This document shows positions 1 to 64,000 of a DNA stretch of 64,000 nucleotides, in pieces. Source of the stretch: Calditrichota bacterium (GTDB taxonomy: Bacteria; CLD3); NCBI GenBank assembly GCA_008501735.1, contig QQUF01000008.1, positions 124,001 to 188,000 of the forward strand, read 5' to 3'. The stretch's first letter is position 1, and each line of letters begins with the position of its first letter. The position numbers and the translations under genes were made by a program. The notes under the pieces are model-generated. The model saw nothing but the letters and a program-made list of their open reading frames with translations. It had not been told where the DNA came from and searched no databases.

Positions 1-734
1 CCTCCTGTGTCAATTGACTTTGCACCTTCTGAGATTACAACAATTGCATAGCCTTGGTCATCGATTTTTTTATTTAACTGCTTTGCAACAACTTCCACAT
101 CGTAAGGAATTTCTGGAATTAAGATTACTTCCGAACCACCAGCAATTCCTGCACTCAAAGCTATCCAACCTGCATCTCTTCCCATCGTTTCAACAACAAT
201 TACTCGGTTATGACTTGCAGCAGTTGTAACGAGTTTGTCAACTGCGTCAGTAGAAATCTCAACAGCAGTTTGGAATCCGAAAGTAAAGTCTGTGCAAGAA
301 AGGTCGTTGTCAATTGTTTTTGGAATTGCAATAATGTTCACGCCTTTTTCGTAAAGTCTTTGCGAAATTCTCTGTGAGCCATCACCACCAATACTAATTA
401 CACAATCAATTCCCAGATGCTCTAATCTGCGAATTAACTCGTCTGAACGGTCATCAGTTCTGTGCCCATCTTTAGTTTTTACGACCCAATCGAAAGGACC
501 ACCTTTATTTGTAGTTTTGATAATTGTTCCACCCTTTAAATGGATTCCAGCGACTTCTTTTTCGGTAAGTTCAACAACTTCCATTGGGTCAGTCAAAATT
601 CCGTTATAAGCCTCAATGCTTCCGAGAACTGTTAACCCTGATTCTTGACTTGCCCTTTTCACAACCGCACGAATTACAGCATTTAAACCTGGGCAATCAC
701 CACCACTTGTAACAACTAATATTTTTCGTTTCAA
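1..734 (-). CDS. pfkA: 6-phosphofructokinase, N-terminal 244 residues (gene runs off the left edge)
   Basis: Phosphorylates fructose 6-phosphate to fructose 1,6-bisphosphate in cytoplasmic glycolysis. The translated N-terminus carries the family's VTSGGDCPGLNA nucleotide loop, the IGGDGS motif, PKTIDNDL and the METMGRDAGWIAL segment, so the family is certain. I chose the TTG at 732-734: it is preceded by GAGGAA at a normal distance and starts KRKILVVTSGGD; no ATG fits. The Gly after GGD (GGDGS) is the residue usually linked to ATP use, while the Lys in PKTIDND is shared with pyrophosphate-type enzymes. That mixed pair is known in some ATP-dependent PFKs, so ATP use is likely but inferred. The C-terminal part is outside the window. 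Confidence 0.93.
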   Translation of the reverse strand, partial: MKRKILVVTSGGDCPGLNAVIRAVVKRASQESGLTVLGSIEAYNGILTDPMEVVELTEKEVAGIHLKGGTIIKTTNKGGPFDWVVKTKDGHRTDDRSDELIRRLEHLGIDCVISIGGDGSQRISQRLYEKGVNIIAIPKTIDNDLSCTDFTFGFQTAVEISTDAVDKLVTTAASHNRVIVVETMGRDAGWIALSAGIAGGSEVILIPEIPYDVEVVAKQLNKKIDDQGYAIVVISEGAKSIDTG

Positions 735-777
735 TTAAAATTCCTCTTGAGAAATAAAATGATTAATAAATGTAAAT

Positions 778-1731
778 TTATTGTTTATACAAAAAGAAAT
801 TTGCTTGATCTCCTCGCTGGTTTTTATTCAAATCCTTAGCTCTTTTAGCAAATTCACTTATTTCTTTGCTCGAAAAAATAGAATTTTTTACACCATTCGC
901 ATATGACTCTTTTGCATTTAAAGGAATATCTTTTAGATACTGCTCACTTCCCCAAAACTGTAAGGTTTCTGAATCGAATTCAACTTTCCCTAATCTCATT
1001 CCACATTGCTTAGCCAAAACTTCCATACTTTTAATTGAGTGAAGATAAAAATGTCTTGGAGCATCAAGTTGAACCCAATTAACTCCATAATTCTCCCACG
1101 CATAAGAAGAAACGACAGGAATTCTAATTAGACAAAGCCCGTTTTCAGTTAGCAAATTCTTCGCATTTTTTAAAGTCTTAATTTGAAAAGGAATGTGTTC
1201 AAAAGAGTGGTGAAACATTACAATATCCCATTTATCTTTTGTCTCACTTAACTCACCCTTTACTATTTTCAAGCCATTTTCGTAATTGATTTCTTTGGAG
1301 ATAAATGGGTCAACTCCAAGAGTATTTTCAAACCCAAACTCGCGTAAAGTAAACAAAAGATTTCCTGCTCCACAACCGATGTCAACTATTTTTAACTCTT
1401 TAGAGTTTGGTTTTTTGTCAAGAAAACTTAAAGATTCCAAAGCTAAGTTAGGAAACTTCTCATTTAGTATTTTGCCCAAAAGCCCTTTTCGGTAAAAAGA
1501 ATATTTATCCCGCAAATTCAAGATAATTTTTTTGATACCATTATTTTTCTGAATCTTTGAATAATAATTATCCGAGTAATATTTATCCATATTTTTAGGA
1601 TAATTTAAAATTTGCAAACAATCACAGTCTGAACATTGGAAATACTCGAATTCATCTTTAAATCCATACATCATTTCTCTTACTTTATAACTTTTATTTT
1701 TCTTATCATTTTGACAAATTCTACATTCCAT
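778..1731 (-). CDS. Zinc-ribbon class I SAM-dependent methyltransferase
   Basis: A 317-residue protein. The N-terminus has paired cysteines (C3, C6 and C33, C36, C38) that look like a small zinc ribbon. SAM-binding motif I, VDIGCGAGN, is at about residues 116-124, followed by acidic motif II and the FHHSFEHI segment of the Methyltransf_23-type fold. This architecture is common among methyltransferases that modify sugars or surface polysaccharides, but nothing here fixes the substrate. It is transcribed away from the M50-like gene, with about 117 bases between the two starts. It ends about 40 bases before the phosphofructokinase start on the same strand, so co-transcription is possible. Confidence 0.8.
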   Translation of the reverse strand: MECRICQNDKKNKSYKVREMMYGFKDEFEYFQCSDCDCLQILNYPKNMDKYYSDNYYSKIQKNNGIKKIILNLRDKYSFYRKGLLGKILNEKFPNLALESLSFLDKKPNSKELKIVDIGCGAGNLLFTLREFGFENTLGVDPFISKEINYENGLKIVKGELSETKDKWDIVMFHHSFEHIPFQIKTLKNAKNLLTENGLCLIRIPVVSSYAWENYGVNWVQLDAPRHFYLHSIKSMEVLAKQCGMRLGKVEFDSETLQFWGSEQYLKDIPLNAKESYANGVKNSIFSSKEISEFAKRAKDLNKNQRGDQANFFLYKQ

Positions 1732-1848
1732 ACTTTTGCTTGACTTTATTTACTCAAAGCTTTAAAAAACTTTATTTTTAGTTTTATCTAATTTCCAATG
1801 ATTTTAACTAAATTTAGAGCCTAATTCAACATTTTAAAAAGGTCAAAA

Positions 1849-2496
1849 ATGTTCAATTTCCAAAGGCTTGGAATTATTTTATTAATGGGAATAATTTCAG
1901 CCCTTTTATGGAACACTCCCGTTCTTTACCCTTTCAGAATTTTTGTTGTTTTCATCCACGAATCTTCTCACGCTTTGGCTTCTATTTTAACTGGTGGAAA
2001 AGTTTTGCAACTAAGTGTCTCGCCTGACGAATCTGGTTTTGTCAGGCAAATCGGTGGAAACAGCCTATTGACAGCTTCGGCAGGTTACATCGGAAGTTCG
2101 GTTTTTGGTGGATTAGTTCTGGTTTTTTCTGAAAAGAAGAAAAATGCTCGTTACGTTTTTTTTATTTTAGCAGTTTTGGTAGGTTTTATGACAATTGCTT
2201 ACGTGAGAAATTTGTTTGGAATTACTTTTGGGCTTTTGGCAACTGCGGGATTTTGGTTTCTCTACTCAAGGGATTTCAGTTTCTCGTCTTACTTCTTAGA
2301 TTTCATCGGAGTTACAAGCTCGCTTTACGCAATTTACGATTTAACAGATTTTTTGATTTTCGACGCAAGAACCGACGCAGTGATTCTCAGTGAAATAACT
2401 TTTATTCCTGCAACAATTTGGGCTTTGCTGTGGAGTGTAATTTCGATTTTGGTTTTGTTCTACTCCTTGAGGAAAACGATTTTTAGAAGTCAGTAA
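1849..2496 (+). CDS. M50-type (M50B-like) integral membrane metalloprotease
   Basis: A 215-residue, strongly hydrophobic protein with about six membrane segments. The zinc-binding HExxH motif is present as HESSH (H37, E38, H41) in FIHESSHALA, followed by the GG(K) and LTASAGYIG segments typical of the M50B-like family. Such proteins sit in the inner membrane and may cleave membrane-embedded substrates, but this short single-domain subfamily has no well-defined target. There is no PDZ domain. The third zinc ligand cannot be assigned from sequence alone. It is a single-gene unit, with a 121-base gap to the next gene. Confidence 0.75.
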   Translation: MFNFQRLGIILLMGIISALLWNTPVLYPFRIFVVFIHESSHALASILTGGKVLQLSVSPDESGFVRQIGGNSLLTASAGYIGSSVFGGLVLVFSEKKKNARYVFFILAVLVGFMTIAYVRNLFGITFGLLATAGFWFLYSRDFSFSSYFLDFIGVTSSLYAIYDLTDFLIFDARTDAVILSEITFIPATIWALLWSVISILVLFYSLRKTIFRSQ

Positions 2497-2617
2497 ATTT
2501 CCTCAAAACTTCTTGTTCACTAAGTGAAATTCATCACTATATTTTGACAAAATTTGTAAAGAAATTGTTTTTTTACAAGCACTCACTTTCTCTAAAATTA
2601 GAGTACAAGAACACTTT

Positions 2618-3298
2618 ATGAACTTCTCATTAAAAATTGTTGACGTTAAGTCAATCTATGAAATAAGCTCTTACTGGACTAATGAAGACTACGTTAGTTT
2701 GCTTGAGGAACTTGATTACTCAGATGCAAAAAGTGCTAGCCCTTCTGAACTTCGCGAGTTGTTAGAAATGGCAATTAGTGATTTTGAACCCAACGAATCG
2801 GCAGAAATTTTGCTCAAGTACAAACTTAAAGATTTTTTGACAAATGGACAGATTAAGAATCTTTCGCATGAAATGGTCGAGGACAATGAATCGGAAGAAT
2901 ATCCAAACATAGCTTTGCATTACCCTTTGTTTAATATTAACCAACTTCTTTACAGTTCTTACAACGGAACATTCCAAAAAGCCAAAGCTACTAAAATTGA
3001 GTTTGAGCTAATTTTTAAAGAAGAAAAAAATATCGTTGTAACTAAAGAACTTGCTTTAAAAGCATTAAGCAAAGGATTAAGTAACAAAATTCTTATGCAA
3101 AGGTTGTACGAAGACCAATTAAATGGAAAAGAAAAGTTTGTTGAAGCAGATAATGTAATTTGGGAATTGCATAACAACGGACAAAATAAATTCACAATCA
3201 TCACTTCAGATTATTGGATTAACGACGAAGACATAAATGAATACGAGTTTTCAGGCTCAATCAAAAAGTTTGAAGCTAAAAACCCAAAGCCAAATTAA
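2618..3298 (+). CDS. Unrecognised acidic 226-residue protein at the head of the DgcN/DgcA-like operon
   Basis: I do not recognise the family. The protein is soluble, with no signal peptide or membrane segment. It is acidic and rich in Glu, Asp, Asn and Leu, with a helical first half and a more strand-like second half (residues about 110-215). It ends only nine bases before the PLP-enzyme start, so it is probably the first gene of that operon. The codon use resembles the neighbours, and the ATG at 2618 follows an A+T-rich 121-base spacer. Function is unknown. Confidence 0.6.
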   Translation: MNFSLKIVDVKSIYEISSYWTNEDYVSLLEELDYSDAKSASPSELRELLEMAISDFEPNESAEILLKYKLKDFLTNGQIKNLSHEMVEDNESEEYPNIALHYPLFNINQLLYSSYNGTFQKAKATKIEFELIFKEEKNIVVTKELALKALSKGLSNKILMQRLYEDQLNGKEKFVEADNVIWELHNNGQNKFTIITSDYWINDEDINEYEFSGSIKKFEAKNPKPN

Positions 3299-3307
3299 AG
3301 TAAAAAA

Positions 3308-4375
3308 ATGAACATCAGAGATTTACTAAATACAGTTGATTACAAAGCCTCAAAAGAAACGAAAAGCCTTAGTGATTTCGTCAAAAACCCTGAAAACAAT
3401 CTTGTCGATAGATTGGAATCTTTTGAAGACATTATTAGTATCGAAGTTGGCGACACAGGTTTGTCTCGTGCAAAAAACCTTGAAAGAGATTACGAAATGC
3501 GTCAACTTTTCGTCAAAACTGAAGGCGACAATCCAACAGGAACTCAAAAAGACAGAATCGCTTTTGCACAAGTTTATGACGCACTCCGAAGAGATTATGG
3601 CACAATCAGTCTTGCAACTTGCGGAAATTACGGTTCCGCTTTGGCTTTGGCGACAAATCTCGCAGGAATCAAATGCAAGATTTTCATTCCCGAATCTTAC
3701 CACACAGTAAGAGTTAAAGAAATGGAAAGTAACGGAAGCGAAATTATTCGCCTCAAAGGAAATTACGAAGAAGTCGTTCAGAAAAGCAGTGAACTTGCAA
3801 AAGAAAATGATTGGTACGACGCAAATCCGGGCGGAGCGAACACAGCTTTGCAAATTCTCGCTTACAGCCAAATTGCTTTTGAAATTTACGACCAACTAAG
3901 AGACGCTCCGAAAATTTGTGCTGTTCCGATTTCCAATGGAACTTTGCTTGCAGGAATTTACAGAGGTTTTGTTTCACTTTACAAACGTGGAAAGACTTCC
4001 CGAATCCCAAGTATGCTTGGAGCTTCTTCTGTAAGAAAAAATCCGATTGTTCACTCTTTCAACAAAGGGTTTGAGCATTGCGTTGACTTAGAACCCGAAA
4101 AAATCAAAGAAACGGTTTTCAATGAGCCGCTAATAAATTGGCATAGTTTTGACGGCGAAGAAGCTCTTTACGCAATTAGAACGAGTAACGGAAGTGCCTT
4201 TAACGTCAGCGATAACGAAATGAAAAATATGTCAAAATATTTACTGACAAAAGAATCAAAAAGTATTTTACCTGCTTCGACTGCGGGACTAATCGGTTTG
4301 TTAAAATTGCATACAAAAGCCGAATTGGAACCTGACAGGTACGTTGCAATTTTAACAGCTAAAAATTCAAAATAA
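3308..4375 (+). CDS. PLP-dependent threonine-synthase-like enzyme
   Basis: A 355-residue fold-type II PLP enzyme. The PLP lysine is K81 in NPTGTQKDR, equivalent to the NPTGSFKDR of threonine synthase. ATCGNYGSALA (from about residue 103) is the substrate/cofactor loop, and a glycine-rich phosphate loop lies further on. The length fits threonine synthase or cysteine synthase relatives. The immediate partners, a DUF1611 protein 13 bases on and an enolase-superfamily epimerase, argue against simple threonine synthesis. I infer a side role in D-amino-acid or dipeptide metabolism. The exact reaction is unknown. Confidence 0.8.
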   Translation: MNIRDLLNTVDYKASKETKSLSDFVKNPENNLVDRLESFEDIISIEVGDTGLSRAKNLERDYEMRQLFVKTEGDNPTGTQKDRIAFAQVYDALRRDYGTISLATCGNYGSALALATNLAGIKCKIFIPESYHTVRVKEMESNGSEIIRLKGNYEEVVQKSSELAKENDWYDANPGGANTALQILAYSQIAFEIYDQLRDAPKICAVPISNGTLLAGIYRGFVSLYKRGKTSRIPSMLGASSVRKNPIVHSFNKGFEHCVDLEPEKIKETVFNEPLINWHSFDGEEALYAIRTSNGSAFNVSDNEMKNMSKYLLTKESKSILPASTAGLIGLLKLHTKAELEPDRYVAILTAKNSK

Positions 4376-4388
4376 GAGAAATTTAAAA

Positions 4389-5462
4389 ATGAAAAATCGA
4401 ATTGATGGAAACGCTTTAGTTTTTTGCGAAGGTGCTTTTAACACGCCAAACGGAAAAACTGCTCACGGTTTAGTAAGGTTCACTGAAAGATATTCTGTTC
4501 TTGGAGTCATTGACAGCAAACACTCAGGAAAAGATTCTGGTGAAGTTTTGGACGACAAAAAAAATGGCATTCCAATTTTTGAGAACTTCGACAAAGCCTA
4601 CAACTTTTTTGCAAAAACAGAAACTAAACCAACTCATTTTGTCGTTGGATTAGCACCTGACGGAGGAAGACTTCCGAAAGAAGCAAAAGCAAGTATTAAA
4701 TCTGCACTGAAACTCGGTCTTGACGTTGATTCAGGTTTGCACGATTTTTTGACAAACGACTCGGAATTAGTTGAATTAGCAAAAACTCACAACTGCAAAA
4801 TTAGAGACGTAAGGAAAACTCCGGATAGAGACCAACTTCACTTTTTCACAGGAGACATTGAAAAAGTGAATTGCCTAAAAATTGCGATTCTCGGAACTGA
4901 TTCTGCAATCGGAAAACGTACAACTTCTTGGCTAATTGTCCACGAAATGCGAAAAGCAGGTTACAAAGCAGAAATGGTTGGAACAGGACAAACCGCTTGG
5001 ATGCAAGGTGCAAAATATTCAATGATTATGGACAGTTGCATCAACGACTTCGTTTCAGGCGAAATTGAAAACGCCGTTGTAAATGCTTGGCGAAATGAAA
5101 ATCCTGATTTAATCGTTATCGAAGGACAAGGAAGTTTGATGAATCCTGCTTATCCGGGCGGATTTGAGATTCTTGCAGCAGGAAGACCTGATTTTGTTGT
5201 TTTGCAACACGCTCCGACAAGAACTGAATACGACGGTTTCCCAGGTTACAAACTTCATTCACTTGAAGAACAAATCAATGCAATCAAAGTCATTTCAGGC
5301 AAAGAAGTAATCGCAATTACTTTGAATCACGAGTTAATGACTGACGAAGAAATTTTGCCGACTTGTGAAAAAATTACAAAAGAAATTGGCTTGCCTTGTT
5401 TTGATGTTTTGAAATTCGGTGCTTCCGAATTAGTTAAAATTTTAATTGAAAAAAGACGTTAA
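4389..5462 (+). CDS. DUF1611 family protein, DgcN-like (probable D-glutamate N-acetyltransferase)
   Basis: A 357-residue DUF1611 protein with an N-terminal Rossmann-like half and a C-terminal P-loop half. The P-loop is GTDSAIGKRTT at residues 169-179, followed by EGQGSLMNPAYPGG. DUF1611 proteins paired with a dipeptide-epimerase-like enzyme have been described as DgcN, which N-acetylates D-glutamate, working with DgcA. Here the next gene is exactly such an epimerase, and its ATG follows this stop by overlapping one base, so the two are translationally coupled. I infer the DgcN role from family and partner; the substrate is not proved by sequence. Confidence 0.78.
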   Translation: MKNRIDGNALVFCEGAFNTPNGKTAHGLVRFTERYSVLGVIDSKHSGKDSGEVLDDKKNGIPIFENFDKAYNFFAKTETKPTHFVVGLAPDGGRLPKEAKASIKSALKLGLDVDSGLHDFLTNDSELVELAKTHNCKIRDVRKTPDRDQLHFFTGDIEKVNCLKIAILGTDSAIGKRTTSWLIVHEMRKAGYKAEMVGTGQTAWMQGAKYSMIMDSCINDFVSGEIENAVVNAWRNENPDLIVIEGQGSLMNPAYPGGFEILAAGRPDFVVLQHAPTRTEYDGFPGYKLHSLEEQINAIKVISGKEVIAITLNHELMTDEEILPTCEKITKEIGLPCFDVLKFGASELVKILIEKRR

Positions 5463-6532
5463 TGAAAATCACAAATGTTTCACTAAGACGCTTTGACCTT
5501 GAACTTTCTGAGCCTTACCAAATTGCTTATGAAACCGTTTACAGTGCAACAAATTTTATTTTGCAACTTGAAACCGATACAAAAATTATCGGTTTCGGTT
5601 GTGCTGCACCTGATTTTGTGGTTACAAAAGAAAAGCCCGAAGAAGTTGAAGAAGCCTTTCAAAATACTTTGCTTCCTGCACTGAAAGGAGCGAATCCTTT
5701 TCACTTTACAAAAATTATGCACGACTTGAAATTACAAAAGACAGTAAAATCTTCTGCTTTGGCGATGGTCGATATGGCTTTGTACGATTTAATTTCCAAA
5801 TTTTCGGGAGTTCCTTTGTACAAATTTCTCGGAGTTTATCGGGAAAGCATTCCGACAAGTGTAACGATTGGAATTTTGCCTTTTGAAGAAACGATGCAAA
5901 AAGCGAAAGAGTGGATTAACAAAGGATTTTTCATTCTTAAAATCAAAGGTGGTTTGGATTGGGAAGAAGATTTTCATAAACTCAAAACGCTTCGAGAAAG
6001 ATTCCCAAAACTAACTTTACGTTACGACGGAAATCAAGGTTTAACCTTAGTCCAAGCGTTAAATTTTTCAAAAGCAGTGGAAAATTTGGAAGTGGAAATT
6101 ATCGAACAACCGTTGTTAATTTCAGAAGAAAAACATTACTTTGATTTTAGTGAAAAGACTTCACAACCGATTATGGCGGACGAAAGTATTAAGACGCTCA
6201 AAGACACTTTTCGTTTGGCAAAAGACAATTTAGTGGATATGATTAATATTAAGTTGATGAAAGTTGGCGGAATCCAAGAGGCTTTTCACATTAATTCCGT
6301 CGCAAAATCCGCAGGTTACGAAGTGATGGTTGGTTGCTTAGACGAATGTCAGTTAGGAATTTCTGCCGGATTACACTTTGCACTTTCACGACCAAACATT
6401 GAATACGCAGATTTAGATAGTTTTTTAGATTTTAGCTCTGACCCTTTTAAAGATTTATTTTTTCTCAAAAATGGAATTTTGTATCCGAATGGAAAAAATG
6501 GATTAGGACTTGAGTCAAATTTTAAATTTTAA
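5462..6532 (+). CDS. Enolase-superfamily racemase/epimerase, DgcA-like (N-acetyl-D-glutamate racemase or L-Ala-D/L-Glu epimerase)
   Basis: A 356-residue muconate-lactonizing-type enolase-superfamily enzyme. The catalytic residues are all visible: K160 and K162 in the KIK motif, metal ligands D189 (RYDGNQG), E215 (EQPL) and D240 (ADES), and a second base near K264 to K267 (INIKLMK). The family includes L-Ala-D/L-Glu epimerase from murein recycling and the DgcA N-acetyl-D-glutamate racemase. Tight coupling to a DUF1611 gene favours the second, which would convert N-acetyl-D-glutamate to the L form. It starts on the last base of the upstream gene. The choice between the two activities is inference. 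Confidence 0.85.
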   Translation: MKITNVSLRRFDLELSEPYQIAYETVYSATNFILQLETDTKIIGFGCAAPDFVVTKEKPEEVEEAFQNTLLPALKGANPFHFTKIMHDLKLQKTVKSSALAMVDMALYDLISKFSGVPLYKFLGVYRESIPTSVTIGILPFEETMQKAKEWINKGFFILKIKGGLDWEEDFHKLKTLRERFPKLTLRYDGNQGLTLVQALNFSKAVENLEVEIIEQPLLISEEKHYFDFSEKTSQPIMADESIKTLKDTFRLAKDNLVDMINIKLMKVGGIQEAFHINSVAKSAGYEVMVGCLDECQLGISAGLHFALSRPNIEYADLDSFLDFSSDPFKDLFFLKNGILYPNGKNGLGLESNFKF

Positions 6533-6548
6533 AATGAAAGGTTAAAAA

Positions 6549-7073
6549 ATGGAATTTGAATTAAACAAATCAGTTGAAATTTTACAAAGAACCCCAAAGA
6601 TTTTACGAATTCTTCTCGGAAATCTTCCGATGGATTTGACTCACAAAAATGAAGGCGGTGATTCTTGGAGTGCGTTTGACATAATTGGACATTTAATTCA
6701 CGGCGAAAGGACAGATTGGGTTCCGAGAGCAAAAATTCTTTTAGGAAAAAATGAAACGAAAAAATTTGAACCTTTTGACAGATTTGCCCACTTTGAACTT
6801 AGCAAGGGAAAGTCGCTAAATGAGCTGATTACTCAATTTGAGAAATTAAGGTCAGGAAACATTGAGGAGGTCAAAAATTTAAGAATCTCAATTAATGATT
6901 TGGAACTCACAGGAATTCACCCTGAACTCGGAACAGTTACCTTAAAACAATTGTTTGCTACTTGGGTTGTTCACGATTTTAATCACATTTCACAAGTTTC
7001 AAGAGTTATGGCAAAACAATACAAAGATGAAGTCGGAGCTTGGGAAGCCTATTTAAGCATTTTACACCGATAA
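6549..7073 (+). CDS. DinB-like four-helix metal-binding protein
   Basis: A 174-residue DinB superfamily protein. The probable metal ligands are the histidines in GHLIHGERTDW (H48, H51) and in VVHDFNHISQ (H142, H146), the usual three-histidine arrangement of the fold. Members include thiol-dependent transferases (bacillithiol or mycothiol S-transferases) and many uncharacterised proteins. The gene starts 16 bases after the DgcA-like gene and is probably the last of that operon, since a strong hairpin terminator follows. The function is not deducible; a thiol-transferase or detoxification role is only a family-based guess. Confidence 0.8.
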   Translation: MEFELNKSVEILQRTPKILRILLGNLPMDLTHKNEGGDSWSAFDIIGHLIHGERTDWVPRAKILLGKNETKKFEPFDRFAHFELSKGKSLNELITQFEKLRSGNIEEVKNLRISINDLELTGIHPELGTVTLKQLFATWVVHDFNHISQVSRVMAKQYKDEVGAWEAYLSILHR

Positions 7074-7082
7074 AAAATTTTG

Positions 7083-7117
7083 ATTCACTCTTTCCGATTT
7101 GGTTAGAAAGAGTGAAT
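7083..7117. terminator. Bidirectional hairpin terminator between convergent genes
   Basis: Perfect 12-base inverted repeat, ATTCACTCTTTC and GAAAGAGTGAAT, with an 11-base loop. It lies between the DinB stop (7073) and the lipoprotein stop (7125, opposite strand). On the minus strand the stem is followed by CAAAATTTTTT, a good U tract; on the plus strand it is followed by TATATTTCT. Confidence 0.85.
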
Positions 7118-7124
7118 TATATTT

Positions 7125-8798
7125 CTAATTTTCTCGCCAAATTTTTGCGATTTCCCAAGAACTGTCAGCTTTTGTTCCAAAGTACACACTTACAGTTTTA
7201 GAAGGCTTTTCGTCTTTTCTTTTAGTCTTGATTTCAAAACCGTAAAATTCACCTATTTTGCATTCACTTGGGATTTCCCAACTTGCTGTTTTAGAAGTTC
7301 GTTTCTCACCAATTCGTTTACAACTTGAGTCAATTAAGTAGTACTCGTAAGTTGTGTTTTCTTCTTTTACAAGTTTGCCTTCAACTGCCAAATCTTTGAA
7401 ACTGAATTTGTTTTTCTCGAACTCAAATTTGTCCAAAGGATTGACTTGTCTGAACCAATAATTTCCAATCATATCGCGACGTTCTACTAAAAGTCTTGTC
7501 ATTTCTTTTGTAGCTTCTGGATTTGAATACTTTCCTTCTTCGACTAAAGTTCTAACTGCTTCGTCTGAAAAAGACATCACAATTTTTGCTCCCCAAAATC
7601 CGTCTAAATTTGTGCAATTTTCCATTGCAGGATTTGGGTAAGTTGGATACCAAGCAGAAGGGTCGAAAGTCTCATTTTCAAAATAACCAAGTTCAGGAAA
7701 TTTTTGTGGAATCGGTTCTTCCCAAGGCTTTTTATAAAAGCCAAGTCCGACAATTGATTTTCCGATTTCACCCGGATCCCAAACGTATTCGTTTCCGTAT
7801 TTTGGTGGGTGTGGAAAAAGATTGTTTGAACCGAGTGCTGACCCCATATCAATTATGTAATGTCTGATGTATTTTCCACCTTCGTTATTTGATTCAAAAA
7901 CGTCGAGAGTGTTTGCAGCTCGTCTGTCTGCGTCGTTTAACCAAGAACCAATCACTTGCAAAGCTCGAAGTTCTCTTCGATGTTCGTGGTCAACTCTGTC
8001 GTTTGGGTCGTCTTTTCGTCTTCCGTCATAATTGAAAACTCCAACTGGTTTTCCGGGAAGGAATTTACTTGAAATGCAACGAAGTCTTCCGTCAGGAGTT
8101 GGTTCAATTCCGTCCAATATTTTCTGCAAATCTTTTTGTTCCATTGGTCTTTTACGTTTGTCAGCAGTTGGAACAGTTGCTTTTTTGCCAATTACAAAAA
8201 TTGACGGGTCAAAGTAAATGACTTGATTTTGTGGAACGTTGTAACCGCAAGCGTGAAGAATTTTTGTTACAATTGCTTCCGAAGCTGAACCGAGTTCGGT
8301 GTTTTCGGGAGAATCGAATTTCAAAATGTAACGGTCGCCTCTTGAGTCTTTTATCCAAAAACCTGCTGTTCCACCTTCAAATTTTCCTTTAACAATTTCC
8401 CATTTCCCGTCCATCGAAGGACCTTCCGTTTTATCAGGACCTTTTGCAAGTTCTCCCAAAGTCATCGGATTGTGATAATGTCTTTTGGTGTACCAACTTG
8501 AGTTTGGTGGTTCGTCAAGTTTGTTCACGTTGTCGGCTTGTTTTGGTGGAATTTTACCAAAAGTTAAAAGTCTTCCGATTTGGCGTGTTGTGTAACCTAA
8601 ATCCAAGTAACGTCTGACTTGAAAGAAAAATGTGTGGTCTGCAATGTCCCAAAGCTGATTTTCTTCCAGTTCTTTTGGTTCAGGAATGCTTTTGTTGTCA
8701 GCATCAAAGGTCTTTGCAGGAGCAACAGAAAGTTTCTTTTGGCTTGCACAGCTAACTGCAAAAATTGTCATTAATATTAAAAGAAGTATTTTTTTCAT
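7125..8798 (-). CDS. 557-residue lipoprotein with a HipA/PI4K-like kinase-type residue pattern
   Basis: MKKILLLILMTIFAVSC is a lipoprotein signal with the lipid cysteine at C17, so the protein is exported. In the middle part I see an ordered kinase-like set: DRYILKFD (K160), an acidic residue in the next helix (SASEAIV, E174), NDADRRAANTL (D289 or D291, and N296) and YIIDMGSALG (D317). This order matches the Lys...Glu...Asp/Asn...Asp layout of HipA, PI3/4-kinase-like and FAM20-like folds. I do not recognise a named family. The remaining 240 residues show no known domain, apart from a strand-rich C-terminus. The gene starts three bases after the Omp85-like barrel gene, so the two form an operon. 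Kinase activity is an inference. Confidence 0.65.
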   Translation of the reverse strand: MKKILLLILMTIFAVSCASQKKLSVAPAKTFDADNKSIPEPKELEENQLWDIADHTFFFQVRRYLDLGYTTRQIGRLLTFGKIPPKQADNVNKLDEPPNSSWYTKRHYHNPMTLGELAKGPDKTEGPSMDGKWEIVKGKFEGGTAGFWIKDSRGDRYILKFDSPENTELGSASEAIVTKILHACGYNVPQNQVIYFDPSIFVIGKKATVPTADKRKRPMEQKDLQKILDGIEPTPDGRLRCISSKFLPGKPVGVFNYDGRRKDDPNDRVDHEHRRELRALQVIGSWLNDADRRAANTLDVFESNNEGGKYIRHYIIDMGSALGSNNLFPHPPKYGNEYVWDPGEIGKSIVGLGFYKKPWEEPIPQKFPELGYFENETFDPSAWYPTYPNPAMENCTNLDGFWGAKIVMSFSDEAVRTLVEEGKYSNPEATKEMTRLLVERRDMIGNYWFRQVNPLDKFEFEKNKFSFKDLAVEGKLVKEENTTYEYYLIDSSCKRIGEKRTSKTASWEIPSECKIGEFYGFEIKTKRKDEKPSKTVSVYFGTKADSSWEIAKIWREN

Positions 8799-8801
8799 TT
8801 T

Positions 8802-10232
8802 CTAAAATCCTTGTGAAATGCTAAAGCCAAGTAAAAACGGTTCTTCTTCGCTGTAAGAAATTGTTGTTCTACAAATGAAGTTTCTTTCAGTCCAAAGTGC
8901 TAATCCCATTCCGACTGTGTATTCAAAATTATCCATTTCGATGTCGCCATATTCGTTGAAAACTTGTCCTTCATCTAAGTAAAGAAATGCACTCCAAGTA
9001 TCCCAAATTGGCCAACGATATTCTGCACTAAGAAGCAAAGTTCCGATTCCGCGAAAAGCTCCTCTGTCGAAGCCACGCAAGTTTTCGTTGTCAGAAAGTG
9101 GAAACTGTGCTGCAAAAGGAATTTTACTTGGGTCGGTTTCATTGATTTTCTGTAATTTTGCACGCAGAGCAAGAATTCGGAATTTAGTCCAAGTTGTAAA
9201 GTAAGTTGCAAGTTCTGCTTGGTAAGAAAGGAAGCCGAGTTTTTCATTGTTGTCAGCAGGATTTTCGTAATCTAAAGACTGATTCCACTTCGCATTAAAA
9301 TTCGCCAAAATTCCATTCTCAGGATAGCCCAAATTTCTTTGAAAATAAAATTTGTCGTTGTGATTAATCGCCACAAGTCCGGGAATCATTTTGTAATTCA
9401 AAGGCATTTCGATTTGTTTTGAAGGATTTCGGAAGTCTCTTGAGTCGTAGGCAAGTTTTATTCCAAAACTCAAAACATCAACTTTGTCGTTGTGATTTAC
9501 AATATTTTCCAAAGTTGTTCTTTCTTCTGCTGCAAGTTCTCCGTAGTCTTCAACAAAATCTTCTTGGCCTGTCGGAACTGTATTTTTGTAAAGGTTGTAG
9601 TTGGTAACAAAGGAGATTTTAGTTTCAGGAAGGTAAGTTGCATAAAAAGGGTTTTGTGAATTCCAACCGATTTCGAGTTCAGTTTCTGTTTTCTTTTCAC
9701 CAAAAACAATCTCTTCATAACGTTCTTCCGAACTGTAATGAAAAAATCCACTTGTGTAATTTTCGGTGTTCTCGGTTTCTTGTAAAAGGAAATTTCCATT
9801 CAAAAAGTAGTTTGAACCAAAAATATCAGGATTTGTAAACGCACCTTGAGCATTCCAATTCCTTTTGTTGTGCATTAAAAATTGACCGCTTATTCCATTG
9901 TTTTTTCCAAGGAAATTTCTCCAAAAAGTTGTCGCACCGTAAGAAGTTCCTGTTTCGCCACCAATGTTCAGAAATGGAAAAATCCCGATTTGGTAGTTGT
10001 GGAAAGTGAAAAAATCATAGACTCTTTTGTGAACTGCGTGCTTTTCTTCCCAAATAACAAATTCGCCAAGCGGGTAAACTGCAAGGTCCCAAATTTTCTG
10101 TGGAAACTCTAAAAGTAAATTGTGTTTTGATTCGTAAACTTGCGAGGTGTCTTCTTCTGCCGTCTGAGAAAATCCCAAAATCGGCAAAAGTAAAGCCCCA
10201 AAAGTTAAAGGCATTAATTTTTGTAACCGCAT
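8802..10232 (-). CDS. Omp85/BamA-like outer membrane beta-barrel without POTRA domains
   Basis: A 476-residue protein with an N-terminal signal peptide (cleavage probably after GFSQ). It is mostly alternating beta strands, with the LAYDSRD...NPSKQ segment and the ENLRGFDRG motif that corresponds to the (V/I)RG(F/Y) motif of Omp85 barrels. It ends in aromatic GFSISQGF, a normal barrel C-terminus. The full barrel but no POTRA repeats places it with the short surface-antigen-type Omp85 proteins. The lipoprotein gene follows after three bases, suggesting that the two act together at the outer membrane. The cargo or partner is unknown. Confidence 0.8.
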   Translation of the reverse strand: MRLQKLMPLTFGALLLPILGFSQTAEEDTSQVYESKHNLLLEFPQKIWDLAVYPLGEFVIWEEKHAVHKRVYDFFTFHNYQIGIFPFLNIGGETGTSYGATTFWRNFLGKNNGISGQFLMHNKRNWNAQGAFTNPDIFGSNYFLNGNFLLQETENTENYTSGFFHYSSEERYEEIVFGEKKTETELEIGWNSQNPFYATYLPETKISFVTNYNLYKNTVPTGQEDFVEDYGELAAEERTTLENIVNHNDKVDVLSFGIKLAYDSRDFRNPSKQIEMPLNYKMIPGLVAINHNDKFYFQRNLGYPENGILANFNAKWNQSLDYENPADNNEKLGFLSYQAELATYFTTWTKFRILALRAKLQKINETDPSKIPFAAQFPLSDNENLRGFDRGAFRGIGTLLLSAEYRWPIWDTWSAFLYLDEGQVFNEYGDIEMDNFEYTVGMGLALWTERNFICRTTISYSEEEPFLLGFSISQGF

Positions 10233-10542
10233 CTTTTCTCCGTAATTAAAAACTAAGGTCTAAAGTTAAAAGAGAAAAAAATATTCCGATAAAAAAAATG
10301 AACAAGTTTACGATTGAGTAATTTTGGGGAAAGAAAATTCAAAATTCCCAAAAAACATTTTAATAAAAGATTATCGTTGTTGACTTTGTTTAAGTTAGTC
10401 TAAAAGAAAGACAAATTTTAAGGTTCTAAGATTAGTCAAAATAAATTTTTAAATGTGATAAATTTTATTGGAAAAATAGTATGAATTAATTACTGTATTT
10501 AATTATACAGTAGTTGATAATCTTTTACTGAAGGGATATTCT
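10233..10542. other. 310-base divergent intergenic region
   Basis: Separates the Omp85-like barrel (minus) from the TPR protein (plus). It is very A+T rich and contains no open frame with coding character. The only clear structure is the 22-base palindrome at 10491-10512. Promoters for both genes must lie here. A possible ribosome binding site, AAGGGA, precedes the ATG at 10543. Confidence 0.6.
10491..10512. promoter_or_regulatory. 22-base palindrome upstream of the TPR-HisKA gene
   Basis: Perfect seven-base arms, TACTGTA and TACAGTA, separated by eight A/T bases, with the right arm 30 bases before the ATG. The arms equal those of the enterobacterial LexA box, but that box has ten bases between CTG and CAG and this one has twelve. 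It is therefore probably an operator for some other dimeric regulator. Confidence 0.4.
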
Positions 10543-12114
10543 ATGAAAAACGATGCTGAGTTTAATAAAATTAAGATGAAAATTGAAAAAGAATTAGAAT
10601 CAACAAAAGACCCTAAAAAACTTATTCAAATTTTATTAGATAATTACGTTAAAGTAAGCAATGTTTTTTCTGATTACCGACTAAGTTTAGTAAACAAGGC
10701 TCTTTCTATCGCAAAAGAGAACAAGTTTGTAGAAGAAACAATAATTGCTAATCGTAATATCGGGCTTTGTTACAATTCCGATGCAAAGTATAATCAATCA
10801 ATTCCTTATTTAGAAGAAGCTCTTAGTCTTGCTGACAAGTTCAATTTTGTTGCTGAAAAAGGAAGATGTTGTCTCGCTTTAGGACTTGCTTACAAAAATA
10901 CAAGTGACTACCCTACTGCATTAAAAGTATATTTTCAAAGTCTGAAATTTTATGGAGATGCAGGATTAACGTCTGGAGTTTCTGTCGTTTTGAACAATAT
11001 TGGGAATGTTTATAAAAATCTTGGCGATTACACAAAATCTCTTGAGTATCAATTCAAAAGCCTAAAAATCCGAGAAGCCAATAGAGATTTGGCAGGAATT
11101 GCAAGTTCATTAAACAACATCGGAAATATTTACTTGCTTCTTGAAAATTATGAAAAAGCCCTTGAATACTATTTTGAGTGCGAAAAACATTGTGAACCTC
11201 TAAAAGCAAATTATGTTTACAAACATGTTTTCAATGGAATTGGTGAGGTTTACGTTAACCTCAAAAATTATGACAAATCTCTTGAGTATTTATTTAAAAG
11301 TCTAAGAATTTGCGAAAAGGAAGGTGAAAAAATCTCACAAGTTTCAAACTTGAGACTAATTGGAATTGCTTACAGAGAAAACAACGAACTTGAACTCGCA
11401 AAAGAATATTTCGAACAAAGCCTTTTAAAATCAAAAGAATTCAATTTTAAAGATGGTCAAGCAGAAGCTCTTTTCTCTTACGGAATTTTTTACTCTTGCA
11501 AGGAAGATTTTACAAAAGCTTTGCAATGTTTTAGTGAAGCAGCAAAGATAGCCGAATCTACAGGTTCAAAGCCATTACTTGCAAAAGCTCTCAAAAAGCT
11601 CTCTAAAACTTACGAAAAATTGGGAAATTACAAAGAGGCATACCAAAATTTAGCAAAATTTCAAGAAGTCGAAAAAAAGGTGTTCAATGAGAAATCCAAA
11701 AACAAATTTCAGAGTCTCGAAATAACTTACGCCTTTGAGCAAAATCAGAAAGAAAAGGAAACCAATTACAAAATTTCAAACCTAAATAAAGAGCTTGTTG
11801 ATTTGCAGTCGAAACTAATTGAAACTGAAAAGAAAGCTGTTTTTTTTGCAACCGTTGTAACTGCAAATCACGAATTTAATCAACCACTAACAGTTCTAAA
11901 AGGAAATTTGAGCATTTTACGTATTTCTTTCAAAGATAAAATTAGTGAAAAGGAAGCTAAAATTTTGGATAAAATGGACAACTCAATTAACCGGATCACA
12001 AACGTTCTTCAAAAACTTTCTAAAATTAAGGAACCAACTTTAGTTCGTTATATTAACGATGTAGAAATGGTAGAAATCCCTTCTTTTTTTAAAGAAAAAA
12101 TTTTAGGTGAATGA
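10543..12114 (+). CDS. TPR-repeat protein with a C-terminal HisKA phosphoacceptor helix and no ATPase domain
   Basis: A 523-residue soluble protein. Residues about 60-400 hold eight or so tetratricopeptide repeats of the Rapsyn/kinesin-light-chain type (GNVYKNLGDYTKSLEYQFKS). A coiled coil (about 395-435) then leads to NHEFNQPLTVL, the H-box of the HELNQPL histidine-kinase class, with phosphoacceptor H443. A second helix follows and the protein ends: there are no N, G1 or G2 boxes. Sequence after the stop contains no continuation in another frame before the convergent gene 25 bases on, so the domain is absent rather than frameshifted. It may be phosphorylated by a partner kinase, or act as a dimeric scaffold. 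Confidence 0.78.
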   Translation: MKNDAEFNKIKMKIEKELESTKDPKKLIQILLDNYVKVSNVFSDYRLSLVNKALSIAKENKFVEETIIANRNIGLCYNSDAKYNQSIPYLEEALSLADKFNFVAEKGRCCLALGLAYKNTSDYPTALKVYFQSLKFYGDAGLTSGVSVVLNNIGNVYKNLGDYTKSLEYQFKSLKIREANRDLAGIASSLNNIGNIYLLLENYEKALEYYFECEKHCEPLKANYVYKHVFNGIGEVYVNLKNYDKSLEYLFKSLRICEKEGEKISQVSNLRLIGIAYRENNELELAKEYFEQSLLKSKEFNFKDGQAEALFSYGIFYSCKEDFTKALQCFSEAAKIAESTGSKPLLAKALKKLSKTYEKLGNYKEAYQNLAKFQEVEKKVFNEKSKNKFQSLEITYAFEQNQKEKETNYKISNLNKELVDLQSKLIETEKKAVFFATVVTANHEFNQPLTVLKGNLSILRISFKDKISEKEAKILDKMDNSINRITNVLQKLSKIKEPTLVRYINDVEMVEIPSFFKEKILGE

Positions 12115-12138
12115 ACCTTTAATTTTTTCACAAACTTA

Positions 12139-13179
12139 TTACAAAATTCTCAAGAAATCTTTTTGGTAAGAAATAACTAACTCCGAAAGCTCCTCGAATT
12201 GTCGAATAACAGGAGAGTTTTGGTCTTCTGAAGCGAATTTTAGTTTTTGGTCAGGTCTTAGATTTTTCAGTTTGTTGTCAAAGTCCAAAATGCCACTGAC
12301 TGCCAAAGACAAACTTCGTAAAGTTTGGTAAGGTTCATTGGAAAAGTGAGCGTAAACTTCCTGTGCAACGACAATCAATTTCTCACTTGTGTAAACAACA
12401 GCAGCCTTTTTGTGCAGAATTTCATTGATTTGAACTGGTGCAATAAAAATGTCTGTTTGTCCAAGATGAAGAGTTTTTTCACCAACAAAGTTTGAAGAAA
12501 CAATGTCCGAAGCAATATCCGTTTGCCTCAAAATTTCACCACCAAATTGCATATAACGCGGATTTGCTTGCGAAGGTGAAAGATGCGAATTCCAATTCGG
12601 AAAAACATTACTTCCTGCTTCAGAAATATTCTTGGGGAATTTGATTATGCTTTCACCATTTTTTTTCCACGCCTTGATAATTTGTCTGTGTAAGTCAATA
12701 GTTTTATCTGACATCGCAATGAAAGTTCTGAATTCATCTTCCGTCGAAATTGAAGGTCTTGAAGGCAATTTTATCGGCTTGAAAATGCCATTTTCATTTT
12801 CGTCAATCGGAACGCAGAGTGCAATTCCAGACCACTTTCGCTGACCTTTTGCAAGTTTCTCCAATCGGTTTGCGGTTGTGTGAGTTCCAGAAAAAACTTC
12901 ATTCATCAAAGCAATAAATCTGCCTCGTTGAGCGACAATTTGTGAGTAAACTCCTGTGTTGCTTCCAACCAAAATCGGATTGTGATAAACAATGCTATGA
13001 CCTGAATGCACAACAGGATGATTTATGTTACGAATTGCTAATAATCCGCTTGCAGTGTCGATAGTTTTGAGAATATTTTCTGCTGTTCCGACTCGTTGTC
13101 CATTGATTATTCCTTCTGAAATATCAGTAACTGGAGTGTAAGATTGACAAGGGTCATTTGTTTTAAGTTTAGTTTCCAA
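12139..13179 (-). CDS. Unrecognised 346-residue protein
   Basis: I do not recognise this protein. It is soluble, without a signal peptide or membrane segment, and has a mixed alpha/beta composition with several short hydrophobic strands (SIVYHNPIL, WSGIALCVPI, AAVVYTSEKLIVVAQ). No catalytic motif stands out. It converges on the TPR protein and diverges from the TRAP transporter genes, so it is a single-gene unit. The start at 13179 (METKL) has only A+T-rich sequence in front. Codon use matches the neighbours. Confidence 0.6.
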   Translation of the reverse strand: METKLKTNDPCQSYTPVTDISEGIINGQRVGTAENILKTIDTASGLLAIRNINHPVVHSGHSIVYHNPILVGSNTGVYSQIVAQRGRFIALMNEVFSGTHTTANRLEKLAKGQRKWSGIALCVPIDENENGIFKPIKLPSRPSISTEDEFRTFIAMSDKTIDLHRQIIKAWKKNGESIIKFPKNISEAGSNVFPNWNSHLSPSQANPRYMQFGGEILRQTDIASDIVSSNFVGEKTLHLGQTDIFIAPVQINEILHKKAAVVYTSEKLIVVAQEVYAHFSNEPYQTLRSLSLAVSGILDFDNKLKNLRPDQKLKFASEDQNSPVIRQFEELSELVISYQKDFLRIL

Positions 13180-13320
13180 AATTTTTCTTTCAAAGTTTAT
13201 TAAAGCCCAAAGTTAACAATTCCTAAAACTTCAAACACAAAATTTTCTTCACAAAATTTTTTAAACTATATTTATCGGACTTTCCAACCAAAGTAAAATC
13301 GAAATTAAAGAGGTAAAATT

Positions 13321-13845
13321 TTGAGCTTTCTTAAAGGTTACGTGAATTTTGTAAATTCCTTGAATGAAAAAATCGGAACAGCGATTTCTTGGCTGACGCT
13401 TGTTCTTGTGTTAGTCGTTTGTTACGATGTTTTCACAAGGTATTTACTTGAAACAAGTGTTGTCGCAGTTCAAGAACTACAATGGCATATTTTTTCGATT
13501 ATCTTTTTAATTGCCGCAGCTTACTCGCTCAAACACGATAAACACGTTAGAGTTGACGTTCTTTACACAAGATTTTCTGAGAAAAACAGAGCTTGGATTG
13601 ATTTCTTTGGAAGTCTGATTTTTCTCATTCCTTTTTGTGCTTTGGCGATTTGGTGTTCACAAAATTTTGTGGAAAGTTCTTTTAAGTTTGCCGAAACTTC
13701 TCCTGACCCTGGCGGACTTCCTGCTCGTTACATTTTAAAAGCTTGTATTCCTTTGGGTTTCTTTTTGCTTTTGCTTCAAGGGTTTGGTTTGGCTTTTGAC
13801 TCTTTACTAACAGCTCTTGGGAAAAATGAGGAGACAAATCAATGA
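13321..13845 (+). CDS. dctQ: TRAP transporter small permease, DctQ family
   Basis: A 174-residue protein with four membrane segments. It has the DctQ signature around VQELQWHIFSIIFLIAAAYSLKHDKHVRVDV. TRAP transporters use ion gradients to import carboxylates and related acids; DctQ is the small membrane subunit that docks with DctM. The start is the TTG at 13321, preceded by AAGAGGTAAAA. It overlaps dctM by four bases (ATGA), a typical coupled pair. No substrate-binding DctP gene lies on either side, so the substrate cannot be inferred and the binding protein must be encoded elsewhere. Confidence 0.88.
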   Translation: MSFLKGYVNFVNSLNEKIGTAISWLTLVLVLVVCYDVFTRYLLETSVVAVQELQWHIFSIIFLIAAAYSLKHDKHVRVDVLYTRFSEKNRAWIDFFGSLIFLIPFCALAIWCSQNFVESSFKFAETSPDPGGLPARYILKACIPLGFFLLLLQGFGLAFDSLLTALGKNEETNQ

Positions 13846-15161
13846 CAGAAGCAATGCCTCTGATTTTCTTCGGAACAGTTTTAGTTTTTTTGATGCTTGG
13901 ATTTCCCGTTGCCTTTACACTTGGAGGAGTTTCTGCCTTCTTCGGTTTGGCAACAATGGGACTCAATTTTTTTAATCTTTTGCCACTTCGGATTTGGGGA
14001 GTAATGAGCAATTACATTCTCATTGCAGTTCCGCTTTTCGTTTTTATGGGAGTAATGTTAGAGAAGTCCGGTTTAGCTGAATCTTTACTCGAAACAATGG
14101 CTTTGCTGTTTGGAAGACTTCGAGGAGGTTTGGCAATTTCAGTTGTTGTTGTCGGTGCAATGCTTGCCGCTTCAACAGGGATTGTCGGAGCGACAGTCGT
14201 TACAATGGGACTTTTGAGTTTGCCGACAATGCTAAAACGAGGTTACAGTCCGGAACTCGCAACAGGAACAATTGCCGCTTCGGGAACTCTTGGACAAATC
14301 ATTCCGCCAAGCATTGTACTTGTTTTGCTCGGAAGCATTTTGAATGTTTCAGTTGGCGATATGTTTATGGGAGCAGTAATTCCCGGAATTGTTTTGGTTG
14401 GACTTTACTTGCTTTGGATTGTCATTACTTCAATTTTAAATCCTGAATCGGCTCCTGCAATGCCCGAAAAAGAACTCGCTCAGTTCAAAGGCAAAAAAAT
14501 GTATGTGCAGATTTTGAGGGCTTTCATTTTACCATTCTTTTTAGTTTTTGCGGTTCTCGGTTCTATCTTTGCAGGAATTGCTTCGCCAACGGAAGCTGCT
14601 GCTGTTGGTGCTTTTGGTGCAACTTTACTTACGATTTTTCAAGGTAAAATGACTTTGCAAACTCTCAAAGACGTGATGAGAGAAACAACTCATTTGACTT
14701 CGATGGTTTTTATAATTTTAGTGGGAGCAACGGCTTTCAGTCTCGTTTTTCGTGGAATGCACGGAGACCGTTACTTGACGGAATTAATTTTGGGTGCAAA
14801 TCTTTCGCCTCATCTTTTTCTGGCTTTGGTAATGGTTGTAATTTTTGTTGCAGGATTTTTTATTGACTTTATCGAAATTACTTTCATAATTGTTCCAATT
14901 GTTGCACCAATTTTCGTTGCAATGGGAGTTGACTTACTTTGGGTTGGAATTCTGATTGCTGTAAACTTGCAAACATCTTTTCTCACTCCACCTTTTGGAT
15001 TTGCACTTTTTTACTTGAAAGGAGTCGCTCCACCTGAAATAAAAACAAGTCACATTTACAAAGGAATAATTCCTTTCATCGTGATTCAACTTGTCGCACT
15101 TGGTCTAATCGTCGCAGTCCCTGAAACCGTAACTTGGTTTCCTGAATGGATTTTAAAATGA
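13842..15161 (+). CDS. dctM: TRAP transporter large permease, DctM family
   Basis: A 439-residue integral membrane protein with 11 to 12 predicted segments. It shows family signatures including PLFVFMGVMLEKSGLAE, the ASGTLGQIIPPSI loop, GSIFAGIASPTEAAAVGAFGA and NLQTSFLTPPFGFALFYLKG. It forms the ion-coupled transport channel with DctQ, which overlaps its start. The following lipoprotein gene starts at the last bases (ATGA), so the three genes form one transcript. The length is normal for DctM. Confidence 0.92.
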   Translation: MTEAMPLIFFGTVLVFLMLGFPVAFTLGGVSAFFGLATMGLNFFNLLPLRIWGVMSNYILIAVPLFVFMGVMLEKSGLAESLLETMALLFGRLRGGLAISVVVVGAMLAASTGIVGATVVTMGLLSLPTMLKRGYSPELATGTIAASGTLGQIIPPSIVLVLLGSILNVSVGDMFMGAVIPGIVLVGLYLLWIVITSILNPESAPAMPEKELAQFKGKKMYVQILRAFILPFFLVFAVLGSIFAGIASPTEAAAVGAFGATLLTIFQGKMTLQTLKDVMRETTHLTSMVFIILVGATAFSLVFRGMHGDRYLTELILGANLSPHLFLALVMVVIFVAGFFIDFIEITFIIVPIVAPIFVAMGVDLLWVGILIAVNLQTSFLTPPFGFALFYLKGVAPPEIKTSHIYKGIIPFIVIQLVALGLIVAVPETVTWFPEWILK

Positions 15162-15829
15162 GATATTTTTTGACAGTAAATTTATTGATTCTTTTAATTT
15201 CACTTTCTTTAACCAACTGCGAAAATAAAAAAATGGATTTTATAGATCAGGTTGCTCAACCAACAATTTATAGTAAAGAAGTTCAGCCTCAAATGAAATA
15301 CCCTGACAAAGGTATGAGTTACAAAAATACCTTTGAGGCTGAACTGACACGGAAAGTCATTAACCTTTCTTACGATGTTAAAAAAGTAGTTTTTGATTTT
15401 ACAGGTTTAGACTCAACTTTTAATGCCGAAGAAATAGAAGATTCAGAAATTGTTAAGGAAGCAATTTTATTTAATGGAATTTCGATAGGCAAAGAAAATT
15501 TAGAAGGCAAAAAATTACTTTTTATTAATTCAGATAAATTCAAAAATCTTTTACTAAAATATAAACCTGAATCCATTAGTAGAATTTTTTATCCACCATT
15601 TGACACTCTAACAATTAACAATCAAAAACAATTAGTCAAGACTCCTGATATGTCTTTAAATTACATAATTCGATTTTCTAAAGACTTTGATAATGGCCTC
15701 TCAAAATTTCCAAATGAATTGCGAACTGTAAAAGGTGTTATAACTGCAAAGGGGATTGGTGGTTCAGGAACAATTTTTAACGATGAAATTATCAAAGATG
15801 TTCAAAGTGATAGCACAGAGTCAAAGTGA
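15158..15829 (+). CDS. Putative lipoprotein in the TRAP transporter operon
   Basis: A protein of about 223 residues. I start it at the second ATG (15158), which overlaps the dctM stop as ATGA and gives MRYFLTVNLLILLISLSLTNC, a clear lipoprotein signal with the lipid cysteine at about residue 21. The mature part is strand-rich with no domain I recognise, and is too short and unlike DctP to be the binding protein. Location in the operon suggests a role linked to the transporter, but that is only context. Confidence 0.65.
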   Translation: MRYFLTVNLLILLISLSLTNCENKKMDFIDQVAQPTIYSKEVQPQMKYPDKGMSYKNTFEAELTRKVINLSYDVKKVVFDFTGLDSTFNAEEIEDSEIVKEAILFNGISIGKENLEGKKLLFINSDKFKNLLLKYKPESISRIFYPPFDTLTINNQKQLVKTPDMSLNYIIRFSKDFDNGLSKFPNELRTVKGVITAKGIGGSGTIFNDEIIKDVQSDSTESK

Positions 15830-15920
15830 ATTTTGAAATAAAAAATTGTCTCTTAAAATCATTTCATTAAATTTTGACCAACTAAGAAAAACGATTAAAA
15901 AAATTAGAGAAGAGTTGAAA

Positions 15921-16346
15921 ATGTCAGGAGAAATTAAAGTAGTTGAAAAATTACCAACAGTCGAAAAATACCAAGAACTTAGAAGATTGGTTGGTTGGGA
16001 AAAATTAGATTTTGAGTTTGCCCAAAAAGGTTTGGAAAATGCACTTTACACCGTTTCTTTGTTAAAGGGTGAAGAAATAATTGGTTGTGGAAGAATTGTC
16101 GGAGATGGAGCAATTTACTTTTACATTCAAGACATAATTGTCTCGCCAAGGTTTCAAGGAATGGGTTTTGGTGCAAGAATTATGGAAAAAATTATGAATT
16201 ACATTTCTGAAAATGCAGGAAATAATTCATTCATTGGTTTGATGTCTGCAAAAGGTTACGCAAATTTTTATAAAAAATACGGTTTTGCAGTCCGACCTGA
16301 CGGAAGACCAGGAATGTTTAAAATGTGGAAAAAAGATGAATCTTAA
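15921..16346 (+). CDS. GNAT family N-acetyltransferase
   Basis: A protein of about 141 residues. I choose the ATG at 15921 because GAGAAGAG lies just before it and the family match begins there; an upstream TTG at 15846 would add 25 unrelated residues. Acetyl-CoA-binding motif A is visible as IVSPRFQGMGFGARIM, followed by the ANFYKKYGF segment. It transfers an acetyl group from acetyl-CoA to an amine; the acceptor is unknown. It overlaps the next gene by 11 bases. Confidence 0.85.
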   Translation: MSGEIKVVEKLPTVEKYQELRRLVGWEKLDFEFAQKGLENALYTVSLLKGEEIIGCGRIVGDGAIYFYIQDIIVSPRFQGMGFGARIMEKIMNYISENAGNNSFIGLMSAKGYANFYKKYGFAVRPDGRPGMFKMWKKDES

Positions 16347-17076
16347 TTTTGAAAATGCAATTTTACTCGTCGCTGGAAAAGGCGAAAGACTAAAACCACT
16401 TACTGAAAAATCTCCGAAACCTCTCACAGAAGTAAATGGAATTCCGATTCTAGAAAATACTTTGAAAAATCTTGCTTCTGTTGGTGTAAAACGAGTCTTT
16501 TTGGTAACAGGTCATTTGAATGAAAAATTAATTTCTTTCGCGAAAGAAAATTCTCAAGGTTTGGAAATTACCGAAATTCACAGCCCTGAATTTGCAAGTA
16601 CAAACAATATGTTTTCACTTTGGAGAGCAAAAGAAATCTTACAAAAAGGTTGTTTATTACTCGAAGGTGATGTTTTCTTTGAATTAGAAATTCTGAACCG
16701 CTTGAGTCAAGAAAACCCAAAATTTAGTTACTGGTTCGTTGACAAATTCACAGAAGAAAATGATGGTTGTATGCTTCAAACAGATAAAAGAAAAAGGATT
16801 ACGAATTTGGAAATTGTTAGAGGAAAAACTTTTGAAGACTACTTAAATCGTTACAAATCAATTGGAATTGTTTCAGTAACAAAAAATCTTGGACAAAAAC
16901 TCTGTGCTTGGCTTGACACAGAAGTCGAAGCGAAAAACGTGAACGTTTACTTCGACCTAGTTGTCGCAAAACATTTGCAAGAAGAGGAAATCAAAGTCTT
17001 GAACATTGATGGCTTAAAGTGGTTTGAGATTGACGATTTGGAAGACCTTCAAAAGGCTGAGAAACTTTTTTCATAA
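16336..17076 (+). CDS. Sugar/choline-phosphate nucleotidyltransferase, LicC-like
   Basis: A protein of about 246 residues, starting at the ATG at 16336 inside the end of the acetyltransferase gene. The nucleotide-binding signature GKGERLKPLTEKSPKPL is at residues 14-30. STNNMFSLW and LLLEGDVFFE match phosphocholine cytidylyltransferase-type (LicC) members of the NTP-transferase family, which make CDP-choline or a related activated group for surface decoration. The protein is a single transferase domain with no kinase or acyltransferase fusion. The coupled acetyltransferase may act in the same surface-modification pathway. Substrate choice is inference. Confidence 0.78.
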   Translation: MNLNFENAILLVAGKGERLKPLTEKSPKPLTEVNGIPILENTLKNLASVGVKRVFLVTGHLNEKLISFAKENSQGLEITEIHSPEFASTNNMFSLWRAKEILQKGCLLLEGDVFFELEILNRLSQENPKFSYWFVDKFTEENDGCMLQTDKRKRITNLEIVRGKTFEDYLNRYKSIGIVSVTKNLGQKLCAWLDTEVEAKNVNVYFDLVVAKHLQEEEIKVLNIDGLKWFEIDDLEDLQKAEKLFS

Positions 17077-17122
17077 AAACAAATCCAACTTTTAAAAGAT
17101 TTTTATTAGAGAAAGGTAATTT

Positions 17123-17587
17123 TTACATTTGAGATTGTTGGTAATTTTGAATTCCAACTTTCTCAACTAACTCAAGTTGTGTTTCAAGCCAATCAACGTG
17201 TTCTTCTTCACTTTCTAAAATTTTCTCAAACAAATCTCTTGAAATGTAATCTTTACAATTTTCACAATGTTCAATTGCCTTTTTGAGAATCGGTAAAGCC
17301 TCTAACTCTAACTGCAAATCACACTTCAAAATTTCTTGTGTATCCTCATCGATGAATAACTTTCCAAGGTCTTGCAAATTAGGTAAGCCTTCAAGGAATA
17401 GGATTCTTTCAATAATTTGGTCTGCGTGTTTCATTTCATCTATAGAAGATTCATACTCAGTTTTTCCTAACTTATTTAGTCCCCAATTCTTGAGCATTCT
17501 TGAATGTAAAAAATATTGATTAATTGCTGTAAGCTCTTGTCTAAGAACCTGATTTAGAAAGCTAATTACCTGTTTATCGCCTTGCAT
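17123..17587 (-). CDS. bfr: Bacterioferritin
   Basis: A 154-residue ferritin-like four-helix protein that oxidises and stores iron. All ferroxidase residues are at the classical positions: E18, E51, H54, E94, E127 and H130. M52 is the haem-ligand methionine that distinguishes bacterioferritin from ferritin. It lies 45 bases downstream of bfd on the same strand, the usual pairing for iron storage and release. It converges on the nucleotidyltransferase gene. Confidence 0.95.
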
Positions 17588-17632
17588 TTGTGTAGTCCTT
17601 TTTAAATTGAATTTTCTTCAATCTAAAAAAAA

Positions 17633-17824
17633 TTATGCAGCTTTTATAGTATTTTCTAAATTTTGTGTAGAGGATTGGAGAAAGGTATTTGCAAAATTAT
17701 GACACCTTCCGCACTGAGTCGAAACTCCTAATGAACAAGCTAAATCTTCAACAGTAGAAGCACCTTTTTCAATTGCTTCTTTAACTTGCTTGTCGGAAAT
17801 TGATTTACAAACGCAAACGTACAT
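17633..17824 (-). CDS. bfd: Bacterioferritin-associated ferredoxin
   Basis: A 63-residue BFD-domain protein. The [2Fe-2S] ligands are C4 and C6 (CVC) and C38 and C41 (CGRC), the complete set. Bfd delivers electrons to bacterioferritin so that stored ferric iron can be released. It is the first gene of the bfd-bfr operon. A 13-base sequence 22 bases before its ATG is also found before the imelysin/porin operon and may be an iron-regulator site. Confidence 0.93.
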   Translation of the reverse strand: MYVCVCKSISDKQVKEAIEKGASTVEDLACSLGVSTQCGRCHNFANTFLQSSTQNLENTIKAA

Positions 17825-17846
17825 TTTTTTACTTTTTATAATTGTA

Positions 17847-17859
17847 ATTTAGTCTCAAT
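17847..17859 (-). promoter_or_regulatory. Candidate iron-responsive site before bfd (copy 1)
   Basis: Reads ATTGAGACTAAAT on the minus strand and is identical to the site at 22924-22936. The sequence further upstream also contains TATC in both copies, giving a rough dyad between TTAGTCTC and GATAGTAA on the plus strand. Position and partners suggest an operator. The regulator is unknown, and I could not match it to a classical Fur box. Confidence 0.45.
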
Positions 17860-17934
17860 AGATAGTAAGAAAAAAGATGAATTTTTAAAAGCATTTTTTT
17901 AAATTTTTCTCAATTACTTGACCTAAGAAAAGTT

Positions 17935-18328
17935 TTAAAGTCCAAAGTCATTTTTAATTCGGGAAACCCATTCTTCAATTCTGCTGTCAGTTCTACTTGA
18001 CTGATTATCTTCGTCAATAGCTAAGCCAACAAATCTTACATTTTTCAGAGCTTTTGATTCAGAAAACTCATAACCCTCAGCAGACCAATCGCCAACTAAA
18101 TTAGTACCATTTTCTCTGAGTCTCTCAGCAATCATTCCCATCGCATCTAAAAAATAATCTTCGTAACCGTATTGGTCTGCTGAGCCCGAACAAGGCGACT
18201 GTTTTACCACTTAAGTCTGCCTCTTCTAAATCTCCAATTACTTCTTCCCAATCACTTTGATGTTCTCCGTCATACCAAGTTGGAGTTCCAATAATGATTT
18301 TTTCATACTCCAAAATTTCATCTATCAA
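17935..18328 (-). pseudogene. Flavodoxin, 5'-truncated and frameshifted
   Basis: A flavodoxin is recognisable from IIIGTPTWYDGEHQSDWEE (FMN phosphate-side loop) and SGKTVALFGL. After about 45 residues a one-base insertion near 18178-18186 shifts the frame, and the sequence continues in another frame as DQYGYEDYFLDAMG and runs to the normal C-terminus (VSRIKNDFGL). The first 45 or so residues, including the N-terminal FMN loop, are missing; in their place lies the start of a response regulator. Flavodoxins carry electrons in the cytoplasm and often replace ferredoxin at low iron, which suits the neighbourhood. As written it cannot make a working protein, unless the sequence has errors. Confidence 0.8.
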
Positions 18329-18479
18329 GGTCTGTCTTATTCAAACTCTTGATGAGCTTCAAATCAACCTCTCTCGGATTTGAAAAACTTTCAACTTCGT
18401 AGTTAAATTTTTTCAGAACGAAAGTTATTGAATTTCTTAAACTTTCGTTGTCCTCAAAAATCAGAATTCGAGCGGTCAT
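18318..18479 (-). pseudogene. Response regulator receiver domain, first 40-odd residues only
   Basis: Starts at the ATG at 18479 with MTARILIFEDNESLRNSITF. This is the first strand, acidic pair and first helix of a CheY-like receiver, followed by a second strand (YEVESFSNP). The homology then stops and the frame ends after 53 residues, where flavodoxin sequence begins in a different frame. The phospho-accepting aspartate region and any output domain are absent. A terminator hairpin lies just upstream, so it was probably an independent transcript. It looks like the left half of a deletion fusion. Confidence 0.7.
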
Positions 18480-18498
18480 AAATTTTCTTTCAAAAAGT

Positions 18499-18524
18499 GG
18501 AACTGCCAACTATTTGGCAATTCC
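18499..18524 (-). terminator. Rho-independent terminator after the four-gene iron operon
   Basis: Hairpin with arms GGAATTGCCAA and TTGGCAGTTCC on the minus strand (one internal mismatch), a short loop, then ACTTTTTG. It lies just after the stop of the membrane protein gene (18554) and before the response-regulator ATG. Confidence 0.75.
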
Positions 18525-18553
18525 ATCTTTTAACTAAACAAACAGGGTGAAAA

Positions 18554-19084
18554 TTATTTCTCTTTTTGTGAAAGTAACATTTCATCAACAACTAAAAGAA
18601 TTACTCCAAAAACACCTAAAACACACATTCCTGAGGAAGGAACTGCGAGCCAAGACAAAGTTTCTTTTGCAAGTCCTGTGCTTCCGAGTGAAGGAGCTTT
18701 CAGTCCTGCCAACAGCCAAAACAAAGAATAACCGAAGCCTCCAACACCAAGAAAAATCGCAGTGGTTTTTCTAAGTAAGGTCTTTGTATTTAGAAATGAC
18801 AAAAGTAAAATTAAGGTTAAAGCAGTTGTTCCGATTCCATTTGCGTGCATATGGGAGCGTTTTATGTAAGTCCAAGACTTGCTTACAACTTTGACCAAAT
18901 TTTCAGTGTTGCTTTTGTAAACTTCCAAGTAAACTTCATTTGCAGACTGATTGAGGTGTCCTTTAATTTGAGCTTCAAAAGCACCAAAAACTCCGCCCAA
19001 CAAAAAACCATAAAAGATTGTTAGGAGTGCGAAAATTAACCCGATTTTTAAATCGAAAATTTTATTAGAAATTGAACTGTTCAT
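18554..19084 (-). CDS. Four-segment membrane protein of the imelysin/di-haem locus
   Basis: A 176-residue protein with membrane segments at about 13-36, 85-100, 106-128 and 145-168. Between the first two is a soluble loop ending in SHMHANGIG (H78, H80), a pair that could bind metal or haem. I do not recognise the family. The start is ten bases after the di-haem oxidoreductase stop, so it is in the same transcript. A role in electron transfer or iron handling is suggested by context only. Confidence 0.65.
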   Translation of the reverse strand: MNSSISNKIFDLKIGLIFALLTIFYGFLLGGVFGAFEAQIKGHLNQSANEVYLEVYKSNTENLVKVVSKSWTYIKRSHMHANGIGTTALTLILLLSFLNTKTLLRKTTAIFLGVGGFGYSLFWLLAGLKAPSLGSTGLAKETLSWLAVPSSGMCVLGVFGVILLVVDEMLLSQKEK

Positions 19085-19094
19085 TTTTTTATTC

Positions 19095-20477
19095 CTAAAG
19101 TGAATTTAAAAATGCAATTATTGCTTCTCTGTCATCTTTTGGTAAGTTACTAAAAAATTCTTTAGAGTCCTTTGCTTCTCCGTCGTGCCACATAATTGCT
19201 TCCAATAAATTTCTAGCTCTTCCATCGTGCAAGAAAAAAGTATGACCGTTTACAACTTCTGTAAGCCCAATTCCCCAAAGTGGTGGAGTTTTCCACTCAT
19301 TTCCATTTGCGAGAAAATCTGTTCTTCCGTCAGCTAACCCTTCGCCCATATCGTGCAAAAGTAAATCAGTGTAAGGATAAATCTTTTGATTGCTCACTTC
19401 AGGAACCCCATCTAAAGTTCCCGTTTGCATCGTCGGAATGTGACAAGAAGAGCATTTTGCTTTCGTAAAAAGTTGTTCACCTCTTTTTACTTTTTTGTCA
19501 TCAAGATTTCTCCTTGCAGGAACGCCAAGAGTTTGAACATAAAAAGTTACTTGGTCTAAAATCTCTTCACTGATTTCCGGGTCATCATTGAGCTCGTCGT
19601 ACTGGCTTTGTCCGTAAGAATTTTCTTTTGTAAAGATTGGATTTGTAACTCCCATATCATCAAAGTAGGCACCAGCATTTTGAACTCTCAAAGTTGGATT
19701 GTTCGCTTTAAGTCCAAACCTTCCAAGCTCTGTTTTTTCCGTTTCAGGATTCCAAACGTAATTTGCTTTGCCAGAGATTCCGTCTCCGTCCGAGTCATCT
19801 TCGTCAGCGAATTCGAGTAAAGTAGCTTCGGGAATTGCTTCAAGTAAACCTCGACCGAAAACGGGTGGAGCAACTCTTGGCGAAATCAAAACATCAGGAG
19901 GAAGTTCTAAATAAGGATTTTCAATTGTGTAAGAAGGTGTTCTAAGTTTGTAAACTTCTCCGTCGGGCAAAGTGAAAATTTCTTCGGAGTAATCGACAAC
20001 CGAATTTGCTTCAGGTTCAATTCCAAAAATTGAGTGATTTGAAAGTTGAGTCCCAAAATTCGGAACAGCTTTCGCACCTTTAGTTTTTTCGTCAACTCCA
20101 GGAACACTGATTTTAAAAAACATAGTTTCCATTGTTTTACCTGAGAACTCAGGAGGTTTTCCTCTTCCGTCAGAAGGATGACAATTTACACAGGAAGTGT
20201 TATTAAAAATTGGTCCTAAACCAGAATTAATTTCTGCTGGTGCGGAAACGAAAGAGACTTCAAAAGCCAAATCTCCATCAAAATGTTTGTCTAATCTTTC
20301 ACTCTCTAAATTTGGCGAAGGAGTTCCGAATGCTTGGCTTGAAGTATTAAAAACTGTCGTTTCACCACCAGAAAAGTAACGTGGATCTGTTTCAGAAACT
20401 TTTTCGTCACTGTCAGAATCACAAGAAATTAGAAATGCTAATCCTAAGATTAAAGTTAGGTTGATTTTTTTTTTCAT
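19095..20477 (-). CDS. Di-haem oxidoreductase family (DUF1111) lipoprotein
   Basis: A 460-residue protein. MKKKINLTLILGLAFLISC gives a lipoprotein signal (C19). Two c-type haem sites are present: CVNCH at residues 96-100 and CSSCH at 342-346, as in the DUF1111 'thiol oxidoreductase' family. A DSDGDGISG segment (about 229-237) looks like a calcium loop. The protein is usually encoded beside imelysin genes in iron-uptake loci, as here, and is thought to handle redox steps in the periplasm. A terminator hairpin lies between it and the upstream imelysin gene, so its level may be lower or it may have its own promoter. Confidence 0.88.
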   Translation of the reverse strand: MKKKINLTLILGLAFLISCDSDSDEKVSETDPRYFSGGETTVFNTSSQAFGTPSPNLESERLDKHFDGDLAFEVSFVSAPAEINSGLGPIFNNTSCVNCHPSDGRGKPPEFSGKTMETMFFKISVPGVDEKTKGAKAVPNFGTQLSNHSIFGIEPEANSVVDYSEEIFTLPDGEVYKLRTPSYTIENPYLELPPDVLISPRVAPPVFGRGLLEAIPEATLLEFADEDDSDGDGISGKANYVWNPETEKTELGRFGLKANNPTLRVQNAGAYFDDMGVTNPIFTKENSYGQSQYDELNDDPEISEEILDQVTFYVQTLGVPARRNLDDKKVKRGEQLFTKAKCSSCHIPTMQTGTLDGVPEVSNQKIYPYTDLLLHDMGEGLADGRTDFLANGNEWKTPPLWGIGLTEVVNGHTFFLHDGRARNLLEAIMWHDGEAKDSKEFFSNLPKDDREAIIAFLNSL

Positions 20478-20501
20478 TTGTTTATTCAGTCAAAAAAAAG
20501 A

Positions 20502-20534
20502 AAACAACCGAAATGGTTAAGATTTCGGTTGTTT
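20502..20534 (-). terminator. Intra-operon terminator between imelysin and the di-haem protein
   Basis: Perfect 12-base stem, AAACAACCGAAA and TTTCGGTTGTTT, with a nine-base loop. On the minus strand it is followed by TCTTTTTTTT. It is a strong Rho-independent terminator 20 bases after the imelysin stop and 25 before the next start. It probably lowers read-through into the downstream genes. Confidence 0.85.
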
Positions 20535-20553
20535 CTTTAAAGGATAAAAAAGG

Positions 20554-21645
20554 CTAATTATTTACCAAAGGTTTAACTTCTTCTTCAAGAATTCTTTGGA
20601 TTTCTCTGATTGAAGTTTGTGCTGCTTCAATCTCAGTATTTTTGTCTAAGTTGTCTCTAAAAGGAACAGGAATTGCTTTAATCTTTGCAATTGCATCTTC
20701 AATTTGATTTTTCAAATTTGTATCCATTGTTGCATTTTTAGAAGAAACATAAGTGTCTAAACCTGTTCCGTCTAATCCGTTGTGATAACCACCTAAGTAA
20801 GCGTTCTGAACACTTTTAATATTGTTTTCGAAATCTTTTAAAGAATTAAAACTGAATTGCGATTCCACAAGTTGAGTGTCTTGTTCATCATATGGGTCAG
20901 CAATTTTTCCATTTGCAACCTCATCGCAAATCCCAATCATTCCTTCAAAAATTTCATTTACTGCATCAAGTTGAGTTTGGTAACGACTTCCTTCTTTCCC
21001 AGCACTCGCAAACTCAGAAGCAAAACCATCTGTTTCCCAACCAGCGTGAAGTGTACTCGCATCATCTTCAAAAACATCTGTAACAGCAACCAAATATTCT
21101 TTTTCTCTCTCCGTTAAATCTGTAAAGGTTCTTACTTGACCATCTCTAAAAACTAAGAATTCGATAGTGTGGTAACCTTTCAGAGCATTTCCCAAACCTT
21201 CTGCAACAAATTCGGCAGTAAGTTCAAAACTACTATTCAAAACGTTGTCAAGTTGGTTTTGGTCAACGGGCCAAGAATCAAGAGCTGGGTCTAATCCACC
21301 AAATTCCGCAGGACCAAAAAGGAATGCTTCACTTGCTTCCCAAGGTTCACGAACTGCAATCCAAGCATCTCCAACAGCATTAAAACTTTCTTGGTTTGGA
21401 GCAGAATTGAAAGTGTTAACAGCTGTTTCAAGTGATTTAGCTTTTGTCGCCATATCGCTGTAAGTCGCAACAGCAACCATTTGGCTATAATCTCCCAAAA
21501 CAGTTGTAAGTTGTGCATCTAGTTGCGTTTCAGTTGCGTTGTCGTCATCGTCGTCTGAGCAACTAAATGCCAAACAAGAAAGCGAAAGTCCCAAAATTAC
21601 AGATTTTGTTAATTTTGAATTGTAAGTATTAAATGAACTTTTCAT
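20554..21645 (-). CDS. Imelysin-family (M75) lipoprotein, iron-uptake type
   Basis: A 363-residue protein with an export signal and a lipid cysteine probably at C29 (LAFSC), followed by an acidic DDDDD stretch. The family's GxHxxE motif is present as GYHTIE (G157, H159, E162). Imelysin-like proteins (IrpA, IcmP) are found at the cell surface or in the periplasm in iron-regulated loci. Several lack protease activity, and they are thought to bind iron or an iron complex. It is followed by the di-haem gene and preceded by a porin-like gene 18 bases away, which is the usual grouping. Confidence 0.88.
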   Translation of the reverse strand: MKSSFNTYNSKLTKSVILGLSLSCLAFSCSDDDDDNATETQLDAQLTTVLGDYSQMVAVATYSDMATKAKSLETAVNTFNSAPNQESFNAVGDAWIAVREPWEASEAFLFGPAEFGGLDPALDSWPVDQNQLDNVLNSSFELTAEFVAEGLGNALKGYHTIEFLVFRDGQVRTFTDLTEREKEYLVAVTDVFEDDASTLHAGWETDGFASEFASAGKEGSRYQTQLDAVNEIFEGMIGICDEVANGKIADPYDEQDTQLVESQFSFNSLKDFENNIKSVQNAYLGGYHNGLDGTGLDTYVSSKNATMDTNLKNQIEDAIAKIKAIPVPFRDNLDKNTEIEAAQTSIREIQRILEEEVKPLVNN

Positions 21646-21663
21646 TATTTTACCTTTATGTTT

Positions 21664-22902
21664 TTATAGTTTTAAAAAATTACTGTAAAAGCCAAAACCC
21701 ACGCTAAAGGTATTTTCTCCATTAAAATCCGATTCACCAAACCTTCTCATCGAATAATCAATTTTGGTAACCACATTTTCGTTCAAAAAGAAATTTGCTC
21801 CGAAAGTCAGAACTTTACGTTCAAACCTTGGTTGTGCAAAAATCCCTTCGTCAACCTCTTGCATTGTGTTGTAATATTCGTATTTCAAAAATGGATAAAG
21901 TTTATGACTTGCATTAAAAAATGAAAGAATGTCGTAACCGATTTCGGCGTAGTAAGATATTATAGCCTTTGCTACAGGAGTTCTTGGAACTTGTAAATTA
22001 TTTGAAAGCCTATTATTCTTTTGAGTAATTTTATCGGCATTTTGGAGGTTTCCATAAAGAAACATTCCTCTTGCAACAAAACTATTTTTCTCATAAATAG
22101 CGTGTAAATCGCCAATTGTTACGTAGCCGTTAATTCCGTCCATATCATTTTTGGGTCTGTTTCCTGTTGAATTTCCGAAGTAAGTTGAAAAACCAATTGT
22201 TAGCCCTTCAATTCCATTGTAATCCAAATTTGCAAAGTAAGCTAAATCAGTTGCTCTTGTTTCTTCAAACTTTTTTTGGTGCCCTTCAACAATCCAGTTT
22301 CGCGAACTAAAGCCAGTTGCATCCAACCCATTGACAACACCAATTTTGTAACTTAAATCAGAAATTTTTCCAAAGAATTGGATTCCAGTTTCGTGCCAAG
22401 TTGTTGGAATAACTTGAGTTTCAGATTCAGTCCTTTTAGTGGTAAAAAACTGTGTCGGTTTGTGAAATTTATTCAATAAACCGACAGGAATTATAAAATG
22501 TCCAAATCGAAAATTGAGTTTTGTAGAAAACGATTTGGTTATATGAAAACCTTCTAAAACAACTTCACCACCTTTTTCAACTTCAGACTCAAACTCACCA
22601 AATTCTTCGTATTCGAGTTCTAAAGCTCCACCAGTTCCGCCGTGTTCAAATTCAACTTCTGTTTCAAGATAAAGGTCTTTTTGGAAACGATACTTCATTT
22701 CCAAAACCATTCTCGTAATATCAACAATAGCTCTGCTGTCAGAAGATGCTCCATTTATACTACTCTTTTGGTCAGGTCCGAAATCAAAATGTGAATAGTA
22801 AGCCTCACCGTAACCTTTAAGTAAAAATTTATGCTCTTTCTCTTCAGCAGAAGCATTTGTTATAAAGATGAAAAACGCGAAAGTTATTAGGAAATAAAAC
22901 AT
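21664..22902 (-). CDS. Porin-like outer membrane beta-barrel of the imelysin locus
   Basis: A 412-residue protein with a signal peptide (cleavage near NASA) and an amphipathic strand pattern ending in GFGFYSNFLKL. It resembles phosphate-selective porin O/P-type barrels (KLNFRFGHFIIPVGLLN, TWHETGIQFFG). It is the first gene of the operon, so it probably provides the outer membrane channel for the iron-related system that follows. The shared 13-base site lies 21 bases before its ATG. Confidence 0.78.
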   Translation of the reverse strand: MFYFLITFAFFIFITNASAEEKEHKFLLKGYGEAYYSHFDFGPDQKSSINGASSDSRAIVDITRMVLEMKYRFQKDLYLETEVEFEHGGTGGALELEYEEFGEFESEVEKGGEVVLEGFHITKSFSTKLNFRFGHFIIPVGLLNKFHKPTQFFTTKRTESETQVIPTTWHETGIQFFGKISDLSYKIGVVNGLDATGFSSRNWIVEGHQKKFEETRATDLAYFANLDYNGIEGLTIGFSTYFGNSTGNRPKNDMDGINGYVTIGDLHAIYEKNSFVARGMFLYGNLQNADKITQKNNRLSNNLQVPRTPVAKAIISYYAEIGYDILSFFNASHKLYPFLKYEYYNTMQEVDEGIFAQPRFERKVLTFGANFFLNENVVTKIDYSMRRFGESDFNGENTFSVGFGFYSNFLKL

Positions 22903-22923
22903 AATTTAAAATCTCTTATTTAT

Positions 22924-22936
22924 ATTTAGTCTCAAT
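22924..22936 (-). promoter_or_regulatory. Candidate iron-responsive site before the imelysin operon (copy 2)
   Basis: ATTGAGACTAAAT on the minus strand, identical to the copy before bfd and at almost the same distance from the start codon (21 versus 22 bases). The upstream flank contains TTCGTATC, roughly inverted with respect to TTAGTCTC on the plus strand. Confidence 0.45.
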
Positions 22937-23055
22937 TGCGATACGAATGTAAGTAATTTTGAAATTGTTCAAAACAAAAATTTGAATTTTTAAGAACTAA
23001 ATTTAGGAATATGTTATAAATAGATTGTTTTTATTAAGGTTAAAGCTAAATATTT

Positions 23056-26000
23056 TTATTTCAGCAATTTTCGGCTTTTAATTTCAATCTCAATTTCACC
23101 GATTTCATCTTGAACTTTTTGCAGAGAGGTTTCTTTGACTTTAGATATTTTCTGTAAAATTTTCTCCACTAATTCAGAACCTTCTTCCAAATCTTTTGAA
23201 CGTTTCTCAACCGTTTTTATTTTTAGGCTTTCTAACTTTTTCTCCCAATCAAAGACTTTTTGTTTTGCCTCTTCAAGATTTTTGATTCGCTTTTTAATTT
23301 GAAATTCTTTGAAGAGTGAAAAATCGGTTTTTAGTTCTGCTCCTTCAAGTTCAGGAAACTTTTTCTTCAAAAATTCAATTTCCTTCTCCACTCTAAAAAT
23401 CTCTGAGCTTTCAAGCCTTCCTGAAAATTCACCTTCAAGTTCAGGAAACTTCTTGAAAATCTCCAACTTCTGTTTTTCAAGTCCTGAAAGTTTTGTCTCA
23501 ACTTGTTTGAGTTGCAAATTTTTTTGAGCTAAATTTTTGTGAAGAGAAATCAAAGTTGTTTTGTCAAACTTCGGATTCCGCAAAAGCTCCGACAGAAAAC
23601 GCGACTTCTTTTCCTTAGGCGAAGTGATTAGCAAATTCTCAATCGCTCGCGTAACTCCGACGTAACAAACTCGCCTTTCTTCCTCAAGTTCAGGGTCGGA
23701 AAGTTTGCCGTCGTTCTCGGTCAAGTTGAAGTAAACGACATTTTTGAACTCTTTACCTTTAGTGGAATGAATCGTTGCAAGCTGAATTTTGTCGGTTTGT
23801 GCATCTTCCACAACCTCAAAAGAGTCATCGTGAATTGCCTTGTAAACGTACTCGTAAAATTCCTCGTTTCGCCCAAAAGAACTTGCCAAAGTCCTAATCA
23901 CTTCAAGAATTGTCAAGTCGCTTGCATCTTCAACTTCATCGGCTTTTTTGGCTTCGTCTTCGTAAAACTTCTTAAAGTCAAATTCTTCTGAAATTGCCGT
24001 TACCAACTTTGACGGTGAATTAAAAACTGACGTTGCTTTACGAACTAAACCCGAAATTTTACTGATGAAATTCGTAACATTTTCACGCCTCCAATCCTCC
24101 AAACCTTCCGATTCTTTGAGTTCAACAAACGAATCCCAATCTTTTGCTTGAGCAACCAACTTGTTCGTAAAATATTTATTCGGTCTTTTCAAAATCCTGC
24201 TGAAATGTTCTTCCTTAGCGTCTTGCGGAAAAAGAATCACAGTCAAGTAAGCGAAAATGTCTTTGCCCGGATTTTTGGAAAAGAGTTTGTGGTAATTGAC
24301 AGGAGTGTGAGCAATTCCTTTTGAATCCAAAATCATCGCAATCGGAAATTGGTATTCGTGAAACCTGCACAAAACGGCAAAATCTTTAAACTTAGCTTTT
24401 TGCAATCTCTTTTGTTCAAAAATCCAATTAACTGCTTCAATAGCTTGTTCAAAAAGTATTTCCGCAAGGTAAACATTAAAAACTCCTGACTTTGCATTTT
24501 TGAAAGGAAGAATGTCTTTTGGCACTCGGTTTTTGTTGTATTCAATCAGCCAACGCGAATGTCTGACAATCTTTTTTGCCGAACGGTAATTTGTCGAAAG
24601 TGTAAAATCTTTTGCCACTGAGTAACGTTTCGGAAAATCCAAAATGTGTCCGACTTTCGCACCTCGCCAACCGTAAATCATTTGGTCGTCGTCGCCAACA
24701 ATGAAAAGGTTGTTTTGCGGCAAAGCCAAAGTTTGCATCATCAAAAGTTGCGATTGGTTTAAGTCTTGAAACTCGTCAACCAACACAAATTCAAATCGGT
24801 TTTGTAACTTTTGTCTCAAAACTTTGTCCTTCAAAAGCACTCGCAAACTCAAGTAAATCATATCGTTAAAAGTCAGAAATTTATGTTTGTTCTGAAAAAC
24901 AAGAAACCGATTGAAGATTTCGTGAAAAGGCAAAATCTCGCCGTTCAAGTCAACAGTTGTTGTTTCAAGCGGAAGAAGCTCCATTTTTGTTCTTTGCAAA
25001 GTCTCAAGAAAAACCTCAATCGCATCGTTCCAACTGAATTTCGGAACGTTTTCCAAAACCTCTTGTGAAGCTCGAAACATCAAATTTCGCTCTTGGATTT
25101 TCATTGTTTCAAGCTCAAAATTCCACTTCAAAGATTCACGCAAAATCTCATAACCGAAAGAATGAAAAGTCCGGACGACAACACCTTCTTGGTTTAATTT
25201 CTTCGCAACTTTTACCTTTTTGAGTTCAAGCCTTGCAGACATTTCTTGAGCGGCTTTTTTGTTAAAAGCAAGTGCAAGAATTTGGCTTTCGGAAATTCCT
25301 TTGTTAACCAAATTCGCAATTCGATTTGTAAGCGTTTTTGTCTTTCCCGAACCTGCAGGAGCAAGAACTCGAATTGGACCAGAAACCGATTCGATTGCAC
25401 TTTCTTGCGTAAAATCTAAATCTTTGTCAACAGTTTTGAGTGATTTGGTTTGCTTGTTAAACAAGTAATTTTTGACTTTTAGAACACACTTTCCAACGTC
25501 GTGAAAAATCTCAGAGCCTGAAAATCTTAAAGTCTCAAATCCATTTTGCAAAAGAATTTCATCTCGTTCTTTGTCTTTTTGCGGACTGTGAAAGTCTTTT
25601 CCATCGCACTCAACGACCAATTTTTTGCCGTTTTGCTCAACCAGAAAATCTGCAAAGAAATTGCCGATTTTTACTTGAGCTTTAAAAAGAATTTTCTGTC
25701 TTTCAAGTTCAGTTTTAAAGATTTTTTCGATTGGTGTGAGAAGTTCTTTCTCAGAATTTTCATAAAAATCTTGTGGAGTCAAAAACTGCAAATTCGTTTT
25801 TTCAAAAAGATTAAAAACTTGTTCAATCAAAAGTAAGTTTGAAACTTCCCTGATTTCGTTGTGAACTTGGCTTCCTTGAATTTCGATTGAAGTGTAATCG
25901 GTTTTGTCGTTTATGCTAAAAAAGGCAATTGGGATTTTTTTGAAAACGGCAGGAAAGACAACTTTATCGGCAAAAATGGAAGCAAATTCGGTGAGTTTCT

Positions 26001-26187
26001 CAACTTCTCGATTCTGAAAAATTAGCAGAAAATCAGTCTCAAGTTTCTCAAAATTCGCAAAGCCTTCGATGTTTCTTTCAAAATCGGAAGTGAAGATTTT
26101 CTTATAGTTTACAGAATCTTCAAGCCCTTCCTCAAACTTCTGAAAGTCCTCAAGACTCGCATTAAAAACCGAAATTCCTTTTCTCAT
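23056..26187 (-). CDS. UvrD/Rep-type DNA helicase with an N-terminal DUF559-like nuclease domain
   Basis: A 1043-residue protein. Residues about 125-245 form a PD-(D/E)xK-like domain (FADFLVEQNGKKLVVECDGKDFHSPQKDKERDEIL cut here in two: a FADFLVEQN strand and LVVECDGKDFH), typical of DUF559/Vsr-like nucleases. From about 265 the UvrD helicase follows: Walker A APAGSGKT, DEFQD (Walker B), GDDDQMIYGWRGA and, later, the STKGKEF and VCYVGVTRA motifs. The last 170 residues are a long charged coiled coil. The protein unwinds DNA 3'-5' and may cut it, in repair or defence. The first 120 residues are not recognised. Confidence 0.85.
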   Translation of the reverse strand: MRKGISVFNASLEDFQKFEEGLEDSVNYKKIFTSDFERNIEGFANFEKLETDFLLIFQNREVEKLTEFASIFADKVVFPAVFKKIPIAFFSINDKTDYTSIEIQGSQVHNEIREVSNLLLIEQVFNLFEKTNLQFLTPQDFYENSEKELLTPIEKIFKTELERQKILFKAQVKIGNFFADFLVEQNGKKLVVECDGKDFHSPQKDKERDEILLQNGFETLRFSGSEIFHDVGKCVLKVKNYLFNKQTKSLKTVDKDLDFTQESAIESVSGPIRVLAPAGSGKTKTLTNRIANLVNKGISESQILALAFNKKAAQEMSARLELKKVKVAKKLNQEGVVVRTFHSFGYEILRESLKWNFELETMKIQERNLMFRASQEVLENVPKFSWNDAIEVFLETLQRTKMELLPLETTTVDLNGEILPFHEIFNRFLVFQNKHKFLTFNDMIYLSLRVLLKDKVLRQKLQNRFEFVLVDEFQDLNQSQLLMMQTLALPQNNLFIVGDDDQMIYGWRGAKVGHILDFPKRYSVAKDFTLSTNYRSAKKIVRHSRWLIEYNKNRVPKDILPFKNAKSGVFNVYLAEILFEQAIEAVNWIFEQKRLQKAKFKDFAVLCRFHEYQFPIAMILDSKGIAHTPVNYHKLFSKNPGKDIFAYLTVILFPQDAKEEHFSRILKRPNKYFTNKLVAQAKDWDSFVELKESEGLEDWRRENVTNFISKISGLVRKATSVFNSPSKLVTAISEEFDFKKFYEDEAKKADEVEDASDLTILEVIRTLASSFGRNEEFYEYVYKAIHDDSFEVVEDAQTDKIQLATIHSTKGKEFKNVVYFNLTENDGKLSDPELEEERRVCYVGVTRAIENLLITSPKEKKSRFLSELLRNPKFDKTTLISLHKNLAQKNLQLKQVETKLSGLEKQKLEIFKKFPELEGEFSGRLESSEIFRVEKEIEFLKKKFPELEGAELKTDFSLFKEFQIKKRIKNLEEAKQKVFDWEKKLESLKIKTVEKRSKDLEEGSELVEKILQKISKVKETSLQKVQDEIGEIEIEIKSRKLLK

Positions 26188-26191
26188 TCTA

Positions 26192-26218
26192 ACTAATGAT
26201 TAATTACTAATGAATAAT
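26192..26218. repeat. Heptad tandem repeat before the helicase start codon
   Basis: On the minus strand this reads as seven-base units ATTATTC, ATTAGTA, ATTAATC and ATTAGT(T), ending four bases before the helicase ATG. It is the same repeat type as at 27431-27462. Confidence 0.55.
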
Positions 26219-26290
26219 AAAATTGTCTCACTGAACTTAAGAGATTCAGCCTTGAAAAATGAAATTTTATTTTAAAAAAATTGATAAGTT

Positions 26291-26347
26291 AGGATTGCCG
26301 ACTTTAGTTGGTTAGGTGATATTTAACCGACTAAAGTCGGCAATCCT
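26291..26347. repeat. REP-like intergenic hairpin, copy 1
   Basis: A 57-base imperfect palindrome. The arms begin AGGATTGCCGACTTTAGT and pair over 24 bases with one wobble; the loop is nine bases. It lies between the dehydrogenase stop and the helicase start, both minus strand. A second member is at 33590-33646. Confidence 0.75.
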
Positions 26348-26393
26348 GAAAGAGTTTTTTTATAAATTTTTGAGCGAAGCGAAAACAGAAATA

Positions 26394-27425
26394 TTATTCA
26401 TTAAACATTAGAACAACTTTGCCGAGGCTTTCGCGATTTTCTAAAATTCTGTGGGCTTCTTTGACTTCGGTGAAAGGTAAGGTTTTGTGGATTACGGCTT
26501 TGAATTTCCCTTGCTCGAAGAATCGCATAATTTCAAAGAAATCACCTTTACTTCCCATTGTTGAGCCGAAGATTTGGTAATTTTTGATGAAAACGAAACG
26601 TAAGTCAAGTCCAACCTCAAAACCTGTTGTTGCACCACAAGTAACAAGTCTTCCCGAATTTTTCAGGCAACTCAAAGACTGTTTCCAAGTCGCTTGTCCA
26701 ACGTGTTCGACAACAACGTCAACGCCTTTTTTACCTGTAATTTCTCTGACTTGTTTTGCGAAACCTTCCGAATGGTTCACGACAAAATCTGCTCCGAGAT
26801 TTTTTGCAAGTTCGAGTTTGTCTTCGCTTCCACCTGTTGCGATAACTTTTGCTCCAAATGCTTTTGCGATTTGGATTGAAGCACTTCCGATTCCGCTTCC
26901 TGCTCCAAGAACAAGAACAGTTTCGTTTGGCTTAATTTTTACTTTTCTGACAAGCATTTCGTAACTCGTTTGAAAAACAAGTGGAATTGCGGCGGCTTCT
27001 TCAAAAGTCATTGAATCAGGGATTCGGATTAAGTTTTGTGGCAAAACACTTACAAATTCTGAGTCGAATCCGTCGCAGTGTTCTCCGCTAATTTGGTAAG
27101 ATTTGCAGTAGTGGTCTTTTCCTGTTAGACAAAATTCACAAGTTCCGCAAGAAATTCCAGATTGAATCAAGACTCTTTCACCTTTTGAAAACCCTTGCAC
27201 AAGTTCACCGACTTCTTCGATGATTCCGCTTCCGTCACAGCCTAAAATTCTTGGAAATGGAATCGGAAGTCCCGGCATTCCTTCTCTAACCCAAAGGTCA
27301 AGGTGATTAACGGAAGTCGCTTTCATCTTTATAAGAACTTTGTTTGCTTCAAGTTTTGGAACAGAAATTTTGTCGATTTTTAAAACGTCTAAACTTCCGT
27401 GTTCGTGGATTCTTACTGCTTTCAT
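26394..27425 (-). CDS. Zinc-type medium-chain alcohol dehydrogenase/quinone oxidoreductase
   Basis: A 343-residue medium-chain dehydrogenase. The N-terminal catalytic domain has LGCDGSGIIEEVG. The structural-zinc cysteines are in CGTCEFCLTGKDHYC. The Rossmann motif VLGAGSGIGSASIQIA is at about residues 172-187. The family reduces or oxidises alcohols, aldehydes or quinones with NAD(P)H; the substrate cannot be told from sequence. It stands alone, with a heptad tandem repeat directly before its start and a hairpin after its end. Confidence 0.88.
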   Translation of the reverse strand: MKAVRIHEHGSLDVLKIDKISVPKLEANKVLIKMKATSVNHLDLWVREGMPGLPIPFPRILGCDGSGIIEEVGELVQGFSKGERVLIQSGISCGTCEFCLTGKDHYCKSYQISGEHCDGFDSEFVSVLPQNLIRIPDSMTFEEAAAIPLVFQTSYEMLVRKVKIKPNETVLVLGAGSGIGSASIQIAKAFGAKVIATGGSEDKLELAKNLGADFVVNHSEGFAKQVREITGKKGVDVVVEHVGQATWKQSLSCLKNSGRLVTCGATTGFEVGLDLRFVFIKNYQIFGSTMGSKGDFFEIMRFFEQGKFKAVIHKTLPFTEVKEAHRILENRESLGKVVLMFNE

Positions 27426-27430
27426 CTTCT

Positions 27431-27462
27431 TAATGACTAATGTTTAATGATTAATGACTAAT
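27431..27462. repeat. Heptad tandem repeat before the dehydrogenase start codon
   Basis: On the minus strand, units ATTAGTC, ATTAATC, ATTAAAC, ATTAGTC and a partial ATTA lie within six bases of the ATG at 27425. It shares 17 of 20 bases with the copy before the helicase gene. Confidence 0.6.
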
Positions 27463-27464
27463 AA

Positions 27465-27485
27465 AAATTTCGCTTTGCGAAATTT
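27465..27485. repeat. 21-base palindrome with a GC-TTT-GC centre
   Basis: Arms AAATTTCGC and GCGAAATTT around TTT. The same GCTTTGC centre occurs in a hairpin inside the intergenic element after pdxA (about 46170-46186). It may be a short repeat family or a weak terminator for the 77-residue gene's opposite side. Confidence 0.45.
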
Positions 27486-27509
27486 AACTTCTGTCTTTTG
27501 ACTCCTCTT

Positions 27510-27743
27510 CTAAAGAACTTTTGGAGCTAAGCCGAGCCTTAAGGAATGACAAACAGTGATTGGAAAAAAGCCTCTGTCTGTTTCTAAAACTGCGTGTTTG
27601 TATTTAATTTGAGGGTTTGAAAAATTTAGGTGAAAATCTTTCACTCTTGCTTTATTTGGTTCGATTGGAATCCAAATTTCTTCTTTGGGTTCAGGGATTC
27701 GGTAAACAACTCCTGCAACAACTACAATTTCTTCTTGGCTCAT
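27510..27743 (-). CDS. Conserved-looking 77-residue hypothetical protein
   Basis: I start it at the ATG at 27743 (MSQEEIVVVAGVVYRIPEP); the 42 codons before that are A+T-rich and not protein-like. It is short, with a run of strands and a Pro/Glu-rich turn, then an amphipathic end (VCHSLRLGLAPKVL). I do not recognise it. It lies downstream of the big surface protein's terminator, so it has its own promoter. Confidence 0.5.
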   Translation of the reverse strand: MSQEEIVVVAGVVYRIPEPKEEIWIPIEPNKARVKDFHLNFSNPQIKYKHAVLETDRGFFPITVCHSLRLGLAPKVL

Positions 27744-27855
27744 TTTTATTTTAAACTTTAATTTTGTTATTCTAAAAAGGTATTTAATAACCACAATTTT
27801 AGTGATTTTTTTATTTCTTTCAAAGTCTAAAGAAAAAGTAAAATTCTTTAAAACA

Positions 27856-27889
27856 AAAAAGCCGAACAAGATTTCTTGTTCGGCTTTTT
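27856..27889. terminator. Strong bidirectional terminator after the repeat surface protein
   Basis: Stem AAGCCGAACAAGA paired perfectly with TCTTGTTCGGCTT, a loop of two to four bases, flanked by A-rich sequence on one side and T-rich on the other. It is an effective terminator for the minus-strand surface-protein gene, which stops at 27918. Confidence 0.9.
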
Positions 27890-27917
27890 AATGGTTACTC
27901 AAGGAGAGTAAATTTAA

Positions 27918-30900
27918 TTACTTAAGAAGGAGCATTCGTTTTGTATGTGAGAAGTTACCAGCATCAAGTCTGTAGAAATAAATTCCACTTGAAACTTGTG
28001 AGCCGACTTCATTCGTTCCGTCCCAACTAACTTTATAATTTCCAGTTGTAAAGTTTGCGTTCACAAGAGTTTTGACTGACTGACCAAGAACATTGTAAAC
28101 TGTGATTTTTACATTTGAAACTTCAGGAACTTTGAATTCAATAGTTGTTGTCGGGTTGAATGGATTTGGATAGTTGTTACTAAGTCCAAATGCAGTAGGA
28201 ATTTCAATTTCATTTTCAATTTCTTCAACACTTGTCGCAGCATTTAAGATGAAATCAACTCCCGGAGCAGCTAAGGCAGCACTTCCATTTAAATTAATTC
28301 CGGAAACAGTTCCTTCTTCAAGTTTGAATTTAGAAGCGTGAATTGTATAATCACCTGGAGCGATGTTTTCAATTCCATAGTTTCCATTTTCATCTGTAAG
28401 AGAAAATCCAAGAACTTGGCCGTTTGAATCAACTGCATAAACAAAAGCATCTTTTACATTTACGAAGTTGTCAGCACCTGTTCCATCGTCAGCTTTTACA
28501 TTTCCATTAACTTCACAGAAAGAGCCATTTGAAACAGTAGGCATATCAATGTCAATTCCACTAACAGCACCGTTTACAGTAACAAGAGTTGCATTTTGCC
28601 AGTTTTGAACATTTGAGTAAAATGTTGGAACAAATCCACCTGCGTGTGACCAAACAATGTAGTCATCTGAGTCTAAATTAGGAACTTGGTAAACACCATT
28701 TTGGTCAGTGATTGCAGTTACTAATTTTGTTGGGTCATCTAATTCACTAGAAGAAATAATTATCACTAATGCATTAGGAATTGGATTTCCACTTTCATCA
28801 AAAATTGTTCCGTTAATTGCATTGCTGTTTGGAGTCAATGCATCAAGTGTAAAATCAATCCCAGATAAGTTGTTCATAACTGGAGAAATTGTGATTAAGT
28901 CTGCACTAAAGAAATCATTTTTGTTGTCGTAGTATTCAGGGTAAAATCCAGGTGCAAAACAGCCAACTTTGAAAGAGACACCTTTTGGAACTTGCATTGA
29001 ATAGTTACCATTTTGGTCTGTTGTTGCGAAAATTGAGTCAATCCAAACTCCGTTTGCAGGAAGTAAGAAGATTGAAGCATTTGAAAGTGGTGCAACAGGT
29101 AAACCAAGTGAATCTACATTAAAAACAGTTCCGCTCATTGTCGCATAACCTGTTGGAACATTTCCACCTGTGAAAGTGAAATCAATTCCAGTTAGCTGAG
29201 TGTAACCAAAGACTGTTCCAAGAGTAATTACATCGGCATTTGCTGCTGTTGCTGAATTGTCGTACCAAATTTCTTCAATAAAAGTACTTCCTTGAACAAT
29301 TGCAGTTGCTCTTACAACGTAATTCCCTGGAGGAAGTCCGTCAATTGTGTAAGGTCCGATTGAAGTAGGAATTGTGAAAATTAATCCTGTATTTCCATTT
29401 CCAGTTGAATCTGCAACTTGGAAAACATCAATTATTACTTGTCCAGCAACTCCATTCGAGAAGTTAACAACTCCTGAAATTGAATTACCAACTGGAGGGT
29501 TAATTGAACCAGAGAAATCGAAATTAATTCCGCTCGCAGTTTGATTTGGAGCTAAGTTAACAGCAGTTGCTTGATTTGGGTCTGAAACGTGGTCCCAATA
29601 TTGAATATTACCTGAGTTGTCATAAGCGAGAACAAGGTAACTACCAGCTGAAGGAAGTCCAATTGTGTAATTTCCGTTCGCATCAGTAACACCTCCTACA
29701 AGAGGAAGAATTGGTGAATTAGGCATTGCTTCAACGTAAGCATTTGCAACAGGAATTGTATCCCCAAGTGCATTTATTGAAGAAACGGTTCCTGTAATCC
29801 AAGCAACATCAGTTGGAGGAGGTGGATTACTCAAATCAAAATCAAAATCAATTCCAGTTACGTTAGGATTTGCAGGTGAAGTAAAAACAGGAGTTGCTTG
29901 AGTTGGATCACTTACGTGGTCCCAATACTGAACAACCTGAATTCCAAAACCTAACTCTGCACTAACAATATAGCTTCCTTGAGATTGTGGAATTGGAATA
30001 GTATAGTTTCCATTTGCATCACTCATTGTTGTAAAAACCCAACCGAAATCATCTTGAGCTGTTACCATTTTTCCTGAAAGAGGAATAGACCCTGAAGCAG
30101 TTGTTGAATCAATCATTGAAACTGTTCCACTAATTGAAGAAAGAGCAGGAGGGTTATTGTTTGTAAAATCAAAATTAACACCTGACATTCCTTGTCCTGG
30201 AGCAATCGGAATAGGAGTTGCTTGAGTCATATCATTTACGTGATCCCAATACTGTACAGCTCCTTGAGTTCCTGTTCCGTTCAAGAATGCACCAACAATG
30301 AAAACATCTGGGAAAGAAACTGTAATTGAGTAATCTCCATTTGCATCTGTAATTGCATTAAAAGAAATACCCATTGGAGTTGAAGGAAATGCTTCAACGT
30401 AAACATTTGGTGCCGGAACAACAATTCCTGAGGCACTAATTTGAGTTACAGTTCCACTAATAACCATTCCAGTTGGTGGAGGATTATTTGTAAAATCAAA
30501 ATTAATATTACTTAATATTGTATTTTGGTTAATTGTCAAAATCGTTGCTTGTGATTCTGTGCCAACGTGATCCCACCACTGAGTTACTCCAGCAAATCCG
30601 TAAGAACAGTAAACTTTGTAATTTCCAACCGTTCCAATTGGTAAAGAATAATTTCCTTGTGCATCGGAAACAGCACTGAAAATCGCAACACCGTTTACAT
30701 CTTCTGCAACAACAAAAGCACCGTCAACAGGGAAAATTCCTCCGCCAGCCATTGCTGTAACTGTTCCGTTAATCCAACCTGGAACAGGAGGTGGAGGATT
30801 TGCAGAAATATCAAAATCAATTCCTGAAGTTGTGTTACCTTGAGTTACAGTAACAGGAGTTGCTAAATTTACGTCTGTTACGTGGTCCCAATATTGAATG

Positions 30901-32459
30901 AAAGGAAGTGGGTTTCCAAAAATATTAATTTCTGCGTAAACTGTATAATCGCCAACTTGTGGAACACCGATTGTGTAGTTTCCGTTTGCGTCAGAAATTG
31001 CTGAAAATATTGGCAAAATCGGAGAGTTTGGCATTGCCCAAACATTCGCACCTTGGAAAGGTACAAAACCTCCAGGACTTGTTGAATCTGCCAAAGAAAC
31101 TGTTCCACTAATCCAAGCAACATCATTTGGGTTAGTGGTTGAATCAAAGTAAAAATCAATTCCTGAGGTAGTTTGATTTTGTGAAGTCTGTACCGGAGTT
31201 GCTTGATTTGCAATTGTAACATTATCCCAATAAAGAGTTTCCAATGTTCCTGCTGATGTAAAAGCTTCTGCTGAAACAATGTAAGAACCAACTTGTGGAA
31301 CACCAATTGTGTAATTTCCCATTTGGTCAGTAATTCCTGTAATTACTGTATTTGCATTTGTAACTGTAACCATTGCAAAAGGAACCGGAACAGGTAAACC
31401 AATTGGTGAATTTATTTCAAAAACATTTCCGCTAATCCAAGCAACATCATTTGGAGGATTAAAGGTATCGAAATCAAAATCAATTCCTGAATTTGTTTGT
31501 CCAACAACAACGTCAATTGGAGTTGCCAAATTTGGGTCGCTTACGTGGTCCCAAAATTGAACTACACCAAAAGTCCCACCTGTTGAATCTAAGTAAGCCG
31601 CAACATTGTAACCCGTTGAAGGAATAACATCGAAAGAATAATTTCCATTTTGGTCAGTGTAAGTAACTTGAGGAATAAGAATTGGAAATGGCGGAATTGC
31701 CTCAACAGCGATTCCCGGTAAAGGATTTGAATTTCCTGTAACAGGGTCAGTAAATGTAACTGTTCCTGAAATTGTTCCCAATTGAGTTATAGAGTTTCCA
31801 AAGTCAAAATCAATTCCCGAAACCGTTTGGTTTTGAGAAACTTGAACTGGCGTTGCTGAATTAACGTTATAAACGTGATCCCAAAATTGCATTTCACCTG
31901 TAATTGCATCCATTGCCATAACTGTGTAAGTATCTACGAAGGGAAGACCAAGTGTGTAGTTTCCATTTGCATCTGAAACAGTTGTAATCATAGGTTGTGT
32001 CGAAGGATTATTCGGCATTGCTTGAATCATTGCTCCAGGAGAAGGAATTGCAACTCCATTTGGATCAATGTAAGAAGTAGTTCCTGTAATCCAAGCCACA
32101 TCAATAGGAGGTGGAGGATTATTTGTTGCTGTTAAAGGAATGTCAAGAGTTGTGTTTCCAGCAACTTGAACAGTAATAAAACTTGGTTGGTAACCTAAAG
32201 CACTTACATCGCCCAGATAAATACCATTATTGACTTGAGCTGAATAAAATCCTTGTGCATCTGTTGTAGTAAAAACAGAATCTACTCCAACGATATTCCC
32301 ACTAACGAAAAGTAGTGAAGCGTTTGCGATTCCGACTCCCGTAGAATCATCAGAAACGGTTCCGCTTAATGTTGCCGCTTCAAGTTCGACTGCTCCAAAG
32401 AGTAAACCTCCAAGTAACAGTGAGTAGAAGGGCTTAAATTTTTTTAATCTGAAATCCAT
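27918..32459 (-). CDS. Large secreted protein of 13 carboxypeptidase-regulatory-like modules with a T9SS-type C-terminal sorting domain
   Basis: About 1513 residues, starting at the ATG at 32459. AGGAGG precedes this ATG by ten bases and it opens a signal peptide (MDFRLKKFKPFYSLLLGG). There follow about 13 modules of 95 to 120 residues, each with SGTV at the start, DANGNY in the middle and, in most of them, WDHV, QATPV and SGIDFDF at the end. Linkers are Asn/Pro-rich. This is the CarboxypepD_reg beta-sandwich type. The C-terminus (NYPNPFNPTTTIEF to KRMLLLK) is the sorting domain of type IX-secreted proteins, so it is probably a surface or released adhesin-like protein. Confidence 0.88.
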   Translation of the reverse strand: MDFRLKKFKPFYSLLLGGLLFGAVELEAATLSGTVSDDSTGVGIANASLLFVSGNIVGVDSVFTTTDAQGFYSAQVNNGIYLGDVSALGYQPSFITVQVAGNTTLDIPLTATNNPPPPIDVAWITGTTSYIDPNGVAIPSPGAMIQAMPNNPSTQPMITTVSDANGNYTLGLPFVDTYTVMAMDAITGEMQFWDHVYNVNSATPVQVSQNQTVSGIDFDFGNSITQLGTISGTVTFTDPVTGNSNPLPGIAVEAIPPFPILIPQVTYTDQNGNYSFDVIPSTGYNVAAYLDSTGGTFGVVQFWDHVSDPNLATPIDVVVGQTNSGIDFDFDTFNPPNDVAWISGNVFEINSPIGLPVPVPFAMVTVTNANTVITGITDQMGNYTIGVPQVGSYIVSAEAFTSAGTLETLYWDNVTIANQATPVQTSQNQTTSGIDFYFDSTTNPNDVAWISGTVSLADSTSPGGFVPFQGANVWAMPNSPILPIFSAISDANGNYTIGVPQVGDYTVYAEINIFGNPLPFIQYWDHVTDVNLATPVTVTQGNTTSGIDFDISANPPPPVPGWINGTVTAMAGGGIFPVDGAFVVAEDVNGVAIFSAVSDAQGNYSLPIGTVGNYKVYCSYGFAGVTQWWDHVGTESQATILTINQNTILSNINFDFTNNPPPTGMVISGTVTQISASGIVVPAPNVYVEAFPSTPMGISFNAITDANGDYSITVSFPDVFIVGAFLNGTGTQGAVQYWDHVNDMTQATPIPIAPGQGMSGVNFDFTNNNPPALSSISGTVSMIDSTTASGSIPLSGKMVTAQDDFGWVFTTMSDANGNYTIPIPQSQGSYIVSAELGFGIQVVQYWDHVSDPTQATPVFTSPANPNVTGIDFDFDLSNPPPPTDVAWITGTVSSINALGDTIPVANAYVEAMPNSPILPLVGGVTDANGNYTIGLPSAGSYLVLAYDNSGNIQYWDHVSDPNQATAVNLAPNQTASGINFDFSGSINPPVGNSISGVVNFSNGVAGQVIIDVFQVADSTGNGNTGLIFTIPTSIGPYTIDGLPPGNYVVRATAIVQGSTFIEEIWYDNSATAANADVITLGTVFGYTQLTGIDFTFTGGNVPTGYATMSGTVFNVDSLGLPVAPLSNASIFLLPANGVWIDSIFATTDQNGNYSMQVPKGVSFKVGCFAPGFYPEYYDNKNDFFSADLITISPVMNNLSGIDFTLDALTPNSNAINGTIFDESGNPIPNALVIIISSSELDDPTKLVTAITDQNGVYQVPNLDSDDYIVWSHAGGFVPTFYSNVQNWQNATLVTVNGAVSGIDIDMPTVSNGSFCEVNGNVKADDGTGADNFVNVKDAFVYAVDSNGQVLGFSLTDENGNYGIENIAPGDYTIHASKFKLEEGTVSGINLNGSAALAAPGVDFILNAATSVEEIENEIEIPTAFGLSNNYPNPFNPTTTIEFKVPEVSNVKITVYNVLGQSVKTLVNANFTTGNYKVSWDGTNEVGSQVSSGIYFYRLDAGNFSHTKRMLLLK

Positions 32460-32507
32460 TTTAGAATTTCCTCCTGAGTTTATTTTAAAAACTTTTAGAC
32501 TTTTCAA

Positions 32508-32873
32508 AACTTTGGTAAAATTTTACTTGCTCAGAACTCCTGCAAGTTGTGTGCCAAATTCAAAATTGCTAAATCCTGTCTTCTTTGAGTGAAATTAAAA
32601 TTTAAAATTGTAAATTATTTTTACGATTTTATCAAATTAAGTATAACTTTTTTATTTTCAATTATTTTCGTGAAAAGTAAATTTATTTTACGTTTTATAA
32701 AATTTATGATTAACCAATAATTAACAATTGTTTATCAATTGTTAATTATTGTTACATATTATAAGCATCTACATTAAACAAACTTGTCATTTGCAAAAAG
32801 TGATCATTTAGCATTATTTTAGACAGGTAATTCTGTCAAGGTTATCAACCATCTAAATAACTTAAGAAATTTT
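32508..32873. other. 366-base divergent intergenic region
   Basis: Between the surface-protein gene (minus) and the MmcQ-like gene (plus). It is extremely A+T rich with no coding frame. Apart from the 37-base palindrome at 32715-32751, I see no repeat or RNA structure. Promoters for both genes must be here. Confidence 0.55.
32715..32751. repeat. Perfect 16-base-arm inverted repeat
   Basis: Left arm CAATAATTAACAATTG at 32715-32730, loop TTTAT, right arm its exact reverse complement at 32736-32751. It lies 123 bases before the MmcQ-like ATG. It could be an operator, a terminator for a short upstream transcript or a cruciform-forming site. Confidence 0.6.
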
Positions 32874-33230
32874 ATGACTTTAGAAAAAATCAAAAATTAT
32901 TTATTAGTTCAAAAAAGCTCAACTTTAGAATTCCCTTTCGGTGAAGAAGTTATGGTCTTCAAAGTAATGAACAGAATGTTCGCTTTACTTTCGTGGCAAA
33001 AAAGCCCTTTAAGCTTGAATTTAAAATGCGACCCTGACGAAGCAATCGTCTTGCGAGAAGTTTTTGAAGCGGTAATTCCCGGCTACCACCAAAACAAAAA
33101 ACATTGGAACACAATAATTTTAGACGGAAGCATTCCCGAAAAGCAAATCTTTGAAATGGTTGACAATTCTTACGAACTAGTTGTAAAAGGATTGAAAAAA
33201 GCCGACAGGGAAAAATTAAAAGACGCTTAA
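32874..33230 (+). CDS. MmcQ/YjbR family protein
   Basis: A 118-residue protein with the MmcQ/YjbR double-stranded-DNA-binding-like fold: the TLEFPFGEEVMVFKVMNRMFAL start, the SLNLKCDPDEA strand, GYHQNKKHWNTIIL and an amphipathic C-terminal helix (ELVVKGLKKADREKL). The length is typical. The biological role of the family is poorly known. It lies 15 bases before the SUI1-like gene, in one transcript. Confidence 0.88.
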   Translation: MTLEKIKNYLLVQKSSTLEFPFGEEVMVFKVMNRMFALLSWQKSPLSLNLKCDPDEAIVLREVFEAVIPGYHQNKKHWNTIILDGSIPEKQIFEMVDNSYELVVKGLKKADREKLKDA

Positions 33231-33245
33231 AATTTTGGAGAAAAA

Positions 33246-33584
33246 ATGTCAAACTTTAGAAAAAGTAATTCAAAATTAGTTTACTCAACCGATACGGGAA
33301 GAGTGAGCGAAACTGAAAACCAAAATCAACAAACTAAAAAAGGCGACGGAATCGTCCGAGTCAAACGTGAAGTCAAGGGACGAAAGGGAAAGCCTGTTAC
33401 AACAATTCACGGAATCGAAGCTGACAACGATACTTTGAAAGAAATTGCTTCAAAGTTAAAAAGAAAATGTGGAGTTGGTGGTTCACTCAAAAACGGAGTA
33501 ATCGAAATTCAAGGAGACAAAAGAGACACAATAATTCCTGAGCTCGAAAAAGAAGGCTTTAAAGTAAAAAGAGCTGGAGGTTAG
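33246..33584 (+). CDS. yciH: SUI1/YciH-family translation initiation factor-like protein
   Basis: A 112-residue protein with the SUI1/eIF1 fold: VRVKREVKGRKGKPVTTIHG, KRKCGVGGSLKNGVIEIQG and a C-terminal GFKVKRAGG. Bacterial YciH relatives are thought to influence start-site fidelity, but their role is not settled. A hairpin repeat (copy 2 of the REP-like family) begins six bases after its stop. Confidence 0.9.
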   Translation: MSNFRKSNSKLVYSTDTGRVSETENQNQQTKKGDGIVRVKREVKGRKGKPVTTIHGIEADNDTLKEIASKLKRKCGVGGSLKNGVIEIQGDKRDTIIPELEKEGFKVKRAGG

Positions 33585-33589
33585 AAGAT

Positions 33590-33646
33590 AGGATTGCGGA
33601 CTTTAGTACGTTAATTAACTTAAAACCGACTAAAGTCCGCAATCCT
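33590..33646. repeat. REP-like intergenic hairpin, copy 2 (also between convergent gene ends)
   Basis: Arms AGGATTGCGGACTTTAGT and ACTAAAGTCCGCAATCCT pair over 18 bases without mismatch; the loop is about 21 bases. Compared with copy 1 at 26291-26347, one C:G pair is reversed to G:C on both arms. It sits between converging stops (33584 and 33649), so it may also end transcription. Confidence 0.75.
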
Positions 33647-33648
33647 TT

Positions 33649-36600
33649 CTAATCTTTCCCGATTCCCAAATCTTTGACAATGTTGTGAAGTTGAGGTCTT
33701 GCAATTTGGGCTTCTTCGGCGGTTTTTGCAATATTGAAGTTATGCTTTTTGAGGAGTCTTCCGAAAAAATCTTTTTGTAAACTGTTAGCAAAGTCTTTTT
33801 GAATAGCCTTCACATCGCTGTAAGTCCTAAGTTTTGAAGCGTCAACTTCATTTGAAACGTCCAACTGAACTCCTGTTCCTTTTGCACGAACAAGTTTTTT
33901 TGGTACGTTTTTCACGTCTAAAATTCCATTCGGTGCAAAAATTGACCACTGTTCCAAAAAGTTCTCAAGCTCGCGAATATTTCCTTCCCAATTCGCATTT
34001 GTGAGTTGTTCCAAAGCCTCTTGTGTGATTTCAAGTTTGGGTAATTCGTGTTCTTTTTTGAACTGTTCTAAAAAGTGCTTTACCAAAAGAGGAATGTCTT
34101 CTCGCCTTTCAGAAAGTGGCGGAAGCGAAATCTCTGCAATATTCAACCTGTAAAATAAATCTTGTCTGAAATCGCCTTTTTTAACTGCTTCAGTTAAATT
34201 TCTGTGAGTTGCAGCAATGATTCTAACATTCACTTCGATTTCTTTGTCGCCGCCAAGTCTGTAAAATTTCTTTTCTTGAATTAGCCGTAAAATTTTTGCT
34301 TGAGTCGAAAGTGGCATATCGCCGATTTCATCAAGAAAAATTGCACCTCCATCAGCTTGCTCGAATTTCCCTTTTCGTCTTTCGGTCGCTCCAGTAAAAG
34401 CTCCTCTTTCGTAACCGAAAAGTTCACTTTCAAGCAAATTTTCGGGCAAAGCAGCACAGTTCAAAATCACAAGCGGTTTTTTACTTCGTTTGCTGTTGTA
34501 GTGAATTGCTTTTGCAACAAGTTCTTTCCCTGTTCCTGTCGCTCCGGTAATCATTACGGTTACATTTCTTTGAGTCAAAATTTCGATTTTCTCGTAAACC
34601 TCAAGCATTTTTGGAGACTTACCAATCATTTGTCCAAATTTGAAACGGGTTTTAATTTGTTGTTTCAAAGTTCGGTTTTCAGTTTCCAAAAGTGAGTAAA
34701 GTCTGGCATTTTCGATTCCAATTGCAGCTTGAGAAGCTAGTGCTTCCATAATTTTTAGCTGTGATTCTTGAAGCAAGTTCGCAGAAAATTTCGAATCAAC
34801 GTAAATCACTCCGAAAACCGAATTCTTGAGTTTGAGCGGAACACAAAGAATCACTTTTAAGTCAAGGTCAAGAATGCTTCCTTGCTTCGAAAGAATGTCG
34901 TCTTTCGGAATGTTGTCGGCGAAAACAGAGCTTCCTGTTTTGAAAACTTGGTTAACAGTCGAAAAGCTAATTTCAAGACTTTCTTCCGTCAAATCTTCTC
35001 TGTTAAAATTTCTTGCAGTCTCAAATTCAAGTTCGCCTTGCTCGTTTTTTAGCATCAAAAAACCACGCTCAGCTTGTGTTGTTTCAAGAGTTTTGTCAAC
35101 AATCAAAGCCAAAAGTTCTTCGAGATTTTTCGTTGAATTTATCGCAGAAATTACCTCAAGCAAGTTCTCAAGGTTTGAAGTAACAAGATTGTTTTTGGCG
35201 GTTTCAGGTTTTTGTGAAGCCATTTTTTCGTTCACTAAATTTTGTGTTTGAGCGTTGTTAAAGACTTTGGCAAGTTCGAGCAACTTTTCCGCAGTTTCGC
35301 TTAACTTTTCCTTTTGATTTGTAACTCCAAAAACCTCAAAAAGCAAAGAGTAAATTTCAAACTCGTAAGTTTTGTAACCAAGAACTCGGTTTTCTTCCAA
35401 AGCAAATTGAAGATTTTCCAAAGCCAATTTGTAGTTCCGCTCCTGAAAGTAAAGAACCGAGTAAGCAAGCAAAGCCTCAATCTGAATTTCACGATTTTTT
35501 AATGAAATCCCGAATTGGTAAACTTTGTCAACAGACTTCACGTTTCGGTTCGTTTTCGCAAGTTCACAAATCGCAAAAGCCTCAAGAGTTCTGTTTTGGA
35601 GCCGAACCGAATTTTCAAGAACTTCCGTAAAAATCTGATTTTTTTCAGAAGGTTCAACAACTTTTCCAAGCAAAAATTTTAGCTGATTTTTTTCAAGACT
35701 TTCCACCGAGTTTTCTCTCAAAGCCTTTTTGCAAAATTCCTCAACCTCACTTCTTTTTCCCTCAAAAAACAATTTTTGTGCTTTAAGCGAAGTGAAGTAA
35801 AGTTTCTCCTCGGGAGTAATCGAAGTTTTTTGGGAAATTAAGTCCGTTTTGGAAATTGCTTTTTCAACCTCGTCAAAGTTCCCAAGATTCAAATTCAACT
35901 TTCCTTTTGCAATCCAAACTCGAATCAAAATGTCATTTCGTTTTAACTTCTCAGCAAGCCTGAAAGACTTTTCATAATTCGTAAAAATCTCTTGGTAGTC
36001 AGTCGAAAACTCGCCCAAAACTTCTGCTTTATTCAGCAAAGTAACGGCTTGGAAGTAACTGTTTTTCAATTCTTTGGCGAGAGTTAAAGCCTTGTCGTAA
36101 CACTCCAAAACTTTCGTGTAATTATTTCTTTTTAAGTAAACCGCTCCAAGATTGTTCAGGACAAGCATTTGACCTGCTTTGAAAGAGATTTGCTCGTAAA
36201 TCTCGGAAGCCTTTTCAAAAAAAGTTTCAGCTTTGGCGAGGTCATTCAGCTTGACGTAAATTCCTGCGATGTCAGTTGAAATTCCTCCGATTTGTTTTTC
36301 TTCCCCAATTTCTTCGGCAACTTCGAGAAGTGAAAAGTAAGTTTCGAGTGCTTTCTCCGTTTCTCCAAGTTCGTTTTGCATCATCGCAACGTATTTTTGC
36401 AAAAGAACTTTCACGAAAGAGACACCTTTTGACTCGGAAAACTGCTGAATGTTTTCAATCCAATTTGAAGGAATTGAACTGTTTTTCCCTTGAGTTTTTT
36501 CAGACCAATTTTGGACAGTTTCAATGACAATTTTGGGTTCAAGAAGTTCAAGAGTTTCAAGAGCCGTTTCGTAAATCCGAATTGACGAGTCAAAAAATCG

Positions 36601-38640
36601 CATTTTCAAGTAACGATTACCCAAAACAAGCGAGTAAAAAAGCAACTTGTCAAGAAGCCTTCCTCTGTTTGCGTGAAAGAAAATTTCTGCTTCGGAGTAA
36701 TTTTTTCGCTCAAAATGCAAAGCGATTTCGGAGTGTTTTTCACGTCTTGCAGAAATTGTTTGCGAATCGTAAAGCAGTTTTTGAAGCTCTTTGTGTGAAA
36801 TTTTGTAAAGGTCTTTGTTTTCAAGTAAAATCCCTTTTCCGACTAATTCGTTAAGAGTCTCCCAAAAAATTTCTGACTTCATTTTTGTTAAAGTAAAAAT
36901 GTCTTCCGCTTTAACCGATTTCCCGGCAACTGCAAACCAAATGAGAATTTCTTTTTCAATTTTTGAAAGGTCTTTCAAATTTTTGGTAAGGATTCCGGCA
37001 AGGTTTTTAGAAAGTCTTGAAGTTTTAAGTTTTGCAGAGTTGACTTTCCAAAGAAAATTTTTGTTGTAAATGACTTTTGAGCTAACGAGAGATTTTATGG
37101 TTTCAAGAACAAAAAGCGGATTTCCTTCTGTTACGTCAAAAACTTTTCTGCTCAAAACTTCCGCTTCTTCAATTCTACTAAAAATTGAATTGATTAACTT
37201 CTGAACGTCTTTTTCTTCCAAGCCTTTAAGTTTAATTCCGTTTTTTTCAAACTTGGAGTTGTTTGAGCTAAACAAAAGATTGAAGTTTGGATTTGAAATT
37301 TTAAGGGTGATTTTTCGCAAAAGGTTTAGAGTTTGCGAGTCCACAGAATCACTGTTTTCCAAAATCAAAAGGTAGTTCTGCTTAAAATTTTCAAACAAAA
37401 ACTTAGTTGCTTCCGCCAAAAATCTTTCTTCTTCGGAAGGGCTTAAGTTTTCGGTTTGACTTCCATTTTCTACAAAAGTAGGAAGAATTTTACCAAGCAC
37501 TTTCCCAAACTTTTCTCTGACAATTTGAATTTCTTCTTTTGACAAAAATTTACAAAATCCTTCGAGAAGGTTCGTCAAAGTCGCAAAAGGAAAATTCGTC
37601 ATTTCCGACGCATCGCAAAACACAACTTTGTAGTCTTGAAGTTGAGCCAAAAATTTCACTTCCGAAAGCAAACGAGATTTACCAGAACCTGTTTCACCAA
37701 CAACTTCACAGACAAAAGATTTTTCTGCAAAAAGTTGGGTTTTGATTTCCGAAAGTTCTTTTTCACGCCCTTGAAAAGAATTGCTATTCACAAGATTTTC
37801 GAGGTGAGTTTTGGTGTTTTCTCTGACTTCAAACTCAACTGACAAATCAACAACACTCGCAAGTTCTTGCAAAACTTCCAAAGCATTCGGAAACCTATCA
37901 GAAGGTTCTTTTGCTAAAAGTTTAAGAATAATTTCTGAGACTTTTGTTGGGATTTCGGGATTAACTTTCTGAGGTTCTTCAGGCAAAAAATTTAGTTGTT
38001 GTTTGAGAATCCCGATTACCGAATTTCCTGCAAACGGAGATTTTCCTGTCGCAAGTTCGTAAAAAATCACGCCAAGCGAGTAAAGGTCAGCTCGTTGGTC
38101 AATTCCCAAACCTTTCGCTCTTTCGGGTGGAAGATAAGCGATTGTTCCGCTAATTTTCCCTTTGTTGTCGAAATTAAAATCTTCCGCAAGCCCGAAATCC
38201 ATCAGTTTAATTTGGAATTTATCGGAATCGGGATTTAGAACAAAAATGTTTGCAGGTTTCAAGTCGCAGTGAATTAGTTGCCTTGAGTGAACGTAGTCAA
38301 GAGCAAGACAAACCTCGAAAATCACTTTGTAAACTTGTTGCAGATTTTGGAATTGAATTTCCTTAAGAGTCTTTCCTTCGAGAAGTTCCATCAGAAAAAA
38401 GTAGGTTTCCAAACCGTTTTCAGAAGTCGAACCAAAGTCAAAAACTTGAACAATATTTTTGTGACGAAGTTTAGAGATTCTTGAAAACTCACGCTTGAAA
38501 CGGCTTGCACCAAAACTACCTTCCGAAAGTGTTTTGAGTGCAAAATACTTGTCTTTGTTCAGCGAATCGGCGACTTTGAAAACGGAACCCATTCCACCAG
38601 AACCAATTTCTTCAAGAATTTTATAACGGTTTAGAATCAT
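33649..38640 (-). CDS. Giant STPK-AAA-TPR-GAF-sigma54 activator protein
   Basis: 1663 residues. Domain order: Ser/Thr kinase at about 1-265 (GSGGMGS loop, K36, HCDLKPAN with D126, DFG D148); a regulatory ATPase with GETGSGKS at about 315-322; TPR repeats at about 700-1130; GAF at about 1180-1330; a sigma54-interacting AAA+ domain at about 1345-1580 with Walker A ATGTGKE and GAFTGA intact at about residue 1410; a Fis-type helix-turn-helix at the C-terminus (about 1635-1660). It couples phosphorylation sensing to activation of sigma54 promoters. The kinase catalytic set looks complete. The gene converges on the SUI1-like gene. Confidence 0.87.
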   Translation of the reverse strand: MILNRYKILEEIGSGGMGSVFKVADSLNKDKYFALKTLSEGSFGASRFKREFSRISKLRHKNIVQVFDFGSTSENGLETYFFLMELLEGKTLKEIQFQNLQQVYKVIFEVCLALDYVHSRQLIHCDLKPANIFVLNPDSDKFQIKLMDFGLAEDFNFDNKGKISGTIAYLPPERAKGLGIDQRADLYSLGVIFYELATGKSPFAGNSVIGILKQQLNFLPEEPQKVNPEIPTKVSEIILKLLAKEPSDRFPNALEVLQELASVVDLSVEFEVRENTKTHLENLVNSNSFQGREKELSEIKTQLFAEKSFVCEVVGETGSGKSRLLSEVKFLAQLQDYKVVFCDASEMTNFPFATLTNLLEGFCKFLSKEEIQIVREKFGKVLGKILPTFVENGSQTENLSPSEEERFLAEATKFLFENFKQNYLLILENSDSVDSQTLNLLRKITLKISNPNFNLLFSSNNSKFEKNGIKLKGLEEKDVQKLINSIFSRIEEAEVLSRKVFDVTEGNPLFVLETIKSLVSSKVIYNKNFLWKVNSAKLKTSRLSKNLAGILTKNLKDLSKIEKEILIWFAVAGKSVKAEDIFTLTKMKSEIFWETLNELVGKGILLENKDLYKISHKELQKLLYDSQTISARREKHSEIALHFERKNYSEAEIFFHANRGRLLDKLLFYSLVLGNRYLKMRFFDSSIRIYETALETLELLEPKIVIETVQNWSEKTQGKNSSIPSNWIENIQQFSESKGVSFVKVLLQKYVAMMQNELGETEKALETYFSLLEVAEEIGEEKQIGGISTDIAGIYVKLNDLAKAETFFEKASEIYEQISFKAGQMLVLNNLGAVYLKRNNYTKVLECYDKALTLAKELKNSYFQAVTLLNKAEVLGEFSTDYQEIFTNYEKSFRLAEKLKRNDILIRVWIAKGKLNLNLGNFDEVEKAISKTDLISQKTSITPEEKLYFTSLKAQKLFFEGKRSEVEEFCKKALRENSVESLEKNQLKFLLGKVVEPSEKNQIFTEVLENSVRLQNRTLEAFAICELAKTNRNVKSVDKVYQFGISLKNREIQIEALLAYSVLYFQERNYKLALENLQFALEENRVLGYKTYEFEIYSLLFEVFGVTNQKEKLSETAEKLLELAKVFNNAQTQNLVNEKMASQKPETAKNNLVTSNLENLLEVISAINSTKNLEELLALIVDKTLETTQAERGFLMLKNEQGELEFETARNFNREDLTEESLEISFSTVNQVFKTGSSVFADNIPKDDILSKQGSILDLDLKVILCVPLKLKNSVFGVIYVDSKFSANLLQESQLKIMEALASQAAIGIENARLYSLLETENRTLKQQIKTRFKFGQMIGKSPKMLEVYEKIEILTQRNVTVMITGATGTGKELVAKAIHYNSKRSKKPLVILNCAALPENLLESELFGYERGAFTGATERRKGKFEQADGGAIFLDEIGDMPLSTQAKILRLIQEKKFYRLGGDKEIEVNVRIIAATHRNLTEAVKKGDFRQDLFYRLNIAEISLPPLSERREDIPLLVKHFLEQFKKEHELPKLEITQEALEQLTNANWEGNIRELENFLEQWSIFAPNGILDVKNVPKKLVRAKGTGVQLDVSNEVDASKLRTYSDVKAIQKDFANSLQKDFFGRLLKKHNFNIAKTAEEAQIARPQLHNIVKDLGIGKD

Positions 38641-38681
38641 TTGGAAAAGATACTCACAAAAAATATTTTTGACAATTTTTT

Positions 38682-39260
38682 CTAACTCAAAAACTTATTG
38701 AGTTCTTTTACCAAATTGTGAACAGTTGTTGAAGGATTATTTTTTTCAGGGTTGAAAGTTCTAAAGTTAGCAAGAAGTTTTTCTGCATTTTCTATAGCCA
38801 ATTTCAGCTTTTTCTTATTTTCAAAAACTGAGTAGCTTGTATTCCTTTCATAATTTTCTCCAATCCTTTCTGAAATCTTCTGGTCCAAAGTGTTACGATG
38901 CATCGCTGAGTCGAAATAACCAAAATGTAACAAGAACCAAAGCTCAAAAGCTTGATTTGAGTAAGCAACTTGAATTCCTTCTTTCCGAGCTAAAATAAAG
39001 GCTTGATTAAAATTTTTTGCAGGAAAGTCATCACGGTCAAAAACACACCAAACTTGATTGTATTTATTGGGATTTTGATTTCTAATCGCTATTGTTTTTT
39101 TCACTAAACTTTCTGTGTTTGCTCCAATTCCTTCAATCTTAACCTCAACTTCCATTCCATTAAGTTTAAAACTTTTGAAATACTTTTCTTCCGTTTTACC
39201 TTCACAAATAATTAAAAAATGATTCTTTGCCCACTTCCTTCTATTTTTATTTCTGCTCAT
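38682..39260 (-). CDS. rloB: RloB-like protein, probable TOPRIM-type nuclease of an abortive infection pair
   Basis: About 192 residues from the ATG at 39260, which overlaps the RloA-like stop by 14 bases. The conserved pieces are IICEGKTEEKYF and, further on, VWCVFDRDDFP, which look like a TOPRIM Glu and a DxD pair. RloB-family proteins form two-gene loci with an AAA15 ATPase. The Lactococcus abortive-infection system AbiL has this composition, and RloB-like genes recur near restriction systems. I infer a phage-defence effector role. It could alternatively be a general nuclease. Confidence 0.75.
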   Translation of the reverse strand: MSRNKNRRKWAKNHFLIICEGKTEEKYFKSFKLNGMEVEVKIEGIGANTESLVKKTIAIRNQNPNKYNQVWCVFDRDDFPAKNFNQAFILARKEGIQVAYSNQAFELWFLLHFGYFDSAMHRNTLDQKISERIGENYERNTSYSVFENKKKLKLAIENAEKLLANFRTFNPEKNNPSTTVHNLVKELNKFLS

Positions 39261-40590
39261 TCTCAGCCTCAAAGTAAATTTCTTCCGGAAATCCAACCAA
39301 AGGCACAGCTCCGTAAAAACCTAAAAGGTAATTTTTATCGAATGTAGAATCGTTACGAGCTTTTTCTTTGAATTCTACCAATGAAAAAAGTTCAGTTGCA
39401 CCAAACCTGTCTTTTTCGGCAAACCAAATTTGGTCTCTTCTGAAAAAATTATTTGAAAGTAAATTTGTGTTATGAGTTGTAAAAATTAGTTGAGCATTAT
39501 TTTTGTTGAATTCACTGTTGAAAAGATTGACAATAAATTCCATTAAATTCGGGTGTAAACTTGATTCAAGTTCGTCAACAATCAAAATTTTCCCGTTTTC
39601 AAGAGCATCAATTACGTAGCCTGAAAGGTAGAAAAGTCTGCTCGTTCCATCAGACTCATTTTTATCTAAATCGAAATTTACTTCTGAAATTGGTTTACCA
39701 CTTTCGTCAAATTTTGAGTGTGAAATTAAAACATCGAATATATTTTCATTTGCTAAAGGGGAATTCATCGACTCAGAAATTTCTGAAAGCTCATTTTCGG
39801 TTAACCCTTGAAAAAGACTAATACCTTTTTGAAATAAATCATTGGTATTTTCTTTTGCTAAGACTTCAATAAATTTTTGCTCTAAAGTTCTTGGTTTAGT
39901 AAGAAAATCATTGATTCCTAAATCAGCAATTTTAAGAAAGTTTAGGATTTTATTTTTGAATTTTGGGTTTTGTGCTTTTTGAGGAGTAAAAGTTCTAAGC
40001 ACTCCATCAAAAAGCATCCTCAAATCGGAAAAATATTTCAAAACACCTGTCGAAATTTCTCCATTAAATTGTGCTACAACTGACACGAAAAGAGCATTTT
40101 TCCTCGTTTTATCTTCAAGCCCTTTTCCTTCCCTAAAATCTCTACCTAATTCAAATTCCTGTCCAACCCTTTTAAAAAGTTTTCTATCAGAACCTTTTGG
40201 AGCGCAAAGAAGCCATTCCGAATGGACTTTGTTCGCGTCAACTTCAAAGCCGTAAGTAAACCTTGTTCCTTTTTCTAAAAAAATAATTTCAAAAAATGAC
40301 GGTTTACCTTCTGTTTCAGTACTTAGGCGAAAATTTTCGACTTTGATTTTCTGAAAAACTTGAGACTCTTTTGAAGAATTTTGCACAAAACCTTTCATAA
40401 AATCCATTGCTTTGAGCAAGTTACTTTTACCACTTGCATTCGCACCGTAGATTTCCGCACTCTTAAGAAGTTTAAATTTTCCGCTTTCAAATGTATTTTT
40501 TGGGTGTTCTTTAATCGAAGCAGAAACCATACTAAAAGTAACGGTTTCTTTGAAAGAAAGGAAATTGCCAACACTAAATTCAATTAGCAT
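39247..40590 (-). CDS. rloA: RloA-like AAA15-family ATPase
   Basis: About 447 residues from the ATG at 40590 (MLIEFSVGNFLSFKE), preceded by AAGGT; the 44 codons upstream of it are A+T rich and not protein-like. It is an SMC/ABC-type ATPase with Walker A GANASGKSN at about residues 35-43, the Walker B/signature region ILIVDELESSLHP and the downstream THNTNLL. AAA15 proteins couple ATP use to partner effectors in RloAB/AbiL and related defence pairs. The next gene, RloB-like, is coupled by overlap. Confidence 0.85.
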   Translation of the reverse strand: MLIEFSVGNFLSFKETVTFSMVSASIKEHPKNTFESGKFKLLKSAEIYGANASGKSNLLKAMDFMKGFVQNSSKESQVFQKIKVENFRLSTETEGKPSFFEIIFLEKGTRFTYGFEVDANKVHSEWLLCAPKGSDRKLFKRVGQEFELGRDFREGKGLEDKTRKNALFVSVVAQFNGEISTGVLKYFSDLRMLFDGVLRTFTPQKAQNPKFKNKILNFLKIADLGINDFLTKPRTLEQKFIEVLAKENTNDLFQKGISLFQGLTENELSEISESMNSPLANENIFDVLISHSKFDESGKPISEVNFDLDKNESDGTSRLFYLSGYVIDALENGKILIVDELESSLHPNLMEFIVNLFNSEFNKNNAQLIFTTHNTNLLSNNFFRRDQIWFAEKDRFGATELFSLVEFKEKARNDSTFDKNYLLGFYGAVPLVGFPEEIYFEAENEQK

Positions 40591-40663
40591 AATTTTACCT
40601 TGTTTTTGTGTTTTTTGAGAAAATTTCTCATATTGGTTCAAAATAAAGCAAGACAAGTAAAAA

Positions 40664-41770
40664 TCAAAACCAAAAATTAAATCCCAAAAGCAAAGAGTTT
40701 GTTTTTTTTTGTTCTGAGTCAAAAGGCTTTTCGTGGCGGAATTTTGCTGTAATTTTTGTAAAAATGAAAGGGTAAAAATCTAAGCCGAAGCCAAATCTTT
40801 TCGCTCCGTTTTTGTCATTTTTGACTTCGTGGTTCGGGTCGTAAAGTTCGTAACTGCTTGAAAGATAAAGTCCTTGTTTGATTTTAAAAAAGACTTCGTT
40901 TAAAGATGCAATTTCAAGACCTCTGAAAGCATTTTCGGATTCAATAAAAGTTAAATCACCATTCCAAACAAGTCGCCAAAAGCCAAAAGTTCCGAAAAGG
41001 TTTGCAGCTTTGTTGTAACCGTGCTGCCTGTAAGTTCCGCCGAATGAGAAATTTACTGCTCGGATTGTTTTTGTGAATTCTGCTCGAATCGTGTGTGCCT
41101 TGTCTTTTGAACTTCCTTTTTGTAGCAAGTTGTTTCCGATTCTTGAGTTTCCGTCTGAAAAAGCGTAAAGAAGTTGCACCGATTCAAAAGGTGAAATTCC
41201 GAATTGAATTCCTGTGTCGATTTTCTTGGAATCGAAATCAAGTCCTTTTCCGTTTTCGCCGTTTCGCGTGTAATAAGTTTGGTTTGAAACTTTTAGTCCG
41301 AAGTCAGGAGCAAATTTTCCGATTTTTATAAAAACTCCAACACCTGAATTTTCTGCTTCCAAAAGTCCGAAAACCTCGTGTGAATTTTCACCGCTAAGGT
41401 CAATTTTGGAGTAAAAATTTAAGATTCGGTTTGGTTTGGCAGTTACGTAAAGATTTGCTTTTACTGAACCGAAACCGTCTTGGAATTCGCTTTTGTTGTT
41501 TTGTTTCCAAGTTGTTCCCAAATCTGCTCCGACAAAAATGAAGTCGTTTACTTCGCCGTCAAAATCTGTTTCCAAGTATTCCTGAACTGATTTTAAAGCA
41601 AGGTCTTCTTTGGAGAAAACTGTTGTTCCGTAATTGTTACGAATTCCGCCACCAGTTGGATTTGTGTGACAAAGTGAACAGTTTGCTCCGATTTCGGTTG
41701 CGTAACGTGGAAGCGAAAAAGCAAAACTTGTTGTTAGGAAAAATAGAGTTAAAGCTAAAATGTTTTTCAT
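40664..41770 (-). CDS. Outer membrane beta-barrel with an N-terminal single c-type haem site
   Basis: A 368-residue protein with a signal peptide (cleavage near SFAFS). Directly after it, GANCSLCHTNPTGGG gives a CxxCH haem site (C31, C34, H35). The rest is strand-rich with beta-barrel-like alternation and an aromatic C-terminus (SLLLGFNFWF). A cytochrome-like N-terminus fused to a barrel suggests electron transfer across or at the outer membrane. It is not one of the known multihaem porin-cytochrome families. A single-gene unit. Confidence 0.7.
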   Translation of the reverse strand: MKNILALTLFFLTTSFAFSLPRYATEIGANCSLCHTNPTGGGIRNNYGTTVFSKEDLALKSVQEYLETDFDGEVNDFIFVGADLGTTWKQNNKSEFQDGFGSVKANLYVTAKPNRILNFYSKIDLSGENSHEVFGLLEAENSGVGVFIKIGKFAPDFGLKVSNQTYYTRNGENGKGLDFDSKKIDTGIQFGISPFESVQLLYAFSDGNSRIGNNLLQKGSSKDKAHTIRAEFTKTIRAVNFSFGGTYRQHGYNKAANLFGTFGFWRLVWNGDLTFIESENAFRGLEIASLNEVFFKIKQGLYLSSSYELYDPNHEVKNDKNGAKRFGFGLDFYPFIFTKITAKFRHEKPFDSEQKKTNSLLLGFNFWF

Positions 41771-41911
41771 AGCTTCAATTTAATGGATTTGTTTGAGAAT
41801 TGAAAAAAGATGAAATTTATTTTTTGGAAATTTGGTTTTAATTTCAGAAGAGTTTTTTCACAGACCTTCTCGAAAATTTGTAACAGTACGTTTTAGTAAT
41901 GGAGGTTAAAA

Positions 41912-42031
41912 ATGGTCATTCAAAAATTTCAGAAACCTAAACTGAAACTTAATGCGAAGGCAAGAATTTATTTAATTGTCTACTCTTGTTTGACAGCAAT
42001 TCTTTTAGCTGTATCGTTTTTGTTGGAATAA
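41912..42031 (+). CDS. 39-residue single-pass membrane peptide
   Basis: ATG preceded by GGAGG with six bases spacing, an unusually good ribosome binding site for this genome. The first half is basic (KFQKPKLKLNAKAR) and the second half is hydrophobic (about 18-38), giving one membrane helix with the N-terminus inside. It is followed, 12 bases on, by a hairpin terminator. I do not recognise the family. Small size limits certainty. Confidence 0.6.
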   Translation: MVIQKFQKPKLKLNAKARIYLIVYSCLTAILLAVSFLLE

Positions 42032-42042
42032 TTTAAAAGCAA

Positions 42043-42069
42043 AAAGGCATCGCTTAGTTCGATGCCTTT
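42043..42069. terminator. Terminator shared by the small peptide gene and the aminotransferase
   Basis: Stem AAAGGCATCG and CGATGCCTTT around a seven-base loop. For the minus-strand aminotransferase it includes the last codons and the stop, then runs into TTTTTGC. For the plus-strand peptide it follows 12 bases after the stop. The hairpin overlaps coding sequence. Confidence 0.85.
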
Positions 42070-43127
42070 ATTGTTTCTTCTAAAGTCTTTAAAAATTTTT
42101 CTAATCTTTCTTGAGTCGTTTCGCCCATATGCGAAATTCGGAAAGTCTTAAACTTGATTTTTCCGTAACCTTTGTCGAATAAGTAACCTTTTTCTTTCAA
42201 AACTTTAGCAACCTTTTCAATGTCAATTTCTCTTGTGTTTGCAACGCAAGTTAGAGTTTCCGAGTGGTAACCTTCTTCCGAAAAAAGTTCAAATCCATTT
42301 TCAAGAACCCAGTTTCGTGCAAATTTTGCCATTGATTTATGACGTTTAAATCGGTTGTCCAAACCTTCTTCGAGGATTCTTTTAGTTTGAGTTTGAAGTC
42401 CGTAAATGTGCGGAATCGAAGGAGTGTAAGGAGTTTGGTTTTTCTTATAAAACTTGTCGTAAACTTCCAAATCAAAGTAGTAACCCTTGTTTTTTTGTTC
42501 TCTGCTTCTTTCCATCGCATTTTCGGAAACACACAAAAGTGCGTAACCTGAAGGAAGTCCCCAAGCTTTTTGCAAACTTGCAAAACAAGCGTCAACGCCA
42601 AGTTTGTCAATTTCGATTTTTACTCCAGCCATTGAACTGACCGAATCAATCAAAAACAAAACATCGGGAAATTCTCTTTTGAGCATTGAAGAAATTTCTT
42701 CGAGGTTTGCCAAAACTCCTGTTGAAGTTTCGTTGTGAGCGAGTGCTACTGCGTCGAATTTTCCTGTCAAAAGCCTTTCCCGAATTTGTTCAGGCTTTAC
42801 TGCTTTGCCCCAAGGAAGTTCGATTACTCCAACTTCTTTTCCACAAATCTCAGAAATTTCTGCCCAACGTTGGCTAAAAGCTCCGTTAACAACGTGCAGA
42901 ACTCCTTTGCCAACAAAATTTCGGGAAACAGCTTCCCAAGCTCCTGTTGCAGCACAAGTAAGTTGAAAAACTCTGTTTTGTGTGTAGAGGATTTTTTTTA
43001 GGTTTTGGTCAACTTCTGCAAAAAGTTCGGAAAATTCGGGAGCACGGTGTCCAGTCATTGGTTTTGTCAGACTTTGTGCGACATTTTGGTCAACGTTTGT
43101 CGGACCCGGAATGAATAATTCTAACAT
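42054..43127 (-). CDS. Class V PLP aminotransferase, alanine-glyoxylate/serine-pyruvate type
   Basis: A 357-residue protein. IPGPTNVDQNV start, the SVSSMAG cofactor site with D161, and PLP lysine K187 in ASLQKAWGLPSG are all present. The family exchanges amino groups between alanine, glyoxylate, serine and pyruvate; which one is used here is unclear. It starts six bases after a 101-residue protein gene, so they are coupled. The transcript ends in a terminator that overlaps the stop codon. Confidence 0.88.
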   Translation of the reverse strand: MLELFIPGPTNVDQNVAQSLTKPMTGHRAPEFSELFAEVDQNLKKILYTQNRVFQLTCAATGAWEAVSRNFVGKGVLHVVNGAFSQRWAEISEICGKEVGVIELPWGKAVKPEQIRERLLTGKFDAVALAHNETSTGVLANLEEISSMLKREFPDVLFLIDSVSSMAGVKIEIDKLGVDACFASLQKAWGLPSGYALLCVSENAMERSREQKNKGYYFDLEVYDKFYKKNQTPYTPSIPHIYGLQTQTKRILEEGLDNRFKRHKSMAKFARNWVLENGFELFSEEGYHSETLTCVANTREIDIEKVAKVLKEKGYLFDKGYGKIKFKTFRISHMGETTQERLEKFLKTLEETIKASN

Positions 43128-43133
43128 TCTTTT

Positions 43134-43439
43134 TTATTTTAATCCTTCAACAAGAAAATCAGCAAGGCTTTTGCATTCAGTGTCTGACATTTCTTCTGGC
43201 GAAATTCTTGAGTACTCGACTGAGTCTTTAATGATTTTTGGTAAATCCAAGCCATCAGTTTTGTAGTCATTTTCGTAGAAGTAAGTATAAATTTCTGTCG
43301 AAACTCTTCTCCGCGATTGAAAAGCGTGCATTGAATAGCTCATCAAATCGTTCGGGTCTTTTTGTTTCGTAAGTTTTTGTGTCCACTCGTCAACTAATTT
43401 GTTGAGTTGAGCAGCGAAGAGATTGTTGTGTTCAGGCAT
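43134..43439 (-). CDS. Unrecognised 101-residue helical protein before the aminotransferase
   Basis: A short, charged, mostly helical soluble protein (NLFAAQLNKLVDEWTQKL at the start, ISPEEMSDTECKSLADFL at the end). I do not recognise it. It ends six bases before the aminotransferase start. The ATG at 43439 follows AGGAAAA. Coding likelihood is moderate, supported by coupling and codon character. Confidence 0.55.
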   Translation of the reverse strand: MPEHNNLFAAQLNKLVDEWTQKLTKQKDPNDLMSYSMHAFQSRRRVSTEIYTYFYENDYKTDGLDLPKIIKDSVEYSRISPEEMSDTECKSLADFLVEGLK

Positions 43440-43609
43440 TTTTCATTTTCCTAAAAAATTGATTTCTAACGAGTGCCAAATTTAGCTTTTTTACAAGGAA
43501 AAGACAAATGAAATGAAAGATTGGAATTTAATGTTTTTCGTTTGTTTCCAAACCTTGTTTATCTTTGGCGAAACAGTGTTTTAAGTATGGAAAATTCTAA
43601 AGGAAAAAA

Positions 43610-44839
43610 ATGCCGATTTTTGATTCATTAATAAATCCAATTCCACCGATTCGGAGAGGAGTTCAAGCCGCTTCTTTCCAAAATGAAAATGGCGAAAACT
43701 CTTACGTCCTTTACGATTCGGAAGGTTACACGGAAAAACAATTAATTATGGCTGTCGAAGCATTTCCAATTTTACAGCTTTTCGATGGTAAAAATTCAGT
43801 CGAGTCGATAATCAAAAAACTGACTGAAGATTCAGGGGTTGAAATCGAAGAAAGTTTAATTTTAGGTTTTGCCCAACAACTTGATGAATGCTACTTTTTG
43901 GTAAGTGAAAATTTTAAAGAATTCAGAGACAAAGAAGAACAAGAGTTCATCGAAAGCAAAATCAGAACCTCCGTTTGTGCAGGAAATTCTTATTCGGACA
44001 AAAGAGAAGAACTTACAAAATTTTTCGAAAATCTTTTTGCCAAAGACAAATCAACTCCAAGTGAAGAAAAACCGCTTGGAATCGTTGTTCCTCACATTGA
44101 CTTGAGAATCGGAGCGGAAACTTACGTTCCTGCTTACAAAGAATTACAGAATTCAGAGGCAGAAACTTTCGTAATTTTCGGAACTTCACACTACGGTTAC
44201 GGCGACCTTTTTGTCCCAACTTCCAAAGATTTTGTAACACCTTTTGGAACTGTTGAAACTGACTCTGAACTTGTTGAACTTTTGCAGAAAAATTATCCTT
44301 TTCCTGCTCATTTTAAAGACTTGGCTCATAGACAAGAACACTCGATTGAGTTTCAAGTTTTATTTTTGCAACACGTTTTTAAAAACAGACCTTTTAAAAT
44401 TTTGCCAATCCTTTGCACCTCATTTTTCGGTTTTATGGACAAAGGAATTTCGCCAAAAAATGAAGAAATTTTTTCCTCTTTCACAAAAGCCTTAAACAAA
44501 GGAATAACTGAAACAGGAAGAAAAGTAAATTACATCGTTAGTGCAGACCTTGCTCACGTCGGCAAAAAGTTTGGCGATGAATTTCCTGCAAAAGAAATTT
44601 TGGAAAAACTCAAAAACGAAGACCAAAGCATTTTGGATTCGGCAGTTAGTTGCCAAGCAGAAGATTTTTATCAAAAAATTAGTGCTGTAAAAGACGAAAG
44701 ACGAATTTGTGGACTTCCACCAATTTACAGTTTCCTTGAAACAGCTAAGCCAAAAAGCGGAAAAATTTTAGCTTACGACCAATGGGACGAAGCTGAAAGA
44801 GAATCAGCTGTAACCTACGCAAGTGCAGTTTTTTACTAA
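43610..44839 (+). CDS. MEMO-family protein (AmmeMemoRadiSam system B-like) with an N-terminal PqqD-like extension
   Basis: A 409-residue protein. The C-terminal two-thirds is the MEMO fold, with LGIVVPHIDLRIG, VIFGTSHYGYG, HRQEHSIEFQVLFL and YIVSADLAHVGKKFGDE carrying the usual conserved histidines. Residues about 50-115 (LQLFDGKNSVESIIKKL to FAQQLDECYFL) resemble a PqqD-like or winged-helix binding domain. MEMO genes often stand with AMMECR1 and radical-SAM partners, but neither is present here. The metal-dependent reaction is not established. Confidence 0.85.
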   Translation: MPIFDSLINPIPPIRRGVQAASFQNENGENSYVLYDSEGYTEKQLIMAVEAFPILQLFDGKNSVESIIKKLTEDSGVEIEESLILGFAQQLDECYFLVSENFKEFRDKEEQEFIESKIRTSVCAGNSYSDKREELTKFFENLFAKDKSTPSEEKPLGIVVPHIDLRIGAETYVPAYKELQNSEAETFVIFGTSHYGYGDLFVPTSKDFVTPFGTVETDSELVELLQKNYPFPAHFKDLAHRQEHSIEFQVLFLQHVFKNRPFKILPILCTSFFGFMDKGISPKNEEIFSSFTKALNKGITETGRKVNYIVSADLAHVGKKFGDEFPAKEILEKLKNEDQSILDSAVSCQAEDFYQKISAVKDERRICGLPPIYSFLETAKPKSGKILAYDQWDEAERESAVTYASAVFY

Positions 44840-44862
44840 AATTTAATGACTTTGGAAGTGTT

Positions 44863-45066
44863 TTGAAAAAACCTAAAAGAAATTTGACTGTGAAAGTGTT
44901 TTCATCTTTTGAAGAAGAAAACAGGGCAGAACATCGCCGATTGGCAAACTTGACTCCTGAAGAAAGGTTAAAAGAATTTGCCATTTTACAAGAACGAGTT
45001 TGGGGCGAAAAATGGACAAAGTCTAAAATCAAAAAAGTCGTAAGAATTGAGAAAACAGATTGGTAA
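44863..45066 (+). CDS. 67-residue hypothetical protein overlapping pdxA
   Basis: Starts with TTG at 44863 (MKKPKRNLTVKVFSSFEEENRAEHRRL). Charged and helical, with LTPEERLKEFAILQERVWGEKW near the end. I do not recognise it as a named family, although the E-x-x-R-L pattern occurs in small conserved proteins. The stop overlaps the pdxA TTG start by seven bases, so translation is coupled. Confidence 0.55.
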   Translation: MKKPKRNLTVKVFSSFEEENRAEHRRLANLTPEERLKEFAILQERVWGEKWTKSKIKKVVRIEKTDW

Positions 45067-46031
45067 CAAATTCAAAGTTAAAAAATAAAATTGCGATTAC
45101 TTGTGGTGACCCGAATGGAATTGGAGCGGAAATTGTTTTAAAATCTTTGAGCGAAATGCCTTTGGATTTTACGCCGATTTTGATTGGTCCTCCAAAAGTT
45201 TGGCTTTCACAAAAGACAGAACTTGAACTCAATGAAATTTCGGAAATCTTACAAGCTAAAGCTGAAAAAGTTAATTTATTTTGGAATGGCGAAAATTCTT
45301 ACGAACCTGAATTTGGTAAACTTTCAGAACAAGCAGGGAAAATTTCAGGAAAAGCGATTGAACTTGCAACGGAGTTAGCTTTGGCAAAAAAAATAAGTGC
45401 AATCGTTACTGCTCCGATTAACAAAGAAGCGTTGAATCTTGCAGGTTTTGAGTTTAAAGGACACACGGATTTTCTAGAATTTTTGACGCTAACTCCAAAA
45501 GCTGTGATGCTTTTTTGTGCAGGAAATTTCAGAGTTGCTCTGCAAACAATTCACGTTCCTTTGCGAGAAGTTCCGAATCTTGTTACTAAAGAAGAAATTA
45601 TCGAAACCGTGAAAGTTTGTTGTGAATCTTTGCAAAAAAACTTCGGAATTAAAAATCCCAGAATTGCAATTTGTGGACTGAATCCTCACGCAGGCGAAAA
45701 TGGACTTCTTGGAACAGAAGAACAAGAAGAGATTTTACCAGCGATTTCAGCACTTCAAAAAGAAGGGATTTTGGCAAAAGGCTGTTTTCCTGCTGACACT
45801 GTTTTTACGAAATTTGAGAAATTTGATTTAATCCTTGCGATGTTCCACGACCAAGGTTTAATTCCAATCAAAACAGCGATGTTTGGAAAAGTCGTGAATT
45901 TTACCGCAGGTTTGCCTTTTGTAAGAACTTCTCCAGACCACGGAACAGCTTTCGACATTGCAGGAAAAAATTTGGCAAATCCGCAGAGTATGATTGAGGC
46001 AATTAAATTAGCGGTAGAATTAACAAATTAA
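45060..46031 (+). CDS. pdxA: 4-hydroxythreonine-4-phosphate dehydrogenase
   Basis: A 323-residue protein that oxidises and decarboxylates 4-hydroxythreonine 4-phosphate in pyridoxal phosphate synthesis. Family motifs: ITCGDPNGIGAEI, APINKEALNLAG, FKGHTDFLE, NPHAGENGLLG, MFHDQGLIPIK and RTSPDHGTAFDIAG; the three metal histidines lie in the HTD, FHDQ and PDHG segments. It starts at TTG 45060, overlapping the previous stop. The length is normal. Confidence 0.95.
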   Translation: MVTNSKLKNKIAITCGDPNGIGAEIVLKSLSEMPLDFTPILIGPPKVWLSQKTELELNEISEILQAKAEKVNLFWNGENSYEPEFGKLSEQAGKISGKAIELATELALAKKISAIVTAPINKEALNLAGFEFKGHTDFLEFLTLTPKAVMLFCAGNFRVALQTIHVPLREVPNLVTKEEIIETVKVCCESLQKNFGIKNPRIAICGLNPHAGENGLLGTEEQEEILPAISALQKEGILAKGCFPADTVFTKFEKFDLILAMFHDQGLIPIKTAMFGKVVNFTAGLPFVRTSPDHGTAFDIAGKNLANPQSMIEAIKLAVELTN

Positions 46032-46085
46032 TTTAGCTGATGTTATGCAAAAACGAAAAGTTGATTACAAAATTTGGAGTTGTTC

Positions 46086-46264
46086 TAACCACCCCGATTT
46101 TTTCGTTTTCAAAAACCTTCGGTTTTAAAACGAAAAAATTCCCCTCCTTGAAAATGAGGGGAGAAAAATATTGTGCTTTGCACAATCTAAAATCCTCGCC
46201 TTTTCAAGGAGAGGACAGAAAAAAATTCAAGCGAAGCGTCAGGGATTTTGTTCAGGTGTGGTTA
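46086..46264. repeat. 179-base multi-hairpin intergenic element after pdxA
   Basis: Bounded by short inverted ends: TAACCACCCC at the left and, in reverse complement, TAACCACACC at the right. Inside are at least four local hairpins: TTTTTTCGTTTT with its complement, CCCCTC...GAGGGG, ATTGTGC-TTT-GCACAAT and TCCTC...GAGAGGA. It looks like a MITE-like or structured non-coding repeat. An open frame through it (46040-46288) has no protein-like features. Confidence 0.6.
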
Positions 46265-46296
46265 AACAAATGTCAATTTTTAGGATAGGCAAAAAT

Positions 46297-46325
46297 TTAA
46301 ATTAGCAGTTGAACTAACAAAATTA
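46297..46325 (+). repeat. Near-copy of the last bases of pdxA
   Basis: TTAAATTAGCAGTTGAACTAACAAA matches the pdxA end at 46003-46027 (TTAAATTAGCGGTAGAATTAACAAA) at about 22 of 25 bases, on the other side of the 179-base element. It is consistent with a small duplication linked to insertion of the element. Confidence 0.5.
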
Positions 46326-46339
46326 GATTGAAATAAAAA

Positions 46340-47083
46340 ATGACAAAAATGATAGAAAAAGCACCTTACACTTCAATCGCAAAAATCTACGATTACCTAA
46401 TGGAAGACGTTGATTACAAAATTTGGATGGACTTGATTGAAGAAATTTTTGCACACTTTAAAACAGAGCCTAAAACGATTCTCGAACTCGGTTGCGGAAC
46501 GGGAAGTATTTGTGTCGAACTTGAAAGTCGAGGTTACAAAATGACAGGAATTGACCTTGCTGCTGAAATGATTGATTTTGCAAAAACAAAAAGCGATTCG
46601 GTTAATTTTCAAGTTGGAGATATGCGAAATTTTAGCTTTGAAGAAAAGTTCGATTCAGCTTTGTGTTTGTTCGACAGCATAAATTACGTTCACACTTTGG
46701 AGGAAATTTCACAGGTTTTAGACAAGACTTACGAGGTTTTGAAAGAAGGTGGAATTTTCATTTTTGACATTTCCACAGAAGTAAATTCTATTCAAAATTT
46801 TAATGGCTACTACGAAGCAGACCAATTTGAAGGTTTTGAATACACTTTTGAAAGTTTCTACTTACGAAGCGACAAAATGCACTTGAACCAAATCACCGTT
46901 GAACACCCTGATTTTGCCGAAACTTACATTGAAAAACATTATCAAAAAGTTTATAAAACAGAAGAACTTCAAGAAATTCTTGAAAAAAGTAAATTTGAAA
47001 TTCTTGGAGTCTTTGACGGCTTTGAGATTGAAGAAGCTACCAAAGAATCTGCACGAGTAAACTTTGTTTTAAGGAAGAAGTAA
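46340..47083 (+). CDS. Class I SAM-dependent methyltransferase
   Basis: A 247-residue Methyltransf_25-type protein. SAM motif I is ILELGCGTGSICVELE at about residues 51-66, then MTGIDLAAEMIDFAK and the DSALCLFDSINYV segment. The substrate is unknown. A second ATG at 46349 could be the start. Its stop overlaps the rlmD start by one base, so the pair is translationally coupled. Confidence 0.85.
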   Translation: MTKMIEKAPYTSIAKIYDYLMEDVDYKIWMDLIEEIFAHFKTEPKTILELGCGTGSICVELESRGYKMTGIDLAAEMIDFAKTKSDSVNFQVGDMRNFSFEEKFDSALCLFDSINYVHTLEEISQVLDKTYEVLKEGGIFIFDISTEVNSIQNFNGYYEADQFEGFEYTFESFYLRSDKMHLNQITVEHPDFAETYIEKHYQKVYKTEELQEILEKSKFEILGVFDGFEIEEATKESARVNFVLRKK

Positions 47084-48447
47084 TGCCAAATTTTTTAAAC
47101 CAAATTCACGAAATAAAAATTGATTCTCAAGAGCATTTCAAAGGAAACGGAGTCGGAAGAATTGAAGATTTTGTGGTTTTTGTAAACGGAGCTGTCGAAG
47201 GCGATGTCGTAAATGCAAAAATTACAGAATCGAAAAAGACTTACGGAAACGCACAAATTACAAAAATTGTAAAACCTTCACCTCACAGAATTGTTCCTGA
47301 ATGTGAAGTTTACAGAAAATGTGGTGGTTGCTCTTTTCTCCAAATTGATTACGATTTTCAGCTTGAAACAAAGGAGAAATTTTTAAAGGAGGCATTGCAA
47401 AAAATTGGGAAATTTGACCTTAAGAATTTATCAATTGAAAAAATTGTTTGTGCTGAAGAACCTCTTTTTTACCGCAATAAAATTATTCAACCTGTTGGTT
47501 TAGAAGACGGAAAACTTATTTCAGGTTTTTACAAACAGAACTCACATAAAATTGTTGATTTTGACAAGTGTTACATTCAACCTGAAATTTCAAATAAGAT
47601 TGTAAATTTGGTAAAATCTTGGGCTTCAAAATCCAAGACTCCAATTTATAACGAGGAAAAGAAAAGCGGAGTTTTGAGGAGCATTTTCTTAAGAATTAAC
47701 AGAGAGCAAACAGAGGTTGTGGTTTGCCTTGTTACTAAAGGTAAAAAATTACCATTTTGGAAAACATTGCTTCAAGAACTCACAGATAATTTTCCTCAAG
47801 TTGTTGGCTTAGTCCAAAACTTCAATTCTACAGACGGGAACAATGTTTTGTCTGAGAATTTCAACACACTTTGGGGACGAGATTATATTTTCGAGAATCT
47901 TGGTAAAACGAAATTCAAAGTCTCGATTGGTTCATTTTTCCAAGTCAACTCTGCTCAAACAGTTTTACTTTACAATTTGGTTAAGGAATTTTGTAATTTA
48001 AGCGGAACTGAAAAATTACTCGATGTTTACTGTGGACTTGGCTCAATAGGAATTTATTTGGCAGACAAAGCCGAAGAAGTTGTTGGAGTTGAGGTTTCTT
48101 CTCAAGCGATTAAAGATGCTGACTTCAATGCAGACTTGAATGAACTTGAAAATTGTGATTTTTACTGTGGAAAAGTGGAAGAAGTTTTGCCACAACTTTT
48201 AGAGCAAGAAAAGCATTTTGAAGTTGTCATTGTTGACCCTCCACGAAAAGGGCTTTCTACTGAAACAATCGAAGTAATTTCAGATTTTAATCCTGAAAAG
48301 ATTATTTACGTTTCTTGCAACCCTACAACTTTAGCAAGAGATTTAAGACTCTTTACAGAAAAGGGTTTCTCAATTAAAAAAATTACTCCCGTAGACTTGT
48401 TTCCACAAACTCATCACTGCGAAGCAGTCTGCTTGTTAGAAAAATAA
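47083..48447 (+). CDS. rlmD: 23S rRNA (uracil-C5)-methyltransferase, RlmD/TrmA family
   Basis: A 454-residue protein with an N-terminal TRAM-type domain. The iron-sulfur cysteines are C74, C80 and C83 (CEVYRKCGGC) and a fourth in DKCYIQPE. SAM-binding is LLDVYCGLGSIGIYLA, VIVDPPRKGL follows, and the catalytic cysteine lies in YVSCNPTTLARDL. It methylates uridine in ribosomal RNA (or tRNA in related enzymes); the iron-sulfur form points to RlmD or a close relative. Coupled to the upstream methyltransferase. Confidence 0.9.
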   Translation: MPNFLNQIHEIKIDSQEHFKGNGVGRIEDFVVFVNGAVEGDVVNAKITESKKTYGNAQITKIVKPSPHRIVPECEVYRKCGGCSFLQIDYDFQLETKEKFLKEALQKIGKFDLKNLSIEKIVCAEEPLFYRNKIIQPVGLEDGKLISGFYKQNSHKIVDFDKCYIQPEISNKIVNLVKSWASKSKTPIYNEEKKSGVLRSIFLRINREQTEVVVCLVTKGKKLPFWKTLLQELTDNFPQVVGLVQNFNSTDGNNVLSENFNTLWGRDYIFENLGKTKFKVSIGSFFQVNSAQTVLLYNLVKEFCNLSGTEKLLDVYCGLGSIGIYLADKAEEVVGVEVSSQAIKDADFNADLNELENCDFYCGKVEEVLPQLLEQEKHFEVVIVDPPRKGLSTETIEVISDFNPEKIIYVSCNPTTLARDLRLFTEKGFSIKKITPVDLFPQTHHCEAVCLLEK

Positions 48448-48495
48448 AGCTAAATAGTTTTTATAAAAAATACTAAGGAATACCTTTAGTAAAAA

Positions 48496-49644
48496 ATGTC
48501 AAAAATTTTCAAACTCACATCAGCTTTACGTTCACTCTACTACTCGATTGCTGCTTTTATTGTAGGCTTTTCGCTTTTCCCAGAGACTCGTCGTTTCTTT
48601 GAGGAAATGGATGCAAGTTGGCTTTACATTCTTGGAAATGCACTTGGTGTTACTGCTTTGTGTGTTCCAATTATAAAAAAAGCTGCTATTGAATTTAACA
48701 TTGTTGATAAACCGAATGCTCGGAAAGTTCACGAAAATGTTACACCTTTGGTTGGTGGAATTGCAGTTTTTATTGCCTTTTTAGTCTCACTTTTTCTAAA
48801 CCAATTTTTCTCTGACGAACTCAAGGCAATTGCTTTTGCAGGACTTTTGATTGTTATCGTAGGAGTTTTTGACGATGCGAAAGGACTTAGTGCTTCAATT
48901 CGTTTGGCTACCCAACTTGCCGCATCGGGAATTCTAATTTACTTCGGGATTCAGATTAATCTGTTTGCTGAGTTTGGCTTAATTGGTGAAATAGCTGACA
49001 TTTTAATCACATTACTTTGGCTAATCGGAATCACAAATGCCTTCAATTTTTTCGATGGGCTTGATGGACTTGCGACAGGAATGGCAGTTGTGATGGCTTC
49101 ATTTTTTGCTTTAGTTGGAATTCGTTCTGGACAAGTTTTCCTTAGTTTTGTTTCTGTTGCTTTGGCTGGATCTTGTCTTGGTTTCATTCCTTACAACTTC
49201 AAAAAGACTGCAAATGCTTCGATTTTCCTTGGCGATACAGGAAGCACTTTTATCGGTTTTACTTTGGCAAGTTTGGCGATTTTTGGAGAGTGGTCAAAAA
49301 ATGAACCTCTGAAATCTCTGACAATTCCGATTTTGATAATGAGCGTTGTTATTTTTGATATGATTTACATTACAATTTCAAGATTTTATACTGGCAAAGT
49401 TTCATCTTTTAAAGAATGGCTTGATTACGTTGGAAGAGACCATTTGCACCACAGACTGATGTCTCTTGGGCTTTCTAAAAGACAAGCTGTGTTTTTTATT
49501 TACTTCTTGTGTATTTTACTTGGATTAATTGCAATTCTTTTGAAACGTGGCGAGACAATTGACGTCTTAATTTCACTTGCAACTGCAACTTTGATTTATC
49601 TTCTTATAACAATTTTAATGATTTTTGGAAATACAAAACGCTAA
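48496..49644 (+). CDS. MraY/WecA-like polyprenyl-phosphate sugar-1-phosphate transferase
   Basis: A 382-residue integral membrane protein with about ten segments. Family motifs: FDDAKGLSASIRL, NAFNFFDGLDGLATG, FLGDTGSTFIGF and the HLHHRLM histidine motif. It transfers a sugar phosphate (often GlcNAc-1-P) to undecaprenyl phosphate, the first step of surface polysaccharide or O-antigen synthesis. Three bases separate it from the RsbU-like gene, an unusual linkage of envelope synthesis to a stress module. Confidence 0.9.
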   Translation: MSKIFKLTSALRSLYYSIAAFIVGFSLFPETRRFFEEMDASWLYILGNALGVTALCVPIIKKAAIEFNIVDKPNARKVHENVTPLVGGIAVFIAFLVSLFLNQFFSDELKAIAFAGLLIVIVGVFDDAKGLSASIRLATQLAASGILIYFGIQINLFAEFGLIGEIADILITLLWLIGITNAFNFFDGLDGLATGMAVVMASFFALVGIRSGQVFLSFVSVALAGSCLGFIPYNFKKTANASIFLGDTGSTFIGFTLASLAIFGEWSKNEPLKSLTIPILIMSVVIFDMIYITISRFYTGKVSSFKEWLDYVGRDHLHHRLMSLGLSKRQAVFFIYFLCILLGLIAILLKRGETIDVLISLATATLIYLLITILMIFGNTKR

Positions 49645-49647
49645 TTT

Positions 49648-51819
49648 ATGTTTTCTTTCCCTCAAATTTTGACAAGGTATAAGTATCCAGGAACGATTTA
49701 CGGCATTTTAATTTTGTTTGCAATTGTCGCTGGAGATTTGACTGCACTTCTGACAAATGGAGTTGTTGTAATTTTTGATTACGGAATTCTTAGGGAAGCT
49801 TTGATTGTTGTAAGTTTCATTCTTCTTGGGATGAAGATTGTCAGATTTGATTTCTTTCAAGACACGAATGTTCTGAAGCGGATAAAGTCAATCCTTATTC
49901 TATTTTCAGTTTTGCTCTCTATTGCAGCAGCTTCTTATTTTCTTTTACTTAGTCCTTTCAAGTCCTTTCCTAAGGACTCAATTCTAAAAAATATCGCCAT
50001 TCTTCTAAACGAATCTGTTTTTTCTTACGTCGGAACTTACCTTTACCTTCTTATTTTTTGGCTTTACAAAGATTTGATTTTCTTCAAACAAAAGCCTTCA
50101 ACAGTTCGAAATTACGTTGGCTTAGTTGCTGTAATCGGAGTTGAATTACTTCTTGTTCTGATTCTTCCTGATTTTGAAAGTAAAGACCTTGCTCTTAGTT
50201 CTGACAATTTTTCTTGGGAACAAATAAAAGTGTTTTTCAAGACACTTGAAATTCTAGACTATATTTTTATTCCGATTGTTGTCGCAGGAATTTTTTATTT
50301 GTTCGCAAATCTTTTCCGTGTCTCTTGGGTTACTTACTTGAGTAAAACCCAAAAACTAACTGCACTTTGGCAATTTACTTTAATTTTTATTCTTGCTTCT
50401 ATTTTCAGTTCAGCTAACAAAGAAGCACTTTTGATTAACGAATTTAGTCCTTTGCTTTCCAAACTTTGGGAAAGCCTGAATGCATTTTTCATTTTTTATC
50501 CTCTGTTTTCAATCTGTTACATAATTTTGCATTTGCCGACTGCAAGACTTTTTGACAAAAAATTGAAAGAAATTTCAACACTTCACGAAATTGGGCAATC
50601 CGTAATTTCGGTGATTAATCCTCACGAAATTGGTGAGAAAGTTGTACAAATTTTACCAGAAATCATCGAGTGTAAAATTGCTTGGATTGAACTTTACGAA
50701 CCTACAAAAGGTGTTTTTACCGTTGGAGCAAGTGCAAATATTTCTAAAAAAGAAATAGAAGAATCAATCCAAAATTCAGAAGGAATCCTTAGAAATTGGA
50801 TTTTAAAACACAACAAAGGTGTTTTGATTAACGAGTTAATGAAAGATGAAAGAGTTAAGGAGTTCAAGAAACTTGGTGGGAAGTCTAACGCTTTACTTGC
50901 TGCTCCAATCGAATCAAAAAATGGTTTAATAGGGATTCTTTTTGCAAGTTCCGATTCTGAATTTGCTTTTGATTCCGAAGATTTAACAATGATTAATTCA
51001 TTTGCAAACCAAGTTTCAATGGCTTTTGAGAATGCAAATTTGGTTAGTGAATCACTTGAAAAAGAACGACTTGAACAAGAATTCCAAATCGCTTACTCAG
51101 TCCAACAACGCCTTTTTCCGCAAAAATTGCCGAAAGTTGAAGAACTTGAAATCGGAGCTTTTTCGATTCCTGCAACAGAACTTGGAGGCGACTACTACGA
51201 CTTAGTCAGAACAAAAGACAACAGACTTTTGGCAGTAATTGCAGATGTTTCTGGAAAAGGAGCAAGTGCAGCATTTTATATGGCAGAGACAAAAGGAATC
51301 GTAAAATCTTTAGCAAAAGACCTTGCCTCTCCCAAAAAATTTCTTGGTTCTGTGAATGAAATTATCAGCGAAAGCCTTGCAAAAAATATGTTCATCACGA
51401 TGACTGCAGGAATTTTCAACTTAGAAACAATGGAATTTGGATTTGTGAGAGCTGGTCATTGCCCACTTATTTACTTCGATTCAGAGAAAGGAAAAGCAGA
51501 ATTACTTTCGCCAAAAGGAATGGGAGTTGGTTTGGTTAAAGGAGCAATGATTGAAAAATTTACAGAAGAACAAACTTTGCAACTCAAAGAAAATGACATT
51601 CTTGTTTTTTACACTGACGGAATTTCAGAAGCACGAAACCCCGAAGGTGAAGAATACGGAGAAGAAAAAATCTTAGAGTTAATCGAAGCAAAACAAAATG
51701 AATCGGCGGAAGTTCTTGTTCATAAAATCAAAAGAGATGTAGGGAATTTTGTCAAAGGAGTTCCGCATTTCGATGATGTTACATTAATTGTAATTAAAGT
51801 AAAAAGTAAAATAAATTAA
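49648..51819 (+). CDS. Membrane GAF-PP2C phosphatase, RsbU-type
   Basis: 723 residues. Residues about 1-300 carry several membrane segments. A GAF domain follows at about 315-460, a coiled linker (EKERLEQEFQIAYSVQQRLFP), then the SpoIIE/PP2C phosphatase at about 490-720: GGDYYDLV, VIADVSGKGASAAFYM and FYTDGISEARNPEGEEYG with the metal-binding aspartates. It probably dephosphorylates the STAS protein encoded next, releasing it to bind the RsbW-like kinase. What the GAF senses is unknown. Confidence 0.9.
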   Translation: MFSFPQILTRYKYPGTIYGILILFAIVAGDLTALLTNGVVVIFDYGILREALIVVSFILLGMKIVRFDFFQDTNVLKRIKSILILFSVLLSIAAASYFLLLSPFKSFPKDSILKNIAILLNESVFSYVGTYLYLLIFWLYKDLIFFKQKPSTVRNYVGLVAVIGVELLLVLILPDFESKDLALSSDNFSWEQIKVFFKTLEILDYIFIPIVVAGIFYLFANLFRVSWVTYLSKTQKLTALWQFTLIFILASIFSSANKEALLINEFSPLLSKLWESLNAFFIFYPLFSICYIILHLPTARLFDKKLKEISTLHEIGQSVISVINPHEIGEKVVQILPEIIECKIAWIELYEPTKGVFTVGASANISKKEIEESIQNSEGILRNWILKHNKGVLINELMKDERVKEFKKLGGKSNALLAAPIESKNGLIGILFASSDSEFAFDSEDLTMINSFANQVSMAFENANLVSESLEKERLEQEFQIAYSVQQRLFPQKLPKVEELEIGAFSIPATELGGDYYDLVRTKDNRLLAVIADVSGKGASAAFYMAETKGIVKSLAKDLASPKKFLGSVNEIISESLAKNMFITMTAGIFNLETMEFGFVRAGHCPLIYFDSEKGKAELLSPKGMGVGLVKGAMIEKFTEEQTLQLKENDILVFYTDGISEARNPEGEEYGEEKILELIEAKQNESAEVLVHKIKRDVGNFVKGVPHFDDVTLIVIKVKSKIN

Positions 51820-51828
51820 GGATTCAAA

Positions 51829-52179
51829 ATGTCAGGATTCGCAGTTACAACAAATTCTTGTGAAGACGGAGTTTCAAAAATTTCCGTATCGGGTTACTTA
51901 GATGCTCACACAGCACCAGAACTCGAAAAAGCATTTCAAACTCTCGTAAACGATGGTGAATACAAAATCCTAGTAGATTTTGAAGGTTTAGATTACATAA
52001 GTAGTGCTGGACTTGGAGTTTTTATGGGATTTATCGAAGAAGTCAGAAGTAATTCTGGCGACATAAAAATGTGTTCAATGGCAACTAAGATTTACAAAGT
52101 TTTTGATTTGTTAGGCTTTCCAAGCCTTTACGAGATTTTCGATGAAGAAGTCCAAGCTCTAGAAAAATTTAGAGAATAA
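51829..52179 (+). CDS. STAS-domain anti-sigma factor antagonist
   Basis: A 116-residue protein. It carries a STAS domain with the phosphorylatable serine in DYISSAGLGVFMG. In its unphosphorylated form such a protein captures the RsbW-type kinase and frees a sigma factor or another target. It begins ten bases after the phosphatase and ends two bases before the kinase gene. Confidence 0.92.
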   Translation: MSGFAVTTNSCEDGVSKISVSGYLDAHTAPELEKAFQTLVNDGEYKILVDFEGLDYISSAGLGVFMGFIEEVRSNSGDIKMCSMATKIYKVFDLLGFPSLYEIFDEEVQALEKFRE

Positions 52180-52180
52180 A

Positions 52181-52606
52181 ATGACTAAGAAAATCCAAAA
52201 TTACGAAATTAAAATTCCAGCAAAAACCGAAAATCTTGAGACAATTAGGAATTTTATAATTTCAGCTACAAAGTCTTTAGATTTTCACGAAGACGAGATG
52301 AATAAAATTCTTCTTGCAGTTGACGAGGCTTGTTCAAACGTAATTCGGCACGCTTACCACTTCAAAGAAAATCTGATGAAAGTGAATCTTAGGATTGAAG
52401 CGAGTAGACTAACAGTTACGATTATTGACCACGGGAAAAGTTTTAATCCGCAGAACGTCAAAACGCCCGAAATGGACAAGTATTTGAAGTCTTATAAAGT
52501 CGGCGGACTCGGAATGCTTTTGATGAAAAAGCTAATGGACGAAGTCGAATACGACATCAAACCAAACTCGCAGAATAAAGTGAAGTTGATTAAGTACATA
52601 AAATAG
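52181..52606 (+). CDS. RsbW-like serine kinase/anti-sigma factor
   Basis: A 141-residue HATPase_c_2 protein. The N-box is LLAVDEACSNVIRHAY and the G region is VGGLGMLLMKKLMDEV. It binds and inhibits its target in low-stress conditions and phosphorylates the STAS antagonist. Together with the two upstream genes it is a complete partner-switching module. No sigma factor gene is next to it. Confidence 0.9.
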   Translation: MTKKIQNYEIKIPAKTENLETIRNFIISATKSLDFHEDEMNKILLAVDEACSNVIRHAYHFKENLMKVNLRIEASRLTVTIIDHGKSFNPQNVKTPEMDKYLKSYKVGGLGMLLMKKLMDEVEYDIKPNSQNKVKLIKYIK

Positions 52607-52641
52607 TTAGAACCCGAAAAATCAAATTCTCACTAAAAAAA

Positions 52642-52715
52642 TCGGGACGACTGGATTTGAACCAGCGACCACTTGACCCCCAGTCAAGTACGCTACCGAA
52701 CTGCGAGTCGTTTAA
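52642..52715 (-). tRNA. tRNA-Pro(GGG) copy with a broken 5' acceptor strand, probable attachment-site fragment
   Basis: On the minus strand the D-loop region, anticodon arm (loop CTGGGGG, anticodon GGG), variable loop, T arm (TTCAAAT) and 3' acceptor strand (CGTCCCG plus A) are recognisable. The 5' acceptor should read CGGGACG but reads TTAAACG: positions 1-4 cannot pair. Base 10 and positions 8-9 also deviate. A tyrosine recombinase gene begins 38 bases away on the 5' side. This is what remains of a tRNA-gene 3' part after site-specific integration, so it is probably not a working tRNA. Confidence 0.7.
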
Positions 52716-52752
52716 TCACACATTTTTTTGTTTTACATACTCTAAACATACT

Positions 52753-53928
52753 TTATTGCTTTTCTTTTTGAAAAATGGTGCTAAACTTTCCTAATCTTGT
52801 TGCTGAGTCTTCTTGTTTGGTAGCATTGTAAACTTGTTCAACCATTCTAATTGAAACTCCTAAGTATGTAGCAATATCATTTGAATTAGCACCTTGTTCC
52901 ATTTGAGTAGTTATGAAAAGCCTTCTTAGGTTGTGAACTAAAATATGAGCCTTAAGTCCAGCTTCCAAACAATATTTTTTGATGTTTTTACCTAATCTAC
53001 TTTTATCGGCTTTATGACCATTTTTAAGGCTAAAGGCATAATTAGATACATTTCTTGCTTTCCACTCTCTAAGGTGTGCTATTGAGCCATTAATCAATTG
53101 ATAAGGCTTCTTAATCTTATCTGTCTTACCACTTCTTAAAACAACTTCGTTTTCCCAGTCAACATCTGTTTCAAGATTAATTCCTGTAATTTCGCTTATT
53201 CTCCAACCTGTCTTTAATGCAAATTGCAAGAACTGAATTAGACGTTCATTTGGATTTTTAGACTCCATATAGTCAATCAAAGAAAAGAAGTCATTTATGG
53301 TGAAATTTAACTTTCTCTTGATAACTTTTTTCTTTGGTAATGGGTTATTCTTTAATGCTGTTAAATTGGACTTTATAAGCCATTGGAAGTAAACTCTACA
53401 TTGGTTGAAATAAGAACTAACAGAACCATTACTTAATTTCTTAGTGTCTTTAAGAAAGAAAGCAAACTCATTCCCAACCTCTTCATTAAAGTCATCAACA
53501 AAAGATAAATTTTTGTATTCAACAAATTCTTTTAGTTTTTTTAATGAATTTTTGTAATTCTCAAAGGTTGCATTTGAAATGGAATCAGTTTTAAATGCTT
53601 CATATTTTTTAGCAATAAATTTGTCTATACTTTCCAATAATTTTTCAGGCTCTATTTTTTCCTCTTGAGTTACTGCTTTTGATACATCAGGGTTAACAAG
53701 TATTCTCTGTATTAACTCTTTATTTGATACTCCTTCTGCTTTTCCATTGTCAATTAATTTCTCAAGATGTAATCTTTGAATGGAATCATCAAGAATGGAG
53801 TTAATTCTTCTTTCAAGTTTAAGAGCCTCTCTTTTGTTACTTCCAAAACTGAACATAATTTGTTTCTTGTTTAATGACAGTTTTAACCGCCATTTCTTGG
53901 TTCTGTTGTCTTGTGATACCTTAGGCAT
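52753..53928 (-). CDS. Tyrosine recombinase/integrase
   Basis: A 391-residue phage-integrase-type protein with an N-terminal SAM-like DNA-binding half and a C-terminal catalytic half. Catalytic residues: R in LKTGWRISEIT, K in SGKTDKIKK, HxxR in LVHNLRRLF and the final tyrosine in VEQVYNAT. The usual second histidine before the tyrosine (LGHxS) is Val here, a known variation. It sits next to the tRNA-Pro fragment and probably integrated the island there. Confidence 0.88.
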   Translation of the reverse strand: MPKVSQDNRTKKWRLKLSLNKKQIMFSFGSNKREALKLERRINSILDDSIQRLHLEKLIDNGKAEGVSNKELIQRILVNPDVSKAVTQEEKIEPEKLLESIDKFIAKKYEAFKTDSISNATFENYKNSLKKLKEFVEYKNLSFVDDFNEEVGNEFAFFLKDTKKLSNGSVSSYFNQCRVYFQWLIKSNLTALKNNPLPKKKVIKRKLNFTINDFFSLIDYMESKNPNERLIQFLQFALKTGWRISEITGINLETDVDWENEVVLRSGKTDKIKKPYQLINGSIAHLREWKARNVSNYAFSLKNGHKADKSRLGKNIKKYCLEAGLKAHILVHNLRRLFITTQMEQGANSNDIATYLGVSIRMVEQVYNATKQEDSATRLGKFSTIFQKEKQ

Positions 53929-54069
53929 AACATACCTCCAAATCGCTTAAATTGAAGGAATGCTCTTTGATACAATGCGGACTGTTATTAACTTTTAAAG
54001 TTAGCATTTAATACCTCTTTTATTAAATGTTGATGTTTGGGGCTTTTGGTACTCGTAATACCTTAAGCC

Positions 54070-54219
54070 CTATTTATTTTTATAGTGGTTCGCTAAAATC
54101 ATTCTTATTACTGCAACTTGAGAAATCATTTTCTCTTTGGCTTCTTCCCTAATTTTCTCCCAAAGTTCAGGTGGCAAGTAAACCGTTTTACCGTTGTCTC
54201 TTAATTTATTATTTGGCAT
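54070..54219 (-). CDS. 49-residue ribbon-helix-helix protein
   Basis: A short frame with KTVYLPPELWEKIREEA and MISQVAVIRMIL, the strand-helix-helix pattern of CopG/Arc-type DNA-binding proteins. It lies between the integrase and the nuclease operon, a usual place for an excisionase or element regulator. The ATG at 54219 is preceded by AGAG. Confidence 0.6.
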   Translation of the reverse strand: MPNNKLRDNGKTVYLPPELWEKIREEAKEKMISQVAVIRMILANHYKNK

Positions 54220-54635
54220 TTGAAAACTCTAATTGTGTAAATGATAATACACTAATGTAAACTACATTTAGAGATTTAGCAACTTATATTTTTACATATT
54301 GTGTTTTATTTTTACCGTTGGAATTGTTGGAAGATTCAAACAAAACTCCAACTTTTCCAACTTTTGAACAGTTAATAGAATTTTTTGGGCATTTTTTTCT
54401 TAGGCAATTTATGTCAGAAAAAACCGAGAAAGAAGGGGTGGGGTTTGTTGTATATATGAACGAAATATTGATACTATATTTTTCTAAGTGTAGGGAAGAG
54501 TCATTGCTAATTGATTTGAAGCTCTTTACCTCTTGATTTAATTTAAAATTATCTTGTTTCTTGATATTCTACTAACTTAATTTGAGGTAATCGTGTTGTG
54601 TATTGTTAGACTTTCACACAAATAATAGGGAAGTT
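54220..54635. other. 416-base region before the island nuclease operon
   Basis: Contains promoters and no convincing gene. An open frame at 54318-54536 (TTG start, low-complexity, no domain) is probably chance. I see no repeat or RNA structure. Confidence 0.5.
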
Positions 54636-56237
54636 ATGAATAAGGGACAAAATGCAATAAATGAATTTGTAAAAGTTTTCAAAAAGGAATATTCAATTGA
54701 AAACGATTTACTTATTAATGTTTCTCAATTTAAAACAATTGACCCTGAAATTGGTTTTAAAGAAAAGCAAAATAAAGAAAGCAAAATAAATTCAATTGCA
54801 TACAAATATGAATTTATTTTTGGGGATTTACCATTTGGTTCGAACCGAGTTGATTCCGAATTAATGCCTAACGGAAGAATAAAACGAAATTGGAATTCAA
54901 TTTTTGAAAGCCTAAAACTTCTAAAAGATAATGGATTTGGTTTCTTTGCTGTAGAGCCTTCAATTCTTTATGAGAAATTAGGCGTTATTTTTTTAAAAGC
55001 TCTTGAAGCAAATAAATTTTTTCTAAATATCGTATTGGATATTCCTCCGAAAATATATTATCCACACACTTCATTCAAACCTATTTTAATTGGATTTTCA
55101 AAAGTCCAATATGACAATTTATTTATTTCAAATATAGAAGAAGAAAATGCAAGAATTGTCGTTGAGAATTTTAAGAGTCAAAAAGGAAATAATGTCCAAA
55201 ACGGTATTTGGATTGAAAAGGATAGTTTTCAATCGTTTTCAAAATATAATTTCCTAAATCAAATTGAAAATTTGAAAACTCAATACAAGGAGTATAAAGA
55301 ATATCAGCTTTCAAAAATTTCTTTTGCAATCAATATGACAAAATCGAGATTTAAGGATGAACCAAATTCAATATATATTCAAAAAATTGGAAATCGAGAG
55401 GTTGTATCTTCGTTATCGAACCTCAAGTTAAAACCTCACAATCATTTTCAAGTCGTTTTAAATTCAGAAATTGTCTTAGCAGAATATCTTGCCTTATTTT
55501 ATAAATCGGAATTAGGTCATTTAATTTTAAATTCCTTATTCACAGGTAGTTTTATTCCAAGTATTACCAAAGGTAGTATCAAAGATAGTTTTGTTGCTAT
55601 TCCAAATATTGAAGAGCAAAAATTGCTTATTCATACTAATAACAAGTTGAACGAATTGCAAAAAACTATTAATGATTTACAACTTGAATTAAGTCTAAAC
55701 CCTAAGAATGCACCTTTAATATTAGAAAAGTTCGAAACCTACCAAAAGGCATTAAAATCACTTACAGTTGAAGATGAAATTTTAAGCTTAATTAGAAAAG
55801 GAGAAGGTAAAACAATTGAGTTTAAACAAACATTTTCAAAGAACATTCATACAAATAGAAAAGACCCTGAAATTGAAAAATCATCATTAAAGAATATTGT
55901 TGGTTTCCTTAATTCAGATGGCGGAACACTATTGATTGGAGTTGCCGACAATAGTAAAGTTACTGGGATTGAAGATGACTTTTTCCAATCAAATGATAAA
56001 TATTTGCTTCATTTTAAAAACGCTGTTAATTCAAAAATTGGTTCTGAATTTTATCCTTTAATAGATTATGATATTTTCAGTGTTTTGGGTAAAAAGATAC
56101 TAAGAGTAGATTGCAAACCTTCTGAGAAAGCTTGTTTTTTCAGTAGAACTGAGTTTTATGTACGGACAAATCCTGCAACTGATAGATTAGAAGGAAACGA
56201 GTTCCTTGAGTATGTAAGAAGAAGGTTTGGAAATTAA
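54636..56237 (+). CDS. Fusion of a truncated N6-adenine methyltransferase, an HsdS-like target-recognition part and an AlbA_2 (Schlafen-like) domain
   Basis: 533 residues from the ATG at 54636 (AGGGAAG just before it). Residues about 55-180 contain the catalytic motif IV as DLPFG (64-68) and the following FFAVEPSILYE segment of type I/N6 methyltransferases, but no SAM motif I. Residues about 190-380 look like an HsdS target-recognition region, including FYKSELGHLILN, GSFIPSITKG and EEQKLLIHTNNKL. From about 385 an AlbA_2 domain follows (GEGKTIEFKQTF, GFLNSDGGTLLIGV). It heads the operon with two nucleases. The activity is unclear; it may read DNA methylation or trigger a response. Confidence 0.75.
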   Translation: MNKGQNAINEFVKVFKKEYSIENDLLINVSQFKTIDPEIGFKEKQNKESKINSIAYKYEFIFGDLPFGSNRVDSELMPNGRIKRNWNSIFESLKLLKDNGFGFFAVEPSILYEKLGVIFLKALEANKFFLNIVLDIPPKIYYPHTSFKPILIGFSKVQYDNLFISNIEEENARIVVENFKSQKGNNVQNGIWIEKDSFQSFSKYNFLNQIENLKTQYKEYKEYQLSKISFAINMTKSRFKDEPNSIYIQKIGNREVVSSLSNLKLKPHNHFQVVLNSEIVLAEYLALFYKSELGHLILNSLFTGSFIPSITKGSIKDSFVAIPNIEEQKLLIHTNNKLNELQKTINDLQLELSLNPKNAPLILEKFETYQKALKSLTVEDEILSLIRKGEGKTIEFKQTFSKNIHTNRKDPEIEKSSLKNIVGFLNSDGGTLLIGVADNSKVTGIEDDFFQSNDKYLLHFKNAVNSKIGSEFYPLIDYDIFSVLGKKILRVDCKPSEKACFFSRTEFYVRTNPATDRLEGNEFLEYVRRRFGN

Positions 56238-56246
56238 AAAGAAAGT

Positions 56247-56735
56247 ATGGAAAAAACTTTTGTAGCGATTGATTTTGAAACAGCAACAAGACATCATATT
56301 TGTTCAGTTGGTATTGTAACCTTAGAAAATGGTGAAATAATTGATGAATTTCATACATTGATTAAACCAATTAACAATGAATACAATTGGCGTAATATTC
56401 AAGTTCACGGAATTACAGAAAATGATACTGTAAACGCTCCCCTTTTTAGTGAAATTTATCACGAAATAAAAAAACGAATTTATGGTAAAACTCTTGTCGC
56501 TCACAATGAAAGTTTCGACAGGAATGTTTTAATAAAAACTATGAGAGATTATGGTATTGACTATTCCGACTTAAACATTTCTAATAGATGGGAATGCACT
56601 TTAAGAATTTATCGTGCAAAAGGCTATAAGCCTGCTAATCTGAACGCTTGTTGCAAAATTCACGGCATTGAGCTTGAACATCATCAAGCCTTATCTGACG
56701 CTCGTGCTTGTGCAAAGTTGTTTCTAATTGCTTAA
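56247..56735 (+). CDS. DEDDh 3'-5' exonuclease, DnaQ-like
   Basis: A 162-residue protein. ExoI is VAIDFETA (D9, E11), ExoII includes AHNESFDRNVL (D91) and ExoIII is HHQALSDARA (H146, D151), so all five catalytic residues are in place. It would remove nucleotides from DNA or RNA 3' ends. It begins nine bases after the fusion gene and ends 25 bases before the Mrr-like gene. A free-standing exonuclease in a restriction island is notable. Confidence 0.9.
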   Translation: MEKTFVAIDFETATRHHICSVGIVTLENGEIIDEFHTLIKPINNEYNWRNIQVHGITENDTVNAPLFSEIYHEIKKRIYGKTLVAHNESFDRNVLIKTMRDYGIDYSDLNISNRWECTLRIYRAKGYKPANLNACCKIHGIELEHHQALSDARACAKLFLIA

Positions 56736-56760
56736 AATTTTAATTTAAAAGGTTATTCAA

Positions 56761-57825
56761 ATGAATTATTGGCTACACAGAATTTCACATCACGCAGAAG
56801 TATCTTATCCACTACTTTTTGACAATAATGTTCTTACAATTGGATTTTCTGATTTTGCAAATCAAGGATTTTTAGATAGTCTATTACAGGTAGAAGAATC
56901 AAAAAGATGGAGTGTCTTTGAACAAATGATTAAAGAGGAAGAGAAATGGAGAAACCTTCCACGAACAAGATATAATTTGTGGAGGTTTATAGAAGGGTTC
57001 AAAAAAGGAGATAAAGTTGTAGTTCCAAGTCAAGGTGCTTTTTCAGTTTTTGAGTTAGTTTCTGAAACACCTCAACCAATTTCTAATCTTAACACAAAGG
57101 ATTTGAAAGATTGGAACGGTAACTCCTTAAAAATGCAAGATGGTCATATCTCTGATGGTACTGATAAAATTGATTTAGGATTCTATTGGGGAGTAAAACC
57201 TATTGCAAAGAAAAAAATCTCACGAAAGGATTTTGCAGACTCGGCACTAACTTCAAGATTGAAGTATAGAACTACTAACACTGAAATTAGTGATATAAAA
57301 GATAGTGTTGAAAAAGCAATAAGTGCATTTAAAGAAAATAAACCAATAAATTTGTATTCTGAAATTTTAGATAAAATTACTAAAAAAGTTTTAGAATCAT
57401 TAACGTCAAAATTAAACCCTGATAAATTTGAAAAACTTGTGAAATTTTACTTTGAAAGAAATGGTGCTACGGAAACTTTAATTCCTGCAAAAAATGCAAA
57501 GGGGAAAGAAGGAGATGCTGACGTAATCGCAATTTTTGAACCAATAAGGACAATAATTTATGCACAGGTAAAATTTCATAAAACTGATTCTGAAACTAAT
57601 GAATGGGCAGTAGAACAAATAAATGATTTCAGGAATAACAAAGAAACTATGGATGACGATTACACAAAAATTGCTTGGGTTGTTTCTTCTGCGAAAAGTT
57701 TTACAGAGAAAAGTGTTAAATTAGCACAAGATAAAAACGTGCATTTGATAGATGGAAATAGATTTGCTGAAATGATTATTGAAGCAGGTATATTTGATTT
57801 AAATAAAGTTATGCAGAATAATTAA
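56761..57825 (+). CDS. Mrr-like restriction endonuclease with an N-terminal PUA/EVE-like part
   Basis: A 354-residue protein. The C-terminal half (about 218-345) is an Mrr_cat PD-(D/E)xK nuclease: FEKLVKFYFERNGA, GDADVIAI (D252/D254) and YAQVKFHK (Q269, K271). Residues about 20-150 (IGFSDFA, WRFIEGFKKGDKVVVPSQG) resemble a PUA/EVE-like base-reading domain. Mrr-type enzymes often cut modified DNA. It is 40 bases before hsdM. Confidence 0.82.
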   Translation: MNYWLHRISHHAEVSYPLLFDNNVLTIGFSDFANQGFLDSLLQVEESKRWSVFEQMIKEEEKWRNLPRTRYNLWRFIEGFKKGDKVVVPSQGAFSVFELVSETPQPISNLNTKDLKDWNGNSLKMQDGHISDGTDKIDLGFYWGVKPIAKKKISRKDFADSALTSRLKYRTTNTEISDIKDSVEKAISAFKENKPINLYSEILDKITKKVLESLTSKLNPDKFEKLVKFYFERNGATETLIPAKNAKGKEGDADVIAIFEPIRTIIYAQVKFHKTDSETNEWAVEQINDFRNNKETMDDDYTKIAWVVSSAKSFTEKSVKLAQDKNVHLIDGNRFAEMIIEAGIFDLNKVMQNN

Positions 57826-57864
57826 AACGTAACCGAGTAAGAAAAAAACAGGAATTAGTATAAA

Positions 57865-60269
57865 ATGGCAATAAAAAAATCGGAATTATATAGCAGCCTT
57901 TGGGAAAGTTGTAATGAACTAAGAGGTGGAATGGATGCGAGTCAGTACAAAGATTACGTATTGGTAATGCTATTTATTAAATACATCAGTGATAAATGGG
58001 CTGGACAACCATTTGCACCAATTACGATTCCAGAAGGGGCAAGTTTTGCCGATATGGTAAAACTTAAAAAAAGTATAAATATTGGCGATGACATCAATAA
58101 AAAAATCTTGAACCCTTTAAAAGAGGCTAACAATTTATCGGATTTTCCTGACTTTAATGATGTTACCAAATTAGGTAGCGGAAAAGAAATGGTTGACCGA
58201 CTGACAAATTTAATTACCACCTTTGAAAAGGCTGAATTAGATTTTAGTAGTAATAGAGCAGAAGGTGATGACATTCTTGGAGATGCTTACGAGTATTTAA
58301 TGAGACATTTTGCTGCTGAAAGTGGGAAAAGTAAAGGGCAATTTTATACTCCTGCCGAAGTTAGTAGAACAATGGCATCAATTATTGGTATTAATCAAAT
58401 TACTAAAGATTCTGATGTTACTGTTTATGACCCAACTTGTGGTTCGGGTTCATTACTTCTTAGAGTTGGAGATGAGGCAAAGAGTAAAGAGTTACTTTAT
58501 ACGGACAAGAGAAGGAAGCTACAACGTCAGGTTTGGCTCGTATGAATATGATTTTGCACAACAATCCAACTGCTGTAATAGAACAGGGAAATACACTTGC
58601 AAACCCAAAGTTTGAAAAAAATGGAAACCTCAAGACATTTGATTTTGTGATTGCAAATCCACCGTTTAGTGATAAAAGATGGAGTAATGGGCTAACATTA
58701 CCTAAAGATGAACCTTACAAACGGTTTGATGGTTATGGAATTCCACCTACAAAGAATGGTGATTATGCCTATTTACTTCACATTGTTCGTTCATTGAAAC
58801 GGCACGGAAAAGGTGCTATCATTTTACCTCACGGAGTTTTGTTTAGAGGAAATGCCGAAGCTATTATTCGTACCGAATTAATTAAATCAGGTTATGTAAA
58901 AGGAATTATTGGCTTACCACCAAACCTTTTTTATGGAACTGGTATTCCTGCTGCAATTATCTTGGTTGACAAAGAAAATGCTCTTATTCGTAAAGAGATT
59001 TTTATGATTGATGCAGGTAAAGGATTTGTTAAAGATGGAAACAAAAATCGGTTGCGTGAACAGGATATTCGTAAAATTTCTGATGTTTTTAATGGACGGA
59101 TAGAAATAGCAGGTTTTAGCCGAATGGTAAAAGTTGAAGAAATTGAGAAAAATGAATATAATCTTAATATTCCAAGATACATTGAAAGTCAAGAAACAGA
59201 AGATTTACAAGACATTGAAGCTCACTTAAAAGGTGGTATTCCAATTGTTGATATTGATGCTCTTTCTAATTATTGGCAGATTTTCCCAACTTTGAGAAAG
59301 TCCATTTTTGAGAAATTGAACGATAAATACTCTAAGATTACAATTGACAATTCAGAAATTAGAGATACAATATTTTCACATCCTGAGTTTGTTTCATTTA
59401 TCGAAGTAATGGACACATTATTTAGTGAGTGGAAAACAAAAAACATTCTACTGCTTAAAGACTTAGGTATTGGCAATAAACCAAAAGAAATCATTTTAGG
59501 ACTTGCAGAAGATTTGATTGAAACCTACACCAATAAGCCTCTTATTGACAAATACGATGTTTACCAACATTTAATGAGTTATTGGGTTGAAACTATGCAA
59601 GATGATTGTTACATCATTTCTGATGATGGATGGAAAGCAGAGACTAAACGAATATTAGTAGAAAACAAGCAAAAGAAGATGGTTGATAAAGGTTGGACTT
59701 GCGACCTTTTGCCAAAAGAATTGGTTATTAATCGCTTTTTCGTTTCTGAGAAACAAACAATAATTGATTTAGAAACGGAGAAAGAAACTATTGCAAGCCA
59801 ACTTACCGAATTAGAAGAAGAACACAGTGCCGAAGACGGCTATTTTACGGAACTTGAAAAAGTGAATAAAGCCGAAATAAGCAAACGTCTCAAAGGGCTA
59901 AAAGGTGAAACAGGTGTTGCAGAAGAAATTGCTGTTTTAAAATCATATTTTGATTTACTAACAAAGCAAACAGCCACTAACAAAAAGATAAAACAAGCCG
60001 AAAAAGAATTAGATGATAAACTCTATGGGAAATATCCATTACTAAGTGAAGATGAAGTAAAACAGTTGGTTGTAGAAGATAAGTGGATTCAGAACATTGA
60101 AGGAGCAATAAAAGGTGAAGTTGACCACATTAGTCAAAAACTTACGAACCGAGTTAAAGAATTAGCAGAGCGTTACGAAACTCCTTTACCTCTAATAAAT
60201 GAAGAAGTCAGTAATTTGGAAAGTAAAGTAAATGCTCACCTTAAAAATATGGGGTTTGTATGGAATTAA
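57865..60269 (+). pseudogene. hsdM: Type I restriction-modification DNA methyltransferase subunit, frameshifted
   Basis: Would encode about 801 residues. Frame one (57865-58545) holds the N-terminal domain and SAM motif I DPTCGSGSLL. The homology then continues in another frame (in the 58533-60269 frame) as YGQEKEATTSGLARMNM, NPPFSDKRW (motif IV) and a long C-terminal helical part. The break sits at the AAA at 58486-58488: adding one A gives an unbroken DEAKSKRVTLYGQEK. So one base is missing in the genome or in the sequence. The stop overlaps the hsdS start. It methylates adenine in the target together with HsdS. Confidence 0.88.
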
Positions 60270-61429
60270 AAACTGGTTATAAGAATACAGTGATAGGTGT
60301 GATTCCTGAAGATTGGGAAATTGAAATAATTCGTAATTTTTCAAATCCTGTGAGAGGTGGTTCACCTAGACCTGCGGGTTCTCCTTTATATTTTAACGGT
60401 AATTATATTCCTTGGTTAACGGTTGCTTCATTAACAAATATTCCAAATTCTCAATTATTTGTGTATAAAACGGATACTTTTCTTACAAAAGCTGGTTCTT
60501 ATTTCAGTAGAACTTTAGAAAAGAATACATTAATTATTGCCAATAGTGGTGCAACATTAGGTGTAGCAAAAATATTAGGAATTAAATGTTGTGCCAATGA
60601 TGGTATTGCTGCATTACTAAACATTGATAAAAAGATTAATGAAAGATATTTAGTTTATTTCATTAATACATTAACTCAATCTTTACGTGAACGAATTGCT
60701 ACAGGGAATGGACAACCAAACTTGAATACAGATTTAATAGGGAATATCCAAATTCCCCTTCCTCCATTACCTGAACAAACGGCAATTGCTACTGTGCTTT
60801 CTGATACTGACAGTCTGATACAAGCACTTGAAAAAAAGATTGCTAAAAAACAGCTCATTAAAAAAGGTGCAATGCAGAAATTGCTCACTCCAAAAGATGA
60901 TTGGGAAGTGAAGACTTTAGGGGATTTTTTGATTTATGAACAACCAACTAAATACATAGTAAAAAATACAAAATACAACGATAATTTTGATATTCCAGTT
61001 TTAACCGCAGGCAAAACATTTATTCTTGGATATTCAAATGAAAAAAAGGGTATTTTTAATAATTATCCTGTAATTATTTTTGATGATTTTACTACCGCTT
61101 CCAAATATGTAAAGTTTCCATTTAAAGTAAAATCATCAGCAATGAAAATTTTAAAGCCAAAAAATGAGAATGTAAATTTGAGATTTATTTTTGAAATAAT
61201 GCAACAAATTAATTTTCCTTTAGGAGACCATAAAAGACATTGGATTGGAGAATTTCAGCCTTTAGAAATTAAAGTTCCGAAATCAAAAGAGGAAAAAAAT
61301 CGTATTTCTCAAATTCTTTCCGATATGGATAACGAAATCGAAACCTTGCAAAATAAACTGTCAAAATACAAGCAACTAAAACAGGGCTTAATGCAAAATT
61401 TATTAACAGGTAAAATTAGGTTAGTCTAA
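60260..61429 (+). CDS. hsdS: Type I restriction-modification specificity subunit
   Basis: A 389-residue protein with two target-recognition domains and two helical spacers. TRD1 covers about 1-165, ending with the PLPPLPEQTAIATVL helix start; TRD2 covers about 210-350, ending with KVPKSKEEKNRISQIL. The conserved spacer ends are QLIKKGAMQKLL and QLKQGLMQNLLTGKIRL. It defines the DNA site recognised by the complex. It overlaps hsdM by ten bases and hsdR by one. The recognised sequence cannot be read from the protein. Confidence 0.92.
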   Translation: MELKTGYKNTVIGVIPEDWEIEIIRNFSNPVRGGSPRPAGSPLYFNGNYIPWLTVASLTNIPNSQLFVYKTDTFLTKAGSYFSRTLEKNTLIIANSGATLGVAKILGIKCCANDGIAALLNIDKKINERYLVYFINTLTQSLRERIATGNGQPNLNTDLIGNIQIPLPPLPEQTAIATVLSDTDSLIQALEKKIAKKQLIKKGAMQKLLTPKDDWEVKTLGDFLIYEQPTKYIVKNTKYNDNFDIPVLTAGKTFILGYSNEKKGIFNNYPVIIFDDFTTASKYVKFPFKVKSSAMKILKPKNENVNLRFIFEIMQQINFPLGDHKRHWIGEFQPLEIKVPKSKEEKNRISQILSDMDNEIETLQNKLSKYKQLKQGLMQNLLTGKIRLV

Positions 61430-64000
61430 TGGATAATGTAGGTCAAATAGAACGAATTACACAAGACCGTGTAGTAAAACTATTTCAAGATGAATTAGGA
61501 TACAACTTTCTCGGTAATTGGGAAGCAAGAGAAGACAATAGAAATATTGAAGTTGATTTACTTACTAATTTTCTAAACCGAAAAGGTTACTCAGAATCCC
61601 AAATTAGCAAAGCTATTTTTGAACTACAAAATACAGCAAACAATTTTGGCGATAATCTATACACTACTAACAAAAAAGTTTATCAAAAACTTCGTTACGG
61701 AATCCAAGTAAAAGTCGAAGCAGGGGAAAATTTTGAGACTGTAAATCTAATTGACTGGGAAAATTTTGGTAACAATGATTTTGCAATTGCTGAGGAAGTA
61801 ACAATAAAAGGAGAAAAAACCAAACGACCTGATATTGTTATTTACATAAATGGAATTGCACTTGGAGTAATTGAGCTAAAACGCTCCAAAGTATCATTAA
61901 ATGATGGAATCCGACAAAACATAACAAACCAACAAGACCGATTTATAAAGCCCTTTTTTGCAACTGTTCAGATTACATTTGCAGGAACTGATACAGAAGG
62001 TTTACGTTACGGCACAATAGGAACAGAGGAAAAATTTTATCTCAAATGGAAAGAAGATGTTGAAGATATTAGTCGAAACCAATTGGACAAATACCTCTTA
62101 AAAATGTGTAACAAGGAGAGATTTCTTGAAATCATTTTCGACTTTATTGTTTTCGATGGTGGTAGGAAGAAACTACCAAGAGTTCATCAGTATTTTGGAG
62201 TCAAAGAAGCACAAAAATACGTAAGAAGAAAAGAAAGCGGAATCATTTGGCACACACAAGGAAGTGGGAAAAGTATTGTAATGGTAATTCTTGCCAAGTG
62301 GATTTTAGAAAATAACCCAAACGCAAGAGTTGTCGTTCTAACTGACCGAGATGAATTAGATAAACAGATAGAAGGAGTCTTTAAAGACGCTGGTGAAGAA
62401 ATTTACCGTACCAAAAGCGGTAAAGATTTAATGAGCCAATTAGGACAAGCAGCTCCTCGACTTTTGTGTTCGTTAATCCATAAATTTGGTAATAGAGATG
62501 TTAGTGATTTTAATCAGTTTATTAAAGATTTAAAGAGCCAACCACAACAAGCTGTTGGAGAGCTTTTTATTTTTGTTGATGAGTGCCACCGAACTCAAAG
62601 TGGAAAATTAAACCGAGCAATGAAAGCAATTTTACCTGATGCAGTTTTTATTGGTTTTACAGGAACACCACTTCTCAAGAAAGACAAAGAAACCAGTCTT
62701 GAAGTTTTCGGAAGCTACATACACACTTACAAATTTAACGAAGGCGTTGATGATGGAGTAATCTTGGATTTGGTCTATGAAGCAAGAGATATTGACCAAA
62801 AACTAACTTCACAAAAAAGGATAGACGAGTGGTTTGAAGCCAAAACAAAAGGCTTGAATGAGTATAAAAAGAATGCTCTCAAACGTCAATGGGGAACGAT
62901 GCAAAAGGTTTTGAGTAGTCGCTCCCGAATGAGTAAAGTCGTTTCTGATATAATTTTTGATTTTAGCACAAAGCCAATTTTGGATTCTGATTCAGGAAAT
63001 GCCATTTTGGTGGCAAATTCAATTTATGAAGCTTGTAAATATTACGAGTTATTTCAACAAACACCTTTGAAAGGTAAATCAGCAATTGTTACCTCTTACA
63101 ATCCTCAAACAGGTGATATTTCTACCGAAGATACTGGAGCAAATACCGAGACAGATAAAGAGTTTATGTATAATTTATACGAAAATATCTTGAAGGATGT
63201 AAAACAAGAGGCAAATAAATCTAAAACAGAAAGCTATGAAGATTGGGCTAAAAATAAATTCATTAACGAGCCAGTAAATATGAAATTACTAATTGTAGTT
63301 TCAAAATTACTAACAGGCTTTGATGCTCCAAGTTGTTCCTATTTATACATTGACAAAAGTATGCAAGACCACGGGCTTTTTCAAGCGATTTGCAGGGTAA
63401 ACCGATTAGATGGTGAGGATAAACAATTCGGTTACATTGTTGATTACAAAGACTTGTTTAAAAAAGTAGAAACTGCGATTTCTGTTTACACTTCCGATTT
63501 AGATTACGATGAATTTGAAGCAGAAGACATTGATGTTATGCTAAAAGACCGTTTGAAAGCAGGGAAAGAAAGACTTGATAATGCTTTGGAAGAAATTGCA
63601 TTACTTTGTGAAAAAGTTGAAACACCAAAAGATACAATGGCTTATATCAGATTCTTTTGTGGTAATCCTGAAATAGAATCAGAATTAAAAGCAAAAGAAA
63701 CACATCGAACTTCACTTTACAAAAAAGCAGTTTCATTAATTCGGGCTTATGCAAATATTGCAGATGAAATGGAATCAGCAGGTTATACTTTGACCGAAAT
63801 AGAAAACATCAAAGAAGAGGTAAATCATTACCTTAATGTGCGTGAAGAGATTAGAAATGCCAGTGGAGAAACATTAGATTTAAAAACGTATGAAGCCGAT
63901 ATGCGTCATTTGATTGATACATATATTGAAGCAGACGAACCCGAAAAAATTTCACCTTTCGATGATATGTCGCTCTTAGATATAATTGTTAAAACTGGAA
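61429..64000 (+). CDS. hsdR: Type I restriction enzyme R subunit, 857 residues present (continues past the right edge)
   Basis: The N-terminal nuclease domain has PDIVIYINGIALGVIELKRS (PD-(D/E)xK, about residues 134-153). The translocase has Walker A TQGSGKS at about 274, DECH at about 386 and GFTGTPL shortly after, then the helicase-C part with ICRVNRL. It translocates and cuts DNA lacking the HsdMS methylation. It starts on the last base of hsdS. The C-terminal part is outside the window. Confidence 0.93.
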   Translation, partial: MDNVGQIERITQDRVVKLFQDELGYNFLGNWEAREDNRNIEVDLLTNFLNRKGYSESQISKAIFELQNTANNFGDNLYTTNKKVYQKLRYGIQVKVEAGENFETVNLIDWENFGNNDFAIAEEVTIKGEKTKRPDIVIYINGIALGVIELKRSKVSLNDGIRQNITNQQDRFIKPFFATVQITFAGTDTEGLRYGTIGTEEKFYLKWKEDVEDISRNQLDKYLLKMCNKERFLEIIFDFIVFDGGRKKLPRVHQYFGVKEAQKYVRRKESGIIWHTQGSGKSIVMVILAKWILENNPNARVVVLTDRDELDKQIEGVFKDAGEEIYRTKSGKDLMSQLGQAAPRLLCSLIHKFGNRDVSDFNQFIKDLKSQPQQAVGELFIFVDECHRTQSGKLNRAMKAILPDAVFIGFTGTPLLKKDKETSLEVFGSYIHTYKFNEGVDDGVILDLVYEARDIDQKLTSQKRIDEWFEAKTKGLNEYKKNALKRQWGTMQKVLSSRSRMSKVVSDIIFDFSTKPILDSDSGNAILVANSIYEACKYYELFQQTPLKGKSAIVTSYNPQTGDISTEDTGANTETDKEFMYNLYENILKDVKQEANKSKTESYEDWAKNKFINEPVNMKLLIVVSKLLTGFDAPSCSYLYIDKSMQDHGLFQAICRVNRLDGEDKQFGYIVDYKDLFKKVETAISVYTSDLDYDEFEAEDIDVMLKDRLKAGKERLDNALEEIALLCEKVETPKDTMAYIRFFCGNPEIESELKAKETHRTSLYKKAVSLIRAYANIADEMESAGYTLTEIENIKEEVNHYLNVREEIRNASGETLDLKTYEADMRHLIDTYIEADEPEKISPFDDMSLLDIIVKTG

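Follow-up and report, generated by a model that had tools for sequence, protein, structure and literature searches.

The window, that is, the whole stretch of 64,000 nucleotides analysed here, contains between positions 3308 and 7073 four open reading frames on the forward strand, all of which were confirmed by the ORF check of the window. The first of these (3308..4375) encodes a fold-type-II PLP enzyme of 355 residues (Pfam PALP, 1.1e-53; hereafter PALP), which is threonine-synthase-like, falls in NCBIfam NF004996 and has a predicted Schiff-base lysine at K81. It is followed after 13 bp by the gene of a DUF1611 protein of 357 residues (4389..5462; C domain 2.3e-65, N domain 4.5e-25), DgcN-like and in a clade of its own, and then by that of an enolase-superfamily epimerase of the dipeptide-epimerase type (5462..6532, 356 residues; MR_MLE C domain 8.9e-40, N domain 3.2e-12). 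Base 5462 is common to the stop codon of the former and the ATG of the latter, which confirms the one-base overlap by which the sequence-only reading had coupled a DUF1611 protein to a racemase of this superfamily. The fourth gene, 16 bp further on (6549..7073), encodes a DinB_2-family protein of 174 residues (Pfam DinB_2, 9.9e-12). A strong hairpin at 7081..7119 of the forward strand (-17.7 kcal/mol, z -5.4), located between convergent genes, is likely to be a terminator, although the consensus scan for terminators did not pick it up.

Both ends of the operon as first read call for some adjustment. The PLP gene does lead the set at 3308-7073, but a 226-aa ORF on the same strand (2618..3298), matching no Pfam or NCBIfam family at E<=0.001, stops only 9 bp 5' of it, so the transcription unit may begin ahead of PALP, probably with the 226-aa ORF. 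Homologues of this ORF adjoin the operon in two further genomes (loci L043 and L046), and none was found in the eight class relatives (0/8). At the other end, the DinB gene occupies the last position, as had been claimed, but a homologue was present in only one of 85 comparison loci (L080), on the opposite strand and 3.3 kb away; the gene is a local addition to the operon.

The comparison drew on the best 80 of 254 loci, partners being counted in the 57 that were well covered. DUF1611 adjoins PALP in 53 of these, and DUF1611 and the epimerase are both present in 47, which shows that the PLP gene does travel with the pair, the point that the sequence-only reading had put forward for a survey. 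Judged from these sequences, DUF1611 and the epimerase are near-constant partners of the PLP enzyme, to which many relatives add two further parts. In most loci, DUF1611 and the epimerase are separated by a PP-loop ATPase resembling QueC/QatC and a hydrolase of the creatininase family, which are frequently fused (PP-loop part in 36/57). The fused protein of locus L014 matches the MurL model partially, at 18.5 bits only, and identity with MurL was rejected. The operon of the window is a short form devoid of these two parts; neither was found elsewhere in its own genome with a single fused-protein query, and a 10-row profile, which matched six positive genomes, did not detect the PP-loop part there either. 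The parts are separable, since PALP stands without any partner in two of the 57 loci, and in two others the PP-loop and creatininase parts occur with neither DUF1611 nor the epimerase nearby. Apart from the five parts, the most frequent gene family is found in 14 of the 86 loci; it has a sigma-54-activator member and lies mostly on the opposite strand. No transporter or oxidase common to these loci was seen near PALP.

The gene set is rare but widely scattered among bacteria, with about ten phyla represented and a gene order conserved across them. It has been passed between phyla, and the operon of the window was probably acquired from marine Bacteroidota. Plasmid relatives of PALP are all below 60% identity (ten of them at 26-28%), and no viral relatives were found. 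Contamination of the contig was ruled out with a second gene of the window, rlmD (47083-48447), which is 60% identical to that of a genome of the same family; elsewhere the identity is 33-39% along most of the gene, with short fragments reaching 42%. The contig thus fits its lineage. A defence system was likewise rejected, as seven proteins had no PADLOC match, apart from a hit of the 226-aa ORF at 14 bits, which is attributable to chance. The gene set was not described in the literature searched, which included few subscription journals. It is a compact set consisting of enzymes only, and three to five soluble proteins could be used to test what it makes; Maribacter and Lutibacter are among its culturable carriers.

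The epimerase retains the dipeptide-epimerase catalytic set, as indicated by K160xK162, D189, E215, D240, K264 and D317xD319; the KxK, the second catalytic lysine, the three metal ligands and the DxD are each invariant in the 57 rows of the family. The residue aligned with Arg24 of YkfB, the arginine for the glutamate side chain, is acidic in all 57 members (Glu in 56, Asp in 1); an arginine is apparently also found there in DgcA, and a lysine in sister epimerases. This acidic position suggests a different, perhaps basic, substrate, and E24, D51 and D294 together suggest that the side chain of the inverted residue would be basic, or else polar and neutral, and that the residue would not be glutamate. 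The charge of the substrate cannot be read from position 24 alone, because the solved structure 3rit, a cationic-dipeptide epimerase, also has an arginine there. The DUF1611 protein consists of a Rossmann-like N domain and a P-loop C domain (GTDSA-GKRTT), and the DUF1611 proteins of these operons form one clade (74 rows, SH-aLRT 99). Its sister groups adjoin an enzyme of the alanine/ornithine-racemase family or another epimerase, and some relatives have no racemase next door; the idea that DUF1611 always accompanies a racemase was discarded, several relatives having other neighbours. The placement of this domain of unknown function in several amino-acid-inverting settings makes its chemistry approachable. 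The link to D-glutamate through DgcN and DgcA, put forward in the sequence-only reading, is not supported: the two proteins score far below the curated cut-offs of NF041892 (164 bits, cut-off 480) and NF042940 (130 bits, cut-off 400), and the YkfB Arg24 position is acidic.

The NF004996 label would make PALP the threonine synthase of the genome, and the protein exceeds the cut-off of this model comfortably (411 bits, cut-off 266). The threonine-synthase-like character initially assigned to it is well founded: its fold is that of threonine synthases (Z 35.6; for 2zsj, 6cgq, 1uim and 2d1f, Z about 35 at 24-27% identity), with the same fold-type II and with K81 aligned to the lysine of FKDRG. Moreover, the genome holds no other ThrC over the TIGR00260 cut-off, a model for which 14/14 control genomes have a protein over the cut-off, and the sequence-only reading had named as its own refutation a PLP enzyme that serves as the usual threonine synthase where the genome has no other. 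Against this stand the absence of any homoserine dehydrogenase match (PF00742) and of any thrB (homoserine kinase) over the curated cut-off in the own genome and eight class relatives (0/9 each), and the presence of a canonical ThrC over the cut-off in 42 of 46 PALP-carrying genomes. PALP itself does not reach the TIGR00260 cut-off (103.2 bits, cut-off 167.1), and the R-x-EGQKT motif, read from an aligned solved bacterial ThrC and with a role in phosphate binding, is replaced, with Q182 for the arginine in 84/85 and Y186 for the glutamine in 85/85 aligned rows. NF004996 has matches in 0/14 control genomes and in 8/386 genomes, six of the eight over the cut-off. A housekeeping threonine synthase was therefore ruled out, this reading being extremely improbable in our view: its sequence places PALP in a family of its own, akin to threonine synthase, which almost certainly would serve an undescribed amino-acid pathway. 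The 'threonine synthase' annotation of NF004996 is thereby corrected, most of the tested carriers also holding a real ThrC.

Recycling of cell-wall peptides, in which the epimerase would be an L-Ala-D/L-Glu epimerase and the other genes would help to use the released amino acids, is also improbable. The NCBIfam model on which the protein scores best is that of an L-Ala-D/L-Glu epimerase (216 bits, under the cut-off of 500), and among solved sequences phmmer places YkfB (1jpm) closest; however, the acidic residue at position 24 in 57/57 members and the lysine of the sister epimerases argue against it, as does the failure of any further family, such as a peptidase, to recur in the operon. A catabolic route parallel to DgcN/DgcA deserves more weight, although we consider it rather unlikely. 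The D form of an amino acid, or a D-containing dipeptide, would be N-acylated, racemised to L and deacylated, and the L-amino acid would be broken down by the PLP enzyme through elimination or deamination. The PLP fold is common to serine/threonine dehydratases, the Sphingobium dgcN/dgcA pair is accompanied by a dicarboxylate/amino-acid symporter and the DUF1611-racemase pair of Haladaptatus by a D-aminoacylase, and one DUF1611 relative adjoins a Na:alanine symporter. In contrast, no recurring transporter or oxidase was seen here, the DgcN and DgcA scores are insufficient, and the long form has a PP-loop enzyme, which points to a bond being made at the expense of ATP.

We favour a biosynthetic direction, with a D-configured or N-acylated amino acid as the putative product, and propose, at about even chances, that the operon encodes, in short form, an amino-acid pathway not yet described, combining the PLP enzyme, acylation by DUF1611 and inversion by the epimerase. 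PALP would catalyse, via K81, a beta- or gamma-elimination or replacement yielding (or using) a particular L-amino acid; DUF1611, with ATP or acyl-CoA in its P-loop, could add an acyl or aminoacyl group to the amine; and the epimerase would invert the carbon adjoining the carboxylate through a two-lysine mechanism (K162 and K264). For the long form, the PP-loop enzyme is likely to adenylate a carboxylate for amide formation, and the creatininase-type hydrolase would open an amide. The pathway would end in an amino acid of D configuration or in a small dipeptide with a D residue. It can be hypothesised, more tentatively, that about 0.3% of sequenced prokaryote species have a five-part pathway, previously undescribed, which spends ATP on inverting an amino acid: the PLP enzyme would make an unusual amino acid, DUF1611 and the QatC-like PP-loop enzyme would build an amide on it, the dipeptide epimerase would invert this amino acid and the creatininase-family enzyme would free the D-product. 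If this were true, the latter might be, for example, a marine osmolyte, a signal or an antibiotic-like dipeptide.

The companion PP-loop protein shares the SGGKDS loop and the C-x2-C-x2-C motif with the QueC/QatC/Cap9 family, and its predicted model resembles QatC (Z 14.4 over 319 residues), QueC (Z 13.5) and Cap9 (Z 12.2). It differs from them by an identity of only ~10% to QatC, the lack of a PADLOC match and its frequent fusion to creatininase, and the QueC Pfam (PF06508) is not among its matches at E<=1, so that the likeness is one of fold only. The epimerase aligns over its full length with the dipeptide epimerases 1jpm (YkfB), 3jva, 3rit and 3q45, including the catalytic lysines, the metal ligands and the DxD; unlike them, it forms its own subfamily with an acidic position 24, in an operon without a recurring peptidase. 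The closest parallel in layout is DgcN/DgcA of Sphingobium, in which a DUF1611 P-loop protein is likewise followed directly by an enolase-superfamily racemase, with the DxD present in DgcA. The pair of the window is not, by its model scores, DgcN/DgcA in the strict sense: DgcA has an arginine near position 24 where the window epimerase has a glutamate, and a PLP enzyme, often with PP-loop and creatininase parts, is added here.

The threonine-synthase-like PLP enzyme encoded at 3308-4375 (+ strand; 355 residues, Schiff-base lysine predicted at K81), here termed PALP, represents a distinct and misnamed PLP family. It is linked to a pair formed by a DUF1611 protein (4389-5462, +) and an enolase-superfamily epimerase of the dipeptide-epimerase type (5462-6532, +), often with a QatC-like PP-loop protein and a creatininase in addition. 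ORF and family searches of the window confirmed these three genes and the DinB gene (6549-7073, +) as true members of their families, the DUF1611 and epimerase genes being joined by a one-base overlap at 5462. A 226-aa ORF of no known family (2618-3298, +, the strand of PALP) ends 9 bp upstream of PALP, and fold computation places a strong hairpin (z -5.4) at 7081-7119, 3' of the DinB gene; the transcription unit therefore probably spans 2618-7073. Homologues of the ORF also adjoin the operon at comparison loci L043 and L046, and are present in five PALP-bearing genomes besides the own genome, including that of L043. Farther along the window, a homologue of MEMO1 / AmmeMemoRadiSam system protein B lies at 43610-44839.

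A six-row PALP alignment scanned against 84,980 species genomes gave 307 pattern matches, 254 encoding a relative, and the gene set is described from the best 80 of these 254, the nearest third. By record titles, these 80 come from marine Bacteroidota, Balneola, Zixibacteria, Ignavibacteria, Calditrichota, Latescibacterota, Gemmatimonadota, Acidobacteriota, Planctomycetes, Spirochaetes and deltaproteobacterial lineages. The survey proposed in the sequence-only reading shows that the PLP gene accompanies the pair: among the 57 of the 80 loci whose flanks reach 3 kb or more upstream and 5.6 kb or more downstream, DUF1611 lies near PALP in 53 and the epimerase in 47, all of which have DUF1611, while a PP-loop protein is found in 36 and a creatininase-family protein in 34. 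The commonest, long order is PALP, DUF1611, PP-loop/creatininase (frequently a single fusion) and epimerase (30 loci on one strand, DUF1611 preceding PALP in one); the short order of the window, PALP, DUF1611, epimerase, occurs at 14. The next-commonest family, mainly on the opposite strand and including a sigma-54-activator member, recurs at only 14 of 86 loci, well below the set members. Profile searches of whole genomes found no such PP-loop protein in 16 of 22 PALP-bearing genomes, the own genome included, most of the 22 having been chosen because it was missing at the locus; both forms therefore exist as whole-genome states.

The possibility that PALP is a threonine synthase (ThrC) has to be weighed, since the NCBIfam model NF004996 ('threonine synthase') matches it (411 bits, cut-off 266) and its predicted structure (mean pLDDT 91) has threonine synthases as its nearest neighbours (Z 35.6, with 301 residues aligned at 2.0 Å and 24% identity), TrpB coming second (Z 31.5). 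The fold is thus shared, but the R-x-E-G-Q-K-T stretch of the aligned solved ThrC is replaced by Q-x-x-A-Y-x-E/Q, the motif Arg facing Gln in 84 of 85 PALP rows and the motif Gln facing Tyr in 85 of 85. The standard model TIGR00260, whose cut-off is exceeded in 14/14 control genomes, gives PALP 103 of 167 bits, below the cut-off. The sequence-only reading had named, as the case against itself, PALP acting as ordinary threonine synthase in a genome with no other; by TIGR00260 the own genome does lack a further ThrC, but homoserine dehydrogenase is missing too. Neither its domain (0/9; controls 14/14) nor an above-cut-off homoserine kinase (0/9) was found in the own genome and eight class relatives, so the usual ThrC substrate is not made there. 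These genomes (G000-G008) are near-complete otherwise, and threonine auxotrophy is suggested for the class. The score, the missing homoserine enzymes, the replaced motif and the coexistence with ThrC argue together against PALP as threonine synthase. NF004996 finds few proteins: at E<=1e-60 it matches in 8 of 386 genomes, six of them over the cut-off, and in 0/14 controls. The name looks wrong for this PLP family because the marked proteins coexist with a protein above the ThrC cut-off in 42 of the 46 PALP-bearing genomes examined, the exceptions being the own genome, G214, G344 and G408.

The operon was likely acquired from marine Bacteroidota, because PALP is absent from the class relatives (0/8) and forms a clade of four (99% SH-aLRT) with Lewinella cohaerens and two Bacteroidia MAGs (80, 78 and 77% identity to the three partners), DUF1611 is 79% identical to that of one of these MAGs (L023), and rlmD of the same window tracks its own lineage (60% identity to a same-family genome; elsewhere 33-39% over most of its length). 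The GC content is unremarkable.

We propose that the operon would encode N-acylation and epimerisation of an amino acid that the PLP enzyme makes or uses, probably in the biosynthetic direction. The P-loop of DUF1611 is conserved in 73/73 aligned rows (75 found, two of outlying length excluded). The PP-loop companions of the long form, often creatininase-fused (L014:10304-12724, L025:12203-13711 and homologues), have no Pfam home, with weak matches only at E<=1 (e.g. DUF6395), but resemble QatC (Z 14.4, 319 residues), QueC (13.5) and Cap9 (12.2) in predicted fold (pLDDT 91) and carry SSGGKDS and PCGxCEKCRR motifs. QueC-family enzymes activate carboxylates, forming amides or nitriles. Cap9 couples the N-terminus of a protein with a deazaguanine acid (PMC13279940). 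Such chemistry speaks for an amide-forming step in the long form but does not prove it. For the creatininase part, the nearest model is MftE, the mycofactocin peptidase (149 bits against a cut-off of 172).

The catalytic lysines, metal ligands and DxD of the epimerase are all kept in 57/57 rows (62 found, short or weak ones excluded). The DxD, which we take to bind the dipeptide amine, is also present in DgcA and therefore does not discriminate between dipeptide and N-acyl amino acid substrates. Position 24 is acidic (Glu 56, Asp 1), whereas it is Arg in YkfB (1jpm), apparently Arg in Sphingobium DgcA and Lys in sister epimerases; D51 (55/57) and D294 (57/57) are further acidic residues. The side-chain pocket may accordingly have been altered away from glutamate, perhaps toward a basic residue, a proposition of moderate strength since 3rit, presumably an epimerase of cationic dipeptides, shares the C-M-D-E stretch and carries Glu at 51, yet its residue 24 is Arg. 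The DUF1611 proteins of the operon form a clade of 74 rows (99% SH-aLRT) that also holds two copies which PALP-bearing genomes carry on other contigs, and its sister groups adjoin another epimerase or an alanine/ornithine-racemase-family enzyme (Phaeobacter, Ruegeria, Vibrio plasmids). On marine plasmids NZ_CP016367, NZ_CP081104 and NZ_AP025501 (L107, L112, L108), the DUF1611 gene overlaps that of the racemase-family enzyme. The likeness to a DgcN/DgcA operon first seen in the sequence stands for the coupling of DUF1611 and epimerase through their one-base overlap, but true DgcN of Sphingobium is distant from the operon DUF1611, on a long branch of unsure placement.

Follow-up and report, generated by a model that had tools for sequence, protein, structure and literature searches.

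We analyzed a window of 64,000 nucleotides from a Calditrichota bacterium (GCA_008501735.1 QQUF01000008.1:124001-188000), and positions are counted from its first letter. An integrative element of 16.9 kb lies between two exact copies of a 69-bp repeat. The left, attL-like copy (52637-52705) falls within tRNA-Pro(GGG), placed by ARAGORN at 52642-52710, and the second copy (G000:C32:193497-193565, window-equivalent 69497-69565) lies outside the window, where ARAGORN also calls a tRNA-Pro (L011 7501-7576). A tyrosine integrase gene (52753-53928, minus strand; Pfam Phage_integrase, 2.8e-16) is found beside the left repeat, and the G+C content of the element part in the window is 0.315 versus 0.354 for the rest. 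A whole restriction island is carried aboard the element as one run of plus-strand genes. The run opens with a gene for a 533-aa fusion protein (54636-56237), followed by genes for a 162-aa DEDDh 3'-5' exonuclease of the DnaQ type (56247-56735; Pfam RNase_T 4e-21, PolC exonuclease 2p1j 3.7e-15) and for an Mrr_cat endonuclease (56761-57825; Pfam Mrr_cat 5e-12) whose N-terminal part is uncharacterised and which shows a partial likeness to the PADLOC candidate PDC-S02 (6.2e-12). Both nuclease genes had been named in an earlier note on this DNA and were confirmed by Pfam; the gaps from the fusion through DEDDh and Mrr to hsdM are 9, 25 and 39 nt. The run then goes on, with no gaps after hsdM, through hsdM (57865-60269), hsdS (60260-61429; Pfam Methylase_S 7.7e-28), hsdR (61429-64000, continuing to window-equivalent 64482; Pfam HSDR_N, SWI2_SNF2 and T1R_D3) and a YgjP-like metallopeptidase gene. 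A one-base break interrupts the reading frame of hsdM, and the two pieces match MTase_I separately (8e-110 and 6.7e-237); the break lies near 58490-58500, shortly past motif I, at a place with no long homopolymer. No terminator-like site was found between 53900 and 58200, which hints that the run may be read as one transcript.

The fusion gene starts at an ATG that its homologues support; a frame with a TTG start begins at 54603. On the same strand, the product shows an HsdM-like methyltransferase fold reduced to its C-terminal half (aa 55-165, 54798-55130), an HsdS-like target recognition half (aa 216-324, 55281-55607), a helical region comparable to the HsdS conserved region and covered in part by the HsdS match (aa 325-380, 55608-55775) and a Schlafen AlbA_2 domain (aa 390-518, 55803-56189; Pfam SLFN_AlbA_2, E 3.5e-18). 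The last scores 66.7 bits against a curated Pfam cut-off of 25.3, and the relatives at loci L004 and L005 likewise exceed this cut-off. Each third was also compared alone. The N-terminal third gave a weak profile match in the PDB, to HsdM of EcoR124 (E 0.19), and aligned by hhalign with HsdM at a probability of 77% (E 2e-5), with controls at 0.2% for an HsdS profile and 0.1% for an AlbA_2 profile. In this alignment the DLPFG of the fusion (aa 64-68, 54825-54839; in full GDLPFG) sits over the NPPF motif, that is, at the motif IV position. The middle third, as a six-member profile, matched three solved HsdS structures with E values of 4e-9 to 6e-9 (5ybb_D, 4e-9; EcoKI S, 2y7c, 6e-9), and HsdS-like sequence spans about aa 189-352 (PADLOC Specificity_I, E 2.7e-7). 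Both the target recognition domain (TRD) and the helical region of HsdS are thus present, as one half only and under the Pfam Methylase_S cut-off. The AlbA_2 third matched the profiles of SLFN11 (E 1.7e-6) and SLFN13 (E 1.7e-5). Its acidic triad, E390 (55803-55805), E395 (55818-55820) and D438 (55947-55949), aligns with E218, E223 and D261 of the 5yd0 chain, which are the published SLFN13 residues E205, E210 and D248 at a constant offset of 13. A single AlbA_2 stretch was found by Pfam instead of the two-lobe core of mammalian Schlafens, and no PrrC-like ABC ATPase or anticodon nuclease domain was called in the fusion. The fusion of methyltransferase, TRD and AlbA_2 that the earlier note had proposed, with DLPFG at the motif IV position and no SAM motif I, is therefore real: its domain search returned AlbA_2 by Pfam, HsdS by PADLOC and profile, and N6_Mtase by profile comparison with no Pfam call in the window protein. 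Named PADLOC systems were weighed as an identity for the locus and rejected, as was MADS, for which the MAD5 match reached 16.1 bits against a cut-off of 400. AlphaFold models were set aside at a mean pLDDT of 33 for the fusion (two-sequence alignment) and 41 for the Mrr protein (single sequence).

Copies of the fusion also turn up in distant bacteria. Seven full-length ones were collected: six of a short form, comprising that of the window and five from the GTDB phylum of Winogradskyella, and one longer version from Pseudoalteromonas. A genome scan placed the closest relative in Winogradskyella immobilis (68% identity), and further copies were found in genome G016 of the same family as Winogradskyella (54-55%) and in G696 (49%), G558 (48%) and G518 (36%) of the same phylum. 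The version on a Pseudoalteromonas nigrifaciens plasmid (L005) has 783 aa, and its N-terminus can be recognised as N6_Mtase (E 3.7e-55); its motif I is degenerate (DPSFCIGK) and the NPPF motif is missing. Only through this longer relative, or by profile comparison, does the methylase part become visible. The fusion is rare: of the genomes sampled from the relatives' groups, about 1% carry it. None was found in eight other genomes of the window's own phylum, and neither the viral contigs, scanned with the fusion, its alignment and the Mrr protein, nor the phage records gave relatives.

Based on these copies, the fusion is probably no longer able to methylate DNA. The SAM motif I is absent from all six short members, and the motif IV position reads DLPF, DFPF, AYSF, DLPF, DLPF and DIPL, with AYSF in G016 and DIPL in G518; the fusion thus lacks the pairing of a SAM motif I with a motif IV of the form N/D/S-P-P-Y/F that marks N6-adenine methyltransferases. 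No methylase coding was found upstream of the window gene in three frames, and the five short relatives start alike. This rules out a truncated, split or mis-sequenced methylase, the objection that the earlier note had raised against its own reading. With AlbA_2 as its C-terminal part, the protein cannot be a beta-class methylase with the motif order IV-TRD-I either, and this identity was rejected. Conservation rises along the protein: from 0.39 in the methylase part, mean pairwise identity among the short members increases to 0.52 in the TRD, 0.54 in the helical region and 0.60 in AlbA_2. The triad E390/E395/D438 is invariant in all seven fusions, unlike motif IV. AlbA_2 domains in general commonly carry this triad, as do further AlbA_2 proteins both of the same genomes and of others; it is therefore no specific mark of an RNase, and its value as proof of RNase activity is weakened. 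A TRD that serves strain-specific recognition is expected to be the most divergent part of its protein. Since the TRD of the fusion is not, and is better conserved than the methylase part, its ligand appears to be constant, suggesting either a partner protein or a site that does not change. Between the window and Winogradskyella copies, dN is 0.21 and dS is 2.0, a value near saturation, giving a dN/dS of about 0.1 that indicates purifying selection on the fusion.

Restriction genes were present within about 10 kb of every fusion with long enough flanks (6/6), the Winogradskyella contig being too short to be counted. They belong to type I systems at three loci, to a type II system at one and to looser sets of nucleases and methylases at two. 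The comparison set for these surroundings consists of only two loci with an AlbA_2 domain fused to a cyclic-nucleotide-binding domain, both among ordinary genes, against seven fusions. A nuclease-type gene within or adjoining a type I hsd operon, the setting typical of PrrC, is seen in the window, in G016 and on the Pseudoalteromonas plasmid. The fusion of G016 lies 20 nt ahead of a type I methylase with HSDR_N, which is followed by hsdS. The plasmid order is an Mrr_cat-like gene just below the Pfam cut-off, the fusion, a gap of 46 nt, hsdM, hsdS, a further AlbA_2 protein that includes an ATPase part, and hsdR. This type I locus (L005 4983-20290), with its two different AlbA_2 proteins, has a CBASS-like operon alongside (SAVED/Mov34/ThiF/nucleotidyltransferase). 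In G696 the order is integrase, fusion, type II restriction endonuclease (PADLOC 1.2e-72), type II methylase (4.8e-133) and PLD helicase. A methylase of the same family (46% identity) lies 7 kb from the fusion in G558, where no restriction gene is directly adjacent, and in G518 an Mrr_cat gene (E 9e-31) and a weak HNH gene are located upstream of the fusion. The type II methylase family shared by G696 (L020 11960-13729) and G558 (L021 10350-12212) was not found in four other fusion genomes.

The earlier note had taken the fusion, the DEDDh gene and the Mrr gene as one cassette and had looked to its recurrence without hsdMSR as a mark of a separate system. This part did not stand. Only the window, among the seven full-length fusions, has a DEDDh gene beside the fusion, and no second trio was found among them, the Winogradskyella contig being too short for a full test. 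Mrr_cat proteins occur near two other fusions, adjacent on the Pseudoalteromonas plasmid and 1.6 kb away in G518 (L022), but they align poorly with the window Mrr (pairwise E 0.05 and 0.03) and are not clear orthologues. The one relative of the window Mrr in 396 genomes, with 46% identity, is solitary in G137. With the DEDDh gene confined to the window and the only Mrr relative solitary, the trio is not a conserved cassette in the collections searched. As a single gene, the fusion moves among settings of type I, of type II and of a looser kind.

These results bear on a reading in line with the earlier note, a DNA-targeting, type IV-like restriction in which the HsdS-like half would read a site or a methylation state and AlbA_2, Mrr and DEDDh would cut and degrade DNA. 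The tight co-directional spacing of the three genes and the Mrr_cat genes near two further fusions speak for it; yet the trio does not recur, the Mrr proteins are not shared, and the AlbA_2 relative with a demonstrated activity, SLFN13, is an RNase (PMC5862951). We consider this reading unlikely. A role as DNA-binding regulator, with AlbA_2 binding nucleic acid without cutting and the fusion controlling the restriction genes or the element in their expression or timing, would suit a domain often termed DNA-binding (e.g. PMC6299218) and a gene that stands first in its run in the window, G016 and G696. However, the nuclease triad never varies among the fusions, the plasmid copy takes second place in its run and G558 offers no adjacent operon to control, which makes such a role improbable. 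The retained M- and S-like parts and the type I neighbourhood at three loci might instead mean that the M-S remnant joins HsdM, HsdS and HsdR as an accessory subunit, adding a nuclease or altering specificity with no guarding function, but a fusion that also sits beside a type II system (G696) and occurs without adjacent hsd genes (G558, G518) renders this improbable as well. A functionless, decayed methylase-specificity gene, as half of the methylase domain is lost and the neighbouring hsdM is frameshifted in the window genome, is very hard to reconcile with six genomes that keep the short form intact at 36-68% identity and with a dN/dS of about 0.1, where dS is near saturation.

We tentatively favour, at somewhat less than even confidence, a restriction-linked bacterial Schlafen in which a dead recognition module would act as sensor and AlbA_2 as nuclease output, the fusion most likely providing a suicide or back-up defence beside the restriction system. 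The suggestion of the earlier note that the protein recognizes and acts rather than methylates, in a setting of restriction genes, is supported. The N-terminal two thirds would derive from a joined methylase-specificity (M-S) protein that lost its SAM-binding half, and this remnant may retain the M and S surfaces that bind DNA and each other. The AlbA_2 output would be a nuclease that depends on metal ions, most probably an RNase that, like SLFN13, attacks tRNA or other RNA. At rest, the recognition part might restrain the nuclease while docked either on DNA or on the restriction complex encoded alongside; a phage that blocks or evades restriction would then free the nuclease and stop translation, in the manner of PrrC beside EcoprrI. 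Because its hsdM frame is broken, the guarded system may be dead in the window genome, or the base call is wrong. The linked DEDDh and Mrr genes would be local co-passengers or helpers and not obligatory. More speculatively, a homodimer formed through the HsdS-like helical region could pair two AlbA_2 lobes and mimic the two-lobe SLFN13 core.

AlbA_2 domains of the same type are also C-terminal behind cyclic-nucleotide-binding domains and GmrSD N-termini, and a C-terminal module on such varied N-termini behaves as an output domain. The cyclic-nucleotide-binding fusions (L023 6617-7507, L033 5745-6716) have surroundings without restriction genes; the GmrSD-type restriction protein was found in G366 (L009 1498-3387). 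In G455 (L024 4182-7334) a DUF499 ATPase carries AlbA_2 N-terminally and is flanked by very large genes, in what looks like a BREX-related locus. A different arrangement was found in G312 (L013 7739-11450), where a 924-aa HARE-HTH/N6_Mtase/TRD/HATPase protein, with a motif I (DPVCGTGG) and with GDLPIE at the motif IV position, adjoins a receiver-like AlbA_2 protein in which Pfam called no receiver; hsdMS and McrBC flank the pair. This kinase version occurred once in 400 Flavobacteriaceae searched, and plasmids gave none. The pair looks like the same sensor and output, split and joined by a phosphorelay. It is possible, though doubtful, that both belong to a family of DNA-reading Schlafens, in which restriction-derived methylase-TRD modules (in the window family unable to methylate) would directly switch a Schlafen nuclease, in one chain as in the window family or via a histidine-kinase/receiver relay as in G312, so that a DNA sequence, a methylation state or a blocked restriction complex would lead to RNA cleavage and growth arrest.

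If the favoured reading is true, one protein joins the DNA recognition of restriction subunits to Schlafen RNase suicide, Schlafen nucleases gain a sensor of a new class and type I loci gain a guard other than PrrC. The reading makes testable whether a methylase that is past methylating can serve as a switch, and the family is small. Both parts of the fusion are of known kinds. No paper on it was found in a literature search without preprints, and a 2025 preprint on bacterial Schlafens (doi 10.1101/2025.07.24.666596, cited in PMC12839542) may list the architecture.

Among known systems, the fusion shares AlbA_2 with SLFN13, SLFN11 and bacterial Schlafens, and its acidic triad is in register with the SLFN13 RNase site (PMC5862951), whereas a single lobe stands in place of the two-lobe core. 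Schlafen-linked systems take part in anti-phage defence and Schlafen RNases are found in BREX loci (PMC12839542); those proteins have a kinase-wHTH arrangement (PMC12839542), in contrast to the methylase/HsdS-derived module of the window fusion. The likeness to Mrr and type IV nucleases such as PDC-S02 is limited to the Mrr_cat domain of the third gene, as Mrr is here a separate gene and no constant partner of the fusion. PrrC, the guardian of the type I system EcoprrI (PMC12707154), is likewise a nuclease-type gene in a type I operon with a proposed watch over the restriction enzyme, but the fusion has no ABC ATPase or anticodon-nuclease domain, its recognition part is itself M/S-derived and its guarding is putative. 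Finally, the fusion resembles type I M, S and joined M-S proteins in the part of the N6_Mtase fold that runs from motif IV onward to its end, in one TRD and in the helical region; it differs from them in the loss of motif I, the unconserved motif IV, the single TRD and the added AlbA_2 domain.
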